Shown: positions 1-64,000 of the stretch, piece by piece
Numbering within the stretch: position 1 is the stretch's first letter
Layout: the number at the start of each line of letters is the position of its first letter
Origin: Parabacteroides goldsteinii
GTDB lineage: Bacteria > Bacteroidota > Bacteroidia > Bacteroidales > Tannerellaceae
Assembly: GCF_015550595.1 (NCBI RefSeq)
Contig: NZ_JADNBB010000002.1
Coordinates: 310,001-374,000, forward strand
DNA: 64,000 nt
Reading direction: 5' to 3'
Notes under the pieces: model-generated
What the model was told of the DNA's origin: nothing
The model's database searches: none
Seen by the model: the letters and a program-made list of their open reading frames with translations, nothing else
Made by a program: the position numbers and the translations under genes

Positions 1-1320
1 ACGTTTCTTGTCATCTACCTCGATCGCATCCTCGATCGAACTGTTCTCGAATTTATCCAGTACTTCGCTGATCTGCGTTCCCAGGAAAGAAGATATGATA
101 GCGGGAGGCGCTTCGTTGGCTCCCAGACGGTGTGCGTTGGTCGCAGAAGCGATACTTGCTTTCAATAAGGCATTATATTTATAAACGGCCATCAGCGTAT
201 TAACGACGAACGTGATGAAACGCAGGTTGTCTTCGCGGTCTTTACCCGGCGAGAAGAGGTTGATGCCCGTATCGGTACCCATCGACCAATTACAATGCTT
301 ACCCGAACCGTTCACACCCATAAAAGGCTTTTCGTGAAGCAGTACGCGGAAATTATGACGGCGCGAAACACGTTTCATGACCGACATCAACAGTTGGTTA
401 TGGTCGTTCGCCAGGTTACATTCTTCATAGATCGGTGCCAACTCGAACTGGTTCGGGGCAACCTCGTTATGACGGGTTTTCACCGGGATACCCAGCTTGT
501 AACATTCCACTTCCAGGTCTTTCATGAATTCCTGTACGCGTGAAGGGATAGCACCGAAATAATGGTCGTCCAACTGCTGATTCTTGGCACTTTCGTGTCC
601 GAGAAGCGTGCGTTCTGTCAGTGACAGGTCGGGACGGGCCGAATACAATTCTTCGTCTACCAGGAAATATTCCTGTTCCCAGCCCAGGTAGGTGATCACT
701 TTATGAACATCTTCGTTAAAGTAGTTGCAGACCTCTTTGGCTGCTTTGTTCAGAGCTTCAACCGAGCGGATAAGCGGTGTTTTGTAGTCGAGCGCTTCAC
801 CGGTATAAGCGATAAATACAGTCGGGATACACAAGGTGTCGTCTACAATAAATGCGGGAGAGGAGGGGTCCCAGGCAGAATATCCGCGGGCTTCGAACGT
901 GTTGCGCAATCCGCCGTTAGGGAAACTGGATGCGTCCGGTTCCTGCTGGGCGAGCAGTTTGCCGCTGAATTCTTCGATCATACCGCCATTGCCGTCGTGT
1001 TCTACAAAAGCGTCGTGCTTTTCGGCAGTTCCGTCGGTAAGCGGTTGGAACCAGTGTGTGTAATGGGTTACTCCTTTTTCCAGTGCCCACATACGCATAC
1101 CGGCAGCTACATGGTTGGCTATTTCCCGGTCGATAGGTGTTCCATTATCAATGGCGTGGGTCAGGGCTTTGTACGTTTCCTTGGAGAGATACTTTTGCAT
1201 AGCCTTACGGTTAAATACGTTCTCGCCATAGTACTCGGATACTTTCTGTTTGGGAGTGATGGCTTCTACGGCCTTACGGTTGGAAGCTTTCTCCACTGCA
1301 TTAAAGCGTGAGATTGACAT
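1..1320 (-). CDS. glnN: Glutamine synthetase type III (3' end beyond window)
   Basis: Makes glutamine from glutamate, ammonia and ATP in the cytoplasm. The 440 visible residues begin MSISRFNAVEKASNRK and include the GSIII-type segments YLGWEQEYFLVD, RHNEVAPNQFELAP and GVNGSGKHCNWS, which supply metal, glutamate and ATP ligands in the glutamine synthetase fold. The family is about 730 residues long, so roughly 290 C-terminal residues lie off the left edge. The start at 1320 fits a -7 box (TATCTTTG on the minus strand, 1349-1356) 28 nt upstream. GSIII is the usual form in Bacteroidales. Identity is secure; the truncation is only the window boundary. Confidence 0.95.
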   Translation of the reverse strand, partial: MSISRFNAVEKASNRKAVEAITPKQKVSEYYGENVFNRKAMQKYLSKETYKALTHAIDNGTPIDREIANHVAAGMRMWALEKGVTHYTHWFQPLTDGTAEKHDAFVEHDGNGGMIEEFSGKLLAQQEPDASSFPNGGLRNTFEARGYSAWDPSSPAFIVDDTLCIPTVFIAYTGEALDYKTPLIRSVEALNKAAKEVCNYFNEDVHKVITYLGWEQEYFLVDEELYSARPDLSLTERTLLGHESAKNQQLDDHYFGAIPSRVQEFMKDLEVECYKLGIPVKTRHNEVAPNQFELAPIYEECNLANDHNQLLMSVMKRVSRRHNFRVLLHEKPFMGVNGSGKHCNWSMGTDTGINLFSPGKDREDNLRFITFVVNTLMAVYKYNALLKASIASATNAHRLGANEAPPAIISSFLGTQISEVLDKFENSSIEDAIEVDDKKR

Positions 1321-1348
1321 ACGGATTATTTTTTTGTTTTACCGGCTG

Positions 1349-1356
1349 CAAAGATA
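1349..1356 (-). promoter_or_regulatory. Bacteroidetes -7 box for glutamine synthetase
   Basis: TATCTTTG on the minus strand matches TAnnTTTG exactly, 28 nt before the glnN start. No clear -33 box at the usual spacing. Confidence 0.6.
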
Positions 1357-1385
1357 CGGGCAAATCTTGGTTTGTGCTTTCAATG

Positions 1386-1429
1386 GGTAGTTAAAAAGAA
1401 ACAAAGCCCATCCGACTTGGGATGAGCTT
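1386..1429 (-). terminator. Intrinsic terminator after hppA
   Basis: On the minus strand an AGCTCATCC/GGATGGGCT stem (one mismatch, loop CAAGT) is followed by TTGTTTCTTTTT. It lies about 130 nt downstream of the hppA stop and before glnN, so it separates the two leftward genes. Confidence 0.7.
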
Positions 1430-1559
1430 CGATTATCCTTTTTTAGAGTGCAGTATGTTAGGACTGAGCTAGCAAGGGCACTATCATGGTGCAAAGTGGG
1501 GGATTCGTCTCCCTGGGTTTTCGTTGTTAAGAATGTGAACTGTTCTATCCTATTTGTCT

Positions 1560-3764
1560 TTAAAACAAACTCCACGCCACTGTCAACCCCGCCATCACAA
1601 TGGCTACCATACTCATCAGTTTGATCAGGATATTCAGGCTGGGGCCGGAGGTATCTTTGAACGGATCGCCTACCGTGTCGCCTACAACTGTTGCTTTATG
1701 GGCTTCGCTGCCTTTGCCGCCGTGGTTGCCTTCTTCTACATGCTTCTTGGCGTTGTCCCAGGCTCCACCGGCGTTTGCCATGAAGATGGCCAGTACAAAT
1801 CCTGTACTCAGACCGCCTATCAACAGGCCGATCACTCCGGTCACACCGAATATCAGTCCGGTTAATATCGGGGCAATGATAGCCAGCAGTGAAGGTACGA
1901 CCATTTCATGCTGTGCCCCTTTGGTGGAAATCTCTACGCAACGGGCATAATCGGGTTCCGCTTTTCCGGTCAGGATACCCGGTATTTCACGGAACTGACG
2001 GCGTACTTCTTCCACCATATGTCCGGCTGCACGGCCGACGGCATTCATTGTCAATCCGCAGAACATAAAAGCCATCATCGATCCGAGGAACATGCCAGAC
2101 AGCACTTTCGGGTTCATCAATGTGACATCATAATAAACCATGAAGTCGGAGAAAGAGGCTTTTGAAATCTCTATCGTGCGTCCGTCGGCAAACGAAAGAA
2201 CGGTCTCGCCCAGTCGCAGGAGGCCGATTTTTATCTCTTCAATATAGGAAGCCAGTAATGCCAGTCCCGTCAGGGCAGCCGAACCGATGGCGAAACCTTT
2301 ACCTGTGGCAGCCGTGGTATTCCCCAGCGAGTCGAGGGCGTCGGTGCGTTTGCGTACTTCTTTTCCCAGGCCGGACATTTCGGCATTTCCCCCGGCATTG
2401 TCGGCTATCGGCCCGTAAGCATCCGTAGCCAATGTTATACCCAGGGTGGATAGCATTCCGACAGCAGCTATACCGATACCGTAAAGTCCCATTCCGGTAT
2501 TATTGAAATCAAAACCGGAAGCAAAGAGGAAGGAGCAGATGATACCTACGACAACTGCCAATACCGGAATGGCGGTAGACATCATTCCCAGCCCGAGCCC
2601 CGAGATAATAACGGTGGCCGGTCCTGTCAATCCGGATTCGGATACCCGTTGTGTCGGTTTATACGATTGTGAAGTGTAATATTCCGTAGCCTGCCCGATC
2701 ACGATGCCGACCAGCAAACCAATAATAACCGAGCAGCTGATCCAGAACCAGTTGTCGAGTCCCAGCAGATACAGGATGCCGAAGGTGGAAATGGCGATCA
2801 AAGCCGAACTCAGGTTGGTGCCGACGGCCAGCGCTTTCAGCAATTGCCGGATCGTGGCATTCTCGTTCGTACGTACGGCAAATATTCCGATGATGGAAAG
2901 AATGATACCTACAGCGGCGATCAGCATCGGGGCGATAACTGCCTTGTATTGCATTTCCACATTACCGGAAGAAACGAAAGCGGCAGCACCCAGGGCAGCC
3001 GTGGCCAGGATAGAACCGCAGTACGACTCATAGAGGTCGGCGCCCATACCGGCAACGTCGCCTACATTATCGCCTACATTGTCGGCAATGGTTGCCGGGT
3101 TTCTCGGATCGTCTTCCGGGATGCCGGCTTCAACCTTACCTACCAGGTCGGCACCCACGTCGGCAGCTTTTGTATAGATACCACCTCCCACACGGGCAAA
3201 GAGGGCCTGGGTGGAGGCTCCCATACCGAAGGTCAGCATGGTGGTAGTGATTATGGTCAGTTTATGTGTAGGATTCAATGCTTCGTCGGGGATAAGAGCA
3301 TTCAACAGGAAATACCAGAAAGAGATATCGAGCAGTCCGAGTCCGACTACTACCAGTCCCATCACGGCCCCGCTGCGGAAGGCTACCTGCAAACCCTTGT
3401 TTAGGGAGCTACGGGCAGCGTTGGCGGTACGGGCGGAAGCGTACGTGGCTGTTTTCATTCCCAGAAATCCGGCCAGCCCCGAAAAGAAACCGCCGGTCAG
3501 GAAGGCGATGGGAACCCATTCGTTCTGCACGCCGAAACCATAGGCCATAATGGAAAACAGGATGACCAATACAAGGAAAACCGAAGCTACTACCTTGTAT
3601 TGTTGTTTCAGGTACGACATCGCACCTTCACGTACGTACGAGGCGATTTTTGCCATCGTTTCCGTTCCTTCACTCTCTTTCATCATTTGCCGGAAGAAGA
3701 ACCAGGCAAATACCAGCGCCAGGATCGACGCAACGGGAATAATCCAAAAAATACTTGTTATCAT
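1560..3764 (-). CDS. hppA: K+-dependent membrane-bound ion-pumping pyrophosphatase
   Basis: Hydrolyses cytoplasmic pyrophosphate and pumps Na+ and/or H+ across the inner membrane. From the chosen start ([11 protein letters not shown]) the protein is 734 residues, almost all hydrophobic helices. The catalytic loop [20 protein letters not shown] is at about residue 202 and a second acidic loop, [20 protein letters not shown], lies in the C-terminal half. [10 protein letters not shown] has Ala where K+-independent enzymes have Lys, which marks the K+-dependent subfamily. A related Bacteroides enzyme is known to pump both Na+ and H+; whether this one does cannot be read from sequence alone. An upstream in-frame Met at 3806 would add 14 basic, non-membrane residues and is less likely. 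Confidence 0.95.
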
Positions 3765-3795
3765 AGCAGTTCGATTTAAAAGTTTCTTTCGGAAG

Positions 3796-3842
3796 AAGGC
3801 TTTCAAAGCCTTGTTTCAGTCACCGTAAATGTAACAAAAATA
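3796..3842 (-). promoter_or_regulatory. hppA promoter -7 box and leader hairpin
   Basis: TATTTTTG on the minus strand (3835-3842) matches the -7 consensus. Between it and the start codon is a near-perfect 17-bp dyad, AAGGCTTTcAAAGCCTT (3796-3812), that would form a hairpin in the leader. Function of the dyad unknown. Confidence 0.45.
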
Positions 3843-3918
3843 AAGACGTAGAGAAACTTTTTTGGAAATAATACTGTTTCATTCTAAAAAAAACAGCATA
3901 TTTGTTACCGTTAAAAAG

Positions 3919-4773
3919 ATGAGACATACAATGACGCAAGATTCAAACCATACGACAACCTATAAGTTGGGCCTGGCCCTGAGTGGAGGAGGCGCAAAGG
4001 GATTTGCACATATAGGTGTATTTAAATTATTGGAAGAGTGTGGATTGATGCCTGATGTAATCGTGGGAACGAGTGTCGGTGCGTTGATGGGTGCTTTGTT
4101 TGCCGACGGTTATTCGGCAGACGAGATAAAAGAACTTTTTAGCGGCCGTGAATTCTCCGAGTTTGCACAGCTTCAACTTCCCAAGTCGGGATTGTTTGAC
4201 AGCAAACGTTTCCGTCATTTCTTACGACGCCATTTGAGAGCAAAAACGTTTGAAGAACTGAAGACCCCTCTGATTGTAATGGCTACCGACCTCGATAATG
4301 GTGAAAGCCATGAGTTCCGTAGCGGGCCGATTGTGGAAGCTGTTACTGCTTCGTGCAGTATACCTATTATTTTTAGCCCGGTGGTTATCAATGGGGTGCA
4401 TTATGTAGACGGCGGTCTGTTCCATAACTTCCCGGTTTCCATTATCCGCGATTCGTGCGAAAGGGTGATCGGGGTGAACGTGAGTCCGCTTGTTTCACAG
4501 AAATACAAACAGACGATCTTCCATATTGCCGAGCGTTCGTATCATTATATGTTCCGCGCCAATACGATAGAAGATCGCGAAATGTGCGACGTATTGATCG
4601 AGGCGGAAGAATTCGGCATGTATAAAACCTTCGATCTGGAGAATGTGGATCAGATTTCCAAAATCGGTTATTCTGCCGCTGTCCGGGCATTCGAACTGGT
4701 GATACAAGAAAATAAATATGAAACTCTGGTAAAAGCAATTACATCCCATAAGACGAATATCCTTATGCCGTGA
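3919..4773 (+). CDS. Patatin-like phospholipase family protein
   Basis: Predicted serine lipid acyl hydrolase of the patatin fold, about 284 residues. Visible motifs are the oxyanion loop SGGGAKGFAHIG near the N-terminus, the nucleophile elbow GTSVG, and the DGG of the Ser-Asp dyad (VDGGLFHNFP). No signal peptide or beta-barrel domain follows, unlike the longer RssA/PlpD-type outer-membrane forms, so it is probably cytoplasmic or peripheral. The reading frame extends upstream to 3862, but a promoter-like CATATTTG (3897-3904) lies inside that extension, so I chose the Met at 3919; 3931 is also possible. It diverges from hppA and stands alone before the GH13 gene. Substrate unknown. Confidence 0.85.
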   Translation: MRHTMTQDSNHTTTYKLGLALSGGGAKGFAHIGVFKLLEECGLMPDVIVGTSVGALMGALFADGYSADEIKELFSGREFSEFAQLQLPKSGLFDSKRFRHFLRRHLRAKTFEELKTPLIVMATDLDNGESHEFRSGPIVEAVTASCSIPIIFSPVVINGVHYVDGGLFHNFPVSIIRDSCERVIGVNVSPLVSQKYKQTIFHIAERSYHYMFRANTIEDREMCDVLIEAEEFGMYKTFDLENVDQISKIGYSAAVRAFELVIQENKYETLVKAITSHKTNILMP

Positions 4774-4831
4774 TTGGACCCGGCTTGCGTCGGAGTAACT
4801 TTTACCGATAACTTAAAAGTTGATAAAAGCG

Positions 4832-6529
4832 ATGAAACAAAAGGACAAAATGATTATATATCAGGTCTTTCCCCGCTGGTTTGGAAATTCAACCTTTCCA
4901 TTGGTGAAAAACGGTAGTATTGCGGAAAACGGAGTAGGTAAATTTTCAGCCTTTACTCCTACGGCGTTGGCAAAGATCAAGGAGCTGGGTATTACGCATG
5001 TTTGGTATACCGGTGTGATCGAACATGCTACCCAAACGGATTATACTGCTTACCAGATACGCAAGGATCATTCCGCTGTTGTAAAAGGGAAGGCCGGTTC
5101 TCCTTATGCCATAAAAGATTATTACGATATCGATCCCGACCTGGCCGACCGGGTGCCCGACCGTATGAAGGAGTTTGAGGCATTGGTGAAACGGACGCAC
5201 GATGCAGGAATGAAAGTGATTATCGACTTTGTTCCGAACCATGTGGCACGCGAATATCATTCGGATGCGCGTCTTTCGTTTGTGGAAGACCTGGGACAGC
5301 ATGACAATACAACGAAAGCTTTCGACATAAACAACAACTTCTATTATATTCCCGGACAGCCTTTGCAGCTGCATTTCGGTGCCAACCAGGAAGATTTTGA
5401 ATACAGCGAGTTTCCGGCTAAAGTAACGGGTAACAACCATTTCGATGCAGCCCCCGGCCGGAACGACTGGTATGAAACCGTGAAGTTGAATTATGGAGTG
5501 GATTATGTGAATGGCGGCATCTGCCATTTCGACCCGATACCGAATACCTGGACGAAGATGCTTGACATCCTTCTGTTCTGGGCTGGAAAGGGTATCGACG
5601 GTTTCCGTTGCGATATGGCGGAAATGGTCCCGGTAGAGTTTTGGAATTGGGTGATTCCGAAGGTGAAAGAGAAATATAATGTTTGTTTTATCGCCGAAGT
5701 GTATAACCCGAACGAATACCGCAATTATATCTTCAACGGCCATTTCGATTATCTGTATGATAAGGTAGGCCTGTATGATACCATACGTGCCGTGATGTGC
5801 AACCAGGCTCCGGCAACTAATATTTCCGGCTGTTGGCAAGCCCTGGAAGGTATACAGCCACACATGCTGAATTTCCTTGAAAACCATGACGAGCAGCGGG
5901 TGGCGTCTTACTTCTTTGCCGGTGATCCGCGTCCGGGTATTCCGGGTATGATCCTGTCGGCCACCATGAATACCAATCCGGTGATGATTTATAGCGGTCA
6001 GGAACTGGGTGAGCCGGGTATGGATGAAGAAGGTTTCAGCGGGTGCGACGGCCGTACCACGATATTCGATTATTGGAGTGTGGAAAGCCTGCGTAACTGG
6101 ATCAACGATGGCACTTTCGATGGCGGCAAACTGACGTCCGAGCAGCGTCTTCTTCGTACGAAGTATGCAAAAATACTGAACATCGCTAAAACAGAACAGG
6201 TTATTACCTCGGGGGCGTTCTACGACCTGATGTATGCCAACTCGCGTAATCCGTATTTTAACGCGAATCGCCAGTATGTGTTTATGCGTAAATACCAGAA
6301 CGAAGTGTTGCTGGTTGTTGTCAATTTCGATAAGAGCGAGCAGACCGTACGGGTGAAAATTCCATCGGAAGCATTTCATTCGCTTGGATTTGACGATAAT
6401 AAGGCAGCTGTCCTGACCGATTTGCTGACGGGAGAAACGAGTATCAGTACACTGACGGCGGCTTGTCCGTTTCAGTTGACTCTTCCTGCCTATTCCGGTA
6501 AGCTACTGAAGTTTACGTATAAGAAATAA
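4832..6529 (+). CDS. Alpha-amylase family (GH13) glycoside hydrolase
   Basis: Acts on alpha-glucans or malto-oligosaccharides. The roughly 565-residue protein has no signal peptide, so it is probably cytoplasmic. The four GH13 regions are present in order: IIDFVPNH, GFRCDMAEM (Asp nucleophile), FIAEVYN (Glu acid/base) and FLENHDE (transition-state Asp). The C-terminal 100 residues (QYVFMRKYQNEVLLVVVNFDKSEQTVRV) form the usual beta-sandwich domain C. The start is taken as MKQKDKMIIYQ; a Met four codons upstream is equally open. It begins 58 nt after the lipase gene and may be cotranscribed. Exact specificity (amylase, neopullulanase, glucosidase) cannot be assigned from motifs. Confidence 0.9.
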   Translation: MKQKDKMIIYQVFPRWFGNSTFPLVKNGSIAENGVGKFSAFTPTALAKIKELGITHVWYTGVIEHATQTDYTAYQIRKDHSAVVKGKAGSPYAIKDYYDIDPDLADRVPDRMKEFEALVKRTHDAGMKVIIDFVPNHVAREYHSDARLSFVEDLGQHDNTTKAFDINNNFYYIPGQPLQLHFGANQEDFEYSEFPAKVTGNNHFDAAPGRNDWYETVKLNYGVDYVNGGICHFDPIPNTWTKMLDILLFWAGKGIDGFRCDMAEMVPVEFWNWVIPKVKEKYNVCFIAEVYNPNEYRNYIFNGHFDYLYDKVGLYDTIRAVMCNQAPATNISGCWQALEGIQPHMLNFLENHDEQRVASYFFAGDPRPGIPGMILSATMNTNPVMIYSGQELGEPGMDEEGFSGCDGRTTIFDYWSVESLRNWINDGTFDGGKLTSEQRLLRTKYAKILNIAKTEQVITSGAFYDLMYANSRNPYFNANRQYVFMRKYQNEVLLVVVNFDKSEQTVRVKIPSEAFHSLGFDDNKAAVLTDLLTGETSISTLTAACPFQLTLPAYSGKLLKFTYKK

Positions 6530-6553
6530 TGGGTTTACATACGAAATACTGAT

Positions 6554-6590
6554 AAGAGGGGCGGGGGTGACTCGCCCTTCTTGTTGAAAG
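6554..6590 (+). terminator. Probable terminator after the GH13 gene
   Basis: AAGAGGGGCG pairs with CGCCCTTCTT (10 bp including one G-T pair, 9-nt loop) and is followed by a weak T-rich run. Confidence 0.5.
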
Positions 6591-6628
6591 TTTTCTGAAG
6601 ATAAGGAGATTATTGCAAATAAGTTTTG

Positions 6629-6636
6629 TACTTTTG
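6629..6636 (+). promoter_or_regulatory. -7 box for PRPP synthetase
   Basis: TACTTTTG followed by CACC, an exact TAnnTTTG match 44 nt before the prs start. The -33 region is weak. Confidence 0.65.
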
Positions 6637-6680
6637 CACCACAATTCAAATCTATTTACTTAAGATAAATATTCGGAATA

Positions 6681-7622
6681 ATGAGTGCACAAACTCCTTT
6701 CTTGGTGTTTTCGGGAACCAACTCCCGGTATCTTGCAGAGAAAATTTGCAATAGTCTTGGTTGTCCTCTGGGACAGATGAACATTCAACACTTTGCTGAC
6801 GGTGAATTTTCAGTTTCTTACGAAGAGTCTATCCGCGGCCGCGATGTGTTCCTGGTTCAATCAACATTTCCTAATTCGGACAATCTGATGGAACTTCTCC
6901 TGATGATTGATGCTGCTAAACGTGCTTCCGCACACTCTGTAATTGCTGTCGTTCCTTATTTTGGTTGGGCCCGTCAGGACAGAAAGGATAAACCCCGTGT
7001 GTCTATCGGTGCGAAACTGATCGCTGATATGTTGAGTACAGCCGGTATCGACCGTTTGATTACGATGGACTTACATGCTGACCAGATTCAGGGATTCTTT
7101 AATGTTCCGGTGGATCACTTGTATGCTTCTTCCATCTTCCTTGATTATATTAAAAGCGAACTGCCTCTCGATAACTTGTGTATCGCTACTCCGGATGTGG
7201 GTGGTACGAAACGTGCCAGCAGCTATTCCAAGTATCTGGGATTACCGATGGTTATCTGTCATAAGTCACGTTTACGTGCCAATGAGGTGGCAGAAATGCG
7301 TATCATTGGTGATGTGGAAGGCTTGGATGTCCTTTTAATAGACGATATGGTGGATACAGCCGGTACAATCACGAAGGCTGCCAACCTGATGTTGGAGAAC
7401 GGTGCGAAGTCGGTTCGTGCTATTGCCAGCCACGCTGTTATGTCTGATCCGGCTTCAACACGTGTTGACCAGTCGGCGCTGACTGAAATGATCTTTACAG
7501 ACTCTATTCCTTACGCTAAGAAATGCGAAAAGGTGAAGGTATTGTCTGTTGCTGATATGTTTGCCGAAGCAATCCGTCGTGTTTGCAGTGGCGAGTCTAT
7601 CAGTTCTTTGTATGCTATTTGA
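6681..7622 (+). CDS. prs: Ribose-phosphate pyrophosphokinase
   Basis: Makes PRPP from ribose 5-phosphate and ATP for purine, pyrimidine, histidine and NAD synthesis. Its 313 residues match the family length. The catalytic flexible-loop region (VVPYFGWARQDRKDKPR) and the PRPP-binding loop (VLLIDDMVDTAGT) are intact, as is TMDLHADQIQGFF. It is monocistronic, with a promoter at 6629 and a strong terminator at 7642. Confidence 0.97.
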   Translation: MSAQTPFLVFSGTNSRYLAEKICNSLGCPLGQMNIQHFADGEFSVSYEESIRGRDVFLVQSTFPNSDNLMELLLMIDAAKRASAHSVIAVVPYFGWARQDRKDKPRVSIGAKLIADMLSTAGIDRLITMDLHADQIQGFFNVPVDHLYASSIFLDYIKSELPLDNLCIATPDVGGTKRASSYSKYLGLPMVICHKSRLRANEVAEMRIIGDVEGLDVLLIDDMVDTAGTITKAANLMLENGAKSVRAIASHAVMSDPASTRVDQSALTEMIFTDSIPYAKKCEKVKVLSVADMFAEAIRRVCSGESISSLYAI

Positions 7623-7641
7623 TTTTATACAAAATAATAAA

Positions 7642-7688
7642 CAGGCACGGATTACACATTTACTGGTGGTTCCGTGCCTGTTTTTTTA
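7642..7688 (+). terminator. Intrinsic terminator after prs
   Basis: A perfect 10-bp stem CAGGCACGGA/TCCGTGCCTG is followed by seven Ts. The opposite side is also T-rich on the minus strand, so it may also end the convergent winged-helix operon. Confidence 0.9.
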
Positions 7689-7691
7689 TGC

Positions 7692-7976
7692 TTATTCCCC
7701 GATATATCCTTTCAGGGCATTGACGTAGTTTTCGAATGCCTGCCTGCCGGGAGGTGCTATGCGGCAAGTGGTGCGAGGCTTCTTTCCGACAAAACTCTTT
7801 TCAACTTCTATATAGCCGGCTTCGCTCAGTTTATCTATCTGCACACTCAGATTGCCGGCCGTTGCCTGTGTCTTTTCTTTCAGGTAGACAAAATCCGCCT
7901 CCTCGACCGAAAGAAGTATAGACATCACGGCGAGCCGTAATTGTGAGTGAAGTAGCGGATCTAGTTCTTTAAACAT
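7692..7976 (-). CDS. Winged-helix DNA-binding regulator (MarR/ArsR-like)
   Basis: Compact 94-residue winged-helix protein of the kind often annotated as a transcriptional regulator or HTH_34 domain protein. The recognition-helix region is FVYLKEKTQATAGNLSVQIDKLSEAGYI and the wing is VEKSFVGKKPRTTCRI. No ligand domain is visible. Its ATG overlaps the end of the upstream membrane-protein frame, so the two are translationally coupled. Bacteroidales genomes often pair such regulators with small multi-TM proteins. It is the last gene of a leftward operon whose promoter carries two dyads (11670 and 11751), so autoregulation is plausible but inferred. Confidence 0.8.
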   Translation of the reverse strand: MFKELDPLLHSQLRLAVMSILLSVEEADFVYLKEKTQATAGNLSVQIDKLSEAGYIEVEKSFVGKKPRTTCRIAPPGRQAFENYVNALKGYIGE

Positions 7977-8583
7977 TGCTTTTGGGCTTTATTGTTGACG
8001 ATATGTCCGGGTATGATCATCATAAACACGAACGATAAACCGAAGTAAAGATACCATAAAGTTGTCGCTTTTTCGCCAATCGTCAGCATGGTGAGCATAT
8101 AAATTGCGATAATAAAAGCAATCAGAGGTGTATAAGTCATCCAGCGCTCCTGTATGATAATGCCGGTAATGGAAACGCCGATTCCGCAATAAATCAAAGA
8201 GAGCGGCAGCATCAGGATAAAGTCGATATACCGGGCGAAACTAAATTCGATGATACCGATCGTCAGAAAAGTAACGATGATCCCATTACCTGCCATACCT
8301 TTGAGATGACTTTGTCGGTGTAAGTCACTACTTTCGGCGGTTTTTGTCTTTGTCTGTAAGACATTATCGGCCATATAACGAACATCAGCATCCATCCCCA
8401 ACTCCATATAAAGTTGTGTGTCAGACTAATCAGTGCAAATAAAACGATTGATAGGACCGTTGTGAAATAGCCATATATTAGCATGATATTCCCTTGCCCA
8501 ATCTCCATGTTCTTTTTACTGGAGTTTATCATTTGAGTGATGAGCGCCAGGCTCTCTTTCTCGTTTAGTGTTCTTTCTTCCAT
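7961..8583 (-). pseudogene. Four-to-six-TM membrane protein, frameshifted
   Basis: Two overlapping frames together encode one protein. The first (8583 to 8263) reads MEERTLNEKESLALITQMIN, two hydrophobic segments, then YTDKVISKVWQVMG before a premature stop. The second (reaching 7961) resumes with IIVTFLTIGIIEFSFARYID and three or four more TM segments, ending KAQKQCLKN. Joining them needs one extra base at the G run on the minus strand (CCC at 8282-8284 on the plus strand), giving about 207 residues. I do not know its function; the context (immediately before a winged-helix regulator, overlapping it) suggests a membrane partner of that regulator. A real single-base deletion and a sequencing error in the homopolymer are both possible. 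Confidence 0.75.
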
Positions 8584-8623
8584 GATTTTATATGTTTTTT
8601 ATTTTGTTCTTAATATGTTTGTT

Positions 8624-8654
8624 CAAAGATAATGTCATTGTTTTTAACAGTCAA
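8624..8654 (-). promoter_or_regulatory. Internal promoter before the membrane protein/regulator pair
   Basis: On the minus strand: TTGA (8654-8651), 19-nt spacer, TATCTTTG (8631-8624), an exact Bacteroidetes promoter. It would transcribe the membrane protein and regulator separately from the upstream beta-barrel gene. Confidence 0.65.
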
Positions 8655-8664
8655 TCATTCCGGT

Positions 8665-11037
8665 TTATTTTTCGTTTAACCGGTTTCTTTCCGAGTCGGG
8701 ACTTCGCTCTACCGTTTTCTTTTTAATCTTCCGACCGCTGTTGAAGTTCCAGGTCAGGGAGACTTTGAATGTACGTCCCAGGCTATCGCTTTCGTAATGG
8801 CTCCGTGTCGTATATGCATCGATATGGCTCACGAAATTATTGTAGCGGTTGAAGATGTTGTTGACCGATGCTGTTAACAGGAAGCGGTTGCCTGCGAATT
8901 TTTTTCGCGCGGACAGACTGAATATATGGCGGGAGGCGATTTCGCTGTTTCCGGAATACAGGCGGCTTGTTCCGTTGTACTGAGCTTCCAATGTGATGTC
9001 TTCCGGCAATCGGAAAGACGTATTCATGTTGGCAAAGGCCAGATAATGATCTGCGAAAGCGGCTTCTTCCGTCATGCGGATATCTTGCTTTACGCCTACG
9101 AAATTAACCGTCAGGTCGAGCCACGGGGTAGGTTGCAACGGTATGTTGGCTGCGACGAACCAATGGTTTTCGATGTTATGGTTCTCATAGGTGATATAAG
9201 ATACATCCGGATCGGTTGCATCCTGTTTACAGAATTCGCGGATCAGGTCGTGGTGCAGGTTACCGCCGATAGTCAGTGTATAACGGTAGTTGTAGACTAC
9301 GGTGGCACTGAAACGGTGGATATACGTCGGCCTCAGATAAGGATTACCGATGTTATAGCTGTAATCGGATGTCTGAAGGCGGTTCGGATTCAGGGTGTAG
9401 AACGCCGGACGTTCGATATTGCGGGCATATTGTCCGACAAGCATCCATGTTTTCAGGTTGTTGAAAGCATATGTGATATTCAGGTTCGGGAAAAGGTCGA
9501 AATAATCCCGGTCGATGTGGTCGCTTTTATTGGATGTCCGGGTATATTCTCCCCTTACGCCTGCGATGAACGACCAGCGGTTGACATCGGCAGAAAAGGA
9601 AGCGTATGCTCCGAAGATGTTCTCTTTATATTTGAGCGCGTATCCATATCCCGGGTTTACGTTCCATTGTTGGTTTTCCGACAAACCTTCGTAGCATGCG
9701 TTATCGTCCATGAATGTAAAGGTGTACTTCAGGCCGGTGTTCAGTGACATTCCCTTTTCGACATATTTCCTGAGCGAGATGTCCGAAGTGACGATCTGGT
9801 AGGTTGCATTCGAATTGCTCCTGTATGTACTGTCTCTATGCCATTCTTTCTGCATGGTGTAATAGTTGTTCTTTCCGGTCGACTTTTTATTGGCGTAATC
9901 CGTGATCAGTTTAAGGACGGAACCTTTATTATCGAGTTTATGCAGGTAGTTTACCGTGGCGGATAACGTATTATAGTCGTCTTTCTGATAATAATCTCCT
10001 GTACTGTTCAATAGAAAACCTTGTTTCGTTAATTCTGTTTCGCTGTAAGAACTACTTTTGGAAACTTGTCCGATATATTCTATTTCTGCACCGATACTGT
10101 TGAGTGTGTCGATTTCAAAAATGGAACTGATACGTCCGGTTCCGTAGTTCGAACGGGTATCGAATTCGGAAAAACTCGAAAAACGGTCGCTATCGTTTGT
10201 GTATTCTCTGGAGGAAGTCATTGCACTATTGTTTTTAGGAGTGAAAGAGCCTGATGCCGCTGCATTTACCGTCCATTTTCCCATACGGGCGTTCAATGTC
10301 GCGGAAGGCAGAAAACGGTTCAGGGAAGATGATAAAGCCGTCCCCATCGTTATATTTCCTTGCACGCCGTTGTTCTGTCGCTGCCGGAGTGTGATCGAAA
10401 TGATCCCGCCACGGGTACTCGCCTCATATTCTGCCCCGGCAATGGGGATGACTTCTATCCGTTTGATCTCTTCCGATTTCATGGAACGCAAGTAGGAGAG
10501 AAGTTCTTCGCCGGTGAGTTTGATCTCCCGGTTGTCGACAAAAACTTTTGTGCCTTGCGCACCATTGATGGATATGTTTTCGTCCGTCAGCCATACGCCG
10601 GGAGCCTGCGAGAGTAACTCGGTTCCGTCTTTCCCGCTGGAAGGGGAAACGGATAATATGAAGCGGTCGGCTTTCCGTTCAATGTTTTTAGCTTGTATCA
10701 CAACCTCTTTCAAGGCATAGGAGGATTGTTTCAGTGAAATGGTATCGGGATGGGAGAGCGGTAACCGGACAGTTTTCCGCACCGGATCGTATCCGAGACA
10801 TTGGGTGACGACAGTATAAGTTCCGTTTTTTACTTCCAGTTTGAAGTCACCTTCATCATTGGTCGTAGCCCCGGCTTTCTGCATATCATCTTTCAACAGA
10901 ACAATGGTGGCATATTCAATCCTTTTTCCCGGTCCATCCGTTATATGTCCGGAGTAAACCGTCGTTCCTGCCGGCTTTTGGGCTATCCCCGAAAAGCTGG
11001 CAGCGAAAAAGAACAGGATGAATAAAATACTTTTCAT
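8665..11037 (-). CDS. Outer-membrane beta-barrel protein, TonB-receptor-like
   Basis: Exported 790-residue protein with signal peptide MKSILFILFFFAASFSGIAQ. Next come a carboxypeptidase-regulatory-like domain (about residues 27-110, VYSGHITDGPGKRIEYATIVLL), a plug-like segment (VVIQAKNIERKADRFILSV to GGIISITLRQRQN) and a long beta-barrel of the OMP_b-brl_3 type. The C-terminus (VSLTWNFNSGRKIKKKTVERSPDSERNRLNEK) is an atypical basic tail after the last strand. It is not a SusC and has no SusD partner. Genes for a DUF2141 protein and a 2TM protein precede it in the same operon. Its ligand is unknown. Confidence 0.85.
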   Translation of the reverse strand: MKSILFILFFFAASFSGIAQKPAGTTVYSGHITDGPGKRIEYATIVLLKDDMQKAGATTNDEGDFKLEVKNGTYTVVTQCLGYDPVRKTVRLPLSHPDTISLKQSSYALKEVVIQAKNIERKADRFILSVSPSSGKDGTELLSQAPGVWLTDENISINGAQGTKVFVDNREIKLTGEELLSYLRSMKSEEIKRIEVIPIAGAEYEASTRGGIISITLRQRQNNGVQGNITMGTALSSSLNRFLPSATLNARMGKWTVNAAASGSFTPKNNSAMTSSREYTNDSDRFSSFSEFDTRSNYGTGRISSIFEIDTLNSIGAEIEYIGQVSKSSSYSETELTKQGFLLNSTGDYYQKDDYNTLSATVNYLHKLDNKGSVLKLITDYANKKSTGKNNYYTMQKEWHRDSTYRSNSNATYQIVTSDISLRKYVEKGMSLNTGLKYTFTFMDDNACYEGLSENQQWNVNPGYGYALKYKENIFGAYASFSADVNRWSFIAGVRGEYTRTSNKSDHIDRDYFDLFPNLNITYAFNNLKTWMLVGQYARNIERPAFYTLNPNRLQTSDYSYNIGNPYLRPTYIHRFSATVVYNYRYTLTIGGNLHHDLIREFCKQDATDPDVSYITYENHNIENHWFVAANIPLQPTPWLDLTVNFVGVKQDIRMTEEAAFADHYLAFANMNTSFRLPEDITLEAQYNGTSRLYSGNSEIASRHIFSLSARKKFAGNRFLLTASVNNIFNRYNNFVSHIDAYTTRSHYESDSLGRTFKVSLTWNFNSGRKIKKKTVERSPDSERNRLNEK

Positions 11038-11041
11038 GATA

Positions 11042-11416
11042 TTATTCGCTTGAAGGATAATATAATTTAAGCTTGACTGTCTCTTCTTCTTTTGGGGTTT
11101 TGCAATTTTTCATGACATATCCTTCGGCCGGTTTATGGTCGTCTGTGAAATCCATTTTATGATTGCCGTTCTCATCGTGGAAGACTGAGAGGTCGAACTG
11201 TTCCCATTCTACGTTTTCGAGTGTGACGGTGGCTTCTCCTTTTTCGGGTTTAGCCATACCGTATACGGGTTTGCTTTCTTTTCCTGACTGGGCCATGACG
11301 AGGATCATGCCGTTATCTCCTCGGATATTACTGATTTTTACTGTAATGGTCCGCGACCAGGCCATGCTGCCGGTAAAAAACACTGCCATGATAATTAGTA
11401 ATATTGTTCGTTTCAT
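11042..11416 (-). CDS. DUF2141 domain-containing exported protein
   Basis: A 124-residue protein with signal peptide (MKRTILLIIMAVFFTGSMAWS) followed by a single beta-rich domain matching the DUF2141 pattern: TVKISNIRGDNGMILVMAQ near the start and FDLSVFHDENGNHKMDF in the middle. DUF2141 proteins are periplasmic or secreted and have no established function. The stop is 5 nt before the barrel-protein start, and the start overlaps the end of the 2TM gene. Confidence 0.8.
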   Translation of the reverse strand: MKRTILLIIMAVFFTGSMAWSRTITVKISNIRGDNGMILVMAQSGKESKPVYGMAKPEKGEATVTLENVEWEQFDLSVFHDENGNHKMDFTDDHKPAEGYVMKNCKTPKEEETVKLKLYYPSSE

Positions 11417-11637
11417 TTTTCTTCCTCCTCTTCTTTAATCATATAATGACTCGCGATCTCTAATCCCAGATTGATGCCCCAACCGGCAATTACCCACAAA
11501 ACCCACCAGTAATATGGACTTGTGACATAATTTACTACTGCCAAAAAGCAGCATATAACGATATAGCGGAGGATGTTCATCTTCAGCTGCGCTGGAAATG
11601 AATTGTTTTTCTTGTTTGAGTTTACTGTTGCTTCCAT
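11413..11637 (-). CDS. Small 2TM domain protein
   Basis: A 74-residue inner-membrane protein with two hydrophobic helices (LRYIVICCFLAVVNYV and WWVLWVIAGWGINLGLEIASHY), ending in a KEEEEEK tail. This matches the 2TM domain family, which is found in Bacteroidetes alone or attached to histidine kinases. It is the first gene of the operon and its stop overlaps the DUF2141 start by 4 nt. Function unknown. Confidence 0.75.
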   Translation of the reverse strand: MEATVNSNKKNNSFPAQLKMNILRYIVICCFLAVVNYVTSPYYWWVLWVIAGWGINLGLEIASHYMIKEEEEEK

Positions 11638-11669
11638 TGTCGTTTTCTCTTTAATTGTTGTTTGTAAAA

Positions 11670-11688
11670 TAGTTTATATCATAAACTA
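11670..11688. promoter_or_regulatory. Operator-like dyad in the operon leader
   Basis: TAGTTTATATCATAAACTA: perfect 8-bp arms around ATC. It lies between the promoter at 11740-11771 and the first start codon, and shares a half-site pattern with the dyad at 11751. Confidence 0.65.
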
Positions 11689-11739
11689 TGTATGGATTAA
11701 AAAAGTGCAAGGAGCTGCGCATTTCTCACTTACACACTG

Positions 11740-11771
11740 CAAATATAAAATGGTTTATATTATAAACCAAA
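11740..11771 (-). promoter_or_regulatory. Operon promoter with a dyad in its spacer
   Basis: On the minus strand: TTTG (11771-11768), 20-nt spacer, TATATTTG (11747-11740), an exact match to the Bacteroidetes promoter. The spacer contains the dyad TGGTTTATATTATAAACCA (11751-11769, perfect 8-bp arms around ATT). A repressor bound there would cover the promoter. Together with 11670-11688 this looks like a two-operator control region. Confidence 0.75.
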
Positions 11772-11959
11772 TGAAAGTAAGGAAAAATGAACCGATTAGG
11801 TATAAATTTATTTTTCTATCCTATCTGATTAGATTTATATAGCATACTAAATGGATTTACTATGGCGGGAAATTAGTGGTTGATAATTGTCAGCCATTAA
11901 AAACTACCAGGGATAATGAGGAAAGTTTAGGATAAACTTATTTTGTAAGTGCTTTAAAT
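11772..11959. other. AT-rich gap with nothing recognised
   Basis: Between the operon promoter and the bidirectional terminator I see no frame, repeat or RNA signature. Confidence 0.5.
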
Positions 11960-11998
11960 AAAAAAAGAGTACATAATATGTGAATGTACTCTTTTTTT
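11960..11998. terminator. Bidirectional terminator beside the toxin gene
   Basis: AAAAAAGAGTACAT and ATGTACTCTTTTTT form a perfect 14-bp stem with a 9-nt loop and a T tract on either strand. It ends the leftward antitoxin/toxin transcript. Confidence 0.85.
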
Positions 11999-12000
11999 AT

Positions 12001-12276
12001 CTAAAATAGATCGGCATGAGAACCGGTATCTGTAAATAAAAGTATTAATTCCGTATCGTTTTGGTCCCAGACTAACAGCCAGTCCGATTGGATATGGCAT
12101 TCCCACAGGCCTTCGTATTTGCCGCTTAATTTGTGTGGGCGAAACGAAGGAGGGAGTGTACCTGTTTCACAAAGGATATCAATCACGTTACGTAAAAGGT
12201 TCATGTTATAGCCTCTTTTCTTACAACGTTTGAAGTCTTTGTTGAATTTGTGAGTCGTATCAGGTCTGTATCTCAT
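12001..12276 (-). CDS. YafQ-family mRNA interferase toxin
   Basis: Ribosome-dependent endoribonuclease of the RelE/ParE fold; 91 residues from MRYRPDTTHKF. Residues known to matter in E. coli YafQ have clear counterparts in HKLSGKYEGLWECHIQSDW and TGSHADLF: the two histidines, the Asp-Trp pair, and the C-terminal His and Phe. The start at 12276 overlaps the antitoxin stop as ATGA, giving tight coupling; a longer frame starts at 12294 inside the antitoxin gene. All catalytic positions look intact, so the toxin is probably active when free. Confidence 0.88.
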   Translation of the reverse strand: MRYRPDTTHKFNKDFKRCKKRGYNMNLLRNVIDILCETGTLPPSFRPHKLSGKYEGLWECHIQSDWLLVWDQNDTELILLFTDTGSHADLF

Positions 12277-12482
12277 TTTATAAGATCCTTCCACATTTCG
12301 TCTACATTAGAATAAGAATATACTCTTCCGGCTTTTACATCTTCCAAAGCCTCGTCCAATCCACATTTCTTTTCTTTGCGAACCGTGATGCTTCCTCCCA
12401 TACTTTTTACCAGTTTACGTATAGCAGATACGTATTTTTCGGGAATGGAGATTTCGAATGTTTTTAAAGTTGTTGTTTCCAT
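12273..12482 (-). CDS. Antitoxin partner of the YafQ-type toxin
   Basis: A 69-residue protein immediately upstream of, and overlapping, the toxin. The N-terminal half (TLKTFEISIPEKYVSAIRKLVKSMGG) is probably the DNA-binding/dimerisation part. The C-terminal EALEDVKAGRVYSYSNVDEMWKDLI is the amphipathic segment typical of RelB/Phd-like toxin-wrapping tails. Assignment rests mainly on position and this tail. A -7 box (TATCTTTG, 12507-12514 minus) lies 25 nt upstream. Confidence 0.8.
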   Translation of the reverse strand: METTTLKTFEISIPEKYVSAIRKLVKSMGGSITVRKEKKCGLDEALEDVKAGRVYSYSNVDEMWKDLIK

Positions 12483-12506
12483 AGTTGTTTATATTATAGT
12501 CTGATA

Positions 12507-12514
12507 CAAAGATA
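12507..12514 (-). promoter_or_regulatory. -7 box of the toxin/antitoxin operon
   Basis: TATCTTTG on the minus strand, just after the end of mnmA. A TTTG at 12532-12529 is only 14 nt upstream, shorter than usual. Confidence 0.5.
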
Positions 12515-12535
12515 AGTATAATTATTGACAAAGGT

Positions 12536-13612
12536 TTATTTTTCTTCGTCGATTATCATACCGCTACCCAGGCAGAGATGATGGTCTTTGTCGTAGACAA
12601 CGCCGTACTGGCCGGGGGCGATGCCCTGTATTTTGTTCTCGGACTCGATACGATACAAATCTCCGATACGGCGGATACGTCCCGGGGTAAAGTCCGGGGT
12701 ATGGCGGATTTTGAAGGTGATCTCCTTCTCGTCGGTGAACTCTCCCCACGGGTCTTCAGTGATGAAGTCGAAACCGTGCAGGTTGATCGTTTTGCCGTAT
12801 TGTGTTTCCGGGTCGTAGCCGTTGGAGACGTAGATGATATTGCGTTTGATATCTTTCTTGATAACAAACCAGGGACCGCCGCTCAATCCGAGACCTTTGC
12901 GCTGCCCGATCGTATGGAACCAGTAACCGTTGTGTTTACCTAAAACTTTACCTGTTTCCAGTTCGACGATCTTGCCGACACGTTTTCCCAGGTAACGTTC
13001 GATAAAGTCATTATAGTTGATCTTGCCGAGGAAGCAGATACCCTGGCTGTCCTTACGCATGGCACTGGGTAGCTTCTGTTCGGCGGCGATGGCGCGTACT
13101 TCGGATTTCATCAGGTGGCCGATCGGAAACATCAGCTTCCGGATTTGAAGACGGGTGATCTGTCCGAGGAAGTCGGTCTGATCCTTTACCGGGTCTTTGG
13201 CGGTAGAAAGCCATACTTTGCCGTCTATCTCGGTCGTTGTGGCATAATGGCCGGTTGCGATCTTGTCGAAGTCTTTTCCCCATTTCTCTTCGAAGCAACC
13301 GAACTTGATAAATTTGTTGCACATCATGTCCGGGTTGGGAGTGAGGCCGCGTTTCACCGAGTCGATCGTGTAGCTGACCACTTTGTCCCAATATTCGTCA
13401 TGCAGAGATACCACTTCGAAGCGGCAACCGTATTTGCGTGCTATATAAGATGTTATTTCTATGTCTTCTTCGGCAGGACAGTCGATATATCCGTCTTTAT
13501 CTTCCATACCGATGCGGATATAGAAGATGGTAGGATCGTATCCTGCCTCCTTCAACTGATGGACAACTACAGAGCTGTCCACACCTCCTGATACTAATGC
13601 TGCTATTTCCAT
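12536..13612 (-). CDS. mnmA: tRNA-specific 2-thiouridylase MnmA
   Basis: Adds the 2-thio group to U34 of Lys, Glu and Gln tRNAs. Of the 416-residue open frame, the protein proper is the 358 residues from [17 protein letters not shown] at 13612: the ATP-binding SGGVDSS is then at the N-terminus, and a strong promoter lies upstream of 13612 inside the extended frame. The two functional cysteine regions are [12 protein letters not shown] and SQGICFLGK. The C-terminal beta-barrel is complete ([30 protein letters not shown]). Length is normal for the family. Confidence 0.95.
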
Positions 13613-13633
13613 ATTCTTAGAACATATTGATGA

Positions 13634-13664
13634 CAAAGGTACTACAATTTTGATTTGATGCAAA
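13634..13664 (-). promoter_or_regulatory. mnmA promoter
   Basis: On the minus strand: TTTG (13664-13661), 19-nt spacer, TACCTTTG (13641-13634). The predicted transcript starts about 15 nt before the mnmA ATG, which supports the start at 13612. Confidence 0.8.
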
Positions 13665-13798
13665 GATACGTCTCCTTGCGTCAGTTGCACAACGAGGAGG
13701 GTACCTAAAGTGTGAAAAACAGTGAACAGGTTTTTTCGCCTCGTAAAACAGGTTTTTTCACTGAAGAAAACTATGTTTTTGTGCATCCCTTGCTTACG

Positions 13799-13945
13799 CC
13801 ATTACAATTACAATTATTACAATTAATTTTTCCGTAATGCTCTTTGGAAAATGTGGTATGTTAATTTTAATAATATATATTATTAACTTCTATAAAGAGC
13901 GGCAATAGTGCAAAAAAATAATTGTAATAATTGTAATTGTAATGG
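13799..13945. repeat. 147-bp nested inverted-repeat element (MITE-like)
   Basis: A perfect 27-bp inverted repeat (13799-13825 and 13919-13945, unit beginning CCATTACAATTAC) encloses a second inverted pair GCTCTTT/AAAGAGC (13839-13845, 13894-13900) and a 20-bp perfect palindrome TTAATAATATATATTATTAA (13867-13886). All three are roughly concentric, so either strand could fold into one long hairpin. No open frame lies inside and no clear target-site duplication is visible. It sits between the divergent mnmA and DPP III promoters. It could be a miniature mobile element or a structured regulatory/RNA element. Confidence 0.7.
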
Positions 13946-14011
13946 TAACGGTTGTTGCTGTTTTTTGCGCGAAAGGAGATGTGGAAAATAGGATATCGGA
14001 GATTTGTTTAT

Positions 14012-14019
14012 TACCTTTG
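14012..14019 (+). promoter_or_regulatory. -7 box of the DPP III gene
   Basis: TACCTTTG followed by CAAAAGG. It lies inside the upstream extension of the reading frame, so translation must start at 14073. Confidence 0.65.
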
Positions 14020-14072
14020 CAAAAGGACCATCGCACTGGTGGAGTCGACGAATAAAAAGAAATTGTAATAGT

Positions 14073-16130
14073 ATGAAAAATATATTTGTATCGCTTATGA
14101 CAACAATGGCAATGACTGCTTGTGCCGGTCCGAAAGAAAATAAAGGACAGGCACCGCAGGGAAAATTTAATTATGTGGTAGACCAGTTCGCCGACCTGCA
14201 GATCCTTCGTTACCAGGTTCCCGGATTCGAGTCTCTTTCGTTAAAACAAAAACAGTTATTATATCATCTGGCAGAAGCGGCACAGATGGGACGCGACATA
14301 TTCTTCGATCAGAACTGTCGTTACAACTTGCCGATCCGCCGTACATTGGAAACTATCTATAAGGAATATAAGGGTAACCGTGAGGATGCGCAGTTCAAGG
14401 CGTTGGAAACTTATCTGAAACGGGTATGGTTCTCGAGCGGTATCCATCATCATTATGCAGAGGATAAGTTTACTCCCGGCTTCACTCCTGAGTTTTTCAA
14501 GAGTTGCCTGGAGCAGGTGAATGCAGCAGAATTACCTTTACGTGAGGGACAAACGCTCGAACAATTCATCGCAGAAATCTCCCCGGTAATCTTTGATCCG
14601 ACAGTTTTGCCCAAACGTACCGTTCAGAGCGGAGATCGGGATTGGATACAAGCATCAGCCAACAATTATTATGGCGGAGGTATCACTCAGAAAGAGGTGG
14701 AAGATTTTTATGCAGCGATGAAGGTCGGTCAGGATACCATCACTCCGATCTCTTACGGGCTGAATAGCCGTTTGGTAAAAGAAAACGGTAAGGTGGTAGA
14801 GAAAGTTTGGAAAGTAGGCGGTCTTTACTCTGCTGCGATCGAGCAGATTGTTAAAGAACTTCAGAAGGCTGTCCCTTTTGCCGAAAATGAAGCGCAGAAA
14901 GCAATTATCGAAAAGTTGATCGCCTATTATCAAACGGGAGATTTGAAGACATTCGATGCTTATTCTATCCTTTGGGTAGAAGATACAGTTTCGGATGTGG
15001 ACTTCGTTAACGGTTTTATCGAAACGTATGGCGATCCGCTGGGTATGAAAGCCAGTTGGGAGTCGACTGTCAATTTTATCAATAAAGAAGCGACTAAACG
15101 GACAAAGGTGATCAGCGATAACGCCCAATGGTTTGAGGATCACTCTCCGGTAGACAGCCGCTTTAAAAAAGAAAAGGTAAAAGGGGTAAGTGCTAAAGTA
15201 ATTACCATATTGATGCTGGGTGGTGATTGTTACCCGGCTACTCCAATCGGTATCAACCTGCCGAATGCAGACTGGATACGTCGTGATCACGGTTCTAAAT
15301 CCGTTACTATTGAGAATATAACCGAGGCTTACGATAAGGCATCGCAAGGTAACGGTTTCAATGAAGAATTTATCTGGAGTGATACGGAGCGCGAAGCTCT
15401 CAATAAATACGGTTTCCTGACCGATAATCTGCATACCGACCTGCACGAATGTCTGGGACACGGCTCCGGCAAGCTTTTGCCTGACACTGAATCGGGTGCG
15501 CTGAAAGCCTATGATTCTACTCTGGAGGAAGCGCGTGCCGACTTGTTCGGGCTTTATTACCTGGGGGACCCGAAGCTGGTAGAACTGGGATTGGTTCCGG
15601 ATGGCGAAGCCTATAAAGCCGAGTATTACAAATACATCATGAACGGTCTGATGACCCAGCTTGTCCGTATCGAAGCAGGCAAAGATGTAGAAGAAGCCCA
15701 TATGCGTAACCGTCAGCTGATAGCCAAGTGGGCTTATGAGAACGGTAAAGCCGACAACGTGATTGAATACAAGAAGCGTGACGGTAAGACGTATGTTGTG
15801 GTCAACGATTATGAAAAGTTACGTAAACTGTTCGGAACTCTTTTGGCCGAAGTACAGCGTATCAAGAGCGAAGGAGACTTTGCCGCCGGTAAGCAGCTGG
15901 TGGAAGATTATGCCGTAAAGGTAGATCAGACATTACATGACGAGGTGCTTGCCCGTTATGCTAAACTGAACCTGGCCCCGTACAAAGGTTTCGTGAACCC
16001 GGTAATGAAAGAAGTGAAGAACGATAAAGGCGAAGTAACCGATATCGTACTCGACTATACGGAAGGCTATACCGAACAGATGCTCCGTTACAGTAAAGAT
16101 TATTCATTCCTCCCATCTTACAACGACTAA
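14073..16130 (+). CDS. Dipeptidyl-peptidase III (M49) lipoprotein
   Basis: Zinc exopeptidase that removes N-terminal dipeptides. From MKNIFVSLMTTMAMTACAGPK it has a lipoprotein signal with Cys after TA, so it is probably anchored in the envelope, whereas eukaryotic DPP III is cytosolic. The zinc motif HECLGH (about residue 458) is the five-residue-type HExxxH variant's Bacteroidetes form, and the second zinc ligand region EEARAD lies at about 485. Total is 685 residues, similar to characterised Bacteroides DPP III. The open frame extends upstream to 14004 but the promoter lies within that part. An AlkD-like gene follows after 3 nt. Confidence 0.92.
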   Translation: MKNIFVSLMTTMAMTACAGPKENKGQAPQGKFNYVVDQFADLQILRYQVPGFESLSLKQKQLLYHLAEAAQMGRDIFFDQNCRYNLPIRRTLETIYKEYKGNREDAQFKALETYLKRVWFSSGIHHHYAEDKFTPGFTPEFFKSCLEQVNAAELPLREGQTLEQFIAEISPVIFDPTVLPKRTVQSGDRDWIQASANNYYGGGITQKEVEDFYAAMKVGQDTITPISYGLNSRLVKENGKVVEKVWKVGGLYSAAIEQIVKELQKAVPFAENEAQKAIIEKLIAYYQTGDLKTFDAYSILWVEDTVSDVDFVNGFIETYGDPLGMKASWESTVNFINKEATKRTKVISDNAQWFEDHSPVDSRFKKEKVKGVSAKVITILMLGGDCYPATPIGINLPNADWIRRDHGSKSVTIENITEAYDKASQGNGFNEEFIWSDTEREALNKYGFLTDNLHTDLHECLGHGSGKLLPDTESGALKAYDSTLEEARADLFGLYYLGDPKLVELGLVPDGEAYKAEYYKYIMNGLMTQLVRIEAGKDVEEAHMRNRQLIAKWAYENGKADNVIEYKKRDGKTYVVVNDYEKLRKLFGTLLAEVQRIKSEGDFAAGKQLVEDYAVKVDQTLHDEVLARYAKLNLAPYKGFVNPVMKEVKNDKGEVTDIVLDYTEGYTEQMLRYSKDYSFLPSYND

Positions 16131-16133
16131 GCT

Positions 16134-16817
16134 ATGCTGCAAGACCAATTAAGAGAAATACGTACTCAACTCCGCATGGCTATGAATGGGGTGATCTCCA
16201 CCAGTATGCGCGAGAAGGGCGTAGTTTATAAACTGAACTTCGGTGTTCCTCTGCCCGAAGTCAAGCAGATTGCGGCCAGGCACGAACCCAATTCCGAACT
16301 GGCAGCCGCTTTGTGGAAAGAGGATATCCGTGAGTTTAAATTGCTGGCTCCTTTACTGCAACCGGTCGGAGAGTTTTCGTTCAAACAGGCGGAGCAGTGG
16401 GTGAAGGAAATTCCTTATCTGGAAATTGCCGAGCAATGCAGCCGTACCCTTTTTAGCAAACTTCCGTATGTCGAAAACCTGACGCTCGGACTTGTCTTCA
16501 ATACGAAAGACGAATATGCCCGGACAGTGGCTTACCTGATATGGGGCGAACTGTTCCGACAGGGAAAAGATATAACCCCGCCTGTAAAGGCCGCTTTTTT
16601 GGCTGAATCTTTGCGTACGGTGTTGTGGACAGACTTCGGTGCATCGTGGAAAGAGATACAGGCCGCTGTAAAAGCAATGAAATTTTACGGCCGTCAGTCC
16701 GACCGCCATGCCAGGCAGATATTAAGTAGTTTCGAAGATTTTCCGGAGCTGGCGACCTCTCCGGAAAAGCAAGAAATCTATAATGATTTAAAATTTGAAT
16801 TTGAATATTATAGCTAA
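16134..16817 (+). CDS. DNA alkylation repair (AlkD-like HEAT repeat) protein
   Basis: A 227-residue all-helical protein of the AlkC/AlkD superfamily. The visible hallmarks are the regularly spaced helical repeats and segments such as WKEDIREFKLLAPLL and TVAYLIWGELFRQ. AlkD proteins excise bulky alkylated bases without flipping them; whether this member is catalytic is not certain, since the usual Trp/Asp active-site pair cannot be placed confidently. It starts 3 nt after the DPP III stop and is almost certainly cotranscribed, though the two have no obvious functional link. Confidence 0.75.
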   Translation: MLQDQLREIRTQLRMAMNGVISTSMREKGVVYKLNFGVPLPEVKQIAARHEPNSELAAALWKEDIREFKLLAPLLQPVGEFSFKQAEQWVKEIPYLEIAEQCSRTLFSKLPYVENLTLGLVFNTKDEYARTVAYLIWGELFRQGKDITPPVKAAFLAESLRTVLWTDFGASWKEIQAAVKAMKFYGRQSDRHARQILSSFEDFPELATSPEKQEIYNDLKFEFEYYS

Positions 16818-16820
16818 GGC

Positions 16821-16850
16821 TTTGCGTTTAAAATAAATGCGCTAACTTTG
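16821..16850 (+). promoter_or_regulatory. Promoter of the Fur-family gene
   Basis: TTTG (16821-16824), 18-nt spacer, TAACTTTG (16843-16850). It overlaps the first codon of the longest frame, so the Fur start is the Met at 16875. Confidence 0.7.
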
Positions 16851-16874
16851 TCGGTCGCGTGGTGTCGCAACAGA

Positions 16875-17339
16875 ATGGATGAAAAGAAGTACATAGAACT
16901 GAAACAGTCATTTACGGAGTATCTGACTGAGAAAAAACTACGAAAGACCGAGGAAAGATATGCCATCTTTGAATGCATATGCCGTTTCTCTGGTCATTTC
17001 GACATGTACTCACTTCAGGAAAAGCTGGAAGAAACACATTTTCATGTGAGTAAGGCAACGCTTTACAATACAATGGATGTGTTGGAAGACGGCGGAATAA
17101 TTGTGAGGCATCAACTAAATGCCCAGTCGGTTCAATATGAACTGCGGGCCCTGGCAGAAACGCATTTGCATTTGATCTGTATGAAGTGCGGGATAATCAG
17201 GGAAATGAAGGACAGCGTGTTGAAAAAGGATGTCGGCAATTTGAAGATATCCCGTTTCACACCCGAGTTTCATTCGTTATACATTTACGGGATATGCAGT
17301 AAATGCAAGTTTAAGCTTCAACAGAGAATTGGCAAATAA
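16875..17339 (+). CDS. Fur-family transcriptional regulator
   Basis: Metal- or peroxide-responsive repressor of about 154 residues (start MDEKKYIELKQSFTEYL). The N-terminal winged helix contains the recognition segment FHVSKATLYNTMDVLEDGGII. The C-terminal dimerisation domain has the His cluster ETHLHLICMKCG and two CxxC pairs (CMKC and CSKC), which would bind structural zinc. Subtype (Fur, PerR or Zur) is not decided by the motifs. It lies 29 nt before purA, with which it may be cotranscribed. Confidence 0.9.
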   Translation: MDEKKYIELKQSFTEYLTEKKLRKTEERYAIFECICRFSGHFDMYSLQEKLEETHFHVSKATLYNTMDVLEDGGIIVRHQLNAQSVQYELRALAETHLHLICMKCGIIREMKDSVLKKDVGNLKISRFTPEFHSLYIYGICSKCKFKLQQRIGK

Positions 17340-17368
17340 GAATATTAACAGCCTATTATAAAGACAAA

Positions 17369-18640
17369 ATGAAAGTAGATGTTTTATTAGGATTGCAATG
17401 GGGTGACGAAGGCAAAGGTAAAGTTGTCGACGTATTGACTCCTAACTACGATGTAATCACTCGTTTTCAGGGAGGTCCCAATGCAGGACACACATTGGAA
17501 TTTAACGGAGAAAAGTATATCCTTCGTTCTATTCCGTCAGGTATTTTCCAGGGGGGGAAGGTGAATGTAATCGGTAATGGTGTCGTTCTCGACCCGTTAT
17601 TGTTCAAGCAGGAAGCCGAAGCGCTTGCAGCTAGTGGTCACGACCTGACCAAACAACTTTGTATTTCCAAGAAGGCACACCTGATCCTTCCTACTCACCG
17701 TATGCTGGATGCTGCTTACGAAGCTGCTAAGGGTTCCGGCAAAATCGGTACGACTGGTAAAGGTATCGGTCCGACATATACAGACAAGATCAGCCGTAAC
17801 GGCCTTCGTGTCGGTGATTTGTTGCATAATTTCGATGAAAAGTATGCTGCCGCTAAAGCACGCCACGAAGCAATCCTGAAATCACTGAATTATTCTTACG
17901 ATATCAAAGAACTGGAAGCTCAATGGTTTGAAGCATTGGAATACCTGAAGAAGTTCAACCTGATCGATAGCGAACATGTTGTAAACAACTACCTGAAAGA
18001 AGGTAAGTCTGTTTTGGCAGAAGGCGCACAAGGTACTATGCTGGATATCGACTTCGGTTCTTATCCGTTCGTAACTTCTTCGAATACGATCTGTGCAGGA
18101 TGCTGTACCGGCCTAGGAGTATCTCCGCGTAATATCGGTGAAGTATACGGTATTTTCAAAGCTTACTGTACACGTGTTGGTAGCGGTCCGTTCCCGACAG
18201 AATTGTTCGACGAAACAGGCGATCAGCTTTGTACACTGGGACATGAGTTCGGTTCTGTAACAGGACGTAAACGTCGTTGCGGCTGGATCGACCTGGTTGC
18301 TTTGAAATATGCAGTCATGATCAATGGTGTAAGCCAGCTTATCATGATGAAGAGCGATGTACTCGACAGTTTCGATACGATCAAGGCTTGCGTCGCTTAC
18401 AAGATCAACGGTGAAGAAGTAACTGAATTCCCGTTTGAGATCGACGATACGATCGAACCTGTATACGTTGAACTGCCGGGTTGGAAGACAGACATGACAA
18501 AGATGCAGAGCGAAGACGAATTCCCTGAAGAATTCAACGCATACCTTGCTTTCCTTGAAGAAGAGCTGGGTGTTCCTGTTAAGATCGTGTCAGTGGGACC
18601 TGACCGTGAACAGACAATTATCCGCTATACCGAAGAATAA
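17369..18640 (+). CDS. purA: Adenylosuccinate synthetase
   Basis: Joins IMP and aspartate, using GTP, in AMP synthesis. Its 423 residues carry the N-terminal GTP loop WGDEGKGK and catalytic segment GGPNAGHT, then GTTGKGIGPTYTDK and the C-terminal VTGRKRRCGWID substrate loop. Family length. It contains a run of seven Gs early in the gene, but the frame is intact. A strong terminator follows. Confidence 0.97.
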   Translation: MKVDVLLGLQWGDEGKGKVVDVLTPNYDVITRFQGGPNAGHTLEFNGEKYILRSIPSGIFQGGKVNVIGNGVVLDPLLFKQEAEALAASGHDLTKQLCISKKAHLILPTHRMLDAAYEAAKGSGKIGTTGKGIGPTYTDKISRNGLRVGDLLHNFDEKYAAAKARHEAILKSLNYSYDIKELEAQWFEALEYLKKFNLIDSEHVVNNYLKEGKSVLAEGAQGTMLDIDFGSYPFVTSSNTICAGCCTGLGVSPRNIGEVYGIFKAYCTRVGSGPFPTELFDETGDQLCTLGHEFGSVTGRKRRCGWIDLVALKYAVMINGVSQLIMMKSDVLDSFDTIKACVAYKINGEEVTEFPFEIDDTIEPVYVELPGWKTDMTKMQSEDEFPEEFNAYLAFLEEELGVPVKIVSVGPDREQTIIRYTEE

Positions 18641-18657
18641 TCATAAAATACTATTAC

Positions 18658-18706
18658 AAAATGGCAGAAGACCACCTCTAAGCAGGCCTATCTTCTGCCA
18701 TTTTTG
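18658..18706 (+). terminator. Intrinsic terminator after purA
   Basis: AAATGGCAGAAGA pairs with TCTTCTGCCATTT (19-nt loop) and runs into a T tract. Confidence 0.85.
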
Positions 18707-18764
18707 TTTCTGGCAGACTTTTTGTAAGACATTTCTTATATAACACTTAATTAATTAGAGCATT

Positions 18765-19451
18765 ATGAGCATGTATTGGATTATATTTATTGGTTTTGCC
18801 TTGTTAAGCTGGCTGGTGTCTTCCCGACTGAAGAACAAGTTTGAGAAGTATTCTAAAATTCCTATGCCTAACGGGATGACCGGAAAGGATATAGCTGAAA
18901 AGATGTTGCACGATAACGGCATCTATGATGTGAAGGTGATTTCTACTCCCGGACATTTGACAGACCATTACAATCCAGCCAATCAAACGGTAAACCTGAG
19001 CGAGTCGGTATATTATAGTAACAGTATTGCTGCTGCTGCTGTGGCAGCCCATGAATGCGGACATGCGGTACAGCATGCAACGGCTTATGGTCCGCTGAAG
19101 ATGCGTTCGGCTCTGGTTCCGATCGTAAGTTTCTCTTCCAACATTATGACCTGGGTATTACTGGGTGGTATGTTGATGTTGCATACATTTCCGCAGTTGA
19201 TGTTGATCGGTATCATCCTGTTTGCAATGACTACGCTGTTCAGTTTCATAACACTGCCGGTCGAGATCAATGCCAGCCAGCGTGCTTTGGCGTGGTTGAG
19301 TAATGCCGGAATAACGAATGCCTATACACATGATAAGGCGGAAGATGCTTTGCGTTCTGCTGCTTATACCTATGTGGTTGCTGCTTTGGGATCGCTGGCT
19401 ACCTTGTTATATTATGTAATGATTTTCCTGGGCGGAAGAAGCCGCGACTAA
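18765..19451 (+). CDS. YugP-like membrane zinc metallopeptidase
   Basis: A 228-residue inner-membrane protein: an N-terminal TM helix, a zinc motif AAHECGHAVQHA (HExxH) at about residue 96, then two adjacent TM helices and a final one (VAALGSLATLLYYVMIFLGG). This layout matches the neutral zinc metallopeptidase family of B. subtilis YugP. Residue E in LPVEINASQRAL is the probable third ligand. Substrate unknown. It is monocistronic with its own terminator. Confidence 0.88.
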   Translation: MSMYWIIFIGFALLSWLVSSRLKNKFEKYSKIPMPNGMTGKDIAEKMLHDNGIYDVKVISTPGHLTDHYNPANQTVNLSESVYYSNSIAAAAVAAHECGHAVQHATAYGPLKMRSALVPIVSFSSNIMTWVLLGGMLMLHTFPQLMLIGIILFAMTTLFSFITLPVEINASQRALAWLSNAGITNAYTHDKAEDALRSAAYTYVVAALGSLATLLYYVMIFLGGRSRD

Positions 19452-19497
19452 ACGAAAATGACTGCGGCTGCGGATAAAACCGGCTGCTGCACCCTCT

Positions 19498-19546
19498 AAA
19501 AATAGCTGCCCGAGCCATTCAAAATGACTCGGGCAGCTATTTTTAT
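19498..19546 (+). terminator. Intrinsic terminator after the metallopeptidase
   Basis: AAATAGCTGCCCGAG pairs perfectly with CTCGGGCAGCTATTT and is followed by Ts; the preceding As make it bidirectional. Confidence 0.9.
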
Positions 19547-19655
19547 TTCTTCTTTCATAGTCTCGTTATATTTTGATTATGTTACAAACATCGCAAAAAG
19601 AAACAGATAAAACAATGAACTTAACTTGGAAACTACGAAATTGAAACAAAATACC

Positions 19656-19663
19656 TACCTTTG
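19656..19663 (+). promoter_or_regulatory. hisS -7 box
   Basis: TACCTTTG followed by CATTC, 67 nt upstream of the chosen hisS start. Confidence 0.6.
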
Positions 19664-19730
19664 CATTCCGAATAATAATTTAATAGATAAAAGTCGGTTA
19701 GCTCCGACGATAAAGAAGAGCAAACGATAT

Positions 19731-21086
19731 ATGCAGAAGCCATCTATACCTAAAGGTACAAGAGATTTTTCGCCCGAAGAAATGGCGAAACGTAATTATA
19801 TATTCAACACTATTCGCGATGTATATCATCTGTACGGATTTCAGCAAATCGAAACGCCGGCCATGGAGAACCTGTCTACTTTGATGGGCAAATATGGTGA
19901 TGAAGGTGATAAGCTGCTTTTCAAGATATTAAACTCAGGCGATTGCTTCTCCGGTATTACCGATGAGGAGCTGCAGGAACGTAATCCTGTACGTTTCGGT
20001 GTGAAAGCCTGCGAGAAAGGTCTGCGTTACGACCTGACCGTACCTTTTGCCCGTTACGTGGTGCAGCACCGCAATGATATAACATTCCCTTTCAAACGCT
20101 ATCAGATACAGCCCGTATGGCGTGCCGACCGTCCGCAGAAAGGACGTTACCGCGAATTCTACCAGTGCGATGGTGACGTGGTCGGTTCCGACTCGCTGAT
20201 CAATGAAGTGGAACTGATCCAGATCATGGATGAGGTATTCCATCGTTTCGGTATCCGCGTTTGCATCAAGATGAACAACCGTAAAATCTTATCAGGTATC
20301 GCCGAGATCATTGGTGAAGCAGATAAGATTGTCGACATAACCGTCGCTATCGACAAGTTGGATAAGATCGGCCTGGATAATGTAAACGAGGAACTTCGCT
20401 CGAAAGGCCTTACCGAAGAAGCCATTTCCCGCCTGCAACCGATCATCATGCTGGCAGGAACCAACCGCGAAAAGCTGGCCGTTTTGAAAGAACAACTGGC
20501 TGCCTCCGAGATCGCCATGAAAGGGGTGGAAGAAATGACCTTCATCCTCGACCGTATCGATCAGCTGCCTATGAACTCCGAACTGGAGCTCGACCTGACT
20601 CTGGCACGCGGACTGAATTATTACACCGGCGCTATCTTCGAAGTAAAAGCACTCGACGTCCAGATCGGAAGTATCACCGGAGGCGGGCGGTATGACAACT
20701 TGACCGGCGTATTTGGCATGGACGGTGTATCAGGTGTCGGTATCTCTTTCGGAGCAGACCGTATCTTCGACGTACTGAACCAGCTGGAGCTGTATCCGGC
20801 CGATTCATTGAAGACAACACAGCTCTTGTTTGTCAACTTCGGCGAGAAAGAAGAAAGTTATCTGCTGCCTATTATCGCCAAGGTACGTGCTGCCGGTATC
20901 CGTACCGAGCTCTTCCCGGAAGCAGCCAAAATGAAGAAACAGATGGGATATGCCGATACGAAGAAGATCCCGTTTGTAGCCATCGTCGGCGAAACGGAAA
21001 TGAACGAAGGAAAGATCAACTTGAAGAATATGATCACAGGCGAACAAAAGCCTGTAACAGTGGAAGAGCTGATCGCACAGTTTTGA
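19731..21086 (+). CDS. hisS: Histidine--tRNA ligase
   Basis: Charges tRNA-His. The open frame begins at 19626, but a promoter lies at 19656, so the start is [17 protein letters not shown], giving 451 residues. Class II motif 2 is seen in [23 protein letters not shown] and the histidine-specific loop in [12 protein letters not shown]; motif 3 is [11 protein letters not shown]. The C-terminal anticodon-binding domain is complete. It is followed by a hairpin and the GH30 gene. Confidence 0.96.
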
Positions 21087-21109
21087 TTTGCTTAAGGAAA
21101 CTAACGAAT

Positions 21110-21156
21110 ACAACGACTTCTCTTTGAACGGGAGAAGTCGTTGTCCTTTATATTTG
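21110..21156 (+). promoter_or_regulatory. Hairpin and -7 box between hisS and GH30
   Basis: CAACGACTTCTC/GAGAAGTCGTTG (21111-21143) forms a perfect 12-bp stem with a weak T run, a possible hisS terminator. It is immediately followed by TATATTTG (21149-21156), a perfect -7 box only 6 nt before the GH30 ATG, so the GH30 mRNA would be leaderless or nearly so. Confidence 0.5.
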
Positions 21157-21162
21157 CCGCTT

Positions 21163-22593
21163 ATGAAAATATACAGTTTAATTCTCACAATCGCTTTATG
21201 CCTTTCTTCCTGCTCTTTCCAACCCAGAGCCTCGTGGGTGACGACTACCGAAAACGAACCGTGGCAGGAACAGGATGACCTGATCTCGGCATCCCCGGAT
21301 ACCATTCCGGAGATCGATGCGATTATCCATACCCATAAAAAGCAACAGAAGATAGACGGTTTCGGAGCCTGCTTCAACGAGTTGGGATGGATCTCTTTGA
21401 GTAAACTCGATCCGATCGTAAGGGAGGAAATTATGGAAGAACTCTTTTTCCCCGAGATAGGAGCAAACTTCACTATCTGCCGTATGCCGATCGGTGCCAA
21501 CGATTTCTCCCGCGACTGGTATTCTTATAATGAGATAGACGGCGACTTCGATATGGCGTATTTCACCATCGCCAACGATCAGCAAACACTGATTCCTTTT
21601 ATCAGGAATGCACAGAAATACAATTCGGACCTGAGTATCTGGGCTTCCCCTTGGTGTCCGCCTTCCTGGATGAAATACAATAAACATTATGCATCAGCCT
21701 ATACGGGAGAGAATTTCAATGAGAAATACCGTAACGGACTGGCGGCCGATAAAGTCGGCTACGAAGGTACGGATATGTTTATTCAGGACTCACTCTATCT
21801 TCAGGCTTATGCCTTGTATTTCTCAAAATTCATCGAGGCCTACCGGGAACAAGGCATCGATATCTTTGCCGTCATGCCTCAAAACGAATTCAACTCGGCC
21901 CAGATATTCCCCAGCTGTTGCTGGACGGCTACTTCTTTAGCTAACTTTATCGGTAACTATCTCGGCCCGGCTATGAAGGAACAAGGTGTAAATGTCATGT
22001 TCGGAACGATGGAACGTGCCAATGAAGCCCTGGTCGACACTATCCTGACAGATCCGGCAAGTGCTGAATATGTCAAAGGTGTCGGTTTTCAATGGGCGGG
22101 AAAAGGAGCGATCAAAGGTATACACGAACGTTACCCCGATATGAAACTTTATCAGACCGAGCAGGAATGCGGCGACGGGAAGAATGATTGGAGCGGTGCC
22201 GTTTACTCTTGGAACCTGATGCGTCATTACCTGGATAGCGGTGCTTCGGCCTATATGTATTGGAATATTTCCCTCGAAAAAGGCGGTATCAGCCGGTGGG
22301 GATGGGCGCAGAATTCGTTGGTGGTGGTGGATGCCGATACGAAGACTTTCCGCTTCACTCCCGAATATTATATAATGAAACATCTGAGCCATTATGTGCA
22401 ACCCGGTGCCCGTAAACTGGAAACATCAGGTCTGTATACCAATCTGATGGCTTTTATCAATCCCGATAAAAGCATCGTTGTAGCCCTGGCGAACGAAGGG
22501 AACGAGCCCCGCACCGTCTCCGTTCAGATAGACGGTCGCGTATATCAACCCCTGCTTCCGGCACGATCCGTATCGACTCTCCTGATAGATTAA
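21163..22593 (+). CDS. GH30-family glycoside hydrolase lipoprotein
   Basis: Exo- or endo-acting retaining glycosidase related to glucosylceramidases and beta-1,6-glucanases. From MKIYSLILTIALCLSSCSF it has a clear lipobox, so it is exported and lipid-anchored. The 476-residue protein starts its barrel with QKIDGFGACFNELGW. The likely acid/base is Glu242 (MPQNEF) and the nucleophile Glu333 (YQTEQECG). The C-terminal beta domain (NLMAFINPDKSIVVALANEGN) is the usual GH30 side sandwich. The upstream extension of the frame to 21088 runs through the hairpin and promoter and is rejected. No SusC/D neighbour; substrate unknown. Confidence 0.9.
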   Translation: MKIYSLILTIALCLSSCSFQPRASWVTTTENEPWQEQDDLISASPDTIPEIDAIIHTHKKQQKIDGFGACFNELGWISLSKLDPIVREEIMEELFFPEIGANFTICRMPIGANDFSRDWYSYNEIDGDFDMAYFTIANDQQTLIPFIRNAQKYNSDLSIWASPWCPPSWMKYNKHYASAYTGENFNEKYRNGLAADKVGYEGTDMFIQDSLYLQAYALYFSKFIEAYREQGIDIFAVMPQNEFNSAQIFPSCCWTATSLANFIGNYLGPAMKEQGVNVMFGTMERANEALVDTILTDPASAEYVKGVGFQWAGKGAIKGIHERYPDMKLYQTEQECGDGKNDWSGAVYSWNLMRHYLDSGASAYMYWNISLEKGGISRWGWAQNSLVVVDADTKTFRFTPEYYIMKHLSHYVQPGARKLETSGLYTNLMAFINPDKSIVVALANEGNEPRTVSVQIDGRVYQPLLPARSVSTLLID

Positions 22594-22708
22594 TCGATAA
22601 GATAGTAATATACTTTACTTTTGAGTTAAAATGTAGCCACTTGTGAACTACTTCTCCGGTAGTTTTGTTCTAGTCTCGAAACAAAAAAGGTGATAAAGAT
22701 AGTCATCC

Positions 22709-22792
22709 TGTCAGTCAGGTCAGTCTATCTAACTGTCGTGTTATGCAAATTTGTCAGTCTTTTCCCTGCCAATTATTTTGGCACAGATTTCG
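22709..22792 (+). promoter_or_regulatory. groESL upstream control region
   Basis: Contains three copies of a TGTCAGTC-like octamer (22709-22716, 22718-22725 as GGTCAGTC, 22752-22759) and an inverted repeat TGCCAA-N5-TTGGCA (22767-22783). The TTGGCAC at 22778 resembles the -24 half of a sigma-54 promoter, but the -12 GC is not at the right place. No TAnnTTTG box is obvious. Probably heat-shock control; mechanism not assignable. Confidence 0.4.
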
Positions 22793-22864
22793 TATAGAAG
22801 TAAACGTGAATTAGAAATACACATATAAACATAACATTATTAACAATTAAAAAATATATCAAAG

Positions 22865-23134
22865 ATGAACATTAGACCATTAGCAGACAGAGTGCTTATC
22901 AAGCCGGCTGCAGCAGAAGAAAAGACACTTGGCGGAATCATTATTCCTGATTCAGCAAAAGAAAAACCTTTAAAAGGTGAAGTTGTTGCCGTAGGTAACG
23001 GAACAAAGGATGAAGAAATGGTTGTGAAGAGTGGCGATACTGTACTGTACGGAAAGTATGCAGGAACAGAAATCGAACTGGACGGTGAAAAGTTTTTGAT
23101 CATGCGTCAGTCTGATATCTTAGCTATTATCTAA
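22865..23134 (+). CDS. groES: Co-chaperonin GroES
   Basis: Lid of the GroEL folding chamber; 89 residues, family length. It starts [14 protein letters not shown], has the mobile-loop region [18 protein letters not shown] and the dome segment [14 protein letters not shown]. It lies 32 nt before groEL in the usual operon. Confidence 0.97.
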
Positions 23135-23142
23135 TTTATTAA

Positions 23143-24807
<1,665 letters not shown>

Positions 24808-24830
24808 TCTCTTCCCATAAGATAAATTAT

Positions 24831-24868
24831 AAACGGCTGCTTCCGAAAAAGGAAGTGGCCGTTTTTTT
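24831..24868 (+). terminator. Intrinsic terminator after groEL
   Basis: AAACGGC-TG-CTTCC pairs with GGAAG-TG-GCCGTTT, followed by a T tract. Confidence 0.85.
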
Positions 24869-24870
24869 AT

Positions 24871-24878
24871 TATATTTG
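24871..24878 (+). promoter_or_regulatory. -7 box of the AraC-type gene
   Basis: TATATTTG, directly after the groEL terminator and 28 nt before the GTG start. Confidence 0.6.
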
Positions 24879-24906
24879 TCGCGGTTTACATATATAATAA
24901 TGTATA

Positions 24907-25815
24907 GTGATAAAGATTAAAGAAGGATTTAAAGGAGAACGTTTTGTCTCTTTGCCGGACGAATTGCTGGAGGCTTATAGCCGGGAACCGCTTATCGGTA
25001 ACTTATATGTCCGTAAGATCGGTTTCTTTCCCCGGGTGAAGTACCATTATGTACAGAAAGACCAGGGATGTAGTTATGCTATGCTTATCTATTGTATAGA
25101 AGGGGAGGGCTGGTATACCATTCATGGGAAGACTTATCCGGTGAAGCAGAACCAGTACATCATTATACCTCCGAATGTACCCTATTCCTTTGGCTCTTCC
25201 GAACATGATCCCTGGACGATATACTGGGTTCATTTCATGGGGAGACTTGGCCGGGAGTTTTTGCCGTCTACACCGGTGCCGGGTACAATCCTGCCCGGCG
25301 AATATTCCCGACTGCAAGACCGGGTGCAATTATTCGAAGAGATATACAGTTGCTTCTCGATGGGATATATTAAAGAATATATGGTTTATTCGTCGATGTG
25401 TCTGTATATGTTCCTTACCTCTTTTTTGTATTTGGAGCAATATCGTTATATTAATTTACCTAATCACAAGGAATACTCTTTTGCTTCCCGTGTGATCCAT
25501 TACATGAACGAACATCTGGAACGTAACCTGACTTTGGACCAATTGGCGGCTTATTTTAAATATTCTCCATCCCATTTCTCCATGCTTTTCCAAAAAGAAA
25601 CAGGGGTCTCGCCGATAAACTATTTTATCCGGCTGAAGATACAGAAGGCCTGCCAGTATATTGTATTGACAAACCTGAAACTGAATGAGATATCCACAAA
25701 GCTTGGTTTTGAAGAGCCGGCTTACTTTTCGCGCACTTTTACGAAGATAATGGGTATTTCCCCATCCGACTATCGTAAGAAAGAGTCGGAGCATAATAGG
25801 AGTCAGGATGAATGA
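24907..25815 (+). CDS. AraC-family transcriptional regulator
   Basis: 302-residue DNA-binding regulator. The N-terminal half (about 30-160) is a cupin-like sugar-sensing domain, with MLIYCIEGEGWYTIHGKTYPVKQNQYIIIPPNVPYSF typical of AraC cupins. The C-terminal 100 residues contain two helix-turn-helix motifs, DQLAAYFKYSPSHFSMLFQKETGVSP and NEISTKLGFEEPAYFSRTFTKIMGISPSDYR. It begins with GTG; the ATG at 24900 is out of frame with an early stop. The regulated genes are not evident from position: groEL precedes it and a DUF6383-type gene follows with its own promoter. Confidence 0.9.
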   Translation: MIKIKEGFKGERFVSLPDELLEAYSREPLIGNLYVRKIGFFPRVKYHYVQKDQGCSYAMLIYCIEGEGWYTIHGKTYPVKQNQYIIIPPNVPYSFGSSEHDPWTIYWVHFMGRLGREFLPSTPVPGTILPGEYSRLQDRVQLFEEIYSCFSMGYIKEYMVYSSMCLYMFLTSFLYLEQYRYINLPNHKEYSFASRVIHYMNEHLERNLTLDQLAAYFKYSPSHFSMLFQKETGVSPINYFIRLKIQKACQYIVLTNLKLNEISTKLGFEEPAYFSRTFTKIMGISPSDYRKKESEHNRSQDE

Positions 25816-25931
25816 TCTGATATGTCCTTAAAACCGCATTATTTGTACGTTTTAAACCATTAACCGGATAAGAAAGCAGGGTTAAAGGGAAAAAAATATA
25901 ACAAAAAAATAGTGCAACTAAAAAAGATATG

Positions 25932-26047
25932 TATCTTTGTCCTACGATTTAGGTGCAAAGCATGCACAAATAAAACGATCATAGAAGGATCGTGAGCTTT
26001 ATATTTTATTACAGTATAGATTTTATTTGAACTTTATATTTTATTAC
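25932..26047 (+). promoter_or_regulatory. Promoter and repeated leader of the DUF6383-type gene
   Basis: TATCTTTG (25932-25939) is an exact -7 box. The roughly 120-nt leader has a small dyad ACGATC/GATCGT (25976-25994 region) and a 16-bp direct repeat CTTTATATTTTATTAC at 25997-26012 and 26032-26047. A long AU-rich leader would suit a highly expressed surface protein. Confidence 0.5.
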
Positions 26048-26065
26048 TAATTAAATTATTTGATT

Positions 26066-29000
26066 ATGAACAAAAAGTTTTCTACTCTTCTTGTCGGCGC
26101 CCTGCTGACAACAAGTCTTGGAGCTTTCGCGCAAGGTACTACACATGTACATACCGATGAAAATAAGATCGGTCATGGTATTACTCTTCGTCCAACTGCA
26201 ACAGCCAGCGCTACAATTGGTGATGGCATTAATCATTTCGATGCAGATAAATTGTATCAATTGACAGACGCAGATGGGAAAGTATTGATCCAGACTCGTA
26301 ATTACCGGACAGGTGAATTGAATTTGAAGTTGGTTGATGTGGCCGACGCTCCTATCAATGCTTCTTTATGGTCTATTAAAGTAACTAACGATAACGTAAG
26401 TGGTGTTAGCTATACAATGACAAACAAAGAAACAAACCTGGAGTTGGTTTATGCTCATGTTAATGCAACTCTGTTTGATGAACCTACAGTTACTTCTACA
26501 ACTAACCTGGATGCTTCTATCTTGGAAGGATGTCTGACTAACTGGACCTGGTATTCCACAATTTCTCAGAATACAAATTTTGATTACAAACCTATCTATT
26601 CTTATTTTGCAAACCGTGACTCGGTAGTTGTTCTTCAGAAGAACTCAAGTAGCGAAATCATTGCAGCGAAATATTCTCATGTAGAAGCTGAAACTAACGT
26701 TCAGGCTATCACTGATGCTGTGAAATTGAAACCGGTTCTGGCTGGTGGTATCATCCTTACTGCTGATGATTTGAACAGAATGGTTGACTTCCAGTATGAT
26801 GGTACATTCACTATCAGTTCTGCTGTGACTCCGAACACTGAAAGTCCGTTACTGACTAATAAGTTCACTGCTGTGGAACTTAATGATACAGACTTCCCGG
26901 TTGTTTCAACTGCTACTGCTACAGAATCAGTTAGAGAGAAGTTAGGTCTTAGCGCCACTTCTGGTGCTGATGCTTTAGTAGCAGAAGAGTTCGTATATCT
27001 TAAGAATGCTAAAGGTGAAGTTCTGTCTGTAGGTACAGAATTTTATTCAAGTCTGAGTAAGGAGTTGCCGTTGGTTTTGTTGGAAGATGCTCCTACAAGA
27101 GTGGCTATTCCTGAGGGAACAAACCTGACTCCGGGTACTTGGGAAGCTCGTAGCTTGTTTAGATTTACTTACTATCCTTCAAATGATAGTTTATTCATCG
27201 AGCCTATGAATGCTCTGCCGAAGAATCCGGCTAGCAGTTTGTGGCAGAATCCTGATTTTGCATTCAACTCTGTTTACAATGACTTGACGAAGCTTCATAC
27301 AAATACAGCTGCTACTCCTGGTGCTGCTCTTCACTCTGATGAAAATGGTCAGGTAGCTGTTCGAATCGCTTATCTAACAGAAGGTAAGGCTGTTATTACT
27401 GCAAAGAATACTGAAACAGATGGCGGTATCGCACTTCCGGGCTCTCTGCAGACTAAATTTACATTCAAAGATAGAGACTTTAAGTATCTGTCTCGCGTAA
27501 ATGTAGACCAGGGCTTGTATTTCATCACAGATGTAGCAACTGGTAAGAATGTGGTTGACAACTTCATCGGTCGTTTGATGCTGGATGCTGCTACAACTGC
27601 TCAGGATTACAATGATATGCCTGCTACTATGTGGGTTGTTAAAACTACGGGTTGCGGTGCTGTTCCTACAGTTGCTATCTACAACCGTGAATATGCAGAC
27701 GAAGTATTCGAAGGTCAGCTTTATAAAGATGAAAAGGGTGTTTATTTCATCAATAGAAACTATCGTAGTTTCAGAGATAAAGAACTTCAGCATGCAGATA
27801 CATATACATTTGCAGCTGTAGAAGATAACGAAGCTAAAACAAGTCCTCGTCATGGTTACAAGCACTTCAAGACTGAAGATTTGCTTTATACTAAGTATTA
27901 CATGAACTACAACTTGTTTGCAAATCAGGAACTGTATCTGAACGTATCTGAAGAAAAGAGCTTTGCTCCGACTCCAGGTCAGGCAACAACTTATGAATTG
28001 ACAGAAGCTCAGAATATTCTGGTTGATGGTGACAAGGCTATCGACGTACCGTTCGGTTACGGTGCTGAAATCGGTTTGCCGCAGCTTGCAAGAACAGCTT
28101 ATGTTCTGAAAGTAAGCGACAAGAACCTGATCGACAACGATAAGATCTATGTATATCTGGTAAGCCCGCAGGGTAAGACTCCTTATTATAAGGCTATGAC
28201 TAAAGAAGAAGCTGCTGCTTCTGCTGCAGATCAACCTAAGTTAGGTGTATTCTATCTGAAAGCTGATCAGGTGAAGGGTGACGAAATCTGCTATGTATTA
28301 GTAGATATCAACAGTGGTAATGTTTTGAGAATCAGCAATGGTTGGATGCAGGCACATTGCGAAGACGGTGTTGGCGAAATGAGCTACCTGCCTTTGGATA
28401 ACGTTGCAACCGAAAGAGCTACAGCATTTGCTATTATCACAGACAACCGTCCATTGTATATGGATCTGGGTGAAGTTGGTAAACATATCAATATGTTCCG
28501 TGCAAGAGGTACAGGCTCTGAATTCCTGTTCGAAGATTCTAACAACCAGAGCAACGCTCCGCAGGTTGTAAAAGACTTCGGTTACCTGGGTATGACAGCT
28601 GAAAAGATTCAGCCGATCGGTAAAGAAAGCAAAACTGCTATCTATGCTGACTATGTAGTAAGCTCAACTGACCGTATGCCTCAGTATCTGTTTGTTGTAC
28701 GTCCGGATTCAGTGAAAGACGGCAAATGGTGTAACACTCACGGTTACAACCCGAACTGCGAACACGAAGTTGATTACAACGGTTACCTGGCCGGTAGCTT
28801 CCTGATCAACCTGACTGACTCGGTGAAAGGTAGCACTAACATGTTGAACAATCCTGACGTTTACAAATGGCAGTCTTACACTCGCCTTGGTTTCGTAGAA
28901 GGTGTTCACCAGGTAGATGCAACAGGCGAATATCTGTATATCTTGAAGAATGGTAAGAAATTGGCAGACCTGAGAACTAAGGACGGCGTTCTTGATCCTC

Positions 29001-29524
29001 GTGACCTGTACAATACTGAAATCTTCGAAAAGAAACCGGTAGACGGTTTACATAAGAACTATGCATTCTCTCTGCGTTTCACAGACGACGATCATAAGGA
29101 CTTCTTACTGGAATCTAACCTGGATGGCGTATCTCACATTGCTTCATTCAAGGGCGCATGGGTGAAAATCCACAATGGTGTACCTGTATTGGCTGAATAC
29201 ACTGTAGATAACGGTAACCACGAAGATGACGACAAGAAGATGCAGGAACTGATCAACCAGGCTCAGATCTTCAACTTAGAAGATACTAGCGACTTTGCAA
29301 CCTCTAACGAAGGTGTTTCTACATCAGGTGTTAGCGTAATTGCTGGTGAAGGTTCGATCACTATCCTGAATGCAACAGGTAAGACAGTTACTGTAAGCAA
29401 CATCCTTGGCCAGACTGTAACAGTTCAGAATATCACTTCTGACAATGCAACTATCACTGCTCCTGCAGGTATCGTAGTTGTAGCTGTTGACGGTGAAAGC
29501 GCTGTTAAAGCTATCGTTAAATAA
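26066..29524 (+). CDS. Large exported protein with DUF6383-like C-terminus
   Basis: 1152-residue exported protein (signal MNKKFSTLLVGALLTTSLGAFAQ). The body has no recognisable enzyme motif; it is rich in Ser, Thr, Asp and Asn with repeated beta-strand-like segments of the form W-V-K / Y-L-K followed by short turns. The last roughly 70 residues (SGVSVIAGEGSITILNATGK, then TVTVSNILGQTV and ITAPAGIVVVAVDGESAVKAIVK) resemble the DUF6383 tail of many Parabacteroides proteins and, in outline, the beta-sandwich of type IX secretion sorting domains. Highly biased, smooth codon use suggests strong expression. It has its own promoter and terminator. Likely cell-surface or secreted; function unknown. 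Confidence 0.75.
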   Translation: MNKKFSTLLVGALLTTSLGAFAQGTTHVHTDENKIGHGITLRPTATASATIGDGINHFDADKLYQLTDADGKVLIQTRNYRTGELNLKLVDVADAPINASLWSIKVTNDNVSGVSYTMTNKETNLELVYAHVNATLFDEPTVTSTTNLDASILEGCLTNWTWYSTISQNTNFDYKPIYSYFANRDSVVVLQKNSSSEIIAAKYSHVEAETNVQAITDAVKLKPVLAGGIILTADDLNRMVDFQYDGTFTISSAVTPNTESPLLTNKFTAVELNDTDFPVVSTATATESVREKLGLSATSGADALVAEEFVYLKNAKGEVLSVGTEFYSSLSKELPLVLLEDAPTRVAIPEGTNLTPGTWEARSLFRFTYYPSNDSLFIEPMNALPKNPASSLWQNPDFAFNSVYNDLTKLHTNTAATPGAALHSDENGQVAVRIAYLTEGKAVITAKNTETDGGIALPGSLQTKFTFKDRDFKYLSRVNVDQGLYFITDVATGKNVVDNFIGRLMLDAATTAQDYNDMPATMWVVKTTGCGAVPTVAIYNREYADEVFEGQLYKDEKGVYFINRNYRSFRDKELQHADTYTFAAVEDNEAKTSPRHGYKHFKTEDLLYTKYYMNYNLFANQELYLNVSEEKSFAPTPGQATTYELTEAQNILVDGDKAIDVPFGYGAEIGLPQLARTAYVLKVSDKNLIDNDKIYVYLVSPQGKTPYYKAMTKEEAAASAADQPKLGVFYLKADQVKGDEICYVLVDINSGNVLRISNGWMQAHCEDGVGEMSYLPLDNVATERATAFAIITDNRPLYMDLGEVGKHINMFRARGTGSEFLFEDSNNQSNAPQVVKDFGYLGMTAEKIQPIGKESKTAIYADYVVSSTDRMPQYLFVVRPDSVKDGKWCNTHGYNPNCEHEVDYNGYLAGSFLINLTDSVKGSTNMLNNPDVYKWQSYTRLGFVEGVHQVDATGEYLYILKNGKKLADLRTKDGVLDPRDLYNTEIFEKKPVDGLHKNYAFSLRFTDDDHKDFLLESNLDGVSHIASFKGAWVKIHNGVPVLAEYTVDNGNHEDDDKKMQELINQAQIFNLEDTSDFATSNEGVSTSGVSVIAGEGSITILNATGKTVTVSNILGQTVTVQNITSDNATITAPAGIVVVAVDGESAVKAIVK

Positions 29525-29570
29525 ATAGGAAACTCCTGGTAAACCGTTAGGTTGACAGGTTACATACAAC

Positions 29571-29604
29571 AAAGCCCCGCTGGTTATCCGGCGGGGCTTT
29601 TTGC
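29571..29604 (+). terminator. Intrinsic terminator after the DUF6383-type gene
   Basis: AAAGCCCCGC/GCGGGGCTTT, a perfect 10-bp stem with a 10-nt loop, followed by TT and T-rich sequence. Confidence 0.9.
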
Positions 29605-29710
29605 GTATCAGGGAGCAGAATCGGAATATTGTACAACTCAATCGGAATAATATGACTTGCCGGAATTGCTGAAGATTGCTTCTTTTGTCAAGAAAATAAT
29701 CTTTGCAATT

Positions 29711-32700
29711 ATGAGAAAAAGAATACTATCCTTTAGTTGTCTTTGCATTTTGGCAATTACATCATGTTCAACGCCTGAACGACAATTGGTGTGGAATATA
29801 GGTGTGGCTGACAGTTCGGCCGTCGATCTGGCTTTGGGGCCTGACCGCTATAAAGAATTTCTTGCCAATGACTTTGGCTTTGAAGACCGGTATTATCTGG
29901 TTGGAAAAAGTGATGCCAAAGAGTCTTTCCCTTATGTTTTGCCCGGACCTGCCGACCAATGGGGAGGAACTTGGTCTACTGCCGGTCTGCGAACGCATGA
30001 CACTAATATTCTCTTTGAGTTGGATAAACTTCCGGTGGAAGGAGAATGGAATCTGATAGTAGATCTGGCCGACAACTCACCTCATATTCCTCCTCTATTA
30101 AAAGTGATGATCAATAATTGTCAGGAAGAGAAGATACAACTGGCTCCGGGTGGGAGCGATGCCTCTATTACCGGTGACATGAGCCAGGCTAACCCCGTCC
30201 ACTTAATTATTCCAGTAAAAAGAGAATCTTTGCGGAAAGGAGGAAACTGTATTACACTATCCGTCTTGGAGGGATCATGGCTTGTATTCGACCATGTAGG
30301 GTTGGAAGGTCCGGGAAGTGTCCGGGCGATCGCTCCGGAAAAAGCCTTTGTCCGTTCCGTTGAAGCAGCTAATTATGAAATAGAAGTAGAAGGAAAGAAA
30401 GTGCAACCGCTGCTTGTCGATGTCGAACATCTTGAAGGGCAGCCGCTTCTTTCTGTCAGACTTGATGGAAAAGAGATCCTGTCTACCCGTCTGGATACAG
30501 CCCGTTATTGCCTTGAAGCTCCGATGCCTTCCGTTACGGAGGGAGTGACAAGTGTCTTTGAGGTTCGTGCAGATGGTAAAGTGATTCAAAAAGGCGAGGT
30601 GCAGCGCCAGCATCAACCGCTTCAGTCTCTGGCGGAATATGTCGATACAAGGATTGGAACAGCTCATTCCCGCTGGATGATAGCCCCTGGACCTTGGATG
30701 CCTTTCGGGATGGTCAAACTGAGTCCCGATAATCAGAATGCAGGATGGCAGGCCGGTTATCAGCCGACCTTTGAAAGCGTAGGCTGTTTCAGTCATATCC
30801 ATGAGTGGACAATGGGTGGTTTAGGGATGATGCCGGCAAACGGTCCTTTGAGGACTGTTATCGGTGACGAGTCTGATCCGGATTCCGGCTATCGTTCGCG
30901 GATCAATAAATTAAGTGAAGAAGCACCGTTGGGATATTATAAAGTCGATCTTACCGATTATGGTATCCGGGCGGAGCTAACCGCAACCACTCATTGCGGT
31001 TTCCAACGCTATACTTTCCCGTCGGATAAAGACAGTGCCCGTGTTCTGGTTGATTTACATATACCGGCAGAGTATGATTATCAATTGAAAGATATTGAGA
31101 TTAAGAAAGTGAGCGATACCCGTATCGAAGGGTTTAGCCATCAGTTATCTAAAAATGTATGGAGTTCTGATGCAGACCAGGAATATACGATTCATTTCGT
31201 AATTGAATTTGACCAACCGATCTTGTCTATGGGAGGTTGGATAAATGAAAAGCAACAGCTGACAGATCGTCTGGCGGCCCGTGATATAAAAGATGCCGGA
31301 GTCTGGTTGCAGTTTGATGCCGGGAAGTCGCCGGTTGTACAGGCACGTTCCGGCCTGTCTCTGGTAAGCATAGCTAATGCGGCTGACAATTTGGAAAAGG
31401 AGATCAGTACTCCTTTCGGGTGGAAGTTTGATGAGGTGCGTACTAATCAGCAGAATGTGTGGAACGATTTGTTTGACCGGGTACAGATCACGACAAATAA
31501 CCGGTTGGAGAAAGTTCGTTTTTATACAAATATGTACAGGGCGTTGTGTAGCCGTAATATATGGAGTGATGTAAACGGAGAATGGGTCTCCGCCGATGAA
31601 AAAGTACGTCGTTTTACGGATCCGGATGATGTGGCTTTGGGGTGTGATGCTTTCTGGAATACGTTTTGGAATCTGAATCAGTTCTGGAATCTGGTAACCC
31701 CGGAGTGGAGTAACCGCTGGGTAAAGTCTCAGTTAGGAATGTATGATGCAAACGGATGGCTGGCAAAAGGTCCTGCCGGTATGGAGTATATTCCCGTTAT
31801 GGTGGCGGAACATGAAATACCGCTGATTGTCAGCGCCTGGCAAATGGGTATCCGCGGTTTTGACGGAGAGAAAGCTTTTGAGGCTGTGAAGAAGATGCAG
31901 ACAGCACCCAGTCAGAAGGTTTGTGGTGGTTATGCCGGAAACCGTGATCTGGCTCCTTATCTGAAACATCGATATGTGCCGACCGATCAGGGACGTTTCT
32001 CTAATACACTCGAATATGCATATGATGACTGGACCGTCTCTCAGTTTGCAAAAGCATTGAATAAGGAAGATGACTATACCTATTTTACAGAACGGGGTTC
32101 ATGGTGGCGGAATGCCATTAATCCGGAAACGGGATATGCTCAGATGCGTAGTAGCGATGGTCGTTGGGCCAAAGATTTCGATCCGTTCCATTCGGGAGCC
32201 AATCATCATTATGTAGAAGGGAATGCGTGGCAGCTGACTTATTTTGTTCCTCAGGATGTCCCCGCACTAGCGGAAGTCATAGGGAAAGATCGTTTTGTGG
32301 AACGTCTGCAATGGGGATTTGAGGCCAGTGAGCCCTGGCGGTATAATGCGCCGAACGACCAGTATTGGGATTATCCTGTGGTTCAGGGTAATCAGCAATC
32401 CATGCATTTTGCATTCCTGTTCAATTGGGTCGGTAAACCGTGGCTTACCCAGCGTTGGAGTCGTTCTATCGTAGAACGTTATTATGGAACGGGTATGGCT
32501 AATGCCTATTTGGGGGATGAAGATCAGGGACAGATGAGTGCCTGGCTGGTCATGGCTTCTTTGGGGCTTTTCCAAACAGACGGAGGTTGTAGTATAGAGC
32601 CTGTGTACGAAATAGCAAGCCCTTTGTACGAAAAGGTTGTGATTGATTTGGGAGAACGTTTCGGCAGAGGTAAGACCTTTACGATCGAGGCTCGTAATGC

Positions 32701-32857
32701 ATCCCGAGCCAATAAATATGTACAAAGTGCCGTATTGAATGGCAAGCCTTTACAGTCTTTCCGTTTCCCGGCATCTGAACTATTAAAAGGAGGCTCTCTG
32801 ATTCTTGAAATGTCCTCAGAACCTAATTATTCGTGGGGAGTGAAAGCTGATGAATAA
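29711..32857 (+). CDS. GH92-like alpha-mannosidase lipoprotein with extra N-terminal domain
   Basis: Predicted exo-alpha-mannosidase of GH92. The start MRKRILSFSCLCILAITSCST gives a lipobox; the longer frame from 29657 is unlikely. Residues 40-300 form an additional beta-rich part beginning VWNIGVADSSAVDLA, of a kind seen before carbohydrate-active domains. The GH92 core starts VDTRIGTAHSRWMIAPGPWMPFGMVKLSPDN, which departs from the usual GTGGHGHTxPGA loop, but the later hallmarks are kept: FSHIHEWTMGGLG, HHYVEGNAWQLTYFVPQD and GDEDQGQMSAWLVMASLGLF. Total 1048 residues, longer than the typical 750. It lies directly before a SusC/SusD pair and is probably part of that PUL. Confidence 0.82.
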   Translation: MRKRILSFSCLCILAITSCSTPERQLVWNIGVADSSAVDLALGPDRYKEFLANDFGFEDRYYLVGKSDAKESFPYVLPGPADQWGGTWSTAGLRTHDTNILFELDKLPVEGEWNLIVDLADNSPHIPPLLKVMINNCQEEKIQLAPGGSDASITGDMSQANPVHLIIPVKRESLRKGGNCITLSVLEGSWLVFDHVGLEGPGSVRAIAPEKAFVRSVEAANYEIEVEGKKVQPLLVDVEHLEGQPLLSVRLDGKEILSTRLDTARYCLEAPMPSVTEGVTSVFEVRADGKVIQKGEVQRQHQPLQSLAEYVDTRIGTAHSRWMIAPGPWMPFGMVKLSPDNQNAGWQAGYQPTFESVGCFSHIHEWTMGGLGMMPANGPLRTVIGDESDPDSGYRSRINKLSEEAPLGYYKVDLTDYGIRAELTATTHCGFQRYTFPSDKDSARVLVDLHIPAEYDYQLKDIEIKKVSDTRIEGFSHQLSKNVWSSDADQEYTIHFVIEFDQPILSMGGWINEKQQLTDRLAARDIKDAGVWLQFDAGKSPVVQARSGLSLVSIANAADNLEKEISTPFGWKFDEVRTNQQNVWNDLFDRVQITTNNRLEKVRFYTNMYRALCSRNIWSDVNGEWVSADEKVRRFTDPDDVALGCDAFWNTFWNLNQFWNLVTPEWSNRWVKSQLGMYDANGWLAKGPAGMEYIPVMVAEHEIPLIVSAWQMGIRGFDGEKAFEAVKKMQTAPSQKVCGGYAGNRDLAPYLKHRYVPTDQGRFSNTLEYAYDDWTVSQFAKALNKEDDYTYFTERGSWWRNAINPETGYAQMRSSDGRWAKDFDPFHSGANHHYVEGNAWQLTYFVPQDVPALAEVIGKDRFVERLQWGFEASEPWRYNAPNDQYWDYPVVQGNQQSMHFAFLFNWVGKPWLTQRWSRSIVERYYGTGMANAYLGDEDQGQMSAWLVMASLGLFQTDGGCSIEPVYEIASPLYEKVVIDLGERFGRGKTFTIEARNASRANKYVQSAVLNGKPLQSFRFPASELLKGGSLILEMSSEPNYSWGVKADE

Positions 32858-32917
32858 GACACTCTTTGTTTTGTCTGGATTATAATCTGTATTTCACAGG
32901 ATATTTATGTTTAAATT

Positions 32918-32955
32918 TTCTATCACAAGGATGTGTTATATTCTTTGTGATAGAA
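32918..32955. repeat. Hairpin in the GH92-susC gap
   Basis: TTCTATCACAA and TTGTGATAGAA form a perfect 11-bp inverted repeat with a 16-nt loop, 60 nt after the GH92 stop. There is no T tract, so it is a weak terminator candidate or an mRNA-stabilising hairpin. The rest of the 308-nt gap is AT-rich with no perfect promoter box; CATTACTTTG near 33063-33072 is the nearest to a -7 box. Confidence 0.5.
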
Positions 32956-33165
32956 TATATATGTTGTTTTATTGTTGATTACAAGTGTGTTATGTCGTGT
33001 TTGGGAATAGTAAGATAGTGTAAGTATATCGGATAATTTTATTATAATTCTGTAAAATATAACCCATTACTTTGTTGTAGAGTTAAGTAAGAATTACAAA
33101 GTAGAATTAATGGGATAATTATGGTATAGTATCATAAATACTAATTACTAACTAATAATAATAGT

Positions 33166-36100
33166 ATGAAACAAGTTAATCAAATGTCTAAACTTTTCGT
33201 TCGGGACTTGAGTCGAAGGATGAAAATTCCAATGATCCTGATTTTGTCGTTTTTAGTCTTTCCAGGCTATCTGGAGTCTAAAGAAGTGTTAACACCCCCC
33301 CCCCCAGTTAAAAACAGATAATAATATAACGGGGAAAGTAAAAGATGTTAACGGAGAGCCTCTGTTAGGGGTCAATGTTATGGTAAAAGGAACCTCTGTT
33401 GGTACGGTGACGGATATGGATGGTTCTTATTCTCTTACAAATGTTACCTCTAAAGATGTACTAATTTTTTCATTCTTGGGAATGTTATCTCAGGAAGTGA
33501 CAGTCGGAAATCGTTCTCAGATAGATGTTGTAATGACAGAGGACGTTATCGGGCTTGAAGATGTGGTCGTAACGGGCTATACTTCGATGAAGCGTAAAGA
33601 TATAACAGGTTCTGTCGCTTCAATAAGCGCTGAAAAGATCAGCAGAATCCCTGCCAACGATATTACTACCAGCCTGGTTGGAGTTCCGGGTATAAGAATG
33701 GATGGTAGTTCTATACGTATTCGTGGAACACGCTCTAGAAATGCCAGCAACGATCCTCTTATCGTATTAGATGGAATTCCTTATAATGAAACATTATCTT
33801 CCATCAATCCGGGTGATATTGAATCGATAGATGTCTTGAAAGACGCGTCGTCCACCGCCATATATGGGGCCAAAGGAGCGAACGGAGTTATATTGGTCAC
33901 TACCAAACAGGCAAAAAAGGGAAAAACGTTGGTTTCTTATGATGGTTTTGCCGGTATCGGAGTCAATAACCGGGGCTCTTTTGACGTAATGGATGCCGAT
34001 GAATACACCGCTTTTAAACGTGAAGCTTACCGGGCGGCAGGAACATGGAACAGTGAGGCGGATGATGCCAAAGCCTTTGCCGGAGCAGAGATCTCAAATC
34101 TGGGTACTATGAATACTGATTGGGCCGGTGAATATTTTAGACGTAAGCGTTTTTGGACAAATCATGTAGTTACGATTGCTTCCGGGAATGATAAAACCCA
34201 GTATAAAGTCTCTTTTAACTACCGGAATGATGATAGCCGTTATGAAAACAATCACTATGATAATTTTTATTTGACTACCGATCTTTCGCACCAGGTACTT
34301 CCTTTTCTGAAAGTCGGAGTTTCAAACCGTGCTTATTATACAATAAAAAATGATAAACCGGATGTTTTTCAGACAGTGATACACATGTCTCCTCTGACTC
34401 CGGTAAGGAATGGGGACGGCTCTTATAATACGTATCCGTTTGGTGATCCTTTTGTGAAAAACCCTTATCTGAATGAGAGTGATGAGGTTTATAAAGACAA
34501 GACGGAAGAATGGAAGATATTTCTTCGCCTATTTGCAGAAGTTAACCTGGCTAAGAACCTGACTTATAATACAAACTTTGCTTATAGCCCTTCTTTTTCT
34601 TCCAGAGGGTATTACTATGACAACAGAAGTGTATCTTATCAGGACGATCGTAATGTAGCAGGTATGCATAATAACCGTCAGGCGGACTGGGTGTGGAATA
34701 ATGTATTGAATTATAAGCTGAGTTTTAAGAAACATACCTTTAACCTGTCGGGGGTATTTGAAATGCAGAACCGTCAGTTGGTAAATACCGGTATGTCGGG
34801 AAAAGAACAGGAATCACCGGCTTATCTGTGGTATAATATGGGAAGACTGGTAGATTCTAAAACTCTTTCTTCCAGTTTTACCCGTTCACAAATGGTTTCT
34901 TACATCGGACGTGTACAATACGATTATAATGACCGGTATATCTTTACAGCTTCTTTCAGAGAGGATGGGGCTTCCCAGCTTTCTCAGGGACATAAATGGG
35001 CAACATTCCCCTCAGGAGCGATTGCCTGGCGTGCTTCAGAAGAAGAATTCATAAAATCGTTAGGTTGGATTACCAACCTGAAGCTAAGAGCAAGTTATGG
35101 TTTAACAGGTAATTATGCTATTGCCGCATATGCAACTACCGGTAATTTGTATGGTACCTATGCGAACTTTAAAACAGAGTCTGGAGAAATTCATTATCCG
35201 GGTTTGGAGCCGGATACCCGACCGACACCGAATCTGGAATGGGAAAAGAATAAAATGCTTGATATCGGATTGGACTTCGGATTCCTTGACGGTCTTATTT
35301 ACGGTTCTGTCGACTGGTACGATTCCAAAAGTTACGATCTGCTTTATTTGAAAACACTTCCGTATACTACCGGGTTTAATCGCGCCTGGGATAATGTGGG
35401 AGATACGCGTAACAGAGGTATAGAAGCTTCTTTATCCGGAACAATAATAAAGAAAAAAGACTTGGATCTGGGTGTGACTCTTTCTTACTATAGGAATAAA
35501 GAAGAGTTGGTGCGTTTGCAGGACCCAAAAATGAAAGAGGATATTAATAACGGACTTTTCGTTGGCTATCCTGTTAGTGGTGTGATCTATGATTATAAAC
35601 AAGTCGGTATCTGGCAAACAGACGAGGCAGACCTGGCCTCTCTCTACGGACAGAAGCCTGGCGAAGTGAAAGTGGCTGACTTGGATGGTAATGGAAAGAT
35701 AGATGGCAACGATCGTACGATCATTGGAACCAACAGACCTGACTGGGTAGGTGGCTTGCAGATCAGCGGACGCTGGAAAGATCTGGATTTCTCCGTTGAT
35801 TGTTATGGTGAGTTCGGTGCTATGGGTAGTGATGATTACAGTACGAATTTCTGGGCTTCTGAAATGGGACGCTGGAATACTGTAAAGATTGACTACTGGA
35901 CACCGGAGAACCCATCAAACCGTCATCCTCGTCCTGTGGCCGGTCAGAGTATCAAGTATTTGAGCTCTACAGGATATCATAAGAATAATTACGTGAATCT
36001 CAGGAATGTAACTGTAGGTTATACGTTGCCTCAGACACTGACGAATAAAGTCGTTAAAAAAGTTCGTCTTTATGTAACCGCAAACGATCCTGTCCGGTTT

Positions 36101-36175
36101 AGTAAGTTTCAGAATTCGGGCGGTATTTCATGGTGGGAAACATTTTACATTTTCGGTGTGAATCTTCAGTTCTAA
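33166..36175 (+). pseudogene. SusC/RagA TonB-dependent receptor, out of frame at a C11 tract
   Basis: Outer-membrane glycan transporter of PUL 1. The start MKQVNQMSKLFVRDLSRR is followed by a hydrophobic signal segment (MILILSFLVFPGYL), then LTPPP at a run of eleven Cs (33295-33305), after which this frame stops at 33319. The rest of the protein is in the +1 frame: LKTDNNITGKVKDVNGEPLLGV (carboxypeptidase-like domain), GLEDVVVTGYTSMKRKDITG (plug start) and a barrel ending IFGVNLQF. With ten Cs the gene would be one frame of 1002 residues. The intact downstream frame from 33380 lacks any signal peptide and would not be exported. Either a phase-off state, a fixed mutation, or a homopolymer sequencing error. 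SusD follows 16 nt later. Confidence 0.85.
33295..33305 (+). repeat. C11 homopolymer in susC (contingency-locus candidate)
   Basis: Eleven consecutive Cs in an otherwise AT-rich leader, codons 44-47 of the SusC gene. One base fewer (or two more) restores the reading frame. Position just after the signal peptide is where slippage would switch export on or off. Confidence 0.9.
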
Positions 36176-36191
36176 TTATAATCGGAAAAAT

Positions 36192-37826
36192 ATGAAAAAG
36201 ATAATTATAACGGGCATGATCGCTCTTGGTATATCTGTATCGGGCTGCTCGGATTTTTTGAAAGAGGAATCATATGGTTCGACGACTGCCATTTTTGGAG
36301 AAGAAAATGGTATTAAAGCGCTCGTATACCAGTCGTATACAAAAGTAAATAATCTTTATGGAGGTGGGGGACAATGGCCTGCTTTTACAGAACATGGAGC
36401 CGATTTATTCCTGAGAGGTGGTAATTTTACAGACATGGGAGTATGCGATTATTATGGATTGGATGCCTCTAACGGAAATGTCAGTTGGCTGTGGAACCAC
36501 TGCTACAAGGCTTTGGCGAATATCAATACATTTTTTGAAACCATCGATGATACGCCTTTTGCCAAAGAAGAAGAAAAAGATCAATATAAGGCGGAGATGA
36601 AAGTGATGCGTTCTCTCTTTCTTTGGATCATTACCGAAATGTGGGGAGAGACCTATTTGCCTCGTACAACCGATGAGGTTGAAGGTATGGAAGCTCGCCG
36701 CTCTACTCGTGCTGACTTTTACAAAGAGATTATCGGAGGATTGGAAGAAGCTATAACTATGTTGCCGGATAAGAGAACTTCGGAGTTTGGTCGTATAGAT
36801 ATGCCTTCGGCAAAAGCTTTTCTAGCCAGAATGTACTTATATAATGAACAGTTTGACGAAGCGATGGATATGGCTTCTCAGGTTATTGACGGTTCTTATG
36901 GCTTGGAACTTTCCACATCACTGAAAGATTTGTGGAACGACAGTAAGCGGAATAAAGAATTTATCTGGACTACGGAATTTGTTGAAGATGAATCTTTCAG
37001 GCAGAGTAGTTACTATTGGCAACATTTTGCAATGTTTATAGACCGCTTTGCCGGTGTAAAAACAGAATGTGGATGGACCGGCTATGGTGGTTGCGGTGCA
37101 GTACCTTCCTTATATTATATATCATTGTTTGATCACGATGCTGATTTGCGTTGGTCTGATTTGCATCAGTGGGTATGGTATTATAATGATCCGTCTGATG
37201 ATACATCGGGTTTCCCGAATATGCAGGAGTTGTATGCGGATACGGCTTTATATCTGAGCATCGATCCTATCTCTACTGAAGAAAAAGCCAGGATGGCTTC
37301 TTGTTATACCGCGTTTGACGTAAATGATTTGTATGATTCAAAAGGTGTGCCGACTGATCGAAAGACATTTATAGGAATGACAAAATTTGATGACAATACC
37401 CGCCCGGGTGATATGTCTACCAATTCCGATCGGAACTATCCGGTATTACGTCTTGCTGAAATGTATCTGATCCGGGCAGAAGCAAAAATCAGAAGTACCA
37501 ATAAGCAGGACCTGAAGGGAGCCGTTCAGGATATAATGACTATTCGGCAGCGTGCTATAAAAAGCGGATATGAGAAAGAGATGACAGTTACGGAAAAAGA
37601 TATGACTCCTGAATTTATTTTGGATGAACGCGGACGTGAATTAGCAGGAGAATTTCAGCGCAGACTTGATCTTAAACGTCTGGGCAAACTGGTCGAGCAT
37701 GTTAAGCTTTATAATCCGGATGCTGCGGCTAACATAAAAGAATACCATAAAGTATGTCCGATACCGCAAACGCAATTTGATGGTATGCCGGATTGGACTA
37801 CCCTTGGTCAGAATGAAGGTTATTAA
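36192..37826 (+). CDS. SusD/RagB-family glycan-binding lipoprotein
   Basis: Surface partner of the SusC at 33166; binds glycan and acts as the lid of the transporter. 544 residues with lipobox ISVSGCSDF. The N-terminal SusD signature (GIKALVYQSYTKVNN), the TPR-like helical half (MRSLFLWIITEMWGETYLPRTT) and the C-terminal RagB part (LRLAEMYLIRAEAKIR, ILDERGRELAGEFQRRLDLKRLGKL) are all intact. It starts 16 nt after the SusC stop. Ligand unknown; the GH92 neighbour hints at mannose-containing glycans. Confidence 0.93.
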   Translation: MKKIIITGMIALGISVSGCSDFLKEESYGSTTAIFGEENGIKALVYQSYTKVNNLYGGGGQWPAFTEHGADLFLRGGNFTDMGVCDYYGLDASNGNVSWLWNHCYKALANINTFFETIDDTPFAKEEEKDQYKAEMKVMRSLFLWIITEMWGETYLPRTTDEVEGMEARRSTRADFYKEIIGGLEEAITMLPDKRTSEFGRIDMPSAKAFLARMYLYNEQFDEAMDMASQVIDGSYGLELSTSLKDLWNDSKRNKEFIWTTEFVEDESFRQSSYYWQHFAMFIDRFAGVKTECGWTGYGGCGAVPSLYYISLFDHDADLRWSDLHQWVWYYNDPSDDTSGFPNMQELYADTALYLSIDPISTEEKARMASCYTAFDVNDLYDSKGVPTDRKTFIGMTKFDDNTRPGDMSTNSDRNYPVLRLAEMYLIRAEAKIRSTNKQDLKGAVQDIMTIRQRAIKSGYEKEMTVTEKDMTPEFILDERGRELAGEFQRRLDLKRLGKLVEHVKLYNPDAAANIKEYHKVCPIPQTQFDGMPDWTTLGQNEGY

Positions 37827-37837
37827 AATGAAATTAT

Positions 37838-38764
37838 ATGAGAACAAACTTTATAACAATAATAATGTTGGCAAGCCTTATGTGGATTTGCCAGTCATGC
37901 ACAGACGATGACAACTCTTCCGCCAGGAATAATTTAGTAGAATGCATCCAGAAAGCGGAAACTTCGATTGCCGAATCTGTGGAAGCAAATGAAGAGGGTT
38001 GTATCGCTCCTGGTTCGAAAGCTATTTTGCAGACACGGATAGACTGGGCGTATTTTATTCTTCAGAACTCTCCGTCGGATGAGGCATATACGAATGCGTT
38101 ATCCATATTGAATGATGCAATTGATGCTTTTTATGCTAATGTCGTTAAATCCGGAACTCCACTATTTGGCATAGGATCCAAAATGAAACTGGGAACTGTG
38201 GGTGAGTGGGGATTTGAAGAATGTTTTACCATAGAATGCCGGGTGAAATATACTGAGTTTGCAGGAGGCGATCAGAATGTGATTTCCTGCGAAAACGGAA
38301 ATTCCGGATGGATGCTTAGAAGTAGTGGAAATGTCGTACAGTTCTATATCAATGACGGAGGGTGGGCAGGTTGCCAGACACCGGCATTGGAATTGAATCG
38401 TTGGTATCATATTGCCGCAAGCTATGAAAAAGGTAAAGGGCTTGTATTATATCTGGACGGACAGAAAGTCGGAAGTTCTTCTTGTGGAGCATTGGTCGTT
38501 AATTCAGTAACCGATTTACAGGCCGGCACGGCACCTTCTTATTCCAATCGTTATATGAGAGGATATATCCAGGATCTGAGTCTGTGGAAAGATGTAAGAA
38601 TTGCGGAAGAAGTGGTAACAGATGTGAACTGTAATTTCTCCGGAACGGAAGAAGGGCTGAATGCCTACTGGCCATTGTCTCTTAATCTGGGTACGGAGAT
38701 TACTGATGAAACGGGCACACGTGTAGCCAGTCTCGTCGATGTTGTCTGGGAGAGTAATGAATAA
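37838..38764 (+). CDS. LamG/concanavalin-like lipoprotein (surface glycan-binding candidate)
   Basis: 308-residue lipoprotein (MWICQSCTDDD). A short helical N-terminal part, about residues 30-105 (ARNNLVECIQKAETSIAES to AIDAFYANVV), resembles the DUF4972-type segment. It is followed by a LamG jelly roll of about 200 residues, with FTIECRVKYTEFAGG, RWYHIAASYEKGKGLVLYLDGQKVGSS and GYIQDLSLWKDVRI. Position directly after SusD, 11 nt away, is where PULs usually encode a surface glycan-binding protein, so that is the best guess. No catalytic residues of GH16-like enzymes are seen. Confidence 0.8.
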   Translation: MRTNFITIIMLASLMWICQSCTDDDNSSARNNLVECIQKAETSIAESVEANEEGCIAPGSKAILQTRIDWAYFILQNSPSDEAYTNALSILNDAIDAFYANVVKSGTPLFGIGSKMKLGTVGEWGFEECFTIECRVKYTEFAGGDQNVISCENGNSGWMLRSSGNVVQFYINDGGWAGCQTPALELNRWYHIAASYEKGKGLVLYLDGQKVGSSSCGALVVNSVTDLQAGTAPSYSNRYMRGYIQDLSLWKDVRIAEEVVTDVNCNFSGTEEGLNAYWPLSLNLGTEITDETGTRVASLVDVVWESNE

Positions 38765-38780
38765 AAGAAAATGAAAATAG

Positions 38781-38822
38781 TATCCTTTCAATGTCTTAAC
38801 CGGCGTTGGAAGGATATTTTTC
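38781..38822 (+). terminator. Terminator of PUL 1
   Basis: TATCCTTTCAA pairs with TTGGAAGGATA (one G-T pair), followed by TTTTTC, 17 nt after the LamG gene. Confidence 0.75.
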
Positions 38823-38885
38823 AGGGAGGTCTTTCACTTGAAAGAATACCTGATTAAATATTCTCGAAAAATAATTACAGGATAT

Positions 38886-38915
38886 TTTGTTTTATAAAAA
38901 AAAACGCTACCTTTG
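38886..38915 (+). promoter_or_regulatory. tRNA-Leu promoter
   Basis: TTTG (38886-38889), 18-nt spacer, TACCTTTG (38908-38915), about 42 nt before the tRNA. Confidence 0.8.
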
Positions 38916-38957
38916 CACCGCAATCACGAGAGATTGCTTACCTGAAAATAATGAAAT

Positions 38958-39039
38958 GCCCAGGTGGCGGAATTGGTAGACGCGCACGTTTCAGGTGCGT
39001 GTGTCGCGAGGCGTGCAGGTTCGAGTCCTGTTCTGGGCA
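38958..39039 (+). tRNA. tRNA-Leu (anticodon CAG)
   Basis: Acceptor stem GCCCAGG/TCTGGGC, D-arm GGCGGAATTGGTAGACGC, anticodon loop TTCAGGT closed by CACGT/GCGTG, a long type II variable arm (GTGTCGCGAGGCGTG region) and T-arm GCAGGTTCGAGTCCTGT. Discriminator A. The 3' CCA is not encoded. Confidence 0.95.
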
Positions 39040-39044
39040 CTTCT

Positions 39045-39079
39045 AAAGCGGACAACTGTAAAGTTGCCCGCTTTTTTTA
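39045..39079 (+). terminator. tRNA-Leu terminator
   Basis: AAAGCGG-A-CAACT pairs with AGTTG-C-CCGCTTT, followed by seven Ts. Confidence 0.85.
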
Positions 39080-39110
39080 TATCCGTATTTTTTTATATAT
39101 TTACGCCAAA

Positions 39111-39671
39111 ATGGAGAGGATGCAGCAGTATACAGAAGATGAACTAGTGGAACAGCTACGAGATTCGGCCAGGCAAAGGGATGCTTTTGCCCGGGTGGTA
39201 AATCTTTATGGGGAAAAGTTGTACTGGCAAATACGGAAGATGGTTTTAAGCCATGATGACGCAAACGATCTTTTGCAGAACACATTCCTGAAAGCCTGGA
39301 CAAATATCGATTACTTCCGGGGGGAAGCAAAATTATCTACCTGGCTGTATAAGATTGCTATCAATGAATGTATAACCTTTTTGAACCGGCAGCGGAATAT
39401 GAATAACGTGTCGATCGACGACACTGATGTTTTCCTGCTGGAACGTCTGAAAGGGGATGAGTATTTTGACGGTGATGAAGCACAGTTGAAATTACAGAAT
39501 GCTATCCTGACTTTGCCCGAGAAGCAACGTTTAGTGTTTACCATGAAATATTTTGACGAGATGAAGTATGAGGATATGTCGGAGATCTTGGGGACTTCCG
39601 TGGGAGCCTTAAAAGCCTCTTATCATCATGCCGTAAAAAAAGTAGAGGAGTTTTTAACAAAAGACATTTAA
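39111..39671 (+). CDS. ECF-type sigma-70 family factor
   Basis: 186-residue alternative sigma factor. Region 2 is FARVVNLYGEKLYWQIRKMVLSHDDANDLLQNTFLKAWTNI; region 4 is LPEKQRLVFTMKYFDEMKYEDMSEILGTSVGALKASYHHAVKKVEE. The frame opens at 38964 inside the tRNA, so the start is MERMQQYTEDE. It heads a group with two small envelope genes. A near -7 box (TATATTTA) lies just upstream. Its target promoters cannot be read from one copy. Confidence 0.9.
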   Translation: MERMQQYTEDELVEQLRDSARQRDAFARVVNLYGEKLYWQIRKMVLSHDDANDLLQNTFLKAWTNIDYFRGEAKLSTWLYKIAINECITFLNRQRNMNNVSIDDTDVFLLERLKGDEYFDGDEAQLKLQNAILTLPEKQRLVFTMKYFDEMKYEDMSEILGTSVGALKASYHHAVKKVEEFLTKDI

Positions 39672-39717
39672 ACCTTTTGGACGAACGCTCGTCAAAAGAA
39701 TATTAAAACGCAGGAGT

Positions 39718-40104
39718 ATGGAAAAAGAACAAAATAATCTGGATCGTTTTAAAGGAAAGAATCCTTTTACCGTGCCTGAGGGGTATATGGAGGATTTGAC
39801 GGCTGATATAATGAGCCGGTTACCTGAGAAACCGCAAGTAGAGGTGAAGAAGATCTCTATGATGGATCGTATGCGTCCGTGGTTGTATATGGCAGCTGTA
39901 TTTGCCGGACTGGGACTGTTCTTTAAAGCTATTGTCGGTATCGATGGTGATCAGAGTAAGACGGATACATTATTAGTTCAGTCTAATGATGCTTCTGCTG
40001 CGATATCTGCTATACAGGATGCTGAGAATGAGGAATATCTGGAGTTTCTGGAGGCACAGTACACGGATTATCTTTTAGCAGAAGAATTGGGCAATTATGA
40101 ATAA
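39718..40104 (+). CDS. Small single-TM protein, candidate anti-sigma factor
   Basis: 128-residue protein that I do not recognise as a named family. The first 50 residues are charged and likely cytoplasmic (NLDRFKGKNPFTVPEGYMEDLTADIMSRL). One TM helix follows (WLYMAAVFAGLGLFFKAIVGI, about 56-76), then an acidic tail (DAENEEYLEFLEAQYTDYLLAEELG). Position 47 nt after an ECF sigma gene and the cytoplasm-TM-tail layout fit an anti-sigma factor, but no zinc (ZAS) or FecR motif is seen. Inference from context. Confidence 0.7.
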   Translation: MEKEQNNLDRFKGKNPFTVPEGYMEDLTADIMSRLPEKPQVEVKKISMMDRMRPWLYMAAVFAGLGLFFKAIVGIDGDQSKTDTLLVQSNDASAAISAIQDAENEEYLEFLEAQYTDYLLAEELGNYE

Positions 40105-40131
40105 TTTGATGAAAAAAAGAAGTTATTAGCA

Positions 40132-40139
40132 TATTTTTG
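40132..40139 (+). promoter_or_regulatory. -7 box before the Spy-like gene
   Basis: TATTTTTG, 14 nt before the start codon; a possible internal promoter. Confidence 0.4.
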
Positions 40140-40152
40140 TAATAATACTTGT

Positions 40153-40623
40153 ATGAATAAAATATTTTTTATTACATTTGTGGCGATTTCAGTTTTATTC
40201 TCTTCGAAAGTGTTGGCGCAGGGAGATAAACAACATCGGCATTTTGACAGAGAGGCCTTTCAGGCAAAGAGAAATGCATTCATTACAGCAGAAGTGGGGT
40301 TAACCCCGGAAGAGGCAGCTGCTTTTATTCCATTGTGTGATGAGTTGCAACAGAAGATGTTTGAGGTTGGTCGCGAATGCCGGAAGCTTTCAAAAGAAAT
40401 AAAGCATAAGAAGTCTCCAACAGAATCCGATTATTCAAAAATAAATGATGAATGTCTCGGAGTAAAAATGAAGGAGGCTGCTTTAGAAAAAGAATATTAC
40501 GAGAAATTCAAAAAGATATTATCGCCCGAAAAGCTCTATAAGTACAGGCGTGCCGAATATAAGTTTGCACGTAGTTTTATGAGAGGGCCGGATGATAAGA
40601 AAGATGAAAACAAGAAAAAATAA
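40153..40623 (+). CDS. Periplasmic Spy/CpxP-like helical protein
   Basis: 156-residue exported protein (signal MNKIFFITFVAISVLFSSKVLAQ). The mature part is highly charged and helical. LTPEEAAAFIPLCDELQQKMFEVG and LSPEKLYKYRRAEYKFARSFM are in the positions of LTxxQ-type segments, and a basic/acidic tail follows. Spy/CpxP proteins are periplasmic chaperones or stress sensors. The trio with an ECF sigma and a possible anti-sigma suggests an envelope-stress circuit. Similarity is by pattern only. Confidence 0.65.
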   Translation: MNKIFFITFVAISVLFSSKVLAQGDKQHRHFDREAFQAKRNAFITAEVGLTPEEAAAFIPLCDELQQKMFEVGRECRKLSKEIKHKKSPTESDYSKINDECLGVKMKEAALEKEYYEKFKKILSPEKLYKYRRAEYKFARSFMRGPDDKKDENKKK

Positions 40624-40678
40624 AATATTATCATTATTTGTGTTTTTTGTTTAGATTTAGTTTTGGCGTTTAAGTTAA

Positions 40679-40717
40679 GGGAGGGGTGGCGACGTGATGT
40701 CGGTTCCCCTTTTGTTT
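40679..40717 (+). terminator. Terminator between the Spy-like gene and mazG
   Basis: GGGG-TGG-CGAC pairs with GTCG-GTT-CCCC and is followed by TTTTGTTTTTT. It lies between convergent genes. Confidence 0.6.
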
Positions 40718-40718
40718 T

Positions 40719-41504
40719 TTATAACCCTTTCGATTTGGCTTCGTCCCAGATCTTATCCATTTCTTCCAACGACATATCTTTTAGTGAGCGTCCTTCTTTG
40801 ATGGTATGATCTTCCAGGTAATTAAAACGGCGGATGAACTTTTGGTTCGTGCGTTCCAATGCATTGTCCGGATTGATTTTATACAGGCGGGCAGCATTGA
40901 TAAGGCTGAAGAACAGATCTCCGAATTCTCCTTCCATTTTATCTGCATCCATCTTGTCGATTTCCTCTTTTAGCTCGGTGAACTCTTCATGTACTTTATC
41001 CCATACCTGGTCGCGCTGTTCCCAGTCGAAACCTACGTTACGTGCTTTATCCTGGATACGGTGTGCTTTAACGACAGATGGGAGAGAAGCGGGTACACCT
41101 TCTAAAACCGTTTTATTACCTCCTTTTTCTTTTAGTTTTAGTTGTTCCCAACTCTGTTCTACCTTTTTAGCCGTATCGGCAGTTGCATCGCCGAATACAT
41201 GCGGATGACGGTAAATCAGTTTCTGGCAGAGGCTGTCGCATACATCTTTAATATCGAAGGCCTCTTTTTCTTCACCGATTTTAGCGTAAAATACGACATG
41301 CAGAAGCAAATCCCCTAATTCTTTCTTGATGTTGTTGTTGTCATTTTGCATGATTGCTTCACACAATTCGTAAGTCTCTTCGATGGTGTTCGTACGAAGG
41401 CTTTCGTTTGTTTGCTTTTTATCCCAGGGGCATTTTACCCGGAGCTCGTCCAGGATGTCTAGCAGTTGCCCGAAGGCTTCCATTTTTTCTTGTCTTGTTG
41501 CCAT
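40719..41504 (-). CDS. mazG: Nucleoside triphosphate pyrophosphohydrolase MazG
   Basis: Hydrolyses (d)NTPs to NMPs and pyrophosphate. 261 residues with two MazG-type helical modules: the first with EETYELCEAI and KKELGDLLLHVVFYAKI, the second with EFTELKEEID and EGEFGDLFFSLINAARL. These EExxE/ExxD pairs are the metal ligands. Family length. Stands alone, with a long hairpin in the gap upstream. Confidence 0.95.
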   Translation of the reverse strand: MATRQEKMEAFGQLLDILDELRVKCPWDKKQTNESLRTNTIEETYELCEAIMQNDNNNIKKELGDLLLHVVFYAKIGEEKEAFDIKDVCDSLCQKLIYRHPHVFGDATADTAKKVEQSWEQLKLKEKGGNKTVLEGVPASLPSVVKAHRIQDKARNVGFDWEQRDQVWDKVHEEFTELKEEIDKMDADKMEGEFGDLFFSLINAARLYKINPDNALERTNQKFIRRFNYLEDHTIKEGRSLKDMSLEEMDKIWDEAKSKGL

Positions 41505-41533
41505 TATAATAATGTACTGGTTTTATAATATGA

Positions 41534-41590
41534 CAATATGCCAATGAAACTCCTCCTATTTATCCGGAGGGTATTTCAATTGGCATATTG
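41534..41590. repeat. Long intergenic hairpin between dsbD and mazG
   Basis: A perfect 12-bp pair CAATATGCCAAT/ATTGGCATATTG (41534-41545, 41579-41590) encloses GAAA/TTTC and CTCC/GGAG pairs, so the 57-nt stretch folds almost fully. No T tract on either side; possible dsbD terminator or processing site. Confidence 0.6.
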
Positions 41591-41612
41591 GCGTGTTGAA
41601 TTTATTATTCAA

Positions 41613-43688
41613 TTACTTTTCTTCTTTCTTGAATTGTGTCAGTCCGTTTTGCAGGAACTGGATGTATTTTGATACATCTTCGTTGAATGCATACGACGGG
41701 CCGAGCGGCTTGCCTTCGTCATTCAAAAGAATATAGAATGGCTGGGCATTTGCTCCGAACTTGCTTCTCTGGAGGTAACTCCATTTGTCTCCGATCGTTT
41801 TCAACTTACGCACTTTACCATGTTCTTCTATTTCAATCGGATGAGGCAGTTTAGTCTTATCATCTACCATCAATGTGATCAGTACATAATCTTTCTCCAA
41901 TAGTTGCTTTACTTTCGGGTCTGTCCATACGGATGCTTCCATCTTACGGCAGTTTACGCAACCGAAACCGGAGAAGTCGATCATGACAGGTTTGTTCACT
42001 CGTTTGGCATAGGCCATACCGGCTTCATAGTCATCGAAAGCGGCATGTACTTCGTCATCATATAAGCTGAAATCCTGTGTATACAAAGGAGGAGCGAAGG
42101 CGCTGATCGATTTCAGAGGTGCACCCCAAAGTCCCGGAACCATATACATGGCGAATGCAAACGAGATAATTGCCATAAACAGGCGGGGGACAGATACATA
42201 TTTGACATCGCTGTCGTGGCTGAATTTGATCTTGCCAAGCAGGTAAAGGCCGAGCAATACGAAAATCACAATCCACAATACGATAAATACTTCACGGTCA
42301 AGTAAGCGCCATCCGTATGCCAGGTCGGCAACAGAAAGGAACTTCAATGCCAATGCCAGTTCGAGGAAGCCTAAAACTACCTTTACGGAGTTCAGCCATC
42401 CACCTGATTTCGGCATACTTTGCAGCATATTCGGGAAGATTGCGAACAAGCTGAACGGAATCGATAAAGCCAGTGCAAACCCGAACATTCCGATAGCCGG
42501 GCCAACTGCTGTACCCATCGAAGCTGCCTGTACCAATAATGTGCCGATAATCGGACCGGTACATGAGAAGGATACCAATACCAACGTAAACGACATAAAG
42601 AATATACTTAATATTCCGGTAGTAGAATCCGCTTTACTATCCAGCTTGGTTGTCCATGAAGCCGGCAATACCATTTCAAATGCTCCGAAGAATGAGATGG
42701 CAAATACTACCAGCAGCAGGAAGAATATGATATTGAAGATTGCGTTGGTAGATAAGTCATTCAAGGCACTGGCTCCGAAAATACCGGTAATCAGTAATCC
42801 CATAACCAGGTATATCACGATAATGGAAAGCCCATAAGTTAACGCGTCGCGTATTGCTTTTTTACGATCCTTGGTTCGTTTCAGGAAGAAGCTGACTGTC
42901 ATCGGGATCATTGGCCATACACAAGGAGTAAGCAGGGCGATCAATCCTCCGAGGAAACCGGCGAAGAAAATGAATAGCCAGGAGGTATCGGTTGCTGTAA
43001 CTGTAGTGTCGCCAAAAGCTTTCAAGTCATCGACAACGGGAGTCCAGAGGGCTGCGTCGTCAGTCAGTGCGTTAGCTATTTTAGCCGGACTGGTGATTAC
43101 TTTTTCAGTTTCTGCTGCCGGGTCAGGAGTTGTAAGTGTTGCTGCTTCTTCAAGAACCAGGTTGGTATCCGGTTGTTCGGCGGTTACATCGTCTTTGTCT
43201 ACGACAGGTGCATCGGCCGGTAATGTCAGTTTTGTGTTTTTTGCATCGAAAGCGAAGCTTACCCGGTCGGGAGGCAGGCATGTCTCGTCGTTACAGGCCA
43301 TAAATTCAACTTCACCTTCTATTTTGAATTTCTTCGGATCGGTTATCTTTACCTTTTGAGTGAACGATACGGTTCCCGGATACCAGCGAAGGTCCATGGC
43401 GAACAATTCGTCGTATACTACCGTCGGTTTGACGGAGGAGACCGGTTGCCCGATCAATTCAGCTCCTTTCAGAGTCTCAAATGTAAAAGAGGTTGATACA
43501 GGTCCGCCTTCAGGCAGGTTCATGTCGTACAGGTGCCATCCTTTCTCGGAGGTTGCGGTAAACACAACTTCTTTTTCGGCAGTTTTGGAGTCTTCCAGTT
43601 TTATTTTCCACTTTACAGGTTGGTGTATCTGTGCCTGCACGGCCAGTGTTACGAACACCAGCAAAAAAACACTAAAGAGTTTCTTCAT
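41613..43688 (-). CDS. DsbD-family thiol:disulfide interchange protein
   Basis: Carries electrons from cytoplasmic thioredoxin to the periplasm. 691 residues with signal peptide MKKLFSVFLLVFVTLAVQAQ. The N-terminal periplasmic domain has two cysteines (FMACNDETCLPPD). A low-complexity linker (about 175-230) follows, then eight TM helices with membrane cysteines in LTPCVWPMIP and LVSFSCTGPIIG. The C-terminal thioredoxin domain has FGCVNCRKME (CxxC). All three redox centres are intact. It starts 25 nt after the pseudouridine synthase gene, so the two probably share a transcript. Confidence 0.93.
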   Translation of the reverse strand: MKKLFSVFLLVFVTLAVQAQIHQPVKWKIKLEDSKTAEKEVVFTATSEKGWHLYDMNLPEGGPVSTSFTFETLKGAELIGQPVSSVKPTVVYDELFAMDLRWYPGTVSFTQKVKITDPKKFKIEGEVEFMACNDETCLPPDRVSFAFDAKNTKLTLPADAPVVDKDDVTAEQPDTNLVLEEAATLTTPDPAAETEKVITSPAKIANALTDDAALWTPVVDDLKAFGDTTVTATDTSWLFIFFAGFLGGLIALLTPCVWPMIPMTVSFFLKRTKDRKKAIRDALTYGLSIIVIYLVMGLLITGIFGASALNDLSTNAIFNIIFFLLLVVFAISFFGAFEMVLPASWTTKLDSKADSTTGILSIFFMSFTLVLVSFSCTGPIIGTLLVQAASMGTAVGPAIGMFGFALALSIPFSLFAIFPNMLQSMPKSGGWLNSVKVVLGFLELALALKFLSVADLAYGWRLLDREVFIVLWIVIFVLLGLYLLGKIKFSHDSDVKYVSVPRLFMAIISFAFAMYMVPGLWGAPLKSISAFAPPLYTQDFSLYDDEVHAAFDDYEAGMAYAKRVNKPVMIDFSGFGCVNCRKMEASVWTDPKVKQLLEKDYVLITLMVDDKTKLPHPIEIEEHGKVRKLKTIGDKWSYLQRSKFGANAQPFYILLNDEGKPLGPSYAFNEDVSKYIQFLQNGLTQFKKEEK

Positions 43689-43713
43689 ACGATATTTATT
43701 TCTGTCTTAGTTA

Positions 43714-44625
43714 TTATTTAGCTAATGATGTGAATGTAGTAGGGATACGTGTTTCAAAACGCATCTCTTCACCCGTTGTCGGATGGATAAAGAAGAGTCG
43801 TCGGGCATGAAGCATCAGCCGTCCGGCAGGATCAGTTTCGGCGCCGTACTTATTATCGCCGGCAATTGGGTGTCCGATAGACTCCATCTGGACACGTATC
43901 TGGTTTTTGCGGCCTGTCTCCAGGTCTAGTTCCAGTAAAGAATAATGACCGTTGCTGTGTAGCAGGTGATAGCGGGTAATAGCTTCTTTTCCACCGCCTA
44001 TAGCTGTTACGTATACTTGCATTTTTGCATTTTCAGTCAGGTTTGAGACAATCAGGTCGGTATCTTTCTCCGGACGTCCTTCTACGACAGCGACATAACT
44101 ACGAGCGGTGATAGCCGAGTTCCAGTTTGATTGAAGCGCTTTTTGTACGCGTTGATTCTTGGCAAACATCATCAGCCCGGAAGTATCGCGGTCCAACCGG
44201 TGCAAAACAAATATTTTGTTTTTCGGGTCTGTCTTTTTTACATAGTCGCTCAACAGGTGATAGGCGGTCCGCTCTTTTACCCGGTCGCTCGAGACGGACA
44301 TAAGTCCTTCTTTCTTGTTGACAACGATGAGGTCGTCATCTTCCCACACGATGTGTAATAGAGGATTGCTGAACTCCACCTTTCCTCGTTCGTAACTGAT
44401 CTCGACTTCGTCTCCCGGCACTAAAGGAGCGTTGAACTGGGAAGTGACTTTCCCGTTTATCAAGATTTGTCCGTGGGCAAGTAAGGCCTTGACGGAACTT
44501 TTGCTCTGTTCGTTGAGTAACTGCAAAAGGAAGGGAAGAAGTGTATTCTCTTCCTTTACCGCAACTTTGCGTCCGCGAGGGGCCTTTTTGAGATTTGTGT
44601 CTTTGTAACCTGAGCGTCTTCTCAT
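43714..44625 (-). CDS. RluA-family pseudouridine synthase with S4 domain
   Basis: Isomerises specific uridines in rRNA. 303 residues: a basic start (MRRRSGYKDTNLKKAPRGRK), an S4 RNA-binding domain (QSKSSVKALLAHGQILINGKVTSQ) and the catalytic domain with HRLDRDTSGLMMFAK, the Asp being the catalytic residue. The late motif GRKNQIRVQMESIGHPIAGDNKYG is complete. Close to RluD/RluA; the exact rRNA site is not assigned. First gene of a leftward pair with dsbD. Confidence 0.92.
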   Translation of the reverse strand: MRRRSGYKDTNLKKAPRGRKVAVKEENTLLPFLLQLLNEQSKSSVKALLAHGQILINGKVTSQFNAPLVPGDEVEISYERGKVEFSNPLLHIVWEDDDLIVVNKKEGLMSVSSDRVKERTAYHLLSDYVKKTDPKNKIFVLHRLDRDTSGLMMFAKNQRVQKALQSNWNSAITARSYVAVVEGRPEKDTDLIVSNLTENAKMQVYVTAIGGGKEAITRYHLLHSNGHYSLLELDLETGRKNQIRVQMESIGHPIAGDNKYGAETDPAGRLMLHARRLFFIHPTTGEEMRFETRIPTTFTSLAK

Positions 44626-44646
44626 TTTATTATTATAAATAATTTA

Positions 44647-44677
44647 CAAAGATACTGGCATTTGCGGAATGTTGCAA
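44647..44677 (-). promoter_or_regulatory. Promoter of the pseudouridine synthase/dsbD pair
   Basis: On the minus strand: TTGC (44677-44674), 19-nt spacer, TATCTTTG (44654-44647), 21 nt before the start codon. Confidence 0.75.
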
Positions 44678-44882
44678 GCCATGTTTCGTAATCTTAGTTA
44701 TTAATCAGCGAAGCTTTCGTTATTTTTTCTTTTAAGTGAATGGTTTTTGTTTGAATTCGTATGTCGAAATTGAGTCCTTGATTTTAAGTTCAGAGTGGTA
44801 GAAAAATATAAGAACGGATTTGTTGATTATGCTTCGTAGATGATAAATGTTGTTCGATTGTTTAAAAGTTAGAATAAAATGC

Positions 44883-44890
44883 TACTTTTG
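44883..44890 (+). promoter_or_regulatory. Housekeeping -7 box of the PUL 2 sigma gene
   Basis: TACTTTTG, followed by C, 25 nt before the sigma start. This gene lacks the two-box motif found before the FecR and SusC genes, so it is probably transcribed by the main sigma factor. Confidence 0.65.
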
Positions 44891-44915
44891 CTAAAATAGA
44901 ATTGGCACAATAGAG

Positions 44916-45458
44916 ATGGTTTATACCCAAAGTAGTTTTGAAAAAATATATAAGCTGTACTATCCGAAGATGTTTGCGTTCGCTAAGAACTATATACAGG
45001 CAAATGAAGATGCGGAGAATGTAGTGCAGGATGTCTTTGTGGTGCTTTGGGAGAAAAAGGATGAACTGGAATTATCCTGTACACTTACTACCTATCTGTT
45101 TACCCTCGTTAAGAACAGATGTCTGAATTATCTGCGGCATAAACTAATCGAAGAGGAATTTAATACTCAAATGAAAGAAGAACTAGGTTTTAAGCTATAT
45201 GCTTTGGAATCATTGGAGTATTCGTATCCGTCTGAAAAAGAATTGCAAGCCGTTATTCAACGGGCTCTCGATGCTTTGCCTGAACGTTGCCGGGAGGTAT
45301 TTATCAAAAGTCGTATCGAAGGATTAAAATACAAGGAAATTTCAGAAGAACTTGGCATATCGGTTAATACGGTTGAGAACCATATTGTTACTGCGTTGAA
45401 AAAGTTGCGTGTAGCGTTGAAAGACTATTTGCCTTTGCTTTTATTTCTGGTTAATTAA
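44916..45458 (+). CDS. FecI-like ECF sigma factor of PUL 2
   Basis: 180-residue ECF sigma factor. Region 2 is FEKIYKLYYPKMFAFAKNYIQANEDAENVVQDVFVVLWEKK; region 4 is LPERCREVFIKSRIEGLKYKEISEELGISVNTVENHIVTALKKLR. This is the usual Bacteroidetes PUL-type FecI form. It is followed by a FecR anti-sigma and an STN-domain SusC, which would relay glycan sensing to it. Candidate target motif: GTGGTCT-N12-GGGTTTAACTT before both downstream units. Confidence 0.93.
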   Translation: MVYTQSSFEKIYKLYYPKMFAFAKNYIQANEDAENVVQDVFVVLWEKKDELELSCTLTTYLFTLVKNRCLNYLRHKLIEEEFNTQMKEELGFKLYALESLEYSYPSEKELQAVIQRALDALPERCREVFIKSRIEGLKYKEISEELGISVNTVENHIVTALKKLRVALKDYLPLLLFLVN

Positions 45459-45481
45459 TGTTTATTTGTTGGAGAGGTATA

Positions 45482-45511
45482 GTGGTCTGTTTCGGGATAA
45501 GGGTTTAACTT
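45482..45511 (+). promoter_or_regulatory. Candidate ECF sigma promoter before fecR
   Basis: GTGGTCT (45482-45488), 12-nt spacer, GGGTTTAACTT (45501-45511), 18 nt before the FecR start. All 18 box positions and the spacing are the same at 46681, while the spacers differ. Confidence 0.7.
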
Positions 45512-45529
45512 TATAAATAGAAGAAAGAT

Positions 45530-46495
45530 ATGTATGATCTGTTATCAAAATATTTAGCAGGAGATATTTCACCGGAAGAAAAGCAGACTCTTTTCCGCGA
45601 ATTGAAAGAAGATGCTGGTTTGAAGAAGGAAGCAGCCGATATGCAAAATTTATCGGCTCTTGTTTCTATGGCCGGAGAGAGGCGCTCTGCTTCTGATATG
45701 CAATACCGGTCGTTTGTTCATTTGCAGAAAAAACATACCTTATTGTTCAATCTGAGAAAAATAGCCGGTTATGCAGCGATTATGCTCTTTTCAGTGTTGT
45801 CAACTTTTCTATTGATGACTTATGCCGGAGGGGGCGGAGGCGAGCTTGTCCGTTATCAGGAGTTCTCGACACCACCCGGGCAACGGGCCAGGGTAGTACT
45901 CGTGGACGGTACTGAGGTTTGGCTGAATGCCAATTCGACATTACGTTATCCGGAACGTTTTGATTTGAAGCAACGGGAGGTAGAATTGCATGGTGAAGCT
46001 TTTTTTGAAGTAGAAAAAAACAAGGAGAAACCTTTTGTTGTCAAGACAAGTAAAATGGATATAAAGGTGACCGGTACAAAATTTAATGTAAGCGCTTATG
46101 AAGCGGAAAAGTATTTTGTAACTTCTTTGGTCGAAGGGGCGGTTTCTGTTTCTTGCTCAAACGACCGGAGCCGTACTTTTGCACTACGTCCGCAACAGCA
46201 AATTATAGTATCGGATTCTTTATCAGAAGTCACTTTGTTTGAGAATACCGATTTTCTGTCGTGGAGAGATGGCGTATTTGTATTTGATGATATGTCGTTA
46301 ACCGATATCATTAAAAAACTGGAGTTGTTCTATGATATATCGATTGTAGTGAAAAACACGAAACTGAGTAATTACCGTTATACCGGAAAATTCAGACAAA
46401 GGGATGGAGTGGAAAGCGTTTTGCGGAAATTGCAAATTGTATATCCGTTCACTTATACAAAGGACGATGAGCTTAATTTGATTGTTTTACAGTAG
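45530..46495 (+). CDS. FecR-family anti-sigma factor
   Basis: Inner-membrane signal relay that holds or activates the neighbouring ECF sigma. 321 residues: a cytoplasmic helical part (LSKYLAGDISPEEKQTLFRELKED), one TM helix (about 78-100, YAAIMLFSVLSTFLLMTYA), a periplasmic FecR domain (YQEFSTPPGQRARVVLVDGTEVWLNANSTLRYP, FEVEKNKEKPFVVKT) and a C-terminal DUF4974-like domain (TDIIKKLELFYDISIVVKN) that contacts the STN domain of the transporter. Layout is that of all PUL-type FecR proteins. Confidence 0.93.
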   Translation: MYDLLSKYLAGDISPEEKQTLFRELKEDAGLKKEAADMQNLSALVSMAGERRSASDMQYRSFVHLQKKHTLLFNLRKIAGYAAIMLFSVLSTFLLMTYAGGGGGELVRYQEFSTPPGQRARVVLVDGTEVWLNANSTLRYPERFDLKQREVELHGEAFFEVEKNKEKPFVVKTSKMDIKVTGTKFNVSAYEAEKYFVTSLVEGAVSVSCSNDRSRTFALRPQQQIIVSDSLSEVTLFENTDFLSWRDGVFVFDDMSLTDIIKKLELFYDISIVVKNTKLSNYRYTGKFRQRDGVESVLRKLQIVYPFTYTKDDELNLIVLQ

Positions 46496-46787
46496 ATAAA
46501 CCCAGGTTCGAATATACCCTTGTAGAGTCGTAGCATTGTCTATGACAGCCATTCGTATGGCTTCTATAATCCTATATGTAAAGCGGGAAGATGGCGGAAA
46601 CAAGGTTGCCGAATATTGGTATGGGAAACCTTACAATATCACAGATGTGTTAAATTATATTTAATTTCATTTTCTGTGTGGTGGTCTTTCCGGCATGAAG
46701 GGTTTAACTTATAGAAAACAGGATAATAATATGTATAACCTTAAAAATAAAATGCCTATGATCTGAAAAATGAGAAAAACCTTTTTA
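46496..46787. other. Leader region of susC 2 with a 40-codon frame
   Basis: This gap holds the candidate ECF promoter (46681) and a short frame at 46542-46664 (MTAIRMASIILYVKRE, then GKPYNITDVLNYI) that reads like protein but matches nothing I know; it may be a gene remnant or chance. A small hairpin GCCAT/ATGGC lies at 46548-46561. Confidence 0.3.
46681..46710 (+). promoter_or_regulatory. Candidate ECF sigma promoter before susC 2
   Basis: GTGGTCT (46681-46687), 12-nt spacer, GGGTTTAACTT (46700-46710), the same motif as before fecR. The predicted leader to the SusC start is about 160 nt and overlaps the antisense RNA. Confidence 0.7.
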
Positions 46788-46789
46788 TG

Positions 46790-46868
46790 TAAAAAGCAGA
46801 CAGGTGCTCGAACACCTGTCTGCCATACATCTAACACTCTTAGTCGAAAAAAGTATTAAACATTTAAT
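46790..46868 (-). ncRNA. Candidate DonS-like antisense RNA to the susC 2 leader
   Basis: The minus strand has a complete transcription unit opposite the susC leader. Its promoter is TTG (46901-46899), 18-nt spacer, TACCTTTG (46880-46873); transcription would start near 46868. It ends at a perfect 11-bp hairpin GCAGACAGGTG/CACCTGTCTGC (46796-46823, 6-nt loop) followed by TTTTT, an intrinsic terminator that works only on this strand. The product would be about 78 nt and overlaps the sense leader immediately before the SusC start codon. Cis-antisense RNAs of this arrangement (DonS and relatives) repress PULs in Bacteroides, especially those with ECF sigma/anti-sigma control. No transcript evidence here. 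Confidence 0.7.
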
Positions 46869-46879
46869 TTTACAAAGGT

Positions 46880-49800
46880 ATGGAAAAATATGCTTTGTCA
46901 ATCTTTTTATTTCAAAGAAAACACTTTAAGAAGTTTTTTAATGTTATGAGAATTTCAATCCTATTTCTGTTTGTCAGCATTTTAGCATCTTATGCTTCAA
47001 ATGTAAATTCACAGACTGCAAAAGTGAATATTACGAGTGCCCGCATGACGATCGGAACTTTTATCAGGCAAGTTGAAAAGGAAACCGGTTATATGTTCGT
47101 TTATAATAAAGAGGAGATTGATGCAAATAAGACAATTTCTTTAAAGAAAGGGAAAAACACGGTTGTCGATTGCCTGAATACCATTTTTGATGGTTCCGGC
47201 GTTTCATTTGTTTTTGATGACGGCTATGTAGTCCTGACGAAACATGCACAGGAGACTGCCATATCGCAGCAGGCCGGTAAAGTGGTAAAAGGCATTGTTA
47301 CCGATGAGACAGGTTTGTCGGTAATTGGTGCTAATATCTTTGTTAAAGGAACTAATTTGGGAACGATTACTGATATGGAGGGTAATTTTAGTCTGGAAGT
47401 ACCCTCGGATAATGATATTTTGGTGGTTTCCTATATCGGTTATGTCGAACAGCAGATTCCGGTGAAAAACAGAAAAAACTGGGCAATCATATTAAAGGAG
47501 GATGCGCAGAACCTGGATGAGGTTGTGGTTGTAGGTTATGGAACACAGCGCAAAGGCAATATTGCTACAGCCGTGACGACAATTAAGGCGGAAGCTCTGC
47601 AAAATCGTCCGGTCCAGACGATAGGTGAAGCCTTGCAAGGGCAAATTCCGGGTTTGAGCGTTACGTCAAAAGGTGCGCCGGGCGAGTCGCCTTCACTTCA
47701 ATTGCGTGGTTCTTCCATGCTGAAATCCAGTACGGCAGAAACGGACAAAGAAACGTTACCCAGGCTGAGATCCGAAACCAGCGGGCCGTTGGTATTGGTG
47801 GATGGTGTGCCCGCGGACTTCAACTTCCTGAATCCGGAAGATATTGAAAGTATCAATGTCCTGAAAGATGCGGCTTCTGCAGCGATCTATGGTTCGCGTG
47901 CCGCAAACGGAGTCCTTCTGATCACGACTAAACGTGGAAAGATGGGCAAGCCTACTTTCCGTTATAATGGATCTGTCGGAGTCAATACGCCGATGTATAT
48001 GCCTAAATCGATCAGTTCAGCCGAATATGCAAGAATAAAGAATGAAGCGGAAAGGAATATGGGACGTGCTCCGGTTTATTCGGATGAAGATATTGCCATG
48101 TTTGCCAATGGAACGGATCTGAACCGTTATCCGAATACAAACTGGCTGGACCTGGCGATACAGAACAGCGTCACCACACGTCATGGCCTGGAGGCTTCCG
48201 GGGGAACGGAAAAGGTAAGATATCTGGTAAGTGCCGGTGTCGACCACCAGACCGGTGTTTTCCCGAATACACAGCAGAATGTGTTCAACGTACGTTCCAG
48301 CACGGATATTACCATTACTAAAAAGTTCGGTATCTCTTTTGATATGCGTTACCAGTTGAGGGATATGGAGGCTTTGAATAGTCAGGAAGACCTGTATAAA
48401 CAATTGATTGTTGCCGATCCGACTATGGTGGCTTATTATACGGATGGTTCCTATGGCTATAATCCGGGATTTTTCACCAATCCGCTGGTGCCTTTGTATG
48501 AAGGGGGCCGGAAGCTGACTAACAGACATGAAGCATCGGGTATTTTCAAGCTTGATTATGAATTTATCGAAGGATTGAAATTTACCGGTATTGCCAATGT
48601 GAGATATACATTCCAGAATGAAGAATCCAGAGCTCGTAAGACGTTCTATAAAAACTATTTCACAGGGGAAGAGTTTGAAAACGGACAGAATACTTTCACC
48701 GACCGCCGCGATTACAACGCTTACTACAATTTACAGGCTTTGCTGAACTATAAGAAAAGTTTTGGTGTTCATACCCTGGATATTCTGGGCGGTTACCAGC
48801 AGGAAAGTGAAAATACAGACTGGCTGAAAGGGGCCCGTTCCGGCTATCCGACCGATATTCTCTGGGAGTTGAACCCGGGACCGAAGGATAACTGGAGTAA
48901 TGACGGTAACGGTGAACATTGGGCGCTGGCCTCTTTTATCGGCCGTATCAATTATGATTACGACAATAAATATATTTTATCGGTGAGCATGCGTTCGGAT
49001 GCTTCTTCCCGTTTTGCGAAAGGAAGCCGTTGGTCGACTTTCCCATCTGTAGCCGGTGCATGGAGACTTTCCCAAGAGTCGTTTATGGAATGTACGCGTA
49101 GTTTCCTGGATGACCTGAAGGTCAGAGTTTCCTGGGGACAGACCGGTAGTGCGACGGGATTAGGCCTTTATCCGAGTTATACATTGATATCTACAGGCGG
49201 TTTGATCCTGAATAACGTTTATCAGCAGACTGCTTCTTTGAAAACGATCGGAAATACGGATTTAACCTGGGAACATACGGATATGTTGAACTTCGGTCTG
49301 GATGTGAAAATGCTGAACAGTCGTTTGAACTTTACGGGAGACTATTATATTAAAAATACGAAAGATATTTTATTGGAAATGCCCGTGCCGCTGGAATATG
49401 GTTTTGGCAAACCGAATATGAATATCGGCGAGGTGCGTAACAAAGGTTGGGAGTTGACTTTAAGCTGGAATGACCGTATAAATGATTTTGGTTACAGTAT
49501 CTCGGGTAACTTGTCGGATAACCGGAATGAAGTGATCGACCTGGGAGATACAGGTCCGTGGAAAGGTTCCAACACCTATACGGAAGTAGGGTTGCCTTAT
49601 AACTCTATTTACGGATATGAATCGATGGGATTATTCCAGTCTGATGAAGAGGTAGCCAATGCTCCTTTCCAGAATTCAAATACGGCTGCCGGTGATATAC
49701 GTTATAAAAACCAGAATGGCGATGATAAGATCGATGCTAACGACCGTGTTGTGATAGGTGATCCGAACCCTCACTTCCTGTATGGCGTGAATCTGGGCTT

Positions 49801-50236
49801 TGATTACAAGAACTTCGATTTGAATATGTTCTTCCAGGGGATCGGGCAGAAAGACCGGGTTATAATGGATAATTTTGTCAGACCGTTTTATGATTCTTCT
49901 ATTTTTGAACATCATTTGGATTACTGGACTCCGGAAAATACAGGTGCCAGATATCCGCGTATCCTGAATAAGGACGACGGAACACATAATTATCAGCAGT
50001 CTGATTACTGGATGATCAATGCCGGATATTTCCGCATGAAGAATTTGCAGATCGGATATACTATTCCGCGTGAAATATTAAGATCGGCAGGTTTTGACAG
50101 AGTACGGGTCTATTTCTCTGCTAATAACTTGTTTACTGTATCCGATTTTGTGCCGGGTATGGATCCGGAATCTGATAAGTCCGTATCTTATCCGTTTGCC
50201 CGGACATATTCATTTGGTTTAAATGTTCAATTTTAA
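46880..50236 (+). CDS. SusC/RagA TonB-dependent transporter with STN domain
   Basis: Outer-membrane glycan importer of PUL 2, 1118 residues. After an N-terminal signal (MRISILFLFVSILASYA, after a basic MEKYALSIFLFQRKHFKK start) come the STN signalling domain (about 52-122, MTIGTFIRQVEKETGYMFVYN to FVFDDGYVVLTK), a carboxypeptidase-like domain (VKGIVTDETGLSVIGANI), the SusC plug box (LDEVVVVGYGTQRKGNIATAV) and a barrel ending FARTYSFGLNVQF. The STN domain is what touches FecR, matching the sigma/anti-sigma genes upstream. It is intact, unlike the SusC of PUL 1. Confidence 0.95.
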   Translation: MEKYALSIFLFQRKHFKKFFNVMRISILFLFVSILASYASNVNSQTAKVNITSARMTIGTFIRQVEKETGYMFVYNKEEIDANKTISLKKGKNTVVDCLNTIFDGSGVSFVFDDGYVVLTKHAQETAISQQAGKVVKGIVTDETGLSVIGANIFVKGTNLGTITDMEGNFSLEVPSDNDILVVSYIGYVEQQIPVKNRKNWAIILKEDAQNLDEVVVVGYGTQRKGNIATAVTTIKAEALQNRPVQTIGEALQGQIPGLSVTSKGAPGESPSLQLRGSSMLKSSTAETDKETLPRLRSETSGPLVLVDGVPADFNFLNPEDIESINVLKDAASAAIYGSRAANGVLLITTKRGKMGKPTFRYNGSVGVNTPMYMPKSISSAEYARIKNEAERNMGRAPVYSDEDIAMFANGTDLNRYPNTNWLDLAIQNSVTTRHGLEASGGTEKVRYLVSAGVDHQTGVFPNTQQNVFNVRSSTDITITKKFGISFDMRYQLRDMEALNSQEDLYKQLIVADPTMVAYYTDGSYGYNPGFFTNPLVPLYEGGRKLTNRHEASGIFKLDYEFIEGLKFTGIANVRYTFQNEESRARKTFYKNYFTGEEFENGQNTFTDRRDYNAYYNLQALLNYKKSFGVHTLDILGGYQQESENTDWLKGARSGYPTDILWELNPGPKDNWSNDGNGEHWALASFIGRINYDYDNKYILSVSMRSDASSRFAKGSRWSTFPSVAGAWRLSQESFMECTRSFLDDLKVRVSWGQTGSATGLGLYPSYTLISTGGLILNNVYQQTASLKTIGNTDLTWEHTDMLNFGLDVKMLNSRLNFTGDYYIKNTKDILLEMPVPLEYGFGKPNMNIGEVRNKGWELTLSWNDRINDFGYSISGNLSDNRNEVIDLGDTGPWKGSNTYTEVGLPYNSIYGYESMGLFQSDEEVANAPFQNSNTAAGDIRYKNQNGDDKIDANDRVVIGDPNPHFLYGVNLGFDYKNFDLNMFFQGIGQKDRVIMDNFVRPFYDSSIFEHHLDYWTPENTGARYPRILNKDDGTHNYQQSDYWMINAGYFRMKNLQIGYTIPREILRSAGFDRVRVYFSANNLFTVSDFVPGMDPESDKSVSYPFARTYSFGLNVQF

Positions 50237-50248
50237 AAAGCTGAAAAA

Positions 50249-51856
50249 ATGAAATCAATAAAAATATATATATGTGCAGCCTTGATGGCGCTAGGCGTTT
50301 CTTCGTGCGATAGTTTTCTGACCACACCTCCTTTGGATCAGATTTCCGAAGATCAATGGTGGAACGATAAAGCCCAGACAGAAATGATGGTGAAAGGAGC
50401 TTACGAGTATGTACCTGGCCCGAATGAAGTGGTGCTTCGCGATTGTATCAGTGATAATGCGACACACCGTGATGCCAAATACAAGGAAGTGGGAAATGGT
50501 ACTTATACGACACAGAGTGATGCCGTTAAGGATGAATGGCGCTATGCATCCATTGCCAAACTGAATTACATACTGGAAGGGATCGAGAAGGCAAAAGGCC
50601 AGATATCGGAAGAAGAATATCTCCGTTTTAACGCGGAAGTACGTTTTATTCGTGCCTTTGTTTACTACAATATGGTTTTCTTTTTCGGAGATGTGCCTCT
50701 GATCACTAAGACGTTGAGTGTGGCGGAAGCCCGAGAAACGTCTCGCCAGCCTCGCCAGGAGGTATTGGATTTTGTATTGAATGAACTGGAAGAAGGTGTG
50801 CTGCCGAATATCGATAAAGTTTCTGTGACAGAAAGAGGTCGTGTTAACAAACAGGTAGTGAATGCATTCCTTTCACGTATTTATCTGTACGAAAAAAATT
50901 ATGAAAAAGTACTTTATTATACGAACGAGGTTATCGGGTCCGGAGAATATGAGCTTCATCCCAATTATGAAGAATTATTCCGCCCACAGGCTGACGCAAG
51001 TAATAAAGAGGTGATTTTTGAACGTCAATACAGTTCTCCGCTGGTTGTGCATGAGCTGAATCGTAACTTGTCTCCGGCTTCTTCCGTTTATGCCGGTTGG
51101 TCGCACGTGTTGGGGTTGCAGGAATTGGTAGACGATTATGAATGTGTGAACGGTCATCCGGTTTCCGAATGCGAATCTCTGGGCTGTGAATATTTCCAGA
51201 AAAGGAAAGATGCGGAAGCTGATACGCATCGCGGAGAATATGATTTCCGTGATCCCCGTCTGGCTGCTACCATCATGTGGCCGTACTGGGAATGGAAAGT
51301 AGGGGAAAAAGTTGTTTCCCGTTATGGTGTGGATGATCCGGATAGCAAGGATTATGTAAAGAAAGAAACACATATGACCGGTTTTCTTGTTACCAAATGG
51401 GTGGATTTGCAGGGGGAATATGCAGACCGTACCCGCGGTCAAAAGAATATGACAGTCTTGCGTTATGGGGATGTCCTTTTGATGCGGGCAGAAGCCTTGA
51501 TTGAACTGGGGCAGGATTTGGGTGGAGCTGTCGCTCTGATTAATCAGATCCGTCAACGGGCGGGGATGCCTGATATCGCAGTCGCTTCTCAATCCGTTTT
51601 GCGTGAAAAGCTACGCCATGAAAGACGTATAGAGACTGCCTTTGAAGGTTTGCGTTATTTCGATATCATTCGTTGGCATATTGCTGATAAGGTGAAATCG
51701 GGTAAAGTGTATGGTGCCCGTTTGAAGGCGATCAGTGATGCGATGGACAATAAATTTGTGGAAGAACGTTTCTGGAATGATAAAATGTATTTGTTCCCGG
51801 TTCCTCAGGAAGCAATAGATAACAATCCGAATTTGGTACAGAATAAAGATTGGTAA
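50249..51856 (+). CDS. SusD/RagB-family glycan-binding lipoprotein
   Basis: 535-residue lid partner of the preceding SusC, with lipobox ALGVSSCDSF. N-terminal WWNDKAQTEMMVKGAYEYV, helical core EVRFIRAFVYYNMVFFFGDVPLITKTL and C-terminal RYGDVLLMRAEALIELGQD, LRHERRIETAFEGLRYFDIIRW show the standard SusD fold. Starts 12 nt after SusC. Ligand unknown. Confidence 0.94.
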   Translation: MKSIKIYICAALMALGVSSCDSFLTTPPLDQISEDQWWNDKAQTEMMVKGAYEYVPGPNEVVLRDCISDNATHRDAKYKEVGNGTYTTQSDAVKDEWRYASIAKLNYILEGIEKAKGQISEEEYLRFNAEVRFIRAFVYYNMVFFFGDVPLITKTLSVAEARETSRQPRQEVLDFVLNELEEGVLPNIDKVSVTERGRVNKQVVNAFLSRIYLYEKNYEKVLYYTNEVIGSGEYELHPNYEELFRPQADASNKEVIFERQYSSPLVVHELNRNLSPASSVYAGWSHVLGLQELVDDYECVNGHPVSECESLGCEYFQKRKDAEADTHRGEYDFRDPRLAATIMWPYWEWKVGEKVVSRYGVDDPDSKDYVKKETHMTGFLVTKWVDLQGEYADRTRGQKNMTVLRYGDVLLMRAEALIELGQDLGGAVALINQIRQRAGMPDIAVASQSVLREKLRHERRIETAFEGLRYFDIIRWHIADKVKSGKVYGARLKAISDAMDNKFVEERFWNDKMYLFPVPQEAIDNNPNLVQNKDW

Positions 51857-51877
51857 TAATGGTTAATAATTAGATTG

Positions 51878-51923
51878 AAAACCCCGGATCTGCATTTACG
51901 GAAGAAGATTCGGGGTTTCCTTT
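51878..51923 (+). terminator. Hairpin between susD 2 and GH2
   Basis: AAACCCCGGATCT pairs with AGATTCGGGGTTT (one G-T pair), followed by a short pyrimidine run. It may attenuate transcription into the GH2 gene. Confidence 0.6.
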
Positions 51924-51963
51924 CTGAATATAAAAGTGATTGATTTTAATAACAGACTATTTT

Positions 51964-54621
51964 ATGAAAAAGAATATTTTAGTGTTACTATTTTGGGTAT
52001 TGACATTTAATCTGTCCGCCTCAGGTTCGCCGGAATTCTCGACTGCCGGTTTTTATGAATTACCCAATACCGGCCGTGAGGTCTATTCCATGAATCTGGC
52101 ATGGAGGTTTATAAAAGGAGATGTGTCGGGAACTCCCTATGCTGCCGACTTTGATGATTCCGGTTGGGAAGTTGTTTCGCTCCCGCACGGATTGGAGTAT
52201 CTGCCGGTGGAAGCCAGTGGTTGTGCAAACTATCAGGGTGTAGCTTGGTATCGTAAACGTTTCACACCGGATGATCGTTTGAAGGGAAAACAATTGTTCG
52301 TACATTTTGAGGCGATCATGGGGAAAAGTGAGGTCTATGTAAACGGACAGTTGTTAAAAACGCATTATGGTGGATATCTGCCTGTTATCCTGGATGTAAC
52401 GAATCTCCTGAAATGGGATGAAGAGAATGTGATAGCTGTAAAAGCAGATAATAGTGATGATCCTTCTTATCCTGTCGGCAAACCGCAAAATCTTTTGGAC
52501 TTTACCTATTTCGGTGGCATTTACCGTGATTGCTGGCTGGTTGCACATAATGACGTGTTTATAACCAATTCGAATTATGAAGATGAAGTTGCAGGAGGAG
52601 GCTTGTTTGTCTCCTATGCCGATGTATCTGAAAAAAGTGCCCTTGTAAACCTGAAAGCCCATATCCGCAATCATTCGGCAAGTGATAAAAAGGTTACGGT
52701 TACTTTTGAGTTGAAAAAGAAATCGGGTGAAATTGTCAGGCGCGTTTCAACGGGGTTGGCAGTGAAGAGGGGAGATGCCTCGTATGCTGTTGGTTCGATG
52801 AAAATTAATACACCTTCTTTATGGAGTCCCGATCATCCTTATTTATATGATCTGGAAGTGATGGTCAGAGGTGCCAATGGCCAGGTGCTGGACGGCTATC
52901 GTCAGCGAGTGGGTATAAGAAGTATTGAATTTAAGCAGACGGAAGGATTGTGGATCAACGGTAAACCTTATGAAGGCAAGCTAATGGGAACAAACCGGCA
53001 TCAGGATTTTGCAGTTTTGGGGAATGCTTTACCTAATTCTATGCAATGGAGGGATGCTAAGAAACTTCGTGATGCTGGCATGAAAGTAATTCGTACCCAC
53101 TACGTGATTGATCCTGCTTTCATGGATGCCTGTGACGAATTGGGTTTGTTTGCATTGGTTGAAGTTCCGGGTTGGCAATTTTGGAATAAAGAACCGGTTT
53201 TTAGTGAACGTGTTTATTCGGATATACGGAATATGATCCGCATACACCGTAATCATGCTTCTTTATTCTTTTGGGAACCGATTCTGAACGAAACGCATTA
53301 TCCGGAAGAATTCGCCAAGAAGGCATTGGATATTTGTCAGGAAGAATATCCATATCCTTATAGTATCGCTGCTTGTGACAACGGTGCGGCGGGAGATCAT
53401 TATTATTCCTTGTTGTTACGTCCTATCGAATCGAAGTTACGAACGGATAAAACCTATTTTATCCGTGAATGGGGAGATAATGTAGACGACTGGAATGCTC
53501 AAAATTCGGATAGCCGCGTGGCACGCGGATGGGGAGAAGTACCGATGCTACTTCAGGCGGAACATTATGCGAATCCGTCCTACGTAAAGGAATATCCGGT
53601 TTTATGCTATGAAACGATCTGCAACAAACCCAGCCAGATAGTCGGCGCCTGTTTCTGGCATTCGTTCGACCATCAACGCGGATATCATGCCGATCCTTTC
53701 TACGGGGGAATTATGGATGCTTTTCGTCAACCGAAGTCCTCTTATTATATGTTTATGGCACAACGTTCTCCTGAAAAAAGTGATTTGATCGCAGATAATG
53801 GTCCGATGATTTATATTGCTCATGAAATTACTCCTTTTTCTCCTGAAGATGTGACTGTGTATTCTAATTGTGACGAAGTTCGTCTGACAGTATTTAAAGA
53901 TGGAAAAGAGTATAAGTATAAAAAAGACCCTAACCATAAAGGAATGCCTTCACCTATTATTACATTTAAAGATGTATTTCATTTTATGGAGTGGAAAACG
54001 ATGGCTCGTTCCGGCAAACAGAATGATGCCTATTTACTGGCGGAAGGGCTGATCGATGGCAAGGTGGTTGTAAGTCATAAGCGTTATCCGTCCGGCCAAG
54101 CCGATCATATAGCACTTCGTTTGGATCATGAACAAGTTTCGTTGAAAGCCGACGGTTCGGATGTGGTGACAGTGATTGCTGAGGTTGTTGATAAGCGGGG
54201 AACGGTAAAGCGTTTAAATAACTCTTGTATCCGTTTCCAGATAGAAGGAGAAGGACATATACTTGGAGATGCTTCTGTGGGCACTAACCCGTGTCCGTTG
54301 ATCTGGGGGACGGCTCCGGTTTTAGTACAATCGACAGCAAACCCCGGTAAAATTAAAATCATAGCCTCTATGCAAAACCCGGGTGAATCCCGTCCGTTGG
54401 AAGGAGTTCTGGAGTTTGAAAGTGTAGTTAATGACCAAAAGGAAATCTATTCGGAAAAAGAGCTGGCTTCCTCCGGACAGCCGTTTGTCGTAACGGATCG
54501 TTCTGTAAACAAAAGCGATCTGGAAAGAGAGAACGAACGTTTACGTAAGGAATTAAATCAGTTGAAAGTGAAAGAAGTGGAAAAACAACAGACGCAGTTC
54601 GGTGTTGGCATCAATGACTGA
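51964..54621 (+). CDS. GH2 family glycosidase with C-terminal coiled coil
   Basis: Exported 885-residue enzyme, probably a beta-galactosidase or related GH2 activity (start MKKNILVLLFWVLTFNLSASG). It has a GH2 sugar-binding domain (DDSGWEVVSLPHG, AIMGKSEVYVNG), an Ig-like domain and a TIM barrel (GTNRHQDFAVLGNA). The likely acid/base is Glu443 (WEPILNETHYP) and nucleophile Glu502 (FIREWGDN). Two beta domains follow, one like DUF4982 (VTVYSNCDEVRLTVFKDGK) and one invasin/Ig-like (VVTVIAEVVDKRGTVKRL). The last 40 residues (SDLERENERLRKELNQLK) form a leucine-zipper-like coiled coil, which suggests oligomerisation. Last gene of PUL 2. Confidence 0.88.
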   Translation: MKKNILVLLFWVLTFNLSASGSPEFSTAGFYELPNTGREVYSMNLAWRFIKGDVSGTPYAADFDDSGWEVVSLPHGLEYLPVEASGCANYQGVAWYRKRFTPDDRLKGKQLFVHFEAIMGKSEVYVNGQLLKTHYGGYLPVILDVTNLLKWDEENVIAVKADNSDDPSYPVGKPQNLLDFTYFGGIYRDCWLVAHNDVFITNSNYEDEVAGGGLFVSYADVSEKSALVNLKAHIRNHSASDKKVTVTFELKKKSGEIVRRVSTGLAVKRGDASYAVGSMKINTPSLWSPDHPYLYDLEVMVRGANGQVLDGYRQRVGIRSIEFKQTEGLWINGKPYEGKLMGTNRHQDFAVLGNALPNSMQWRDAKKLRDAGMKVIRTHYVIDPAFMDACDELGLFALVEVPGWQFWNKEPVFSERVYSDIRNMIRIHRNHASLFFWEPILNETHYPEEFAKKALDICQEEYPYPYSIAACDNGAAGDHYYSLLLRPIESKLRTDKTYFIREWGDNVDDWNAQNSDSRVARGWGEVPMLLQAEHYANPSYVKEYPVLCYETICNKPSQIVGACFWHSFDHQRGYHADPFYGGIMDAFRQPKSSYYMFMAQRSPEKSDLIADNGPMIYIAHEITPFSPEDVTVYSNCDEVRLTVFKDGKEYKYKKDPNHKGMPSPIITFKDVFHFMEWKTMARSGKQNDAYLLAEGLIDGKVVVSHKRYPSGQADHIALRLDHEQVSLKADGSDVVTVIAEVVDKRGTVKRLNNSCIRFQIEGEGHILGDASVGTNPCPLIWGTAPVLVQSTANPGKIKIIASMQNPGESRPLEGVLEFESVVNDQKEIYSEKELASSGQPFVVTDRSVNKSDLERENERLRKELNQLKVKEVEKQQTQFGVGIND

Positions 54622-54669
54622 CGTATCCTGATTTTATGAGCGGAACATGCTATATGATAATATTTTTTG

Positions 54670-54677
54670 TACCTTTG
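54670..54677 (+). promoter_or_regulatory. valS -7 box
   Basis: TACCTTTG followed by CAG, 63 nt before the start codon. Confidence 0.65.
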
Positions 54678-54740
54678 CAGATCAAAAATAACAGGCAAGC
54701 TGGCCTATGTTTAATAAGGATATAATAAGAACAAAACAAT

Positions 54741-57356
54741 ATGGAAATTGCAAGTAAGTACAATCCCGCAGAAGTAGAGGGGAAGTGGTATCAGTATTGG
54801 TTGGATAACGGCTTTTTCAAGTCGAAACCGGACGGTCGTGAACCGTATACAATCGTCATTCCGCCCCCTAACGTCACCGGCGTACTTCATATGGGACACA
54901 TGCTTAACAATACCATTCAGGATATCCTGATCCGCCGTGCCCGTATGTTGGGTAAGAATGCTTGCTGGGTACCGGGTACCGACCATGCATCTATCGCTAC
55001 CGAGGCGAAGGTGGTGAACAGACTGGCACAGCAGGGAATCAAAAAGACTGACCTGACCCGCGATGAGTTCCTGAAACATGCCTGGGAATGGAAAGAAGAA
55101 CACGGAGGTATCATCCTGAAACAGTTACGTAAACTGGGTGCATCCTGCGATTGGGACCGTACGGCTTTTACGATGGACGAAAAACGTTCGGAAAGCGTGT
55201 TGAAAGTTTTTGTCGACCTGTTCGACAAAGGTCTGATCTATCGTGGCGTGCGTATGGTGAACTGGGACCCGAAAGCTCTGACCGCTCTTTCCGATGAAGA
55301 AGTAATTTATAAAGAAGAACATAGCAAACTGTTTTACCTCCGTTATAAAATCGAAGGGGAAGACGGTTACGCCGTTGTTGCGACTACCCGTCCGGAAACG
55401 ATCATGGGGGATACTGCCATGTGTATCAATCCGAACGACCCGAAGAACCAGCACCTGAAAGGTAAGAAGGTGATCGTTCCGCTTGTAAACCGTGTGATCC
55501 CGGTTATCGAGGACGATTATGTTGATATAGAATTCGGTACAGGTTGCCTGAAAGTAACTCCGGCTCATGACGTAAACGACTATATGCTGGGCGAGAAATA
55601 TAACTTGCCTTCCATCGATATCTTCAACGATAACGGGACACTGAGCGAAGCTGCCGGTTTGTATATCGGCATGGATCGTTTCGATGTTCGTGCACAGATC
55701 GAAAAAGACCTGGAAGCTGCCGGCCTGTTGGAAAAGGTGGAAGCATACGAAAATAAGGTCGGTTATTCGGAACGTACCAATGTGCCTATCGAACCGAAGC
55801 TGTCTATGCAATGGTTCCTGAAGATGGAACACCTGGCACAGATCGCTTTGACACCGGTTATGAATGACGACCTGAAATTCTATCCGCCTAAGTTCAAGAA
55901 CACATACCGTCACTGGATGGAAAATATCAAAGACTGGTGTATCAGCCGTCAGTTGTGGTGGGGACATCGTATCCCGGCTTATTATCTGCCGGAAGGTGGT
56001 TATGTGGTAGCCGAAACACCTGAAAAGGCATTGGAACTGGCGAAACAAAAGAATCCGGCACTGACAATGGCCGATCTTCGTCAGGACGACGACTGTCTGG
56101 ATACCTGGTTCTCTTCCTGGTTGTGGCCGATCTCTCTGTTCGACGGCATCAATAACCCGGATAACGAAGAAATCAACTATTACTATCCGACCAGCGACCT
56201 GGTAACAGGACCGGATATCATCTTCTTCTGGGTAGCCCGTATGATTATGGCAGGTTACGAATACAGAGGCGACATGCCGTTCAAGAATGTTTACTTTACA
56301 GGTATCGTTCGTGATAAACTGGGACGTAAGATGTCGAAGTCATTAGGAAACTCTCCCGACCCGTTATTGCTGATCGAACAGTACGGAGCCGACGGTGTCC
56401 GTATGGGATTGATGATGGCAGCTCCTGCCGGAAATGATATTCCTTTCGACGAAGCTTTGTGCGAACAGGGACGTAATTTCAATAACAAGATATGGAATGC
56501 CTTCCGTCTGATCAAAGGTTGGACGGTCGACGATACGATTACACAACCGGAAGCATCGGCTACAGCTGTCAAATGGTTCAAGATGCAGCTGGATAAGACG
56601 ATCGCTGAGGTAGACGACCTGTTTAGCAAATACCGTCTGAGCGAAGCGATGATGGTTATCTATAAACTGTTCTGGGATGAATTCTCTTCCTGGTATCTGG
56701 AAATGATCAAGCCGGGCTATCAACTGCCGATCGATAAGGTGACTTATCAGGCAACACTCGGTTTCTTCGACGCGTTGCTTCGTCTGCTCCATCCGTTCAT
56801 GCCGTTCATTACGGAAGAATTATGGCAGGCTCTCGAACCGCGTAAGGAAGGTGAAAGTCTGATGGTTGCATTGATGCCTGAAGTTACACCGGTAGATGCC
56901 GCTTATCTGGAATCATTCGAGATCGTGAAAGAGATCGTGAGCGGTGTTCGTACGATCCGTTTGCAGAAAAATATTCCGAATAAGGAAGAATTGACTTTGC
57001 AGGTATTGGGAGATCATAACGATGCTTTTAACCCGGTAATCGCTAAGATGTGTAACCTGTCTGAGATTGCAAAGACCGGCGATAAGGCTGCCGGTGCCGT
57101 ATCCTTCCTGGTTCGTACCACGGAATATGCTGTTCCTCTGGGCAGTATGATCAATGTGGAGGAAGAGTTGGCTAAATTGCGTGAAGAACTGAAATATCAG
57201 CAAGGCTTCCTTGCTTCCGTTACAAAGAAACTGAGCAACGAAAGCTTTGTAAGCAAAGCTCCGGCCAAGGTAATCGATATGGAACGTAAGAAACAAGCCG
57301 ATGCCGAAAGCAAGATCAAATCGATAGAGGAGAGCATTGCTGCATTGACGAAATAA
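54741..57356 (+). CDS. valS: Valine--tRNA ligase
   Basis: Charges tRNA-Val and edits Thr. 871 residues of class I type: HIGH-like [17 protein letters not shown] near residue 45, the editing (CP1) domain with [25 protein letters not shown], the KMSKS motif [10 protein letters not shown], an anticodon-binding helical domain and the C-terminal coiled coil (about 805-871, [17 protein letters not shown]). Intact and of usual length. Confidence 0.97.
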
Positions 57357-57369
57357 TAGTTAACAAAGG

Positions 57370-57404
57370 ACGGCGGGAAGATAATCGTTCCCGCCGTTTT
57401 TTTC
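57370..57404 (+). terminator. Intrinsic terminator after valS
   Basis: ACGGCGGGAA/TTCCCGCCGT, a perfect 10-bp stem, followed by a long T run. Confidence 0.9.
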
Positions 57405-57438
57405 TTTTGTATTCATCATTCAAGTGTTTTCAAAATCA

Positions 57439-57929
57439 ACTATCATACTATCATGATTTTAGTATGTCATTTGAATATCAATGATTGTGTTTATGATAGT
57501 TGCGCGTTTTAACTATCATTCAACTATCATAAACTATCATAACGACCTGTTTGAGGTGTAAGCATCGCAAAAAAGAGGATTAAAAACGATCAGATGCCTG
57601 CTGTTTTCCGATAGTACCCTACATCTTTTGCTCAAATATGGCTGTTATTTTCACGAAAACTACTTATTCTTCTCCTTGAGATCCCCTTTTCAGGCCCTTT
57701 TACACCCGGGTTTGAATGATGCTGAGACCCGGATCCCAGTACCCTTTACACCCGGGTCTCAGAAAAGAAAAGTCCCTACTTTGCTGAAAATAAGTCATAT
57801 ACCCAGCCGGTTTTGTTAGGCTGTTTTATGATAGTATGATGGTTAAAAATGGAACTATCATACGAACTATCATCGCCTGTAAGTATTGGATTTCAATACG
57901 CGAAAAGTCAAGAATGATAGTATGACAGT
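57439..57929. repeat. Cluster of ACTATCAT repeats with near-terminal inverted repeats
   Basis: At least nine exact copies of ACTATCAT in both orientations in under 500 bp. Plus: 57439, 57447, 57512, 57523, 57533, 57854, 57866; minus (ATGATAGT): 57493, 57828, 57914; one-mismatch tandem partners at 57836 and 57922. The left end (ACTATCATACTATCAT, 57439) and the right end (reverse complement ACTGTCATACTATCAT, 57914-57929) are 16-bp inverted repeats with one mismatch. The copies form two clusters around a 290-bp middle part with C-rich hairpins. No convincing gene lies inside. It could be a non-autonomous mobile element, an array of binding sites or a structured RNA. Confidence 0.75.
57695..57762. 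repeat. CCCGGGT hairpin and direct repeat inside the 57.4-57.9 kb element
   Basis: CTGAGACCCGG (57722-57732) pairs perfectly with CCGGGTCTCAG (57752-57762) across a 19-nt loop, and a 14-nt direct repeat CCTTT-ACACCCGGGT occurs at about 57696 and 57742. The region is strikingly GC-rich against an AT-rich surround. Confidence 0.65.
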
Positions 57930-58070
57930 TCTATTGGACAATATCCGTTCGTATATAAGATCAATTCTTCCTGGTTTTGAGTTGCCCTTGTTTTATTTTT
58001 CAAGATAAAGCTTATATATCTTTAATTTTTACTAACTTGCAGGCCTTGTTATTTACAAGGTGTATAAGAA

Positions 58071-60038
58071 ATGAGGGAAATAAGAAAAAGGCTGTTCATC
58101 ATCTTTTGTTTTTTAGGAAGCTTTTGTCTTCCTGTTACTTTATGTGGTGCTAATGACATTTCAGATGCGCTATCTCTCGATTCGCTTTTTGCGATAGCAC
58201 AGGCAAATGTACAGCAACAAAAGGGTTTTGAGTATGCCACACAATTGCTGGAAGAAGCCCAACGTCGGAAGGATCGCTATCAGGAAGCGAATGCCATGTT
58301 CTGTTATGTCCGTTATTATTATTCCAAAAATACCGACAGTATGTATTTCTGGATGCAAAAGGCATTACCTCTCTTTAGGGATCAAAAGAGGTTTGTAGAG
58401 TATTTCCGGATGAAAGCATGGTATATTTATATTTTGAATCGTTCGATGCAAAATGAAGAAGCCCTGAAATATGTTGACGATTTAAAGGAAGAAGCGACCA
58501 GTCTGAATTATCCCGAAGGAGTAGAGATGGCAAATCAGGCACTTGCCGACTTTTATTTGTCCAATAATCTAGGTGAAGAAGGTGTCGCTCTGTATGAAGA
58601 GGTTGTACATAGTATGGAAATGAGAAATGCACCTCTTATCAAGCGTATCAATATTATCCGGCAATTGATGAATAAAGCCTTGGATCCCGAAACGAGATTG
58701 AAATATGTTGAGCGGCTGGATGATTACATTAAGATCTGTAAGGGAAAAGGGATCGAGTGGTTGGATGATGAAATGTCTATATATTACCTGGAATATGTCA
58801 TGCACCGGCACTATGCCATGGAATATATAGGAAGGGATAAACTCAAGGAGGCGTTGGCTCACTTGCAACAAGCCCGGGCACTTCTGATGAAATATGGGAT
58901 GTATAATTATGAAATAGAGTTGAAGACAATTTATGGCTCTTATTATCAACATAGTAAACAATATAACAAAGCCCTGGCGATTTTTGATACTTTATTACCA
59001 GTTTGGCGCCAGCGGAATACGATGGGGAGTTATCTCGATATGTTAGATCGTAAAGCAGATGTTCTATTGAAGATCGGAAGGGATAGGGAAGCGTCGCAAC
59101 TCTATCAAGAATATGCTTTTTTGAGTGATTCATTATCGAAAGTCCGCTTTTACGATAAACTGGCGGAAATGAATGCACAACATAAGGTAGATAAACTGGA
59201 AATAAAAAACAAACAGATGGATCTGGAAGTTGCCCAGGCACATTCTCAGCTTCTTCAAATGGGAGGGGGGGCTATTCTCCTGTTTATTTTATGTTGCCTG
59301 TTGGGGTATATATCCTATAGTCGCCATCGTTACGGGTTGCAGTTGAAGTTGGCTAAAGAGAAAGCAGAAGAAGCCGACCGGATGAAATCGACTTTCCTGG
59401 CTAATATGAACCATGAGATCCGAACTCCGCTGAATGCTATTGTCGGTTTTTCCCAGGTGTTGGTAGATGAAGATGATCAGGAAACCCGGCAGGAATATGC
59501 CAATATTATACAAAGTAACAATGAACTGCTTCAGCGTTTGATAACGGATGTCCTTGATATATCGAAGATTGAGTCGAATACGATGGCTTTGAATTATGCA
59601 GTGCACGATCTTCCTGTCCTGATGAAGGAGATCTATAATGTGATAAAGCTAAGGATGCCTGAAAATGTAAAATTAGAACTTAATGAATGCCTGCCACAAT
59701 TTTTTTATACAGATCGTAATCGTCTTACGCAAATTCTTACTAACTTGCTGACCAATGCAATCAAGCATACGGAAAAAGGTTTTATCCGCTTTGGTTATGA
59801 GGTGACAGAGACAGATGTCGTCTTTTCGGTGGAAGATTCGGGAGAAGGTATCCCCGAAGATAAACAGGAGAAGATATTCAGCCGTTTCGTTCAATTGGAT
59901 GACTGGAGTAAAGGGGTAGGCCTGGGGTTAGCAATTTGTAAAGGACTTATTACCCAGATGGGAGGGACGATCGGCGTTTCTTCCGTGTTCGGTGAAGGTT
60001 CAACATTTACGGTCGTTTTACCTCTGAAAAAGCAGTAA
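58071..60038 (+). CDS. Orphan membrane sensor histidine kinase with TPR-type sensor
   Basis: 655-residue kinase. Signal-like N-terminus (MREIRKRLFIIFCFLGSFCLPV), a periplasmic helical TPR-like sensor (about 40-395), one TM helix (GGAILLFILCCLLGYISYSR), a short coiled coil, then the HisKA dimerisation domain with phospho-acceptor His448 (FLANMNHEIRTPLNAI) and the ATP-binding domain (LTNLLTNAIKHTEKG, DSGEGIP, GVGLGLAICKGLITQMGG). No receiver domain or DNA-binding domain follows and no response regulator gene adjoins, so its partner is elsewhere. Signal unknown. Confidence 0.92.
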   Translation: MREIRKRLFIIFCFLGSFCLPVTLCGANDISDALSLDSLFAIAQANVQQQKGFEYATQLLEEAQRRKDRYQEANAMFCYVRYYYSKNTDSMYFWMQKALPLFRDQKRFVEYFRMKAWYIYILNRSMQNEEALKYVDDLKEEATSLNYPEGVEMANQALADFYLSNNLGEEGVALYEEVVHSMEMRNAPLIKRINIIRQLMNKALDPETRLKYVERLDDYIKICKGKGIEWLDDEMSIYYLEYVMHRHYAMEYIGRDKLKEALAHLQQARALLMKYGMYNYEIELKTIYGSYYQHSKQYNKALAIFDTLLPVWRQRNTMGSYLDMLDRKADVLLKIGRDREASQLYQEYAFLSDSLSKVRFYDKLAEMNAQHKVDKLEIKNKQMDLEVAQAHSQLLQMGGGAILLFILCCLLGYISYSRHRYGLQLKLAKEKAEEADRMKSTFLANMNHEIRTPLNAIVGFSQVLVDEDDQETRQEYANIIQSNNELLQRLITDVLDISKIESNTMALNYAVHDLPVLMKEIYNVIKLRMPENVKLELNECLPQFFYTDRNRLTQILTNLLTNAIKHTEKGFIRFGYEVTETDVVFSVEDSGEGIPEDKQEKIFSRFVQLDDWSKGVGLGLAICKGLITQMGGTIGVSSVFGEGSTFTVVLPLKKQ

Positions 60039-60060
60039 TATATTATTTACATAATTTACC

Positions 60061-60912
60061 ATGAAGAATTCTAGAAGAAACTTTTTTAGACAAGGACTTG
60101 CCGGCGCTATATTATTAGGTTCGGCCAGTGTAGTAAAAGCCGGTTTGCCGGACAGGATCATTCCCAAGGCAGCCAAGTCGATTAATCCCTGGCGATTAGG
60201 GATGGCTGGCTATACATTTGTTAATTTTGATTTGGACACAACCCTAAAGACTTTGGAGAGACTGGATATTCATTATCTTTGTATCAAGGATTTCCACTTG
60301 CCGATGGATAGTACCGACGAACAGATTAAAGCATTTCATGAGAAATGCGCCGCACATAAAGTGACGGGTTATGCGGTTGGTCCTATTTATATGAAGAGTG
60401 AACAGGAGATCGACCGTGCTTTCGAGTATGCGAAACGCGTAGGTGTAAAGTTGATTGTGGGCGTTCCCAACTACGAATTGCTCCCGTATGTGGACAAGAA
60501 AGTGAAGGAATACGATTTCAATTATGCGATTCACCTGCATGGTCCCGATATTAAAACCTATCCGGATGCAACGGATGTCTGGGAGCATACGAAAGACCTG
60601 GATCCGCGTATCGGAATGTGTCTGGATATCGGTCATGACCTGCGTAACGGTTGTAATCCGGTTACCGACTTGAAGAAATATCATACCCGTGTGTTTGATA
60701 TGCATATCAAGGATGTAACAGACTCATCGAAGGCAGGTGTCGGTATAGAGATCGGTCGTGGAAAGATCGACTTTCCGGCATTAATGAAGATGATGCGTGA
60801 AGTGAACTATACTGGTATGTGCAGCCTGGAATACGAGAAGGATATGAAAGATCCTTTCCTCGGTATCGCAGAGTCGATCGGCTATTTCAAGGCGGTGAGC
60901 GATATTGTATAA
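60061..60912 (+). CDS. Exported sugar isomerase/epimerase-like TIM barrel
   Basis: 283-residue protein with a twin-arginine leader (NSRRNFFRQGLAGAILLGS), then a xylose-isomerase-like TIM barrel (AP endonuclease 2 family). Metal-ligand segments appear as YAIHLHGPD, MCLDIGHDLRNG, FDMHIKDVT and CSLEYEKD. Such proteins isomerise, epimerise or cleave sugars; the substrate is unknown. It starts 22 nt after the kinase stop, suggesting cotranscription. Confidence 0.85.
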   Translation: MKNSRRNFFRQGLAGAILLGSASVVKAGLPDRIIPKAAKSINPWRLGMAGYTFVNFDLDTTLKTLERLDIHYLCIKDFHLPMDSTDEQIKAFHEKCAAHKVTGYAVGPIYMKSEQEIDRAFEYAKRVGVKLIVGVPNYELLPYVDKKVKEYDFNYAIHLHGPDIKTYPDATDVWEHTKDLDPRIGMCLDIGHDLRNGCNPVTDLKKYHTRVFDMHIKDVTDSSKAGVGIEIGRGKIDFPALMKMMREVNYTGMCSLEYEKDMKDPFLGIAESIGYFKAVSDIV

Positions 60913-60915
60913 TGT

Positions 60916-60945
60916 AGGGGCGAACTTAGTTTCGCCCTCTTTTAA
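60916..60945 (+). terminator. Short terminator after the isomerase-like gene
   Basis: GGGGCGAA pairs with TTCGCCCT (6-nt loop), followed by CTTTT. Confidence 0.6.
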
Positions 60946-60956
60946 ACAGAAGAGTG

Positions 60957-61988
60957 ATGAGAAGTGCGTTTTATTTATTGGCAATCGGCCTGTTGACGTC
61001 TTGTAGTTCGGTCAACTATGTGGCGATTGAAACATACAATCCGGCAGAGATTACTTTTCCGGAAAATGTCGGTAAAGTACTGGTAGTGAATAATGCAGTG
61101 CCGCAGCCGGATGATGTCGGTTGTCAGCTTAGTCTGTTCGGTACAAAACAGGATACCTGTCATGTGAAAACCGATAGTGCTTTATTTGCTACTTGTCAAG
61201 GACTGGGGAAGGCAATGGTCGATGTCTCTTTTTTCAACGACGTGCTTCTTTATCATGATGCTACCCGTAAGGATGATGTGTATTACGAAGACAAGAAACT
61301 GACACCGGAGGAAGTAACCGCCTTATGTGATGAAACCGGAACGGATGCCGTGATCTCAGTGGATCGTATGTTATTCGAAACACAAAAAGATGTGGTTGCA
61401 TTTGCAGAAGGGTATGTGGCCGGTGATATCAGTGTGAAAATGTCGGGTGTGATACGTGGTTATCTGCCGGGCAGACCGAATCCTTTGGCGACTGTTTACA
61501 TGACGGATAGTCTTTTCTTTTCGGAAAGTGCCTATAACCAAGTGCTTTTGGATCATGTATTACCCTCTATGGATGATGCCGCACGTGCATCGGGCGAGTA
61601 TATCGGTATGAGAGCCAGCCCTAATTTTGTTCCTCATTGGACTCGTGAAACCCGCTGGTTCTATTCCGGTATGGGAGCGCACTGGAAAGAAGCCACTGCT
61701 TATGCCCGTTCAGAGAAGTGGGAAAAGGCAGCTGAGCGCTGGCAACATCTGTATGATACTTCCAATAGCTGGAAGACTCAGGCAAAAGTAGCATCCAATA
61801 TCGCTTTGGGGTATGAAATGAAAAGTGAGTTGAAGGAGGCATACGATTGGGCTAAAAAGTCATACGACCTGTTTAAAAAGAATGAAGGCGACCAGGGTAA
61901 GAACACCCGTCTTTTATATCTTTATGTAGAAGCGTTAGCAAACCGGATACGCTCGGATAAAAAACTTAATATGCAATTTGGAGAATAA
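60957..61988 (+). CDS. DUF6340-like lipoprotein
   Basis: 343-residue lipoprotein (MRSAFYLLAIGLLTSCSSVNYV) of the pattern annotated as DUF6340 in Bacteroidales. The N-terminal two thirds is alpha/beta (VGKVLVVNNAVPQ, VTALCDETGTDAVISVDRMLFE). The last 110 residues are TPR-like helices (WKEATAYARSEKWEKAAERWQHLYD, KVASNIALGYEMKSELKEAYDWAKKSYDLF). The ATG at 60957 is preferred over the in-frame GTG just before it. Function unknown. Confidence 0.75.
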   Translation: MRSAFYLLAIGLLTSCSSVNYVAIETYNPAEITFPENVGKVLVVNNAVPQPDDVGCQLSLFGTKQDTCHVKTDSALFATCQGLGKAMVDVSFFNDVLLYHDATRKDDVYYEDKKLTPEEVTALCDETGTDAVISVDRMLFETQKDVVAFAEGYVAGDISVKMSGVIRGYLPGRPNPLATVYMTDSLFFSESAYNQVLLDHVLPSMDDAARASGEYIGMRASPNFVPHWTRETRWFYSGMGAHWKEATAYARSEKWEKAAERWQHLYDTSNSWKTQAKVASNIALGYEMKSELKEAYDWAKKSYDLFKKNEGDQGKNTRLLYLYVEALANRIRSDKKLNMQFGE

Positions 61989-62013
61989 TATCATATATTC
62001 TCCGAATTATTAC

Positions 62014-62021
62014 TACTTTTG
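62014..62021 (+). promoter_or_regulatory. -7 box of the 62 kb hypothetical gene
   Basis: TACTTTTG, 32 nt before the start codon. Confidence 0.55.
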
Positions 62022-62053
62022 ACAGACGATTCAAAAAGAATAAAAAAAGAGTT

Positions 62054-62515
62054 ATGAGTGCAAATAATGCAAAGATTCAGTCTGTCCTGGAGACAACCTT
62101 TACTTCCGCTATCGGAAAACTGACTGCCGATGATTCCAATAGCTATCACAGTGATTTATATGTCCAGGCTGACCCTGAAAGCGGGGAGCTGCAAATCTAT
62201 GACGAAGAGGAACGGTTGCTGGACAAGACGATCGTATTCGACTGGGTAGGCTGTCCCTGTGAAGAAGACAAATTCAACAAGCAGGTAGCCAACACCGTGA
62301 AATCAGTGCTGACTCTTTTAGTTGCGAAAAATATATTTGACAGTCCTCACATCATGAAACCTTTCTCTGTTAGCCTGACAGATGAGGATTTCGTTGTAAT
62401 AGAGGAACTTCTCTTCCTCGACGATGAAGTTTTACGTGCCGACGATCCGCTGTTGAAAGATTTAGATGCAGAATTAGATGATTTTTTAGCCAAACTTCTT
62501 TCAGATGTCGAATAG
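62054..62515 (+). CDS. Conserved-type hypothetical acidic protein
   Basis: 153-residue acidic protein without signal peptide or TM helix, probably cytoplasmic. I do not recognise the family. It has an alpha/beta look (SDLYVQADPESGELQIYDEEERLLDKTIVFDWV), one CPC motif (GCPCEED) and a strongly acidic C-terminus (DDEVLRADDPLLKDLDAELDDFL). It has its own promoter and lies alone before tRNA-Thr. Confidence 0.65.
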   Translation: MSANNAKIQSVLETTFTSAIGKLTADDSNSYHSDLYVQADPESGELQIYDEEERLLDKTIVFDWVGCPCEEDKFNKQVANTVKSVLTLLVAKNIFDSPHIMKPFSVSLTDEDFVVIEELLFLDDEVLRADDPLLKDLDAELDDFLAKLLSDVE

Positions 62516-62521
62516 AGTTTT

Positions 62522-62529
62522 TACATTTG
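62522..62529 (+). promoter_or_regulatory. tRNA-Thr -7 box
   Basis: TACATTTG, 42 nt before the tRNA, right after the preceding stop codon. Confidence 0.6.
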
Positions 62530-62571
62530 TGCCCGAATTGAAAAACAAGTAACAAGTAAATATATAATGTT

Positions 62572-62644
<73 letters not shown>

Positions 62645-62653
62645 CACAAAATC

Positions 62654-62688
62654 AAGCAGTTATCTTTTTAGATAACTGCTTTTTTTAT
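62654..62688 (+). terminator. tRNA-Thr terminator
   Basis: AAGCAGTTATCT/AGATAACTGCTT, a perfect 12-bp stem with a 4-nt loop, followed by Ts. Confidence 0.9.
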
Positions 62689-62870
62689 GTTTTTTTCTAT
62701 GGTTTTCATGAGTCATGTAAACAGGGATGTAATCTCGACGATATTGTTGGTTATGCTTGTACTTTATAATTAGGTTAAAAATTAGGGAGATTATTAAACG
62801 CCTTTTCTTTATTAATTTCGCAAAACAGAGACATTCGATATTTCAAAGGATAGAAAAAAAACAAATACCA

Positions 62871-63106
62871 TAGTTCTGGTAGAACTATTTTTGTTTTCGG
62901 TGCAAAAATACATATTATTTTTAAATAACCAATATTTTAACAGTTTAAATATTTAATTATTTTAAATAGCTTGATGAGTATAATTAATATTTGACAAAAC
63001 AATTCGGCTAATTAAATTAAATCTTCCTGTTCTATATTTTATATAAATGAATTGTATTGTAATTGTTTATAGGTTGAAGATTAAGGGATAAGTTCTACCA
63101 GAACTA
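62871..63106. promoter_or_regulatory. Candidate invertible promoter of susC 3 (OFF orientation)
   Basis: A 16-bp inverted repeat (TAGTTCTGGTAGAACT at 62871-62886, its exact reverse complement at 63091-63106) bounds 204 bp. Each copy is itself a near-palindrome (AGTTCT-N3-AGAACT), as recombinase sites often are. Inside, near the left end, the minus strand carries TTGG (62932-62929), 18-nt spacer, TATTTTTG (62910-62903) followed by CACC, an excellent promoter pointing left, away from susC. Inversion would turn it toward susC. No equally good promoter points right in the present state. SusC genes in this group are known to be switched by such inversions. The recombinase is not in the window. Confidence 0.75.
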
Positions 63107-63212
63107 ATATAAAAACAAACATAAATATAATCTGTGTCAATACACTAAATCTTTTGATTAACATAAGTTATTCCTTATAGTTAACCTAGTTTTAATAATT
63201 AAAAGTAATGCT

Positions 63213-64000
63213 ATGCTAAAAAAAATGCAAACCGTTGGTGTTTTGCTGCTTTCGTTAGCCTTTTCTTATGGGGGACAGCTTCATGCTCTGGAAGTGAATG
63301 CAGCAACAACTATTACTCAACAAACAGACAAACTTACAGGGACTATTGAAGATGAGTTCGGACCTGTTACAGGTGCTTCTGTTGTCGTAAAGGGGACGAC
63401 AAATGGAACTGTTACGGACATGAATGGAAACTTTGAATTGTCTCATGTTAAAAAAGGAGACTTGATCCAAATCTCTTTTATCGGTTATATTACCCAGGAG
63501 GTAAAATACACAGGACAAAGCCCTATTAAAGTTGTACTTAAGGAAGATACACAAACACTTGATGAAGTGGTTGTTGTCGGTTTCGGTACACAGAAAAAGG
63601 TGAATTTAACTGGTTCGGTTAGTATGGTGGATGTAGAAGTGCTTGAATCTCGTCCGGTTCAGAATGTATCTCAAGCTTTGCAAGGTGTTGTTCCCGGTTT
63701 GAACTTTTCAGTAAATTCAGGTGGTGGTACGCTTGATAATGAAATGAGTTTCAATATTCGTGGTGCCGGTACTATTGGCGATGGTTCCGGTTCGAAACCA
63801 TTAGTATTGATTGATGGTATTGAAGGCAATATGAACACTGTCAATCCGAATGATATTGAATCGGTTTCTGTTTTGAAAGATGCTGCAGCTTCTTCTATTT
63901 ATGGTTCGCGTGCGTCGTTCGGTGTAATTTTAATTAAGACGAAAGGTGGAAAAGCTGGTAAAACCAGCGTAAGTTATTCTGGTAATCTTCGTTTCACAGA
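63213..64000 (+). CDS. SusC/RagA TonB-dependent receptor (3' end beyond window)
   Basis: The 262 visible residues start MLKKMQTVGVLLLSLAFSYGGQLHA, a signal peptide, followed by a carboxypeptidase-like domain (LTGTIEDEFGPVTGASVVVKGTTNGTVTDMNGNF), the TonB/plug box (TLDEVVVVGFGTQKKVNLTGSV) and plug (LVLIDGIEGNMNTVNPNDIESVSVLKDAAASSIYG). No STN domain, so not sigma-linked. The promoter upstream is in a putative invertible segment. An ATG 5 nt earlier is out of frame. Confidence 0.95.
   Translation, partial: MLKKMQTVGVLLLSLAFSYGGQLHALEVNAATTITQQTDKLTGTIEDEFGPVTGASVVVKGTTNGTVTDMNGNFELSHVKKGDLIQISFIGYITQEVKYTGQSPIKVVLKEDTQTLDEVVVVGFGTQKKVNLTGSVSMVDVEVLESRPVQNVSQALQGVVPGLNFSVNSGGGTLDNEMSFNIRGAGTIGDGSGSKPLVLIDGIEGNMNTVNPNDIESVSVLKDAAASSIYGSRASFGVILIKTKGGKAGKTSVSYSGNLRFT

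Follow-up and report, generated by a model that had tools for sequence, protein, structure and literature searches.

The 236-bp region 62871-63106 of the Parabacteroides DNA analysed here is almost certainly a promoter switch operated by site-specific recombination, located in front of a susC gene. The fuller proposal, in which the best candidate for the enzyme is a tyrosine recombinase encoded on a distant contig, C55, is also held with high, if somewhat lower, confidence. The window, i.e., the whole 64-kb stretch of DNA that was analysed, corresponds to contig C22:310001-374000 of this genome (G000), whose assembly comprises 6.5 Mb in 85 contigs. The gene at 62054-62515 shows 97% identity to a gene of Parabacteroides gordonii and 92% to one of P. 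faecis, in a search from which entries for this same genome may have been excluded. The locus contains the following elements:

62572-62645, plus strand, tRNA-Thr, on the side now faced by the promoter
62871-62886, plus strand, left inverted repeat and predicted recombination site, 16 nt, TAGTTCTGGTAGAACT, formed by the dyad AGTTCT-GGT-AGAACT and one extra base
62887-63090, no strand, invertible segment of 204 bp with no called gene inside
62903-62932, minus strand, Bacteroides-type promoter in the OFF orientation, TTGG-N18-TATTTTTG, directed away from susC
63091-63106, minus strand, right inverted repeat, 16 nt, AGTTCTACCAGAACTA, the perfect reverse complement of the left arm
63213 (ATG) to C22:376413, past the window end (L016:7213-10413), plus strand, susC, 1066 aa, with 63213-64000 as its window part

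A preliminary description of this DNA had reported identical 16-bp inverted repeats around 204 bp, and the two arms were found to be exact; each is itself a dyad of the form AGTTCT-N3-AGAACT. The near-consensus promoter directed away from susC was likewise located as described, since TTGGTTATTTAAAAATAATATGTATTTTTG, on the minus strand at 62903-62932, is the sole match to TTG-(17-22 nt)-TAnnTTTG on either strand between 62650 and 63212; TAnnTTTG is the Bacteroides promoter consensus given in passages of PMC4747536. The end of its -7 box lies 16 bp from the left arm. No comparable promoter faces susC in the same interval, in agreement with the earlier description: the only element with that direction is a bare -7-like octamer, TATTTTTG, at 62886, with no TTG at the right distance, and the other bare octamer, at 63116, is on the minus strand. 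Of 2000 dinucleotide-shuffled versions of 62650-63212, three contained a perfect 16-bp pair whose arms were 100-1000 nt apart; the repeat pair of the window locus is, on its own, roughly a 1-in-700 local chance event. Across the whole 64-kb window there are two repeat pairs of this kind, the second of them at about 13799-13945, versus a mean of 0.05 in 20 shuffles. A chance origin of the window repeats is untenable because the dyad belongs to a genome-wide family (21 sites, control 0).

According to the mechanism that we propose, a tyrosine recombinase would bind the dyad sites at both ends of the region, strand exchange would occur within the central ~7 bp of these sites, and the 204 bp between them would then flip. 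In the orientation drawn above, the single promoter would be directed to the tRNA-Thr side and would drive no gene (OFF); the tRNA-Thr gene is on the plus strand and therefore is not driven by the minus-strand promoter, which faces no gene in its direction. In the flipped orientation, 16 bp would separate the -7 box from the right arm downstream, the transcript would begin a short way ahead of this arm, and susC-susD would be reached after a leader of roughly 130 nt (ON). At least 24 loci of this class, the window locus included, are present in the genome and probably share one master enzyme, for which the best candidate is the product of G000:C55:118821-120050. Switching within this strain, the present silence of susC and the position of the crossover in the central bases are predicted from the sequence.

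The preliminary description had also suggested looking for the repeat in the rest of the genome, and this proved informative: AGTTCT-N3-AGAACT was found 21 times, and the control pattern 0 times. In the 38 genomes of the genus that were searched, the dyad is present at least once in 22; summed over all of them there are 153 dyad matches versus 45 control matches, and most of the dyad matches are held by 13 genomes with four or more sites. The loci that were fetched contain 64 inverted pairs of the class (control 0), 24 of them in this genome. In all, 65 pairs were found, and an overlapping pair at L147 (ATTTCT) was dropped as spurious. The figure of 24 is a lower bound; two weaker cases, C20:47504/47713 and C22:440037/440306, which are among the matches listed for a relaxed motif, failed the pair test. 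A SusC-like ORF starts within 200 bp in 13 of the 24 pairs of this genome. An outward TAnnTTTG box placed 13-20 bp from one arm was detected in 29 of the 64 invertons (11 of the 24 in this genome) and at both arms in 0 of 64, and 300 rounds of the same test on shuffled segments yielded 0.9 such cases on average and never more than 4. Nine invertons of this genome combine one susC within 200 bp with a box no more than 50 bp from an arm; in seven of them the promoter faces away from susC and in two towards it, so the window locus is in the common, OFF state of the assembly.

Two other members of the class in this genome deserve mention. The inverton L027:6276-6698 (G000:C85:54277-54699) is flanked on both sides by SusC-like genes, and a third site, at C85:62052, 7.4 kb away, has the same AAA spacer as the inverton; we read this arrangement as a two-way toggle or a small shufflon. 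The inverton L026 (G000:C50:16268-16487) lies about 430 bp upstream of a gene for a 419-aa integrase, and its promoter box is directed away from that gene.

Comparison with related genomes revealed the opposite orientation of the segment. When 62500-63400 was used to search the 38 genus genomes, this one included, G020 alone matched both the susC-side arm with the start of susC and the promoter piece. The susC-side flank and the gene align in the same sense (84% over 911 bp), whereas a 91-bp piece consisting of one arm and the promoter is reversed (80%) and lies directly next to the susC-side arm; the promoter of G020 therefore faces susC, with 17 bp between its -7 box and the susC-side arm. 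SusC and SusD are each 93% identical between the window locus and G020. Beyond the far arm the two genomes share only about a dozen bp, because in G020 the locus sits in other surroundings. The three central bases of the dyad were altered jointly on both arms, with GGT in the window locus and GTT in G020. In 25 comparisons of orthologous loci with both flanks aligned, which are not independent of one another, the orientation was the same in 17 and inverted in five, and the inside was unmatched in three. Two of the five inverted cases were discounted, given that susC paralogues are present on both sides and the margins are small (52 and 114 bits). A clean inversion is that of C17:33236/33828 versus G037, with flanks of 97.7 and 94.3% identity and an inside of 90% over 578 bp; the other clean cases are the same C17 locus versus G009, and G002 versus G003. 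Both orientations thus exist between genomes, i.e., the window locus is OFF and that of G020 faces susC, and the C17 segment is inverted versus G037. Flipping between these assemblies is not frequent; the majority with the same orientation would suit a switch that is slow or biased, and by itself is no argument for flipping. The interpretation put forward in the preliminary description, an invertible promoter now turned OFF, is supported by the promoter of G020, by the other loci of the class that occur in both orientations and by the genome-wide class of repeats.

Another characteristic feature of the class is the relation between the central spacers of the two arms. From 146 strict sites in 17 genomes, 43 pairs of neighbouring sites no more than 1500 bp apart were obtained, and in 42 of these the N3 spacers are reverse-complementary; by comparison, distant pairs of sites within one genome share their spacer, in either sense, in 48 of 896 cases. 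The only neighbouring strict pair with unlike spacers is L174 (G021:C109:22976-23129), with TAC versus GCA. When pairs were taken with no requirement of identity, all three spacer bases were shared in 60 of 63; the misses are the same G021:C109 pair, plus L018 and L147, which join an arm to a stray nearby site and were counted as misses. In a set of 70 pairs selected at 13/15 identity, the two arms of a pair differ in 18 instances overall: one concerns position 8 and all the others positions 1, 4, 12 and 15, with none at positions 5-7 or 9-11. This distribution may be read as the natural footprint of a 7-bp crossover core. Spacers that are matched within a pair and mostly different between loci are as expected of the crossover core of a recombinase; arms that are identical by descent might strengthen this effect, and descent would not alone spare the centre. 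The spacer GGT is present both at the window locus and at C23:2770/2997, so the tag formed by these bases is not unique to each locus.

From these observations, one could envisage a single master tyrosine recombinase acting on two dozen or more surface-nutrient promoters, with most loci carrying their own 3-nt crossover tag that would confine recombination to their own pair; we consider the chances of this extended model to be about even. If true, the enzyme would flip many switches without scrambling the chromosome, and exchange would be allowed between loci with the same tag. Among the 24 pairs, the GGT tag of the window locus is matched only by C23:2770/2997, which lies before a susC, and rearrangements between just these two loci would be predicted. 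No account of the spacer rule was found in the literature on these switches, in searches not aimed at exactly that point.

The preliminary description had further supposed that the dyad might identify the recombinase family, and had proposed a search for a nearby recombinase gene. The idea held in that the dyad led to a candidate tyrosine recombinase on C55, which is not near the window locus. In the neighbourhood itself, in a search limited to PF00589, no match was found beside the switch on C22 between 310001 and 386000, and the only match on this contig is at 91506. This genome has 48 PF00589 matches. When integrases from G006, G013, G014 and G018 were compared, using the loci of 30 of their 69 matches, the 410-aa protein encoded at C55:118821-120050 represented the only family common to the four genomes and this one besides XerD and a second Xer-sized family. 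This protein is 60-74% identical to its counterparts in the four relatives, and shows arm-binding, SAM-like and catalytic domains; aligned to XerD, its R, K, HxxR, H and Y residues, which we take to be the catalytic residues of tyrosine recombinases, are all in place. In the 38 genomes, a full-length orthologue was found in 18, a partial one in 8 and none in 12. Four or more strict sites are present in 12 of the 18 genomes with a full-length orthologue versus 1 of the 20 others (Fisher p 8e-5, with a four-site cut-off that was picked after the data had been seen).

The neighbourhood of the gene points in the same direction. A pair of the class was detected within about 10 kb of the C55-like gene in 8 of 18 genomes, a count that rests on two mismatches (control 0/18; at three mismatches, 2 control pairs in 20 loci) and on stretches of which three were shortened by contig ends (G001, G019 and G025); in seven genomes the pair is 4.4-5.4 kb away. 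All 17 neighbourhoods examined (that of G025, too short, was left out) contain a SusC-like ORF no more than about 5 kb from the gene. In the relatives the C55-like gene is found within susC/susD clusters with repeats of the class, and some of the segments have susC on both sides. The distribution and neighbourhood of the C55 protein suggest that it is probably the enzyme of the class, with appreciable room for doubt.

The main competing explanation is that the promoter switch is real and is worked by a recombinase other than C55, i.e., another of the 48 PF00589 proteins or a serine recombinase; we regard this as the less likely assignment, though one with considerable weight. In its favour, the three genomes with the most sites (this one, G037 and G009) have no pair of the class within about 9-10 kb of their C55-like gene; G021 has 10 sites and no match to the C55 enzyme; and the comparison covered 30 of the 69 integrase matches of the four relatives, in a search limited to PF00589 proteins. 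Three further genomes, G005, G017 and G025, have a C55 orthologue and 0 strict sites, and no pair of the class was found near the C55-like homologues outside the genus (G090, G258 and G181). Against it, among the proteins compared C55 is the only one, other than the two Xer-sized families, with the shared distribution mentioned above, and both the abundance of sites and the neighbourhood favour it. Other proteins were considered and discarded: for L187 and L179, two short candidates profiled over the 38 genomes, close homologues do not follow the abundance of sites. The integrase of 419 aa encoded 430 bp away from the C50 inverton was set aside as master enzyme, given that integrase-like ORFs occur at only two other scanned loci (L117 and L166), each closest to a different family when assigned with 30 of the 48 integrases of this genome as reference. 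Comparison with NCBIfam did not name the recombinase either: of ten proteins, nine had only weak matches of Xer-like type, and the remaining one is XerD itself.

The switch could also be genuine and locked in this strain, its enzyme being lost, off or inactive here. The single orientation of the one assembly, the lack of a PF00589 match near the locus on C22, where the only one is at 91506, and the decay seen further down the locus (a 277-aa GH20 remnant) would agree with this possibility; nevertheless, the two arms match perfectly and conform to the class, the frames of susC and susD are open, with 93% identity to their G020 counterparts, and this genome encodes an intact candidate enzyme that lacks none of the catalytic residues, which makes a locked switch improbable. 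Least probable of all, to the point of being nearly negligible, is that the dyads are operators of a dimeric regulator that loops or represses the promoter with no recombination: each arm is a 15-bp dyad sized like the operator of a dimer, a hybrid two-component regulator follows the operon and the orientation was the same in 17 of 25 orthologous comparisons, but the promoter segment is inverted in G020 and the C17 segment versus G037, and operators need neither a reverse-complementary 3-nt spacer on the partner, found in 42/43 and 60/63 pairs, nor a joint change of spacer on both arms such as GGT versus GTT in G020.

The switch proposed here is of a kind already known, i.e., the invertible promoters of Bacteroidales, among them the SusC/SusD inversions due to Tsr0667 of B. 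fragilis. Passages of PMC4747536 describe Tsr0667 as one of three master invertases, with three SusC/SusD clusters and nine other regions as its targets, and its SusC/SusD inversions are also treated in part of PMC11852207. Both systems would have one invertase for many distant loci, SusC/SusD clusters among them, and several SusC/SusD loci in one genome (here 13 of 24 pairs within 200 bp of a SusC-like ORF); in contrast, the host here is Parabacteroides and not Bacteroides, there are at least 24 pairs in one genome, and the window locus is a single-promoter ON/OFF switch instead of a multi-segment shufflon. The Tsr0667-controlled inversions were reportedly described by Nakayama-Imaohji et al. 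in 2009, and AGTYYYN4GDACT is taken here as the repeat consensus of Tsr0667. Both window arms fit this consensus, and many of its matches in the genome are in facing pairs; since its raw count (69) is not clearly above that of the control (57), we relied on the strict dyad and on pairing. The window locus was filed as a Bacteroidales invertible promoter and is likely a member of the Tsr0667 group, on a comparison of loci and repeats.

In B. fragilis, Mpi is a serine recombinase with another repeat; downstream of the window switch are susC-susD and the driven gene is susC, unlike the upxY-type promoters, where it is upxY or a capsule operon. A recombinase gene beside the switch is also expected of the upxY type, and no PF00589 match was found beside the window switch between 310001 and 386000 of C22. 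The Mpi and upxY-type systems are similar in that promoter inversion takes place between short inverted repeats, with one global invertase for several loci, as stated in passages of PMC12632263 and PMC4747536. The inverton groups of PhaseFinder-type surveys, as far as sections of PMC11892184 and PMC10939037 describe them, share with the present class a Bacteroidota host, a common repeat motif, an embedded Bacteroides promoter and frequent SusC/SusD neighbourhoods; those surveys are based on reads, whereas the present work is based on assemblies. The Rci shufflon site, according to part of PMC11852207, has a 7-bp core between binding arms, as the footprint obtained here suggests, but is asymmetric in its arms, whereas the sites studied here are dyads.

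By the literature searched, the window locus, the within-pair spacer rule and the C55 candidate appear to be new. Invertible promoters before susC/susD help to set which glycans gut Bacteroidales take up and which surface proteins they show, and the window locus adds a clear new case from Parabacteroides. It also belongs to a genus-wide set of switches whose sites follow a readable grammar: dyad half-sites, a common 7-bp core and, in the centre, three spacer bases that agree within a pair and mostly differ between loci. If the spacer insulates the loci, this would answer how one enzyme can serve many sites safely, and if C55 is the enzyme, the whole set of switches could be locked by one deletion.

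Some features of the surroundings were also recorded. Outside the window, susC is followed by susD, then by a GH20 fragment in the opposite direction and by the hybrid two-component regulator. The GH20 fragment (277 aa, L016:12525-13358, minus strand), placed between susD and the regulator, looks like a remnant and ends where the catalytic domain starts. On the other side of the switch, the tRNA-Thr gene (62572-62645) has the appearance of a hot spot for insertions: the tRNA is retained in relatives, where this PUL does not follow it, and just beyond it G020 and G003 encode an integrase of 400 aa (L117:590-1971). A separate inverted repeat is found at 13799-13945, between a minus-strand mnmA-like gene for tRNA modification and a plus-strand peptidase M49 gene; it is perfect over at least 23 bp, with about 100 bp between its arms and TTACAA-like units, and it is possibly another switch or a regulatory site, of a different class. 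A second susC/susD pair is present in the window at 44916-51856, with a gene for an ECF-type sigma factor in front and the ORF 45530-46495 between; its SusC has a weak match to the STN domain, below the cut-off, and the mode of control of this pair is different from the switch.
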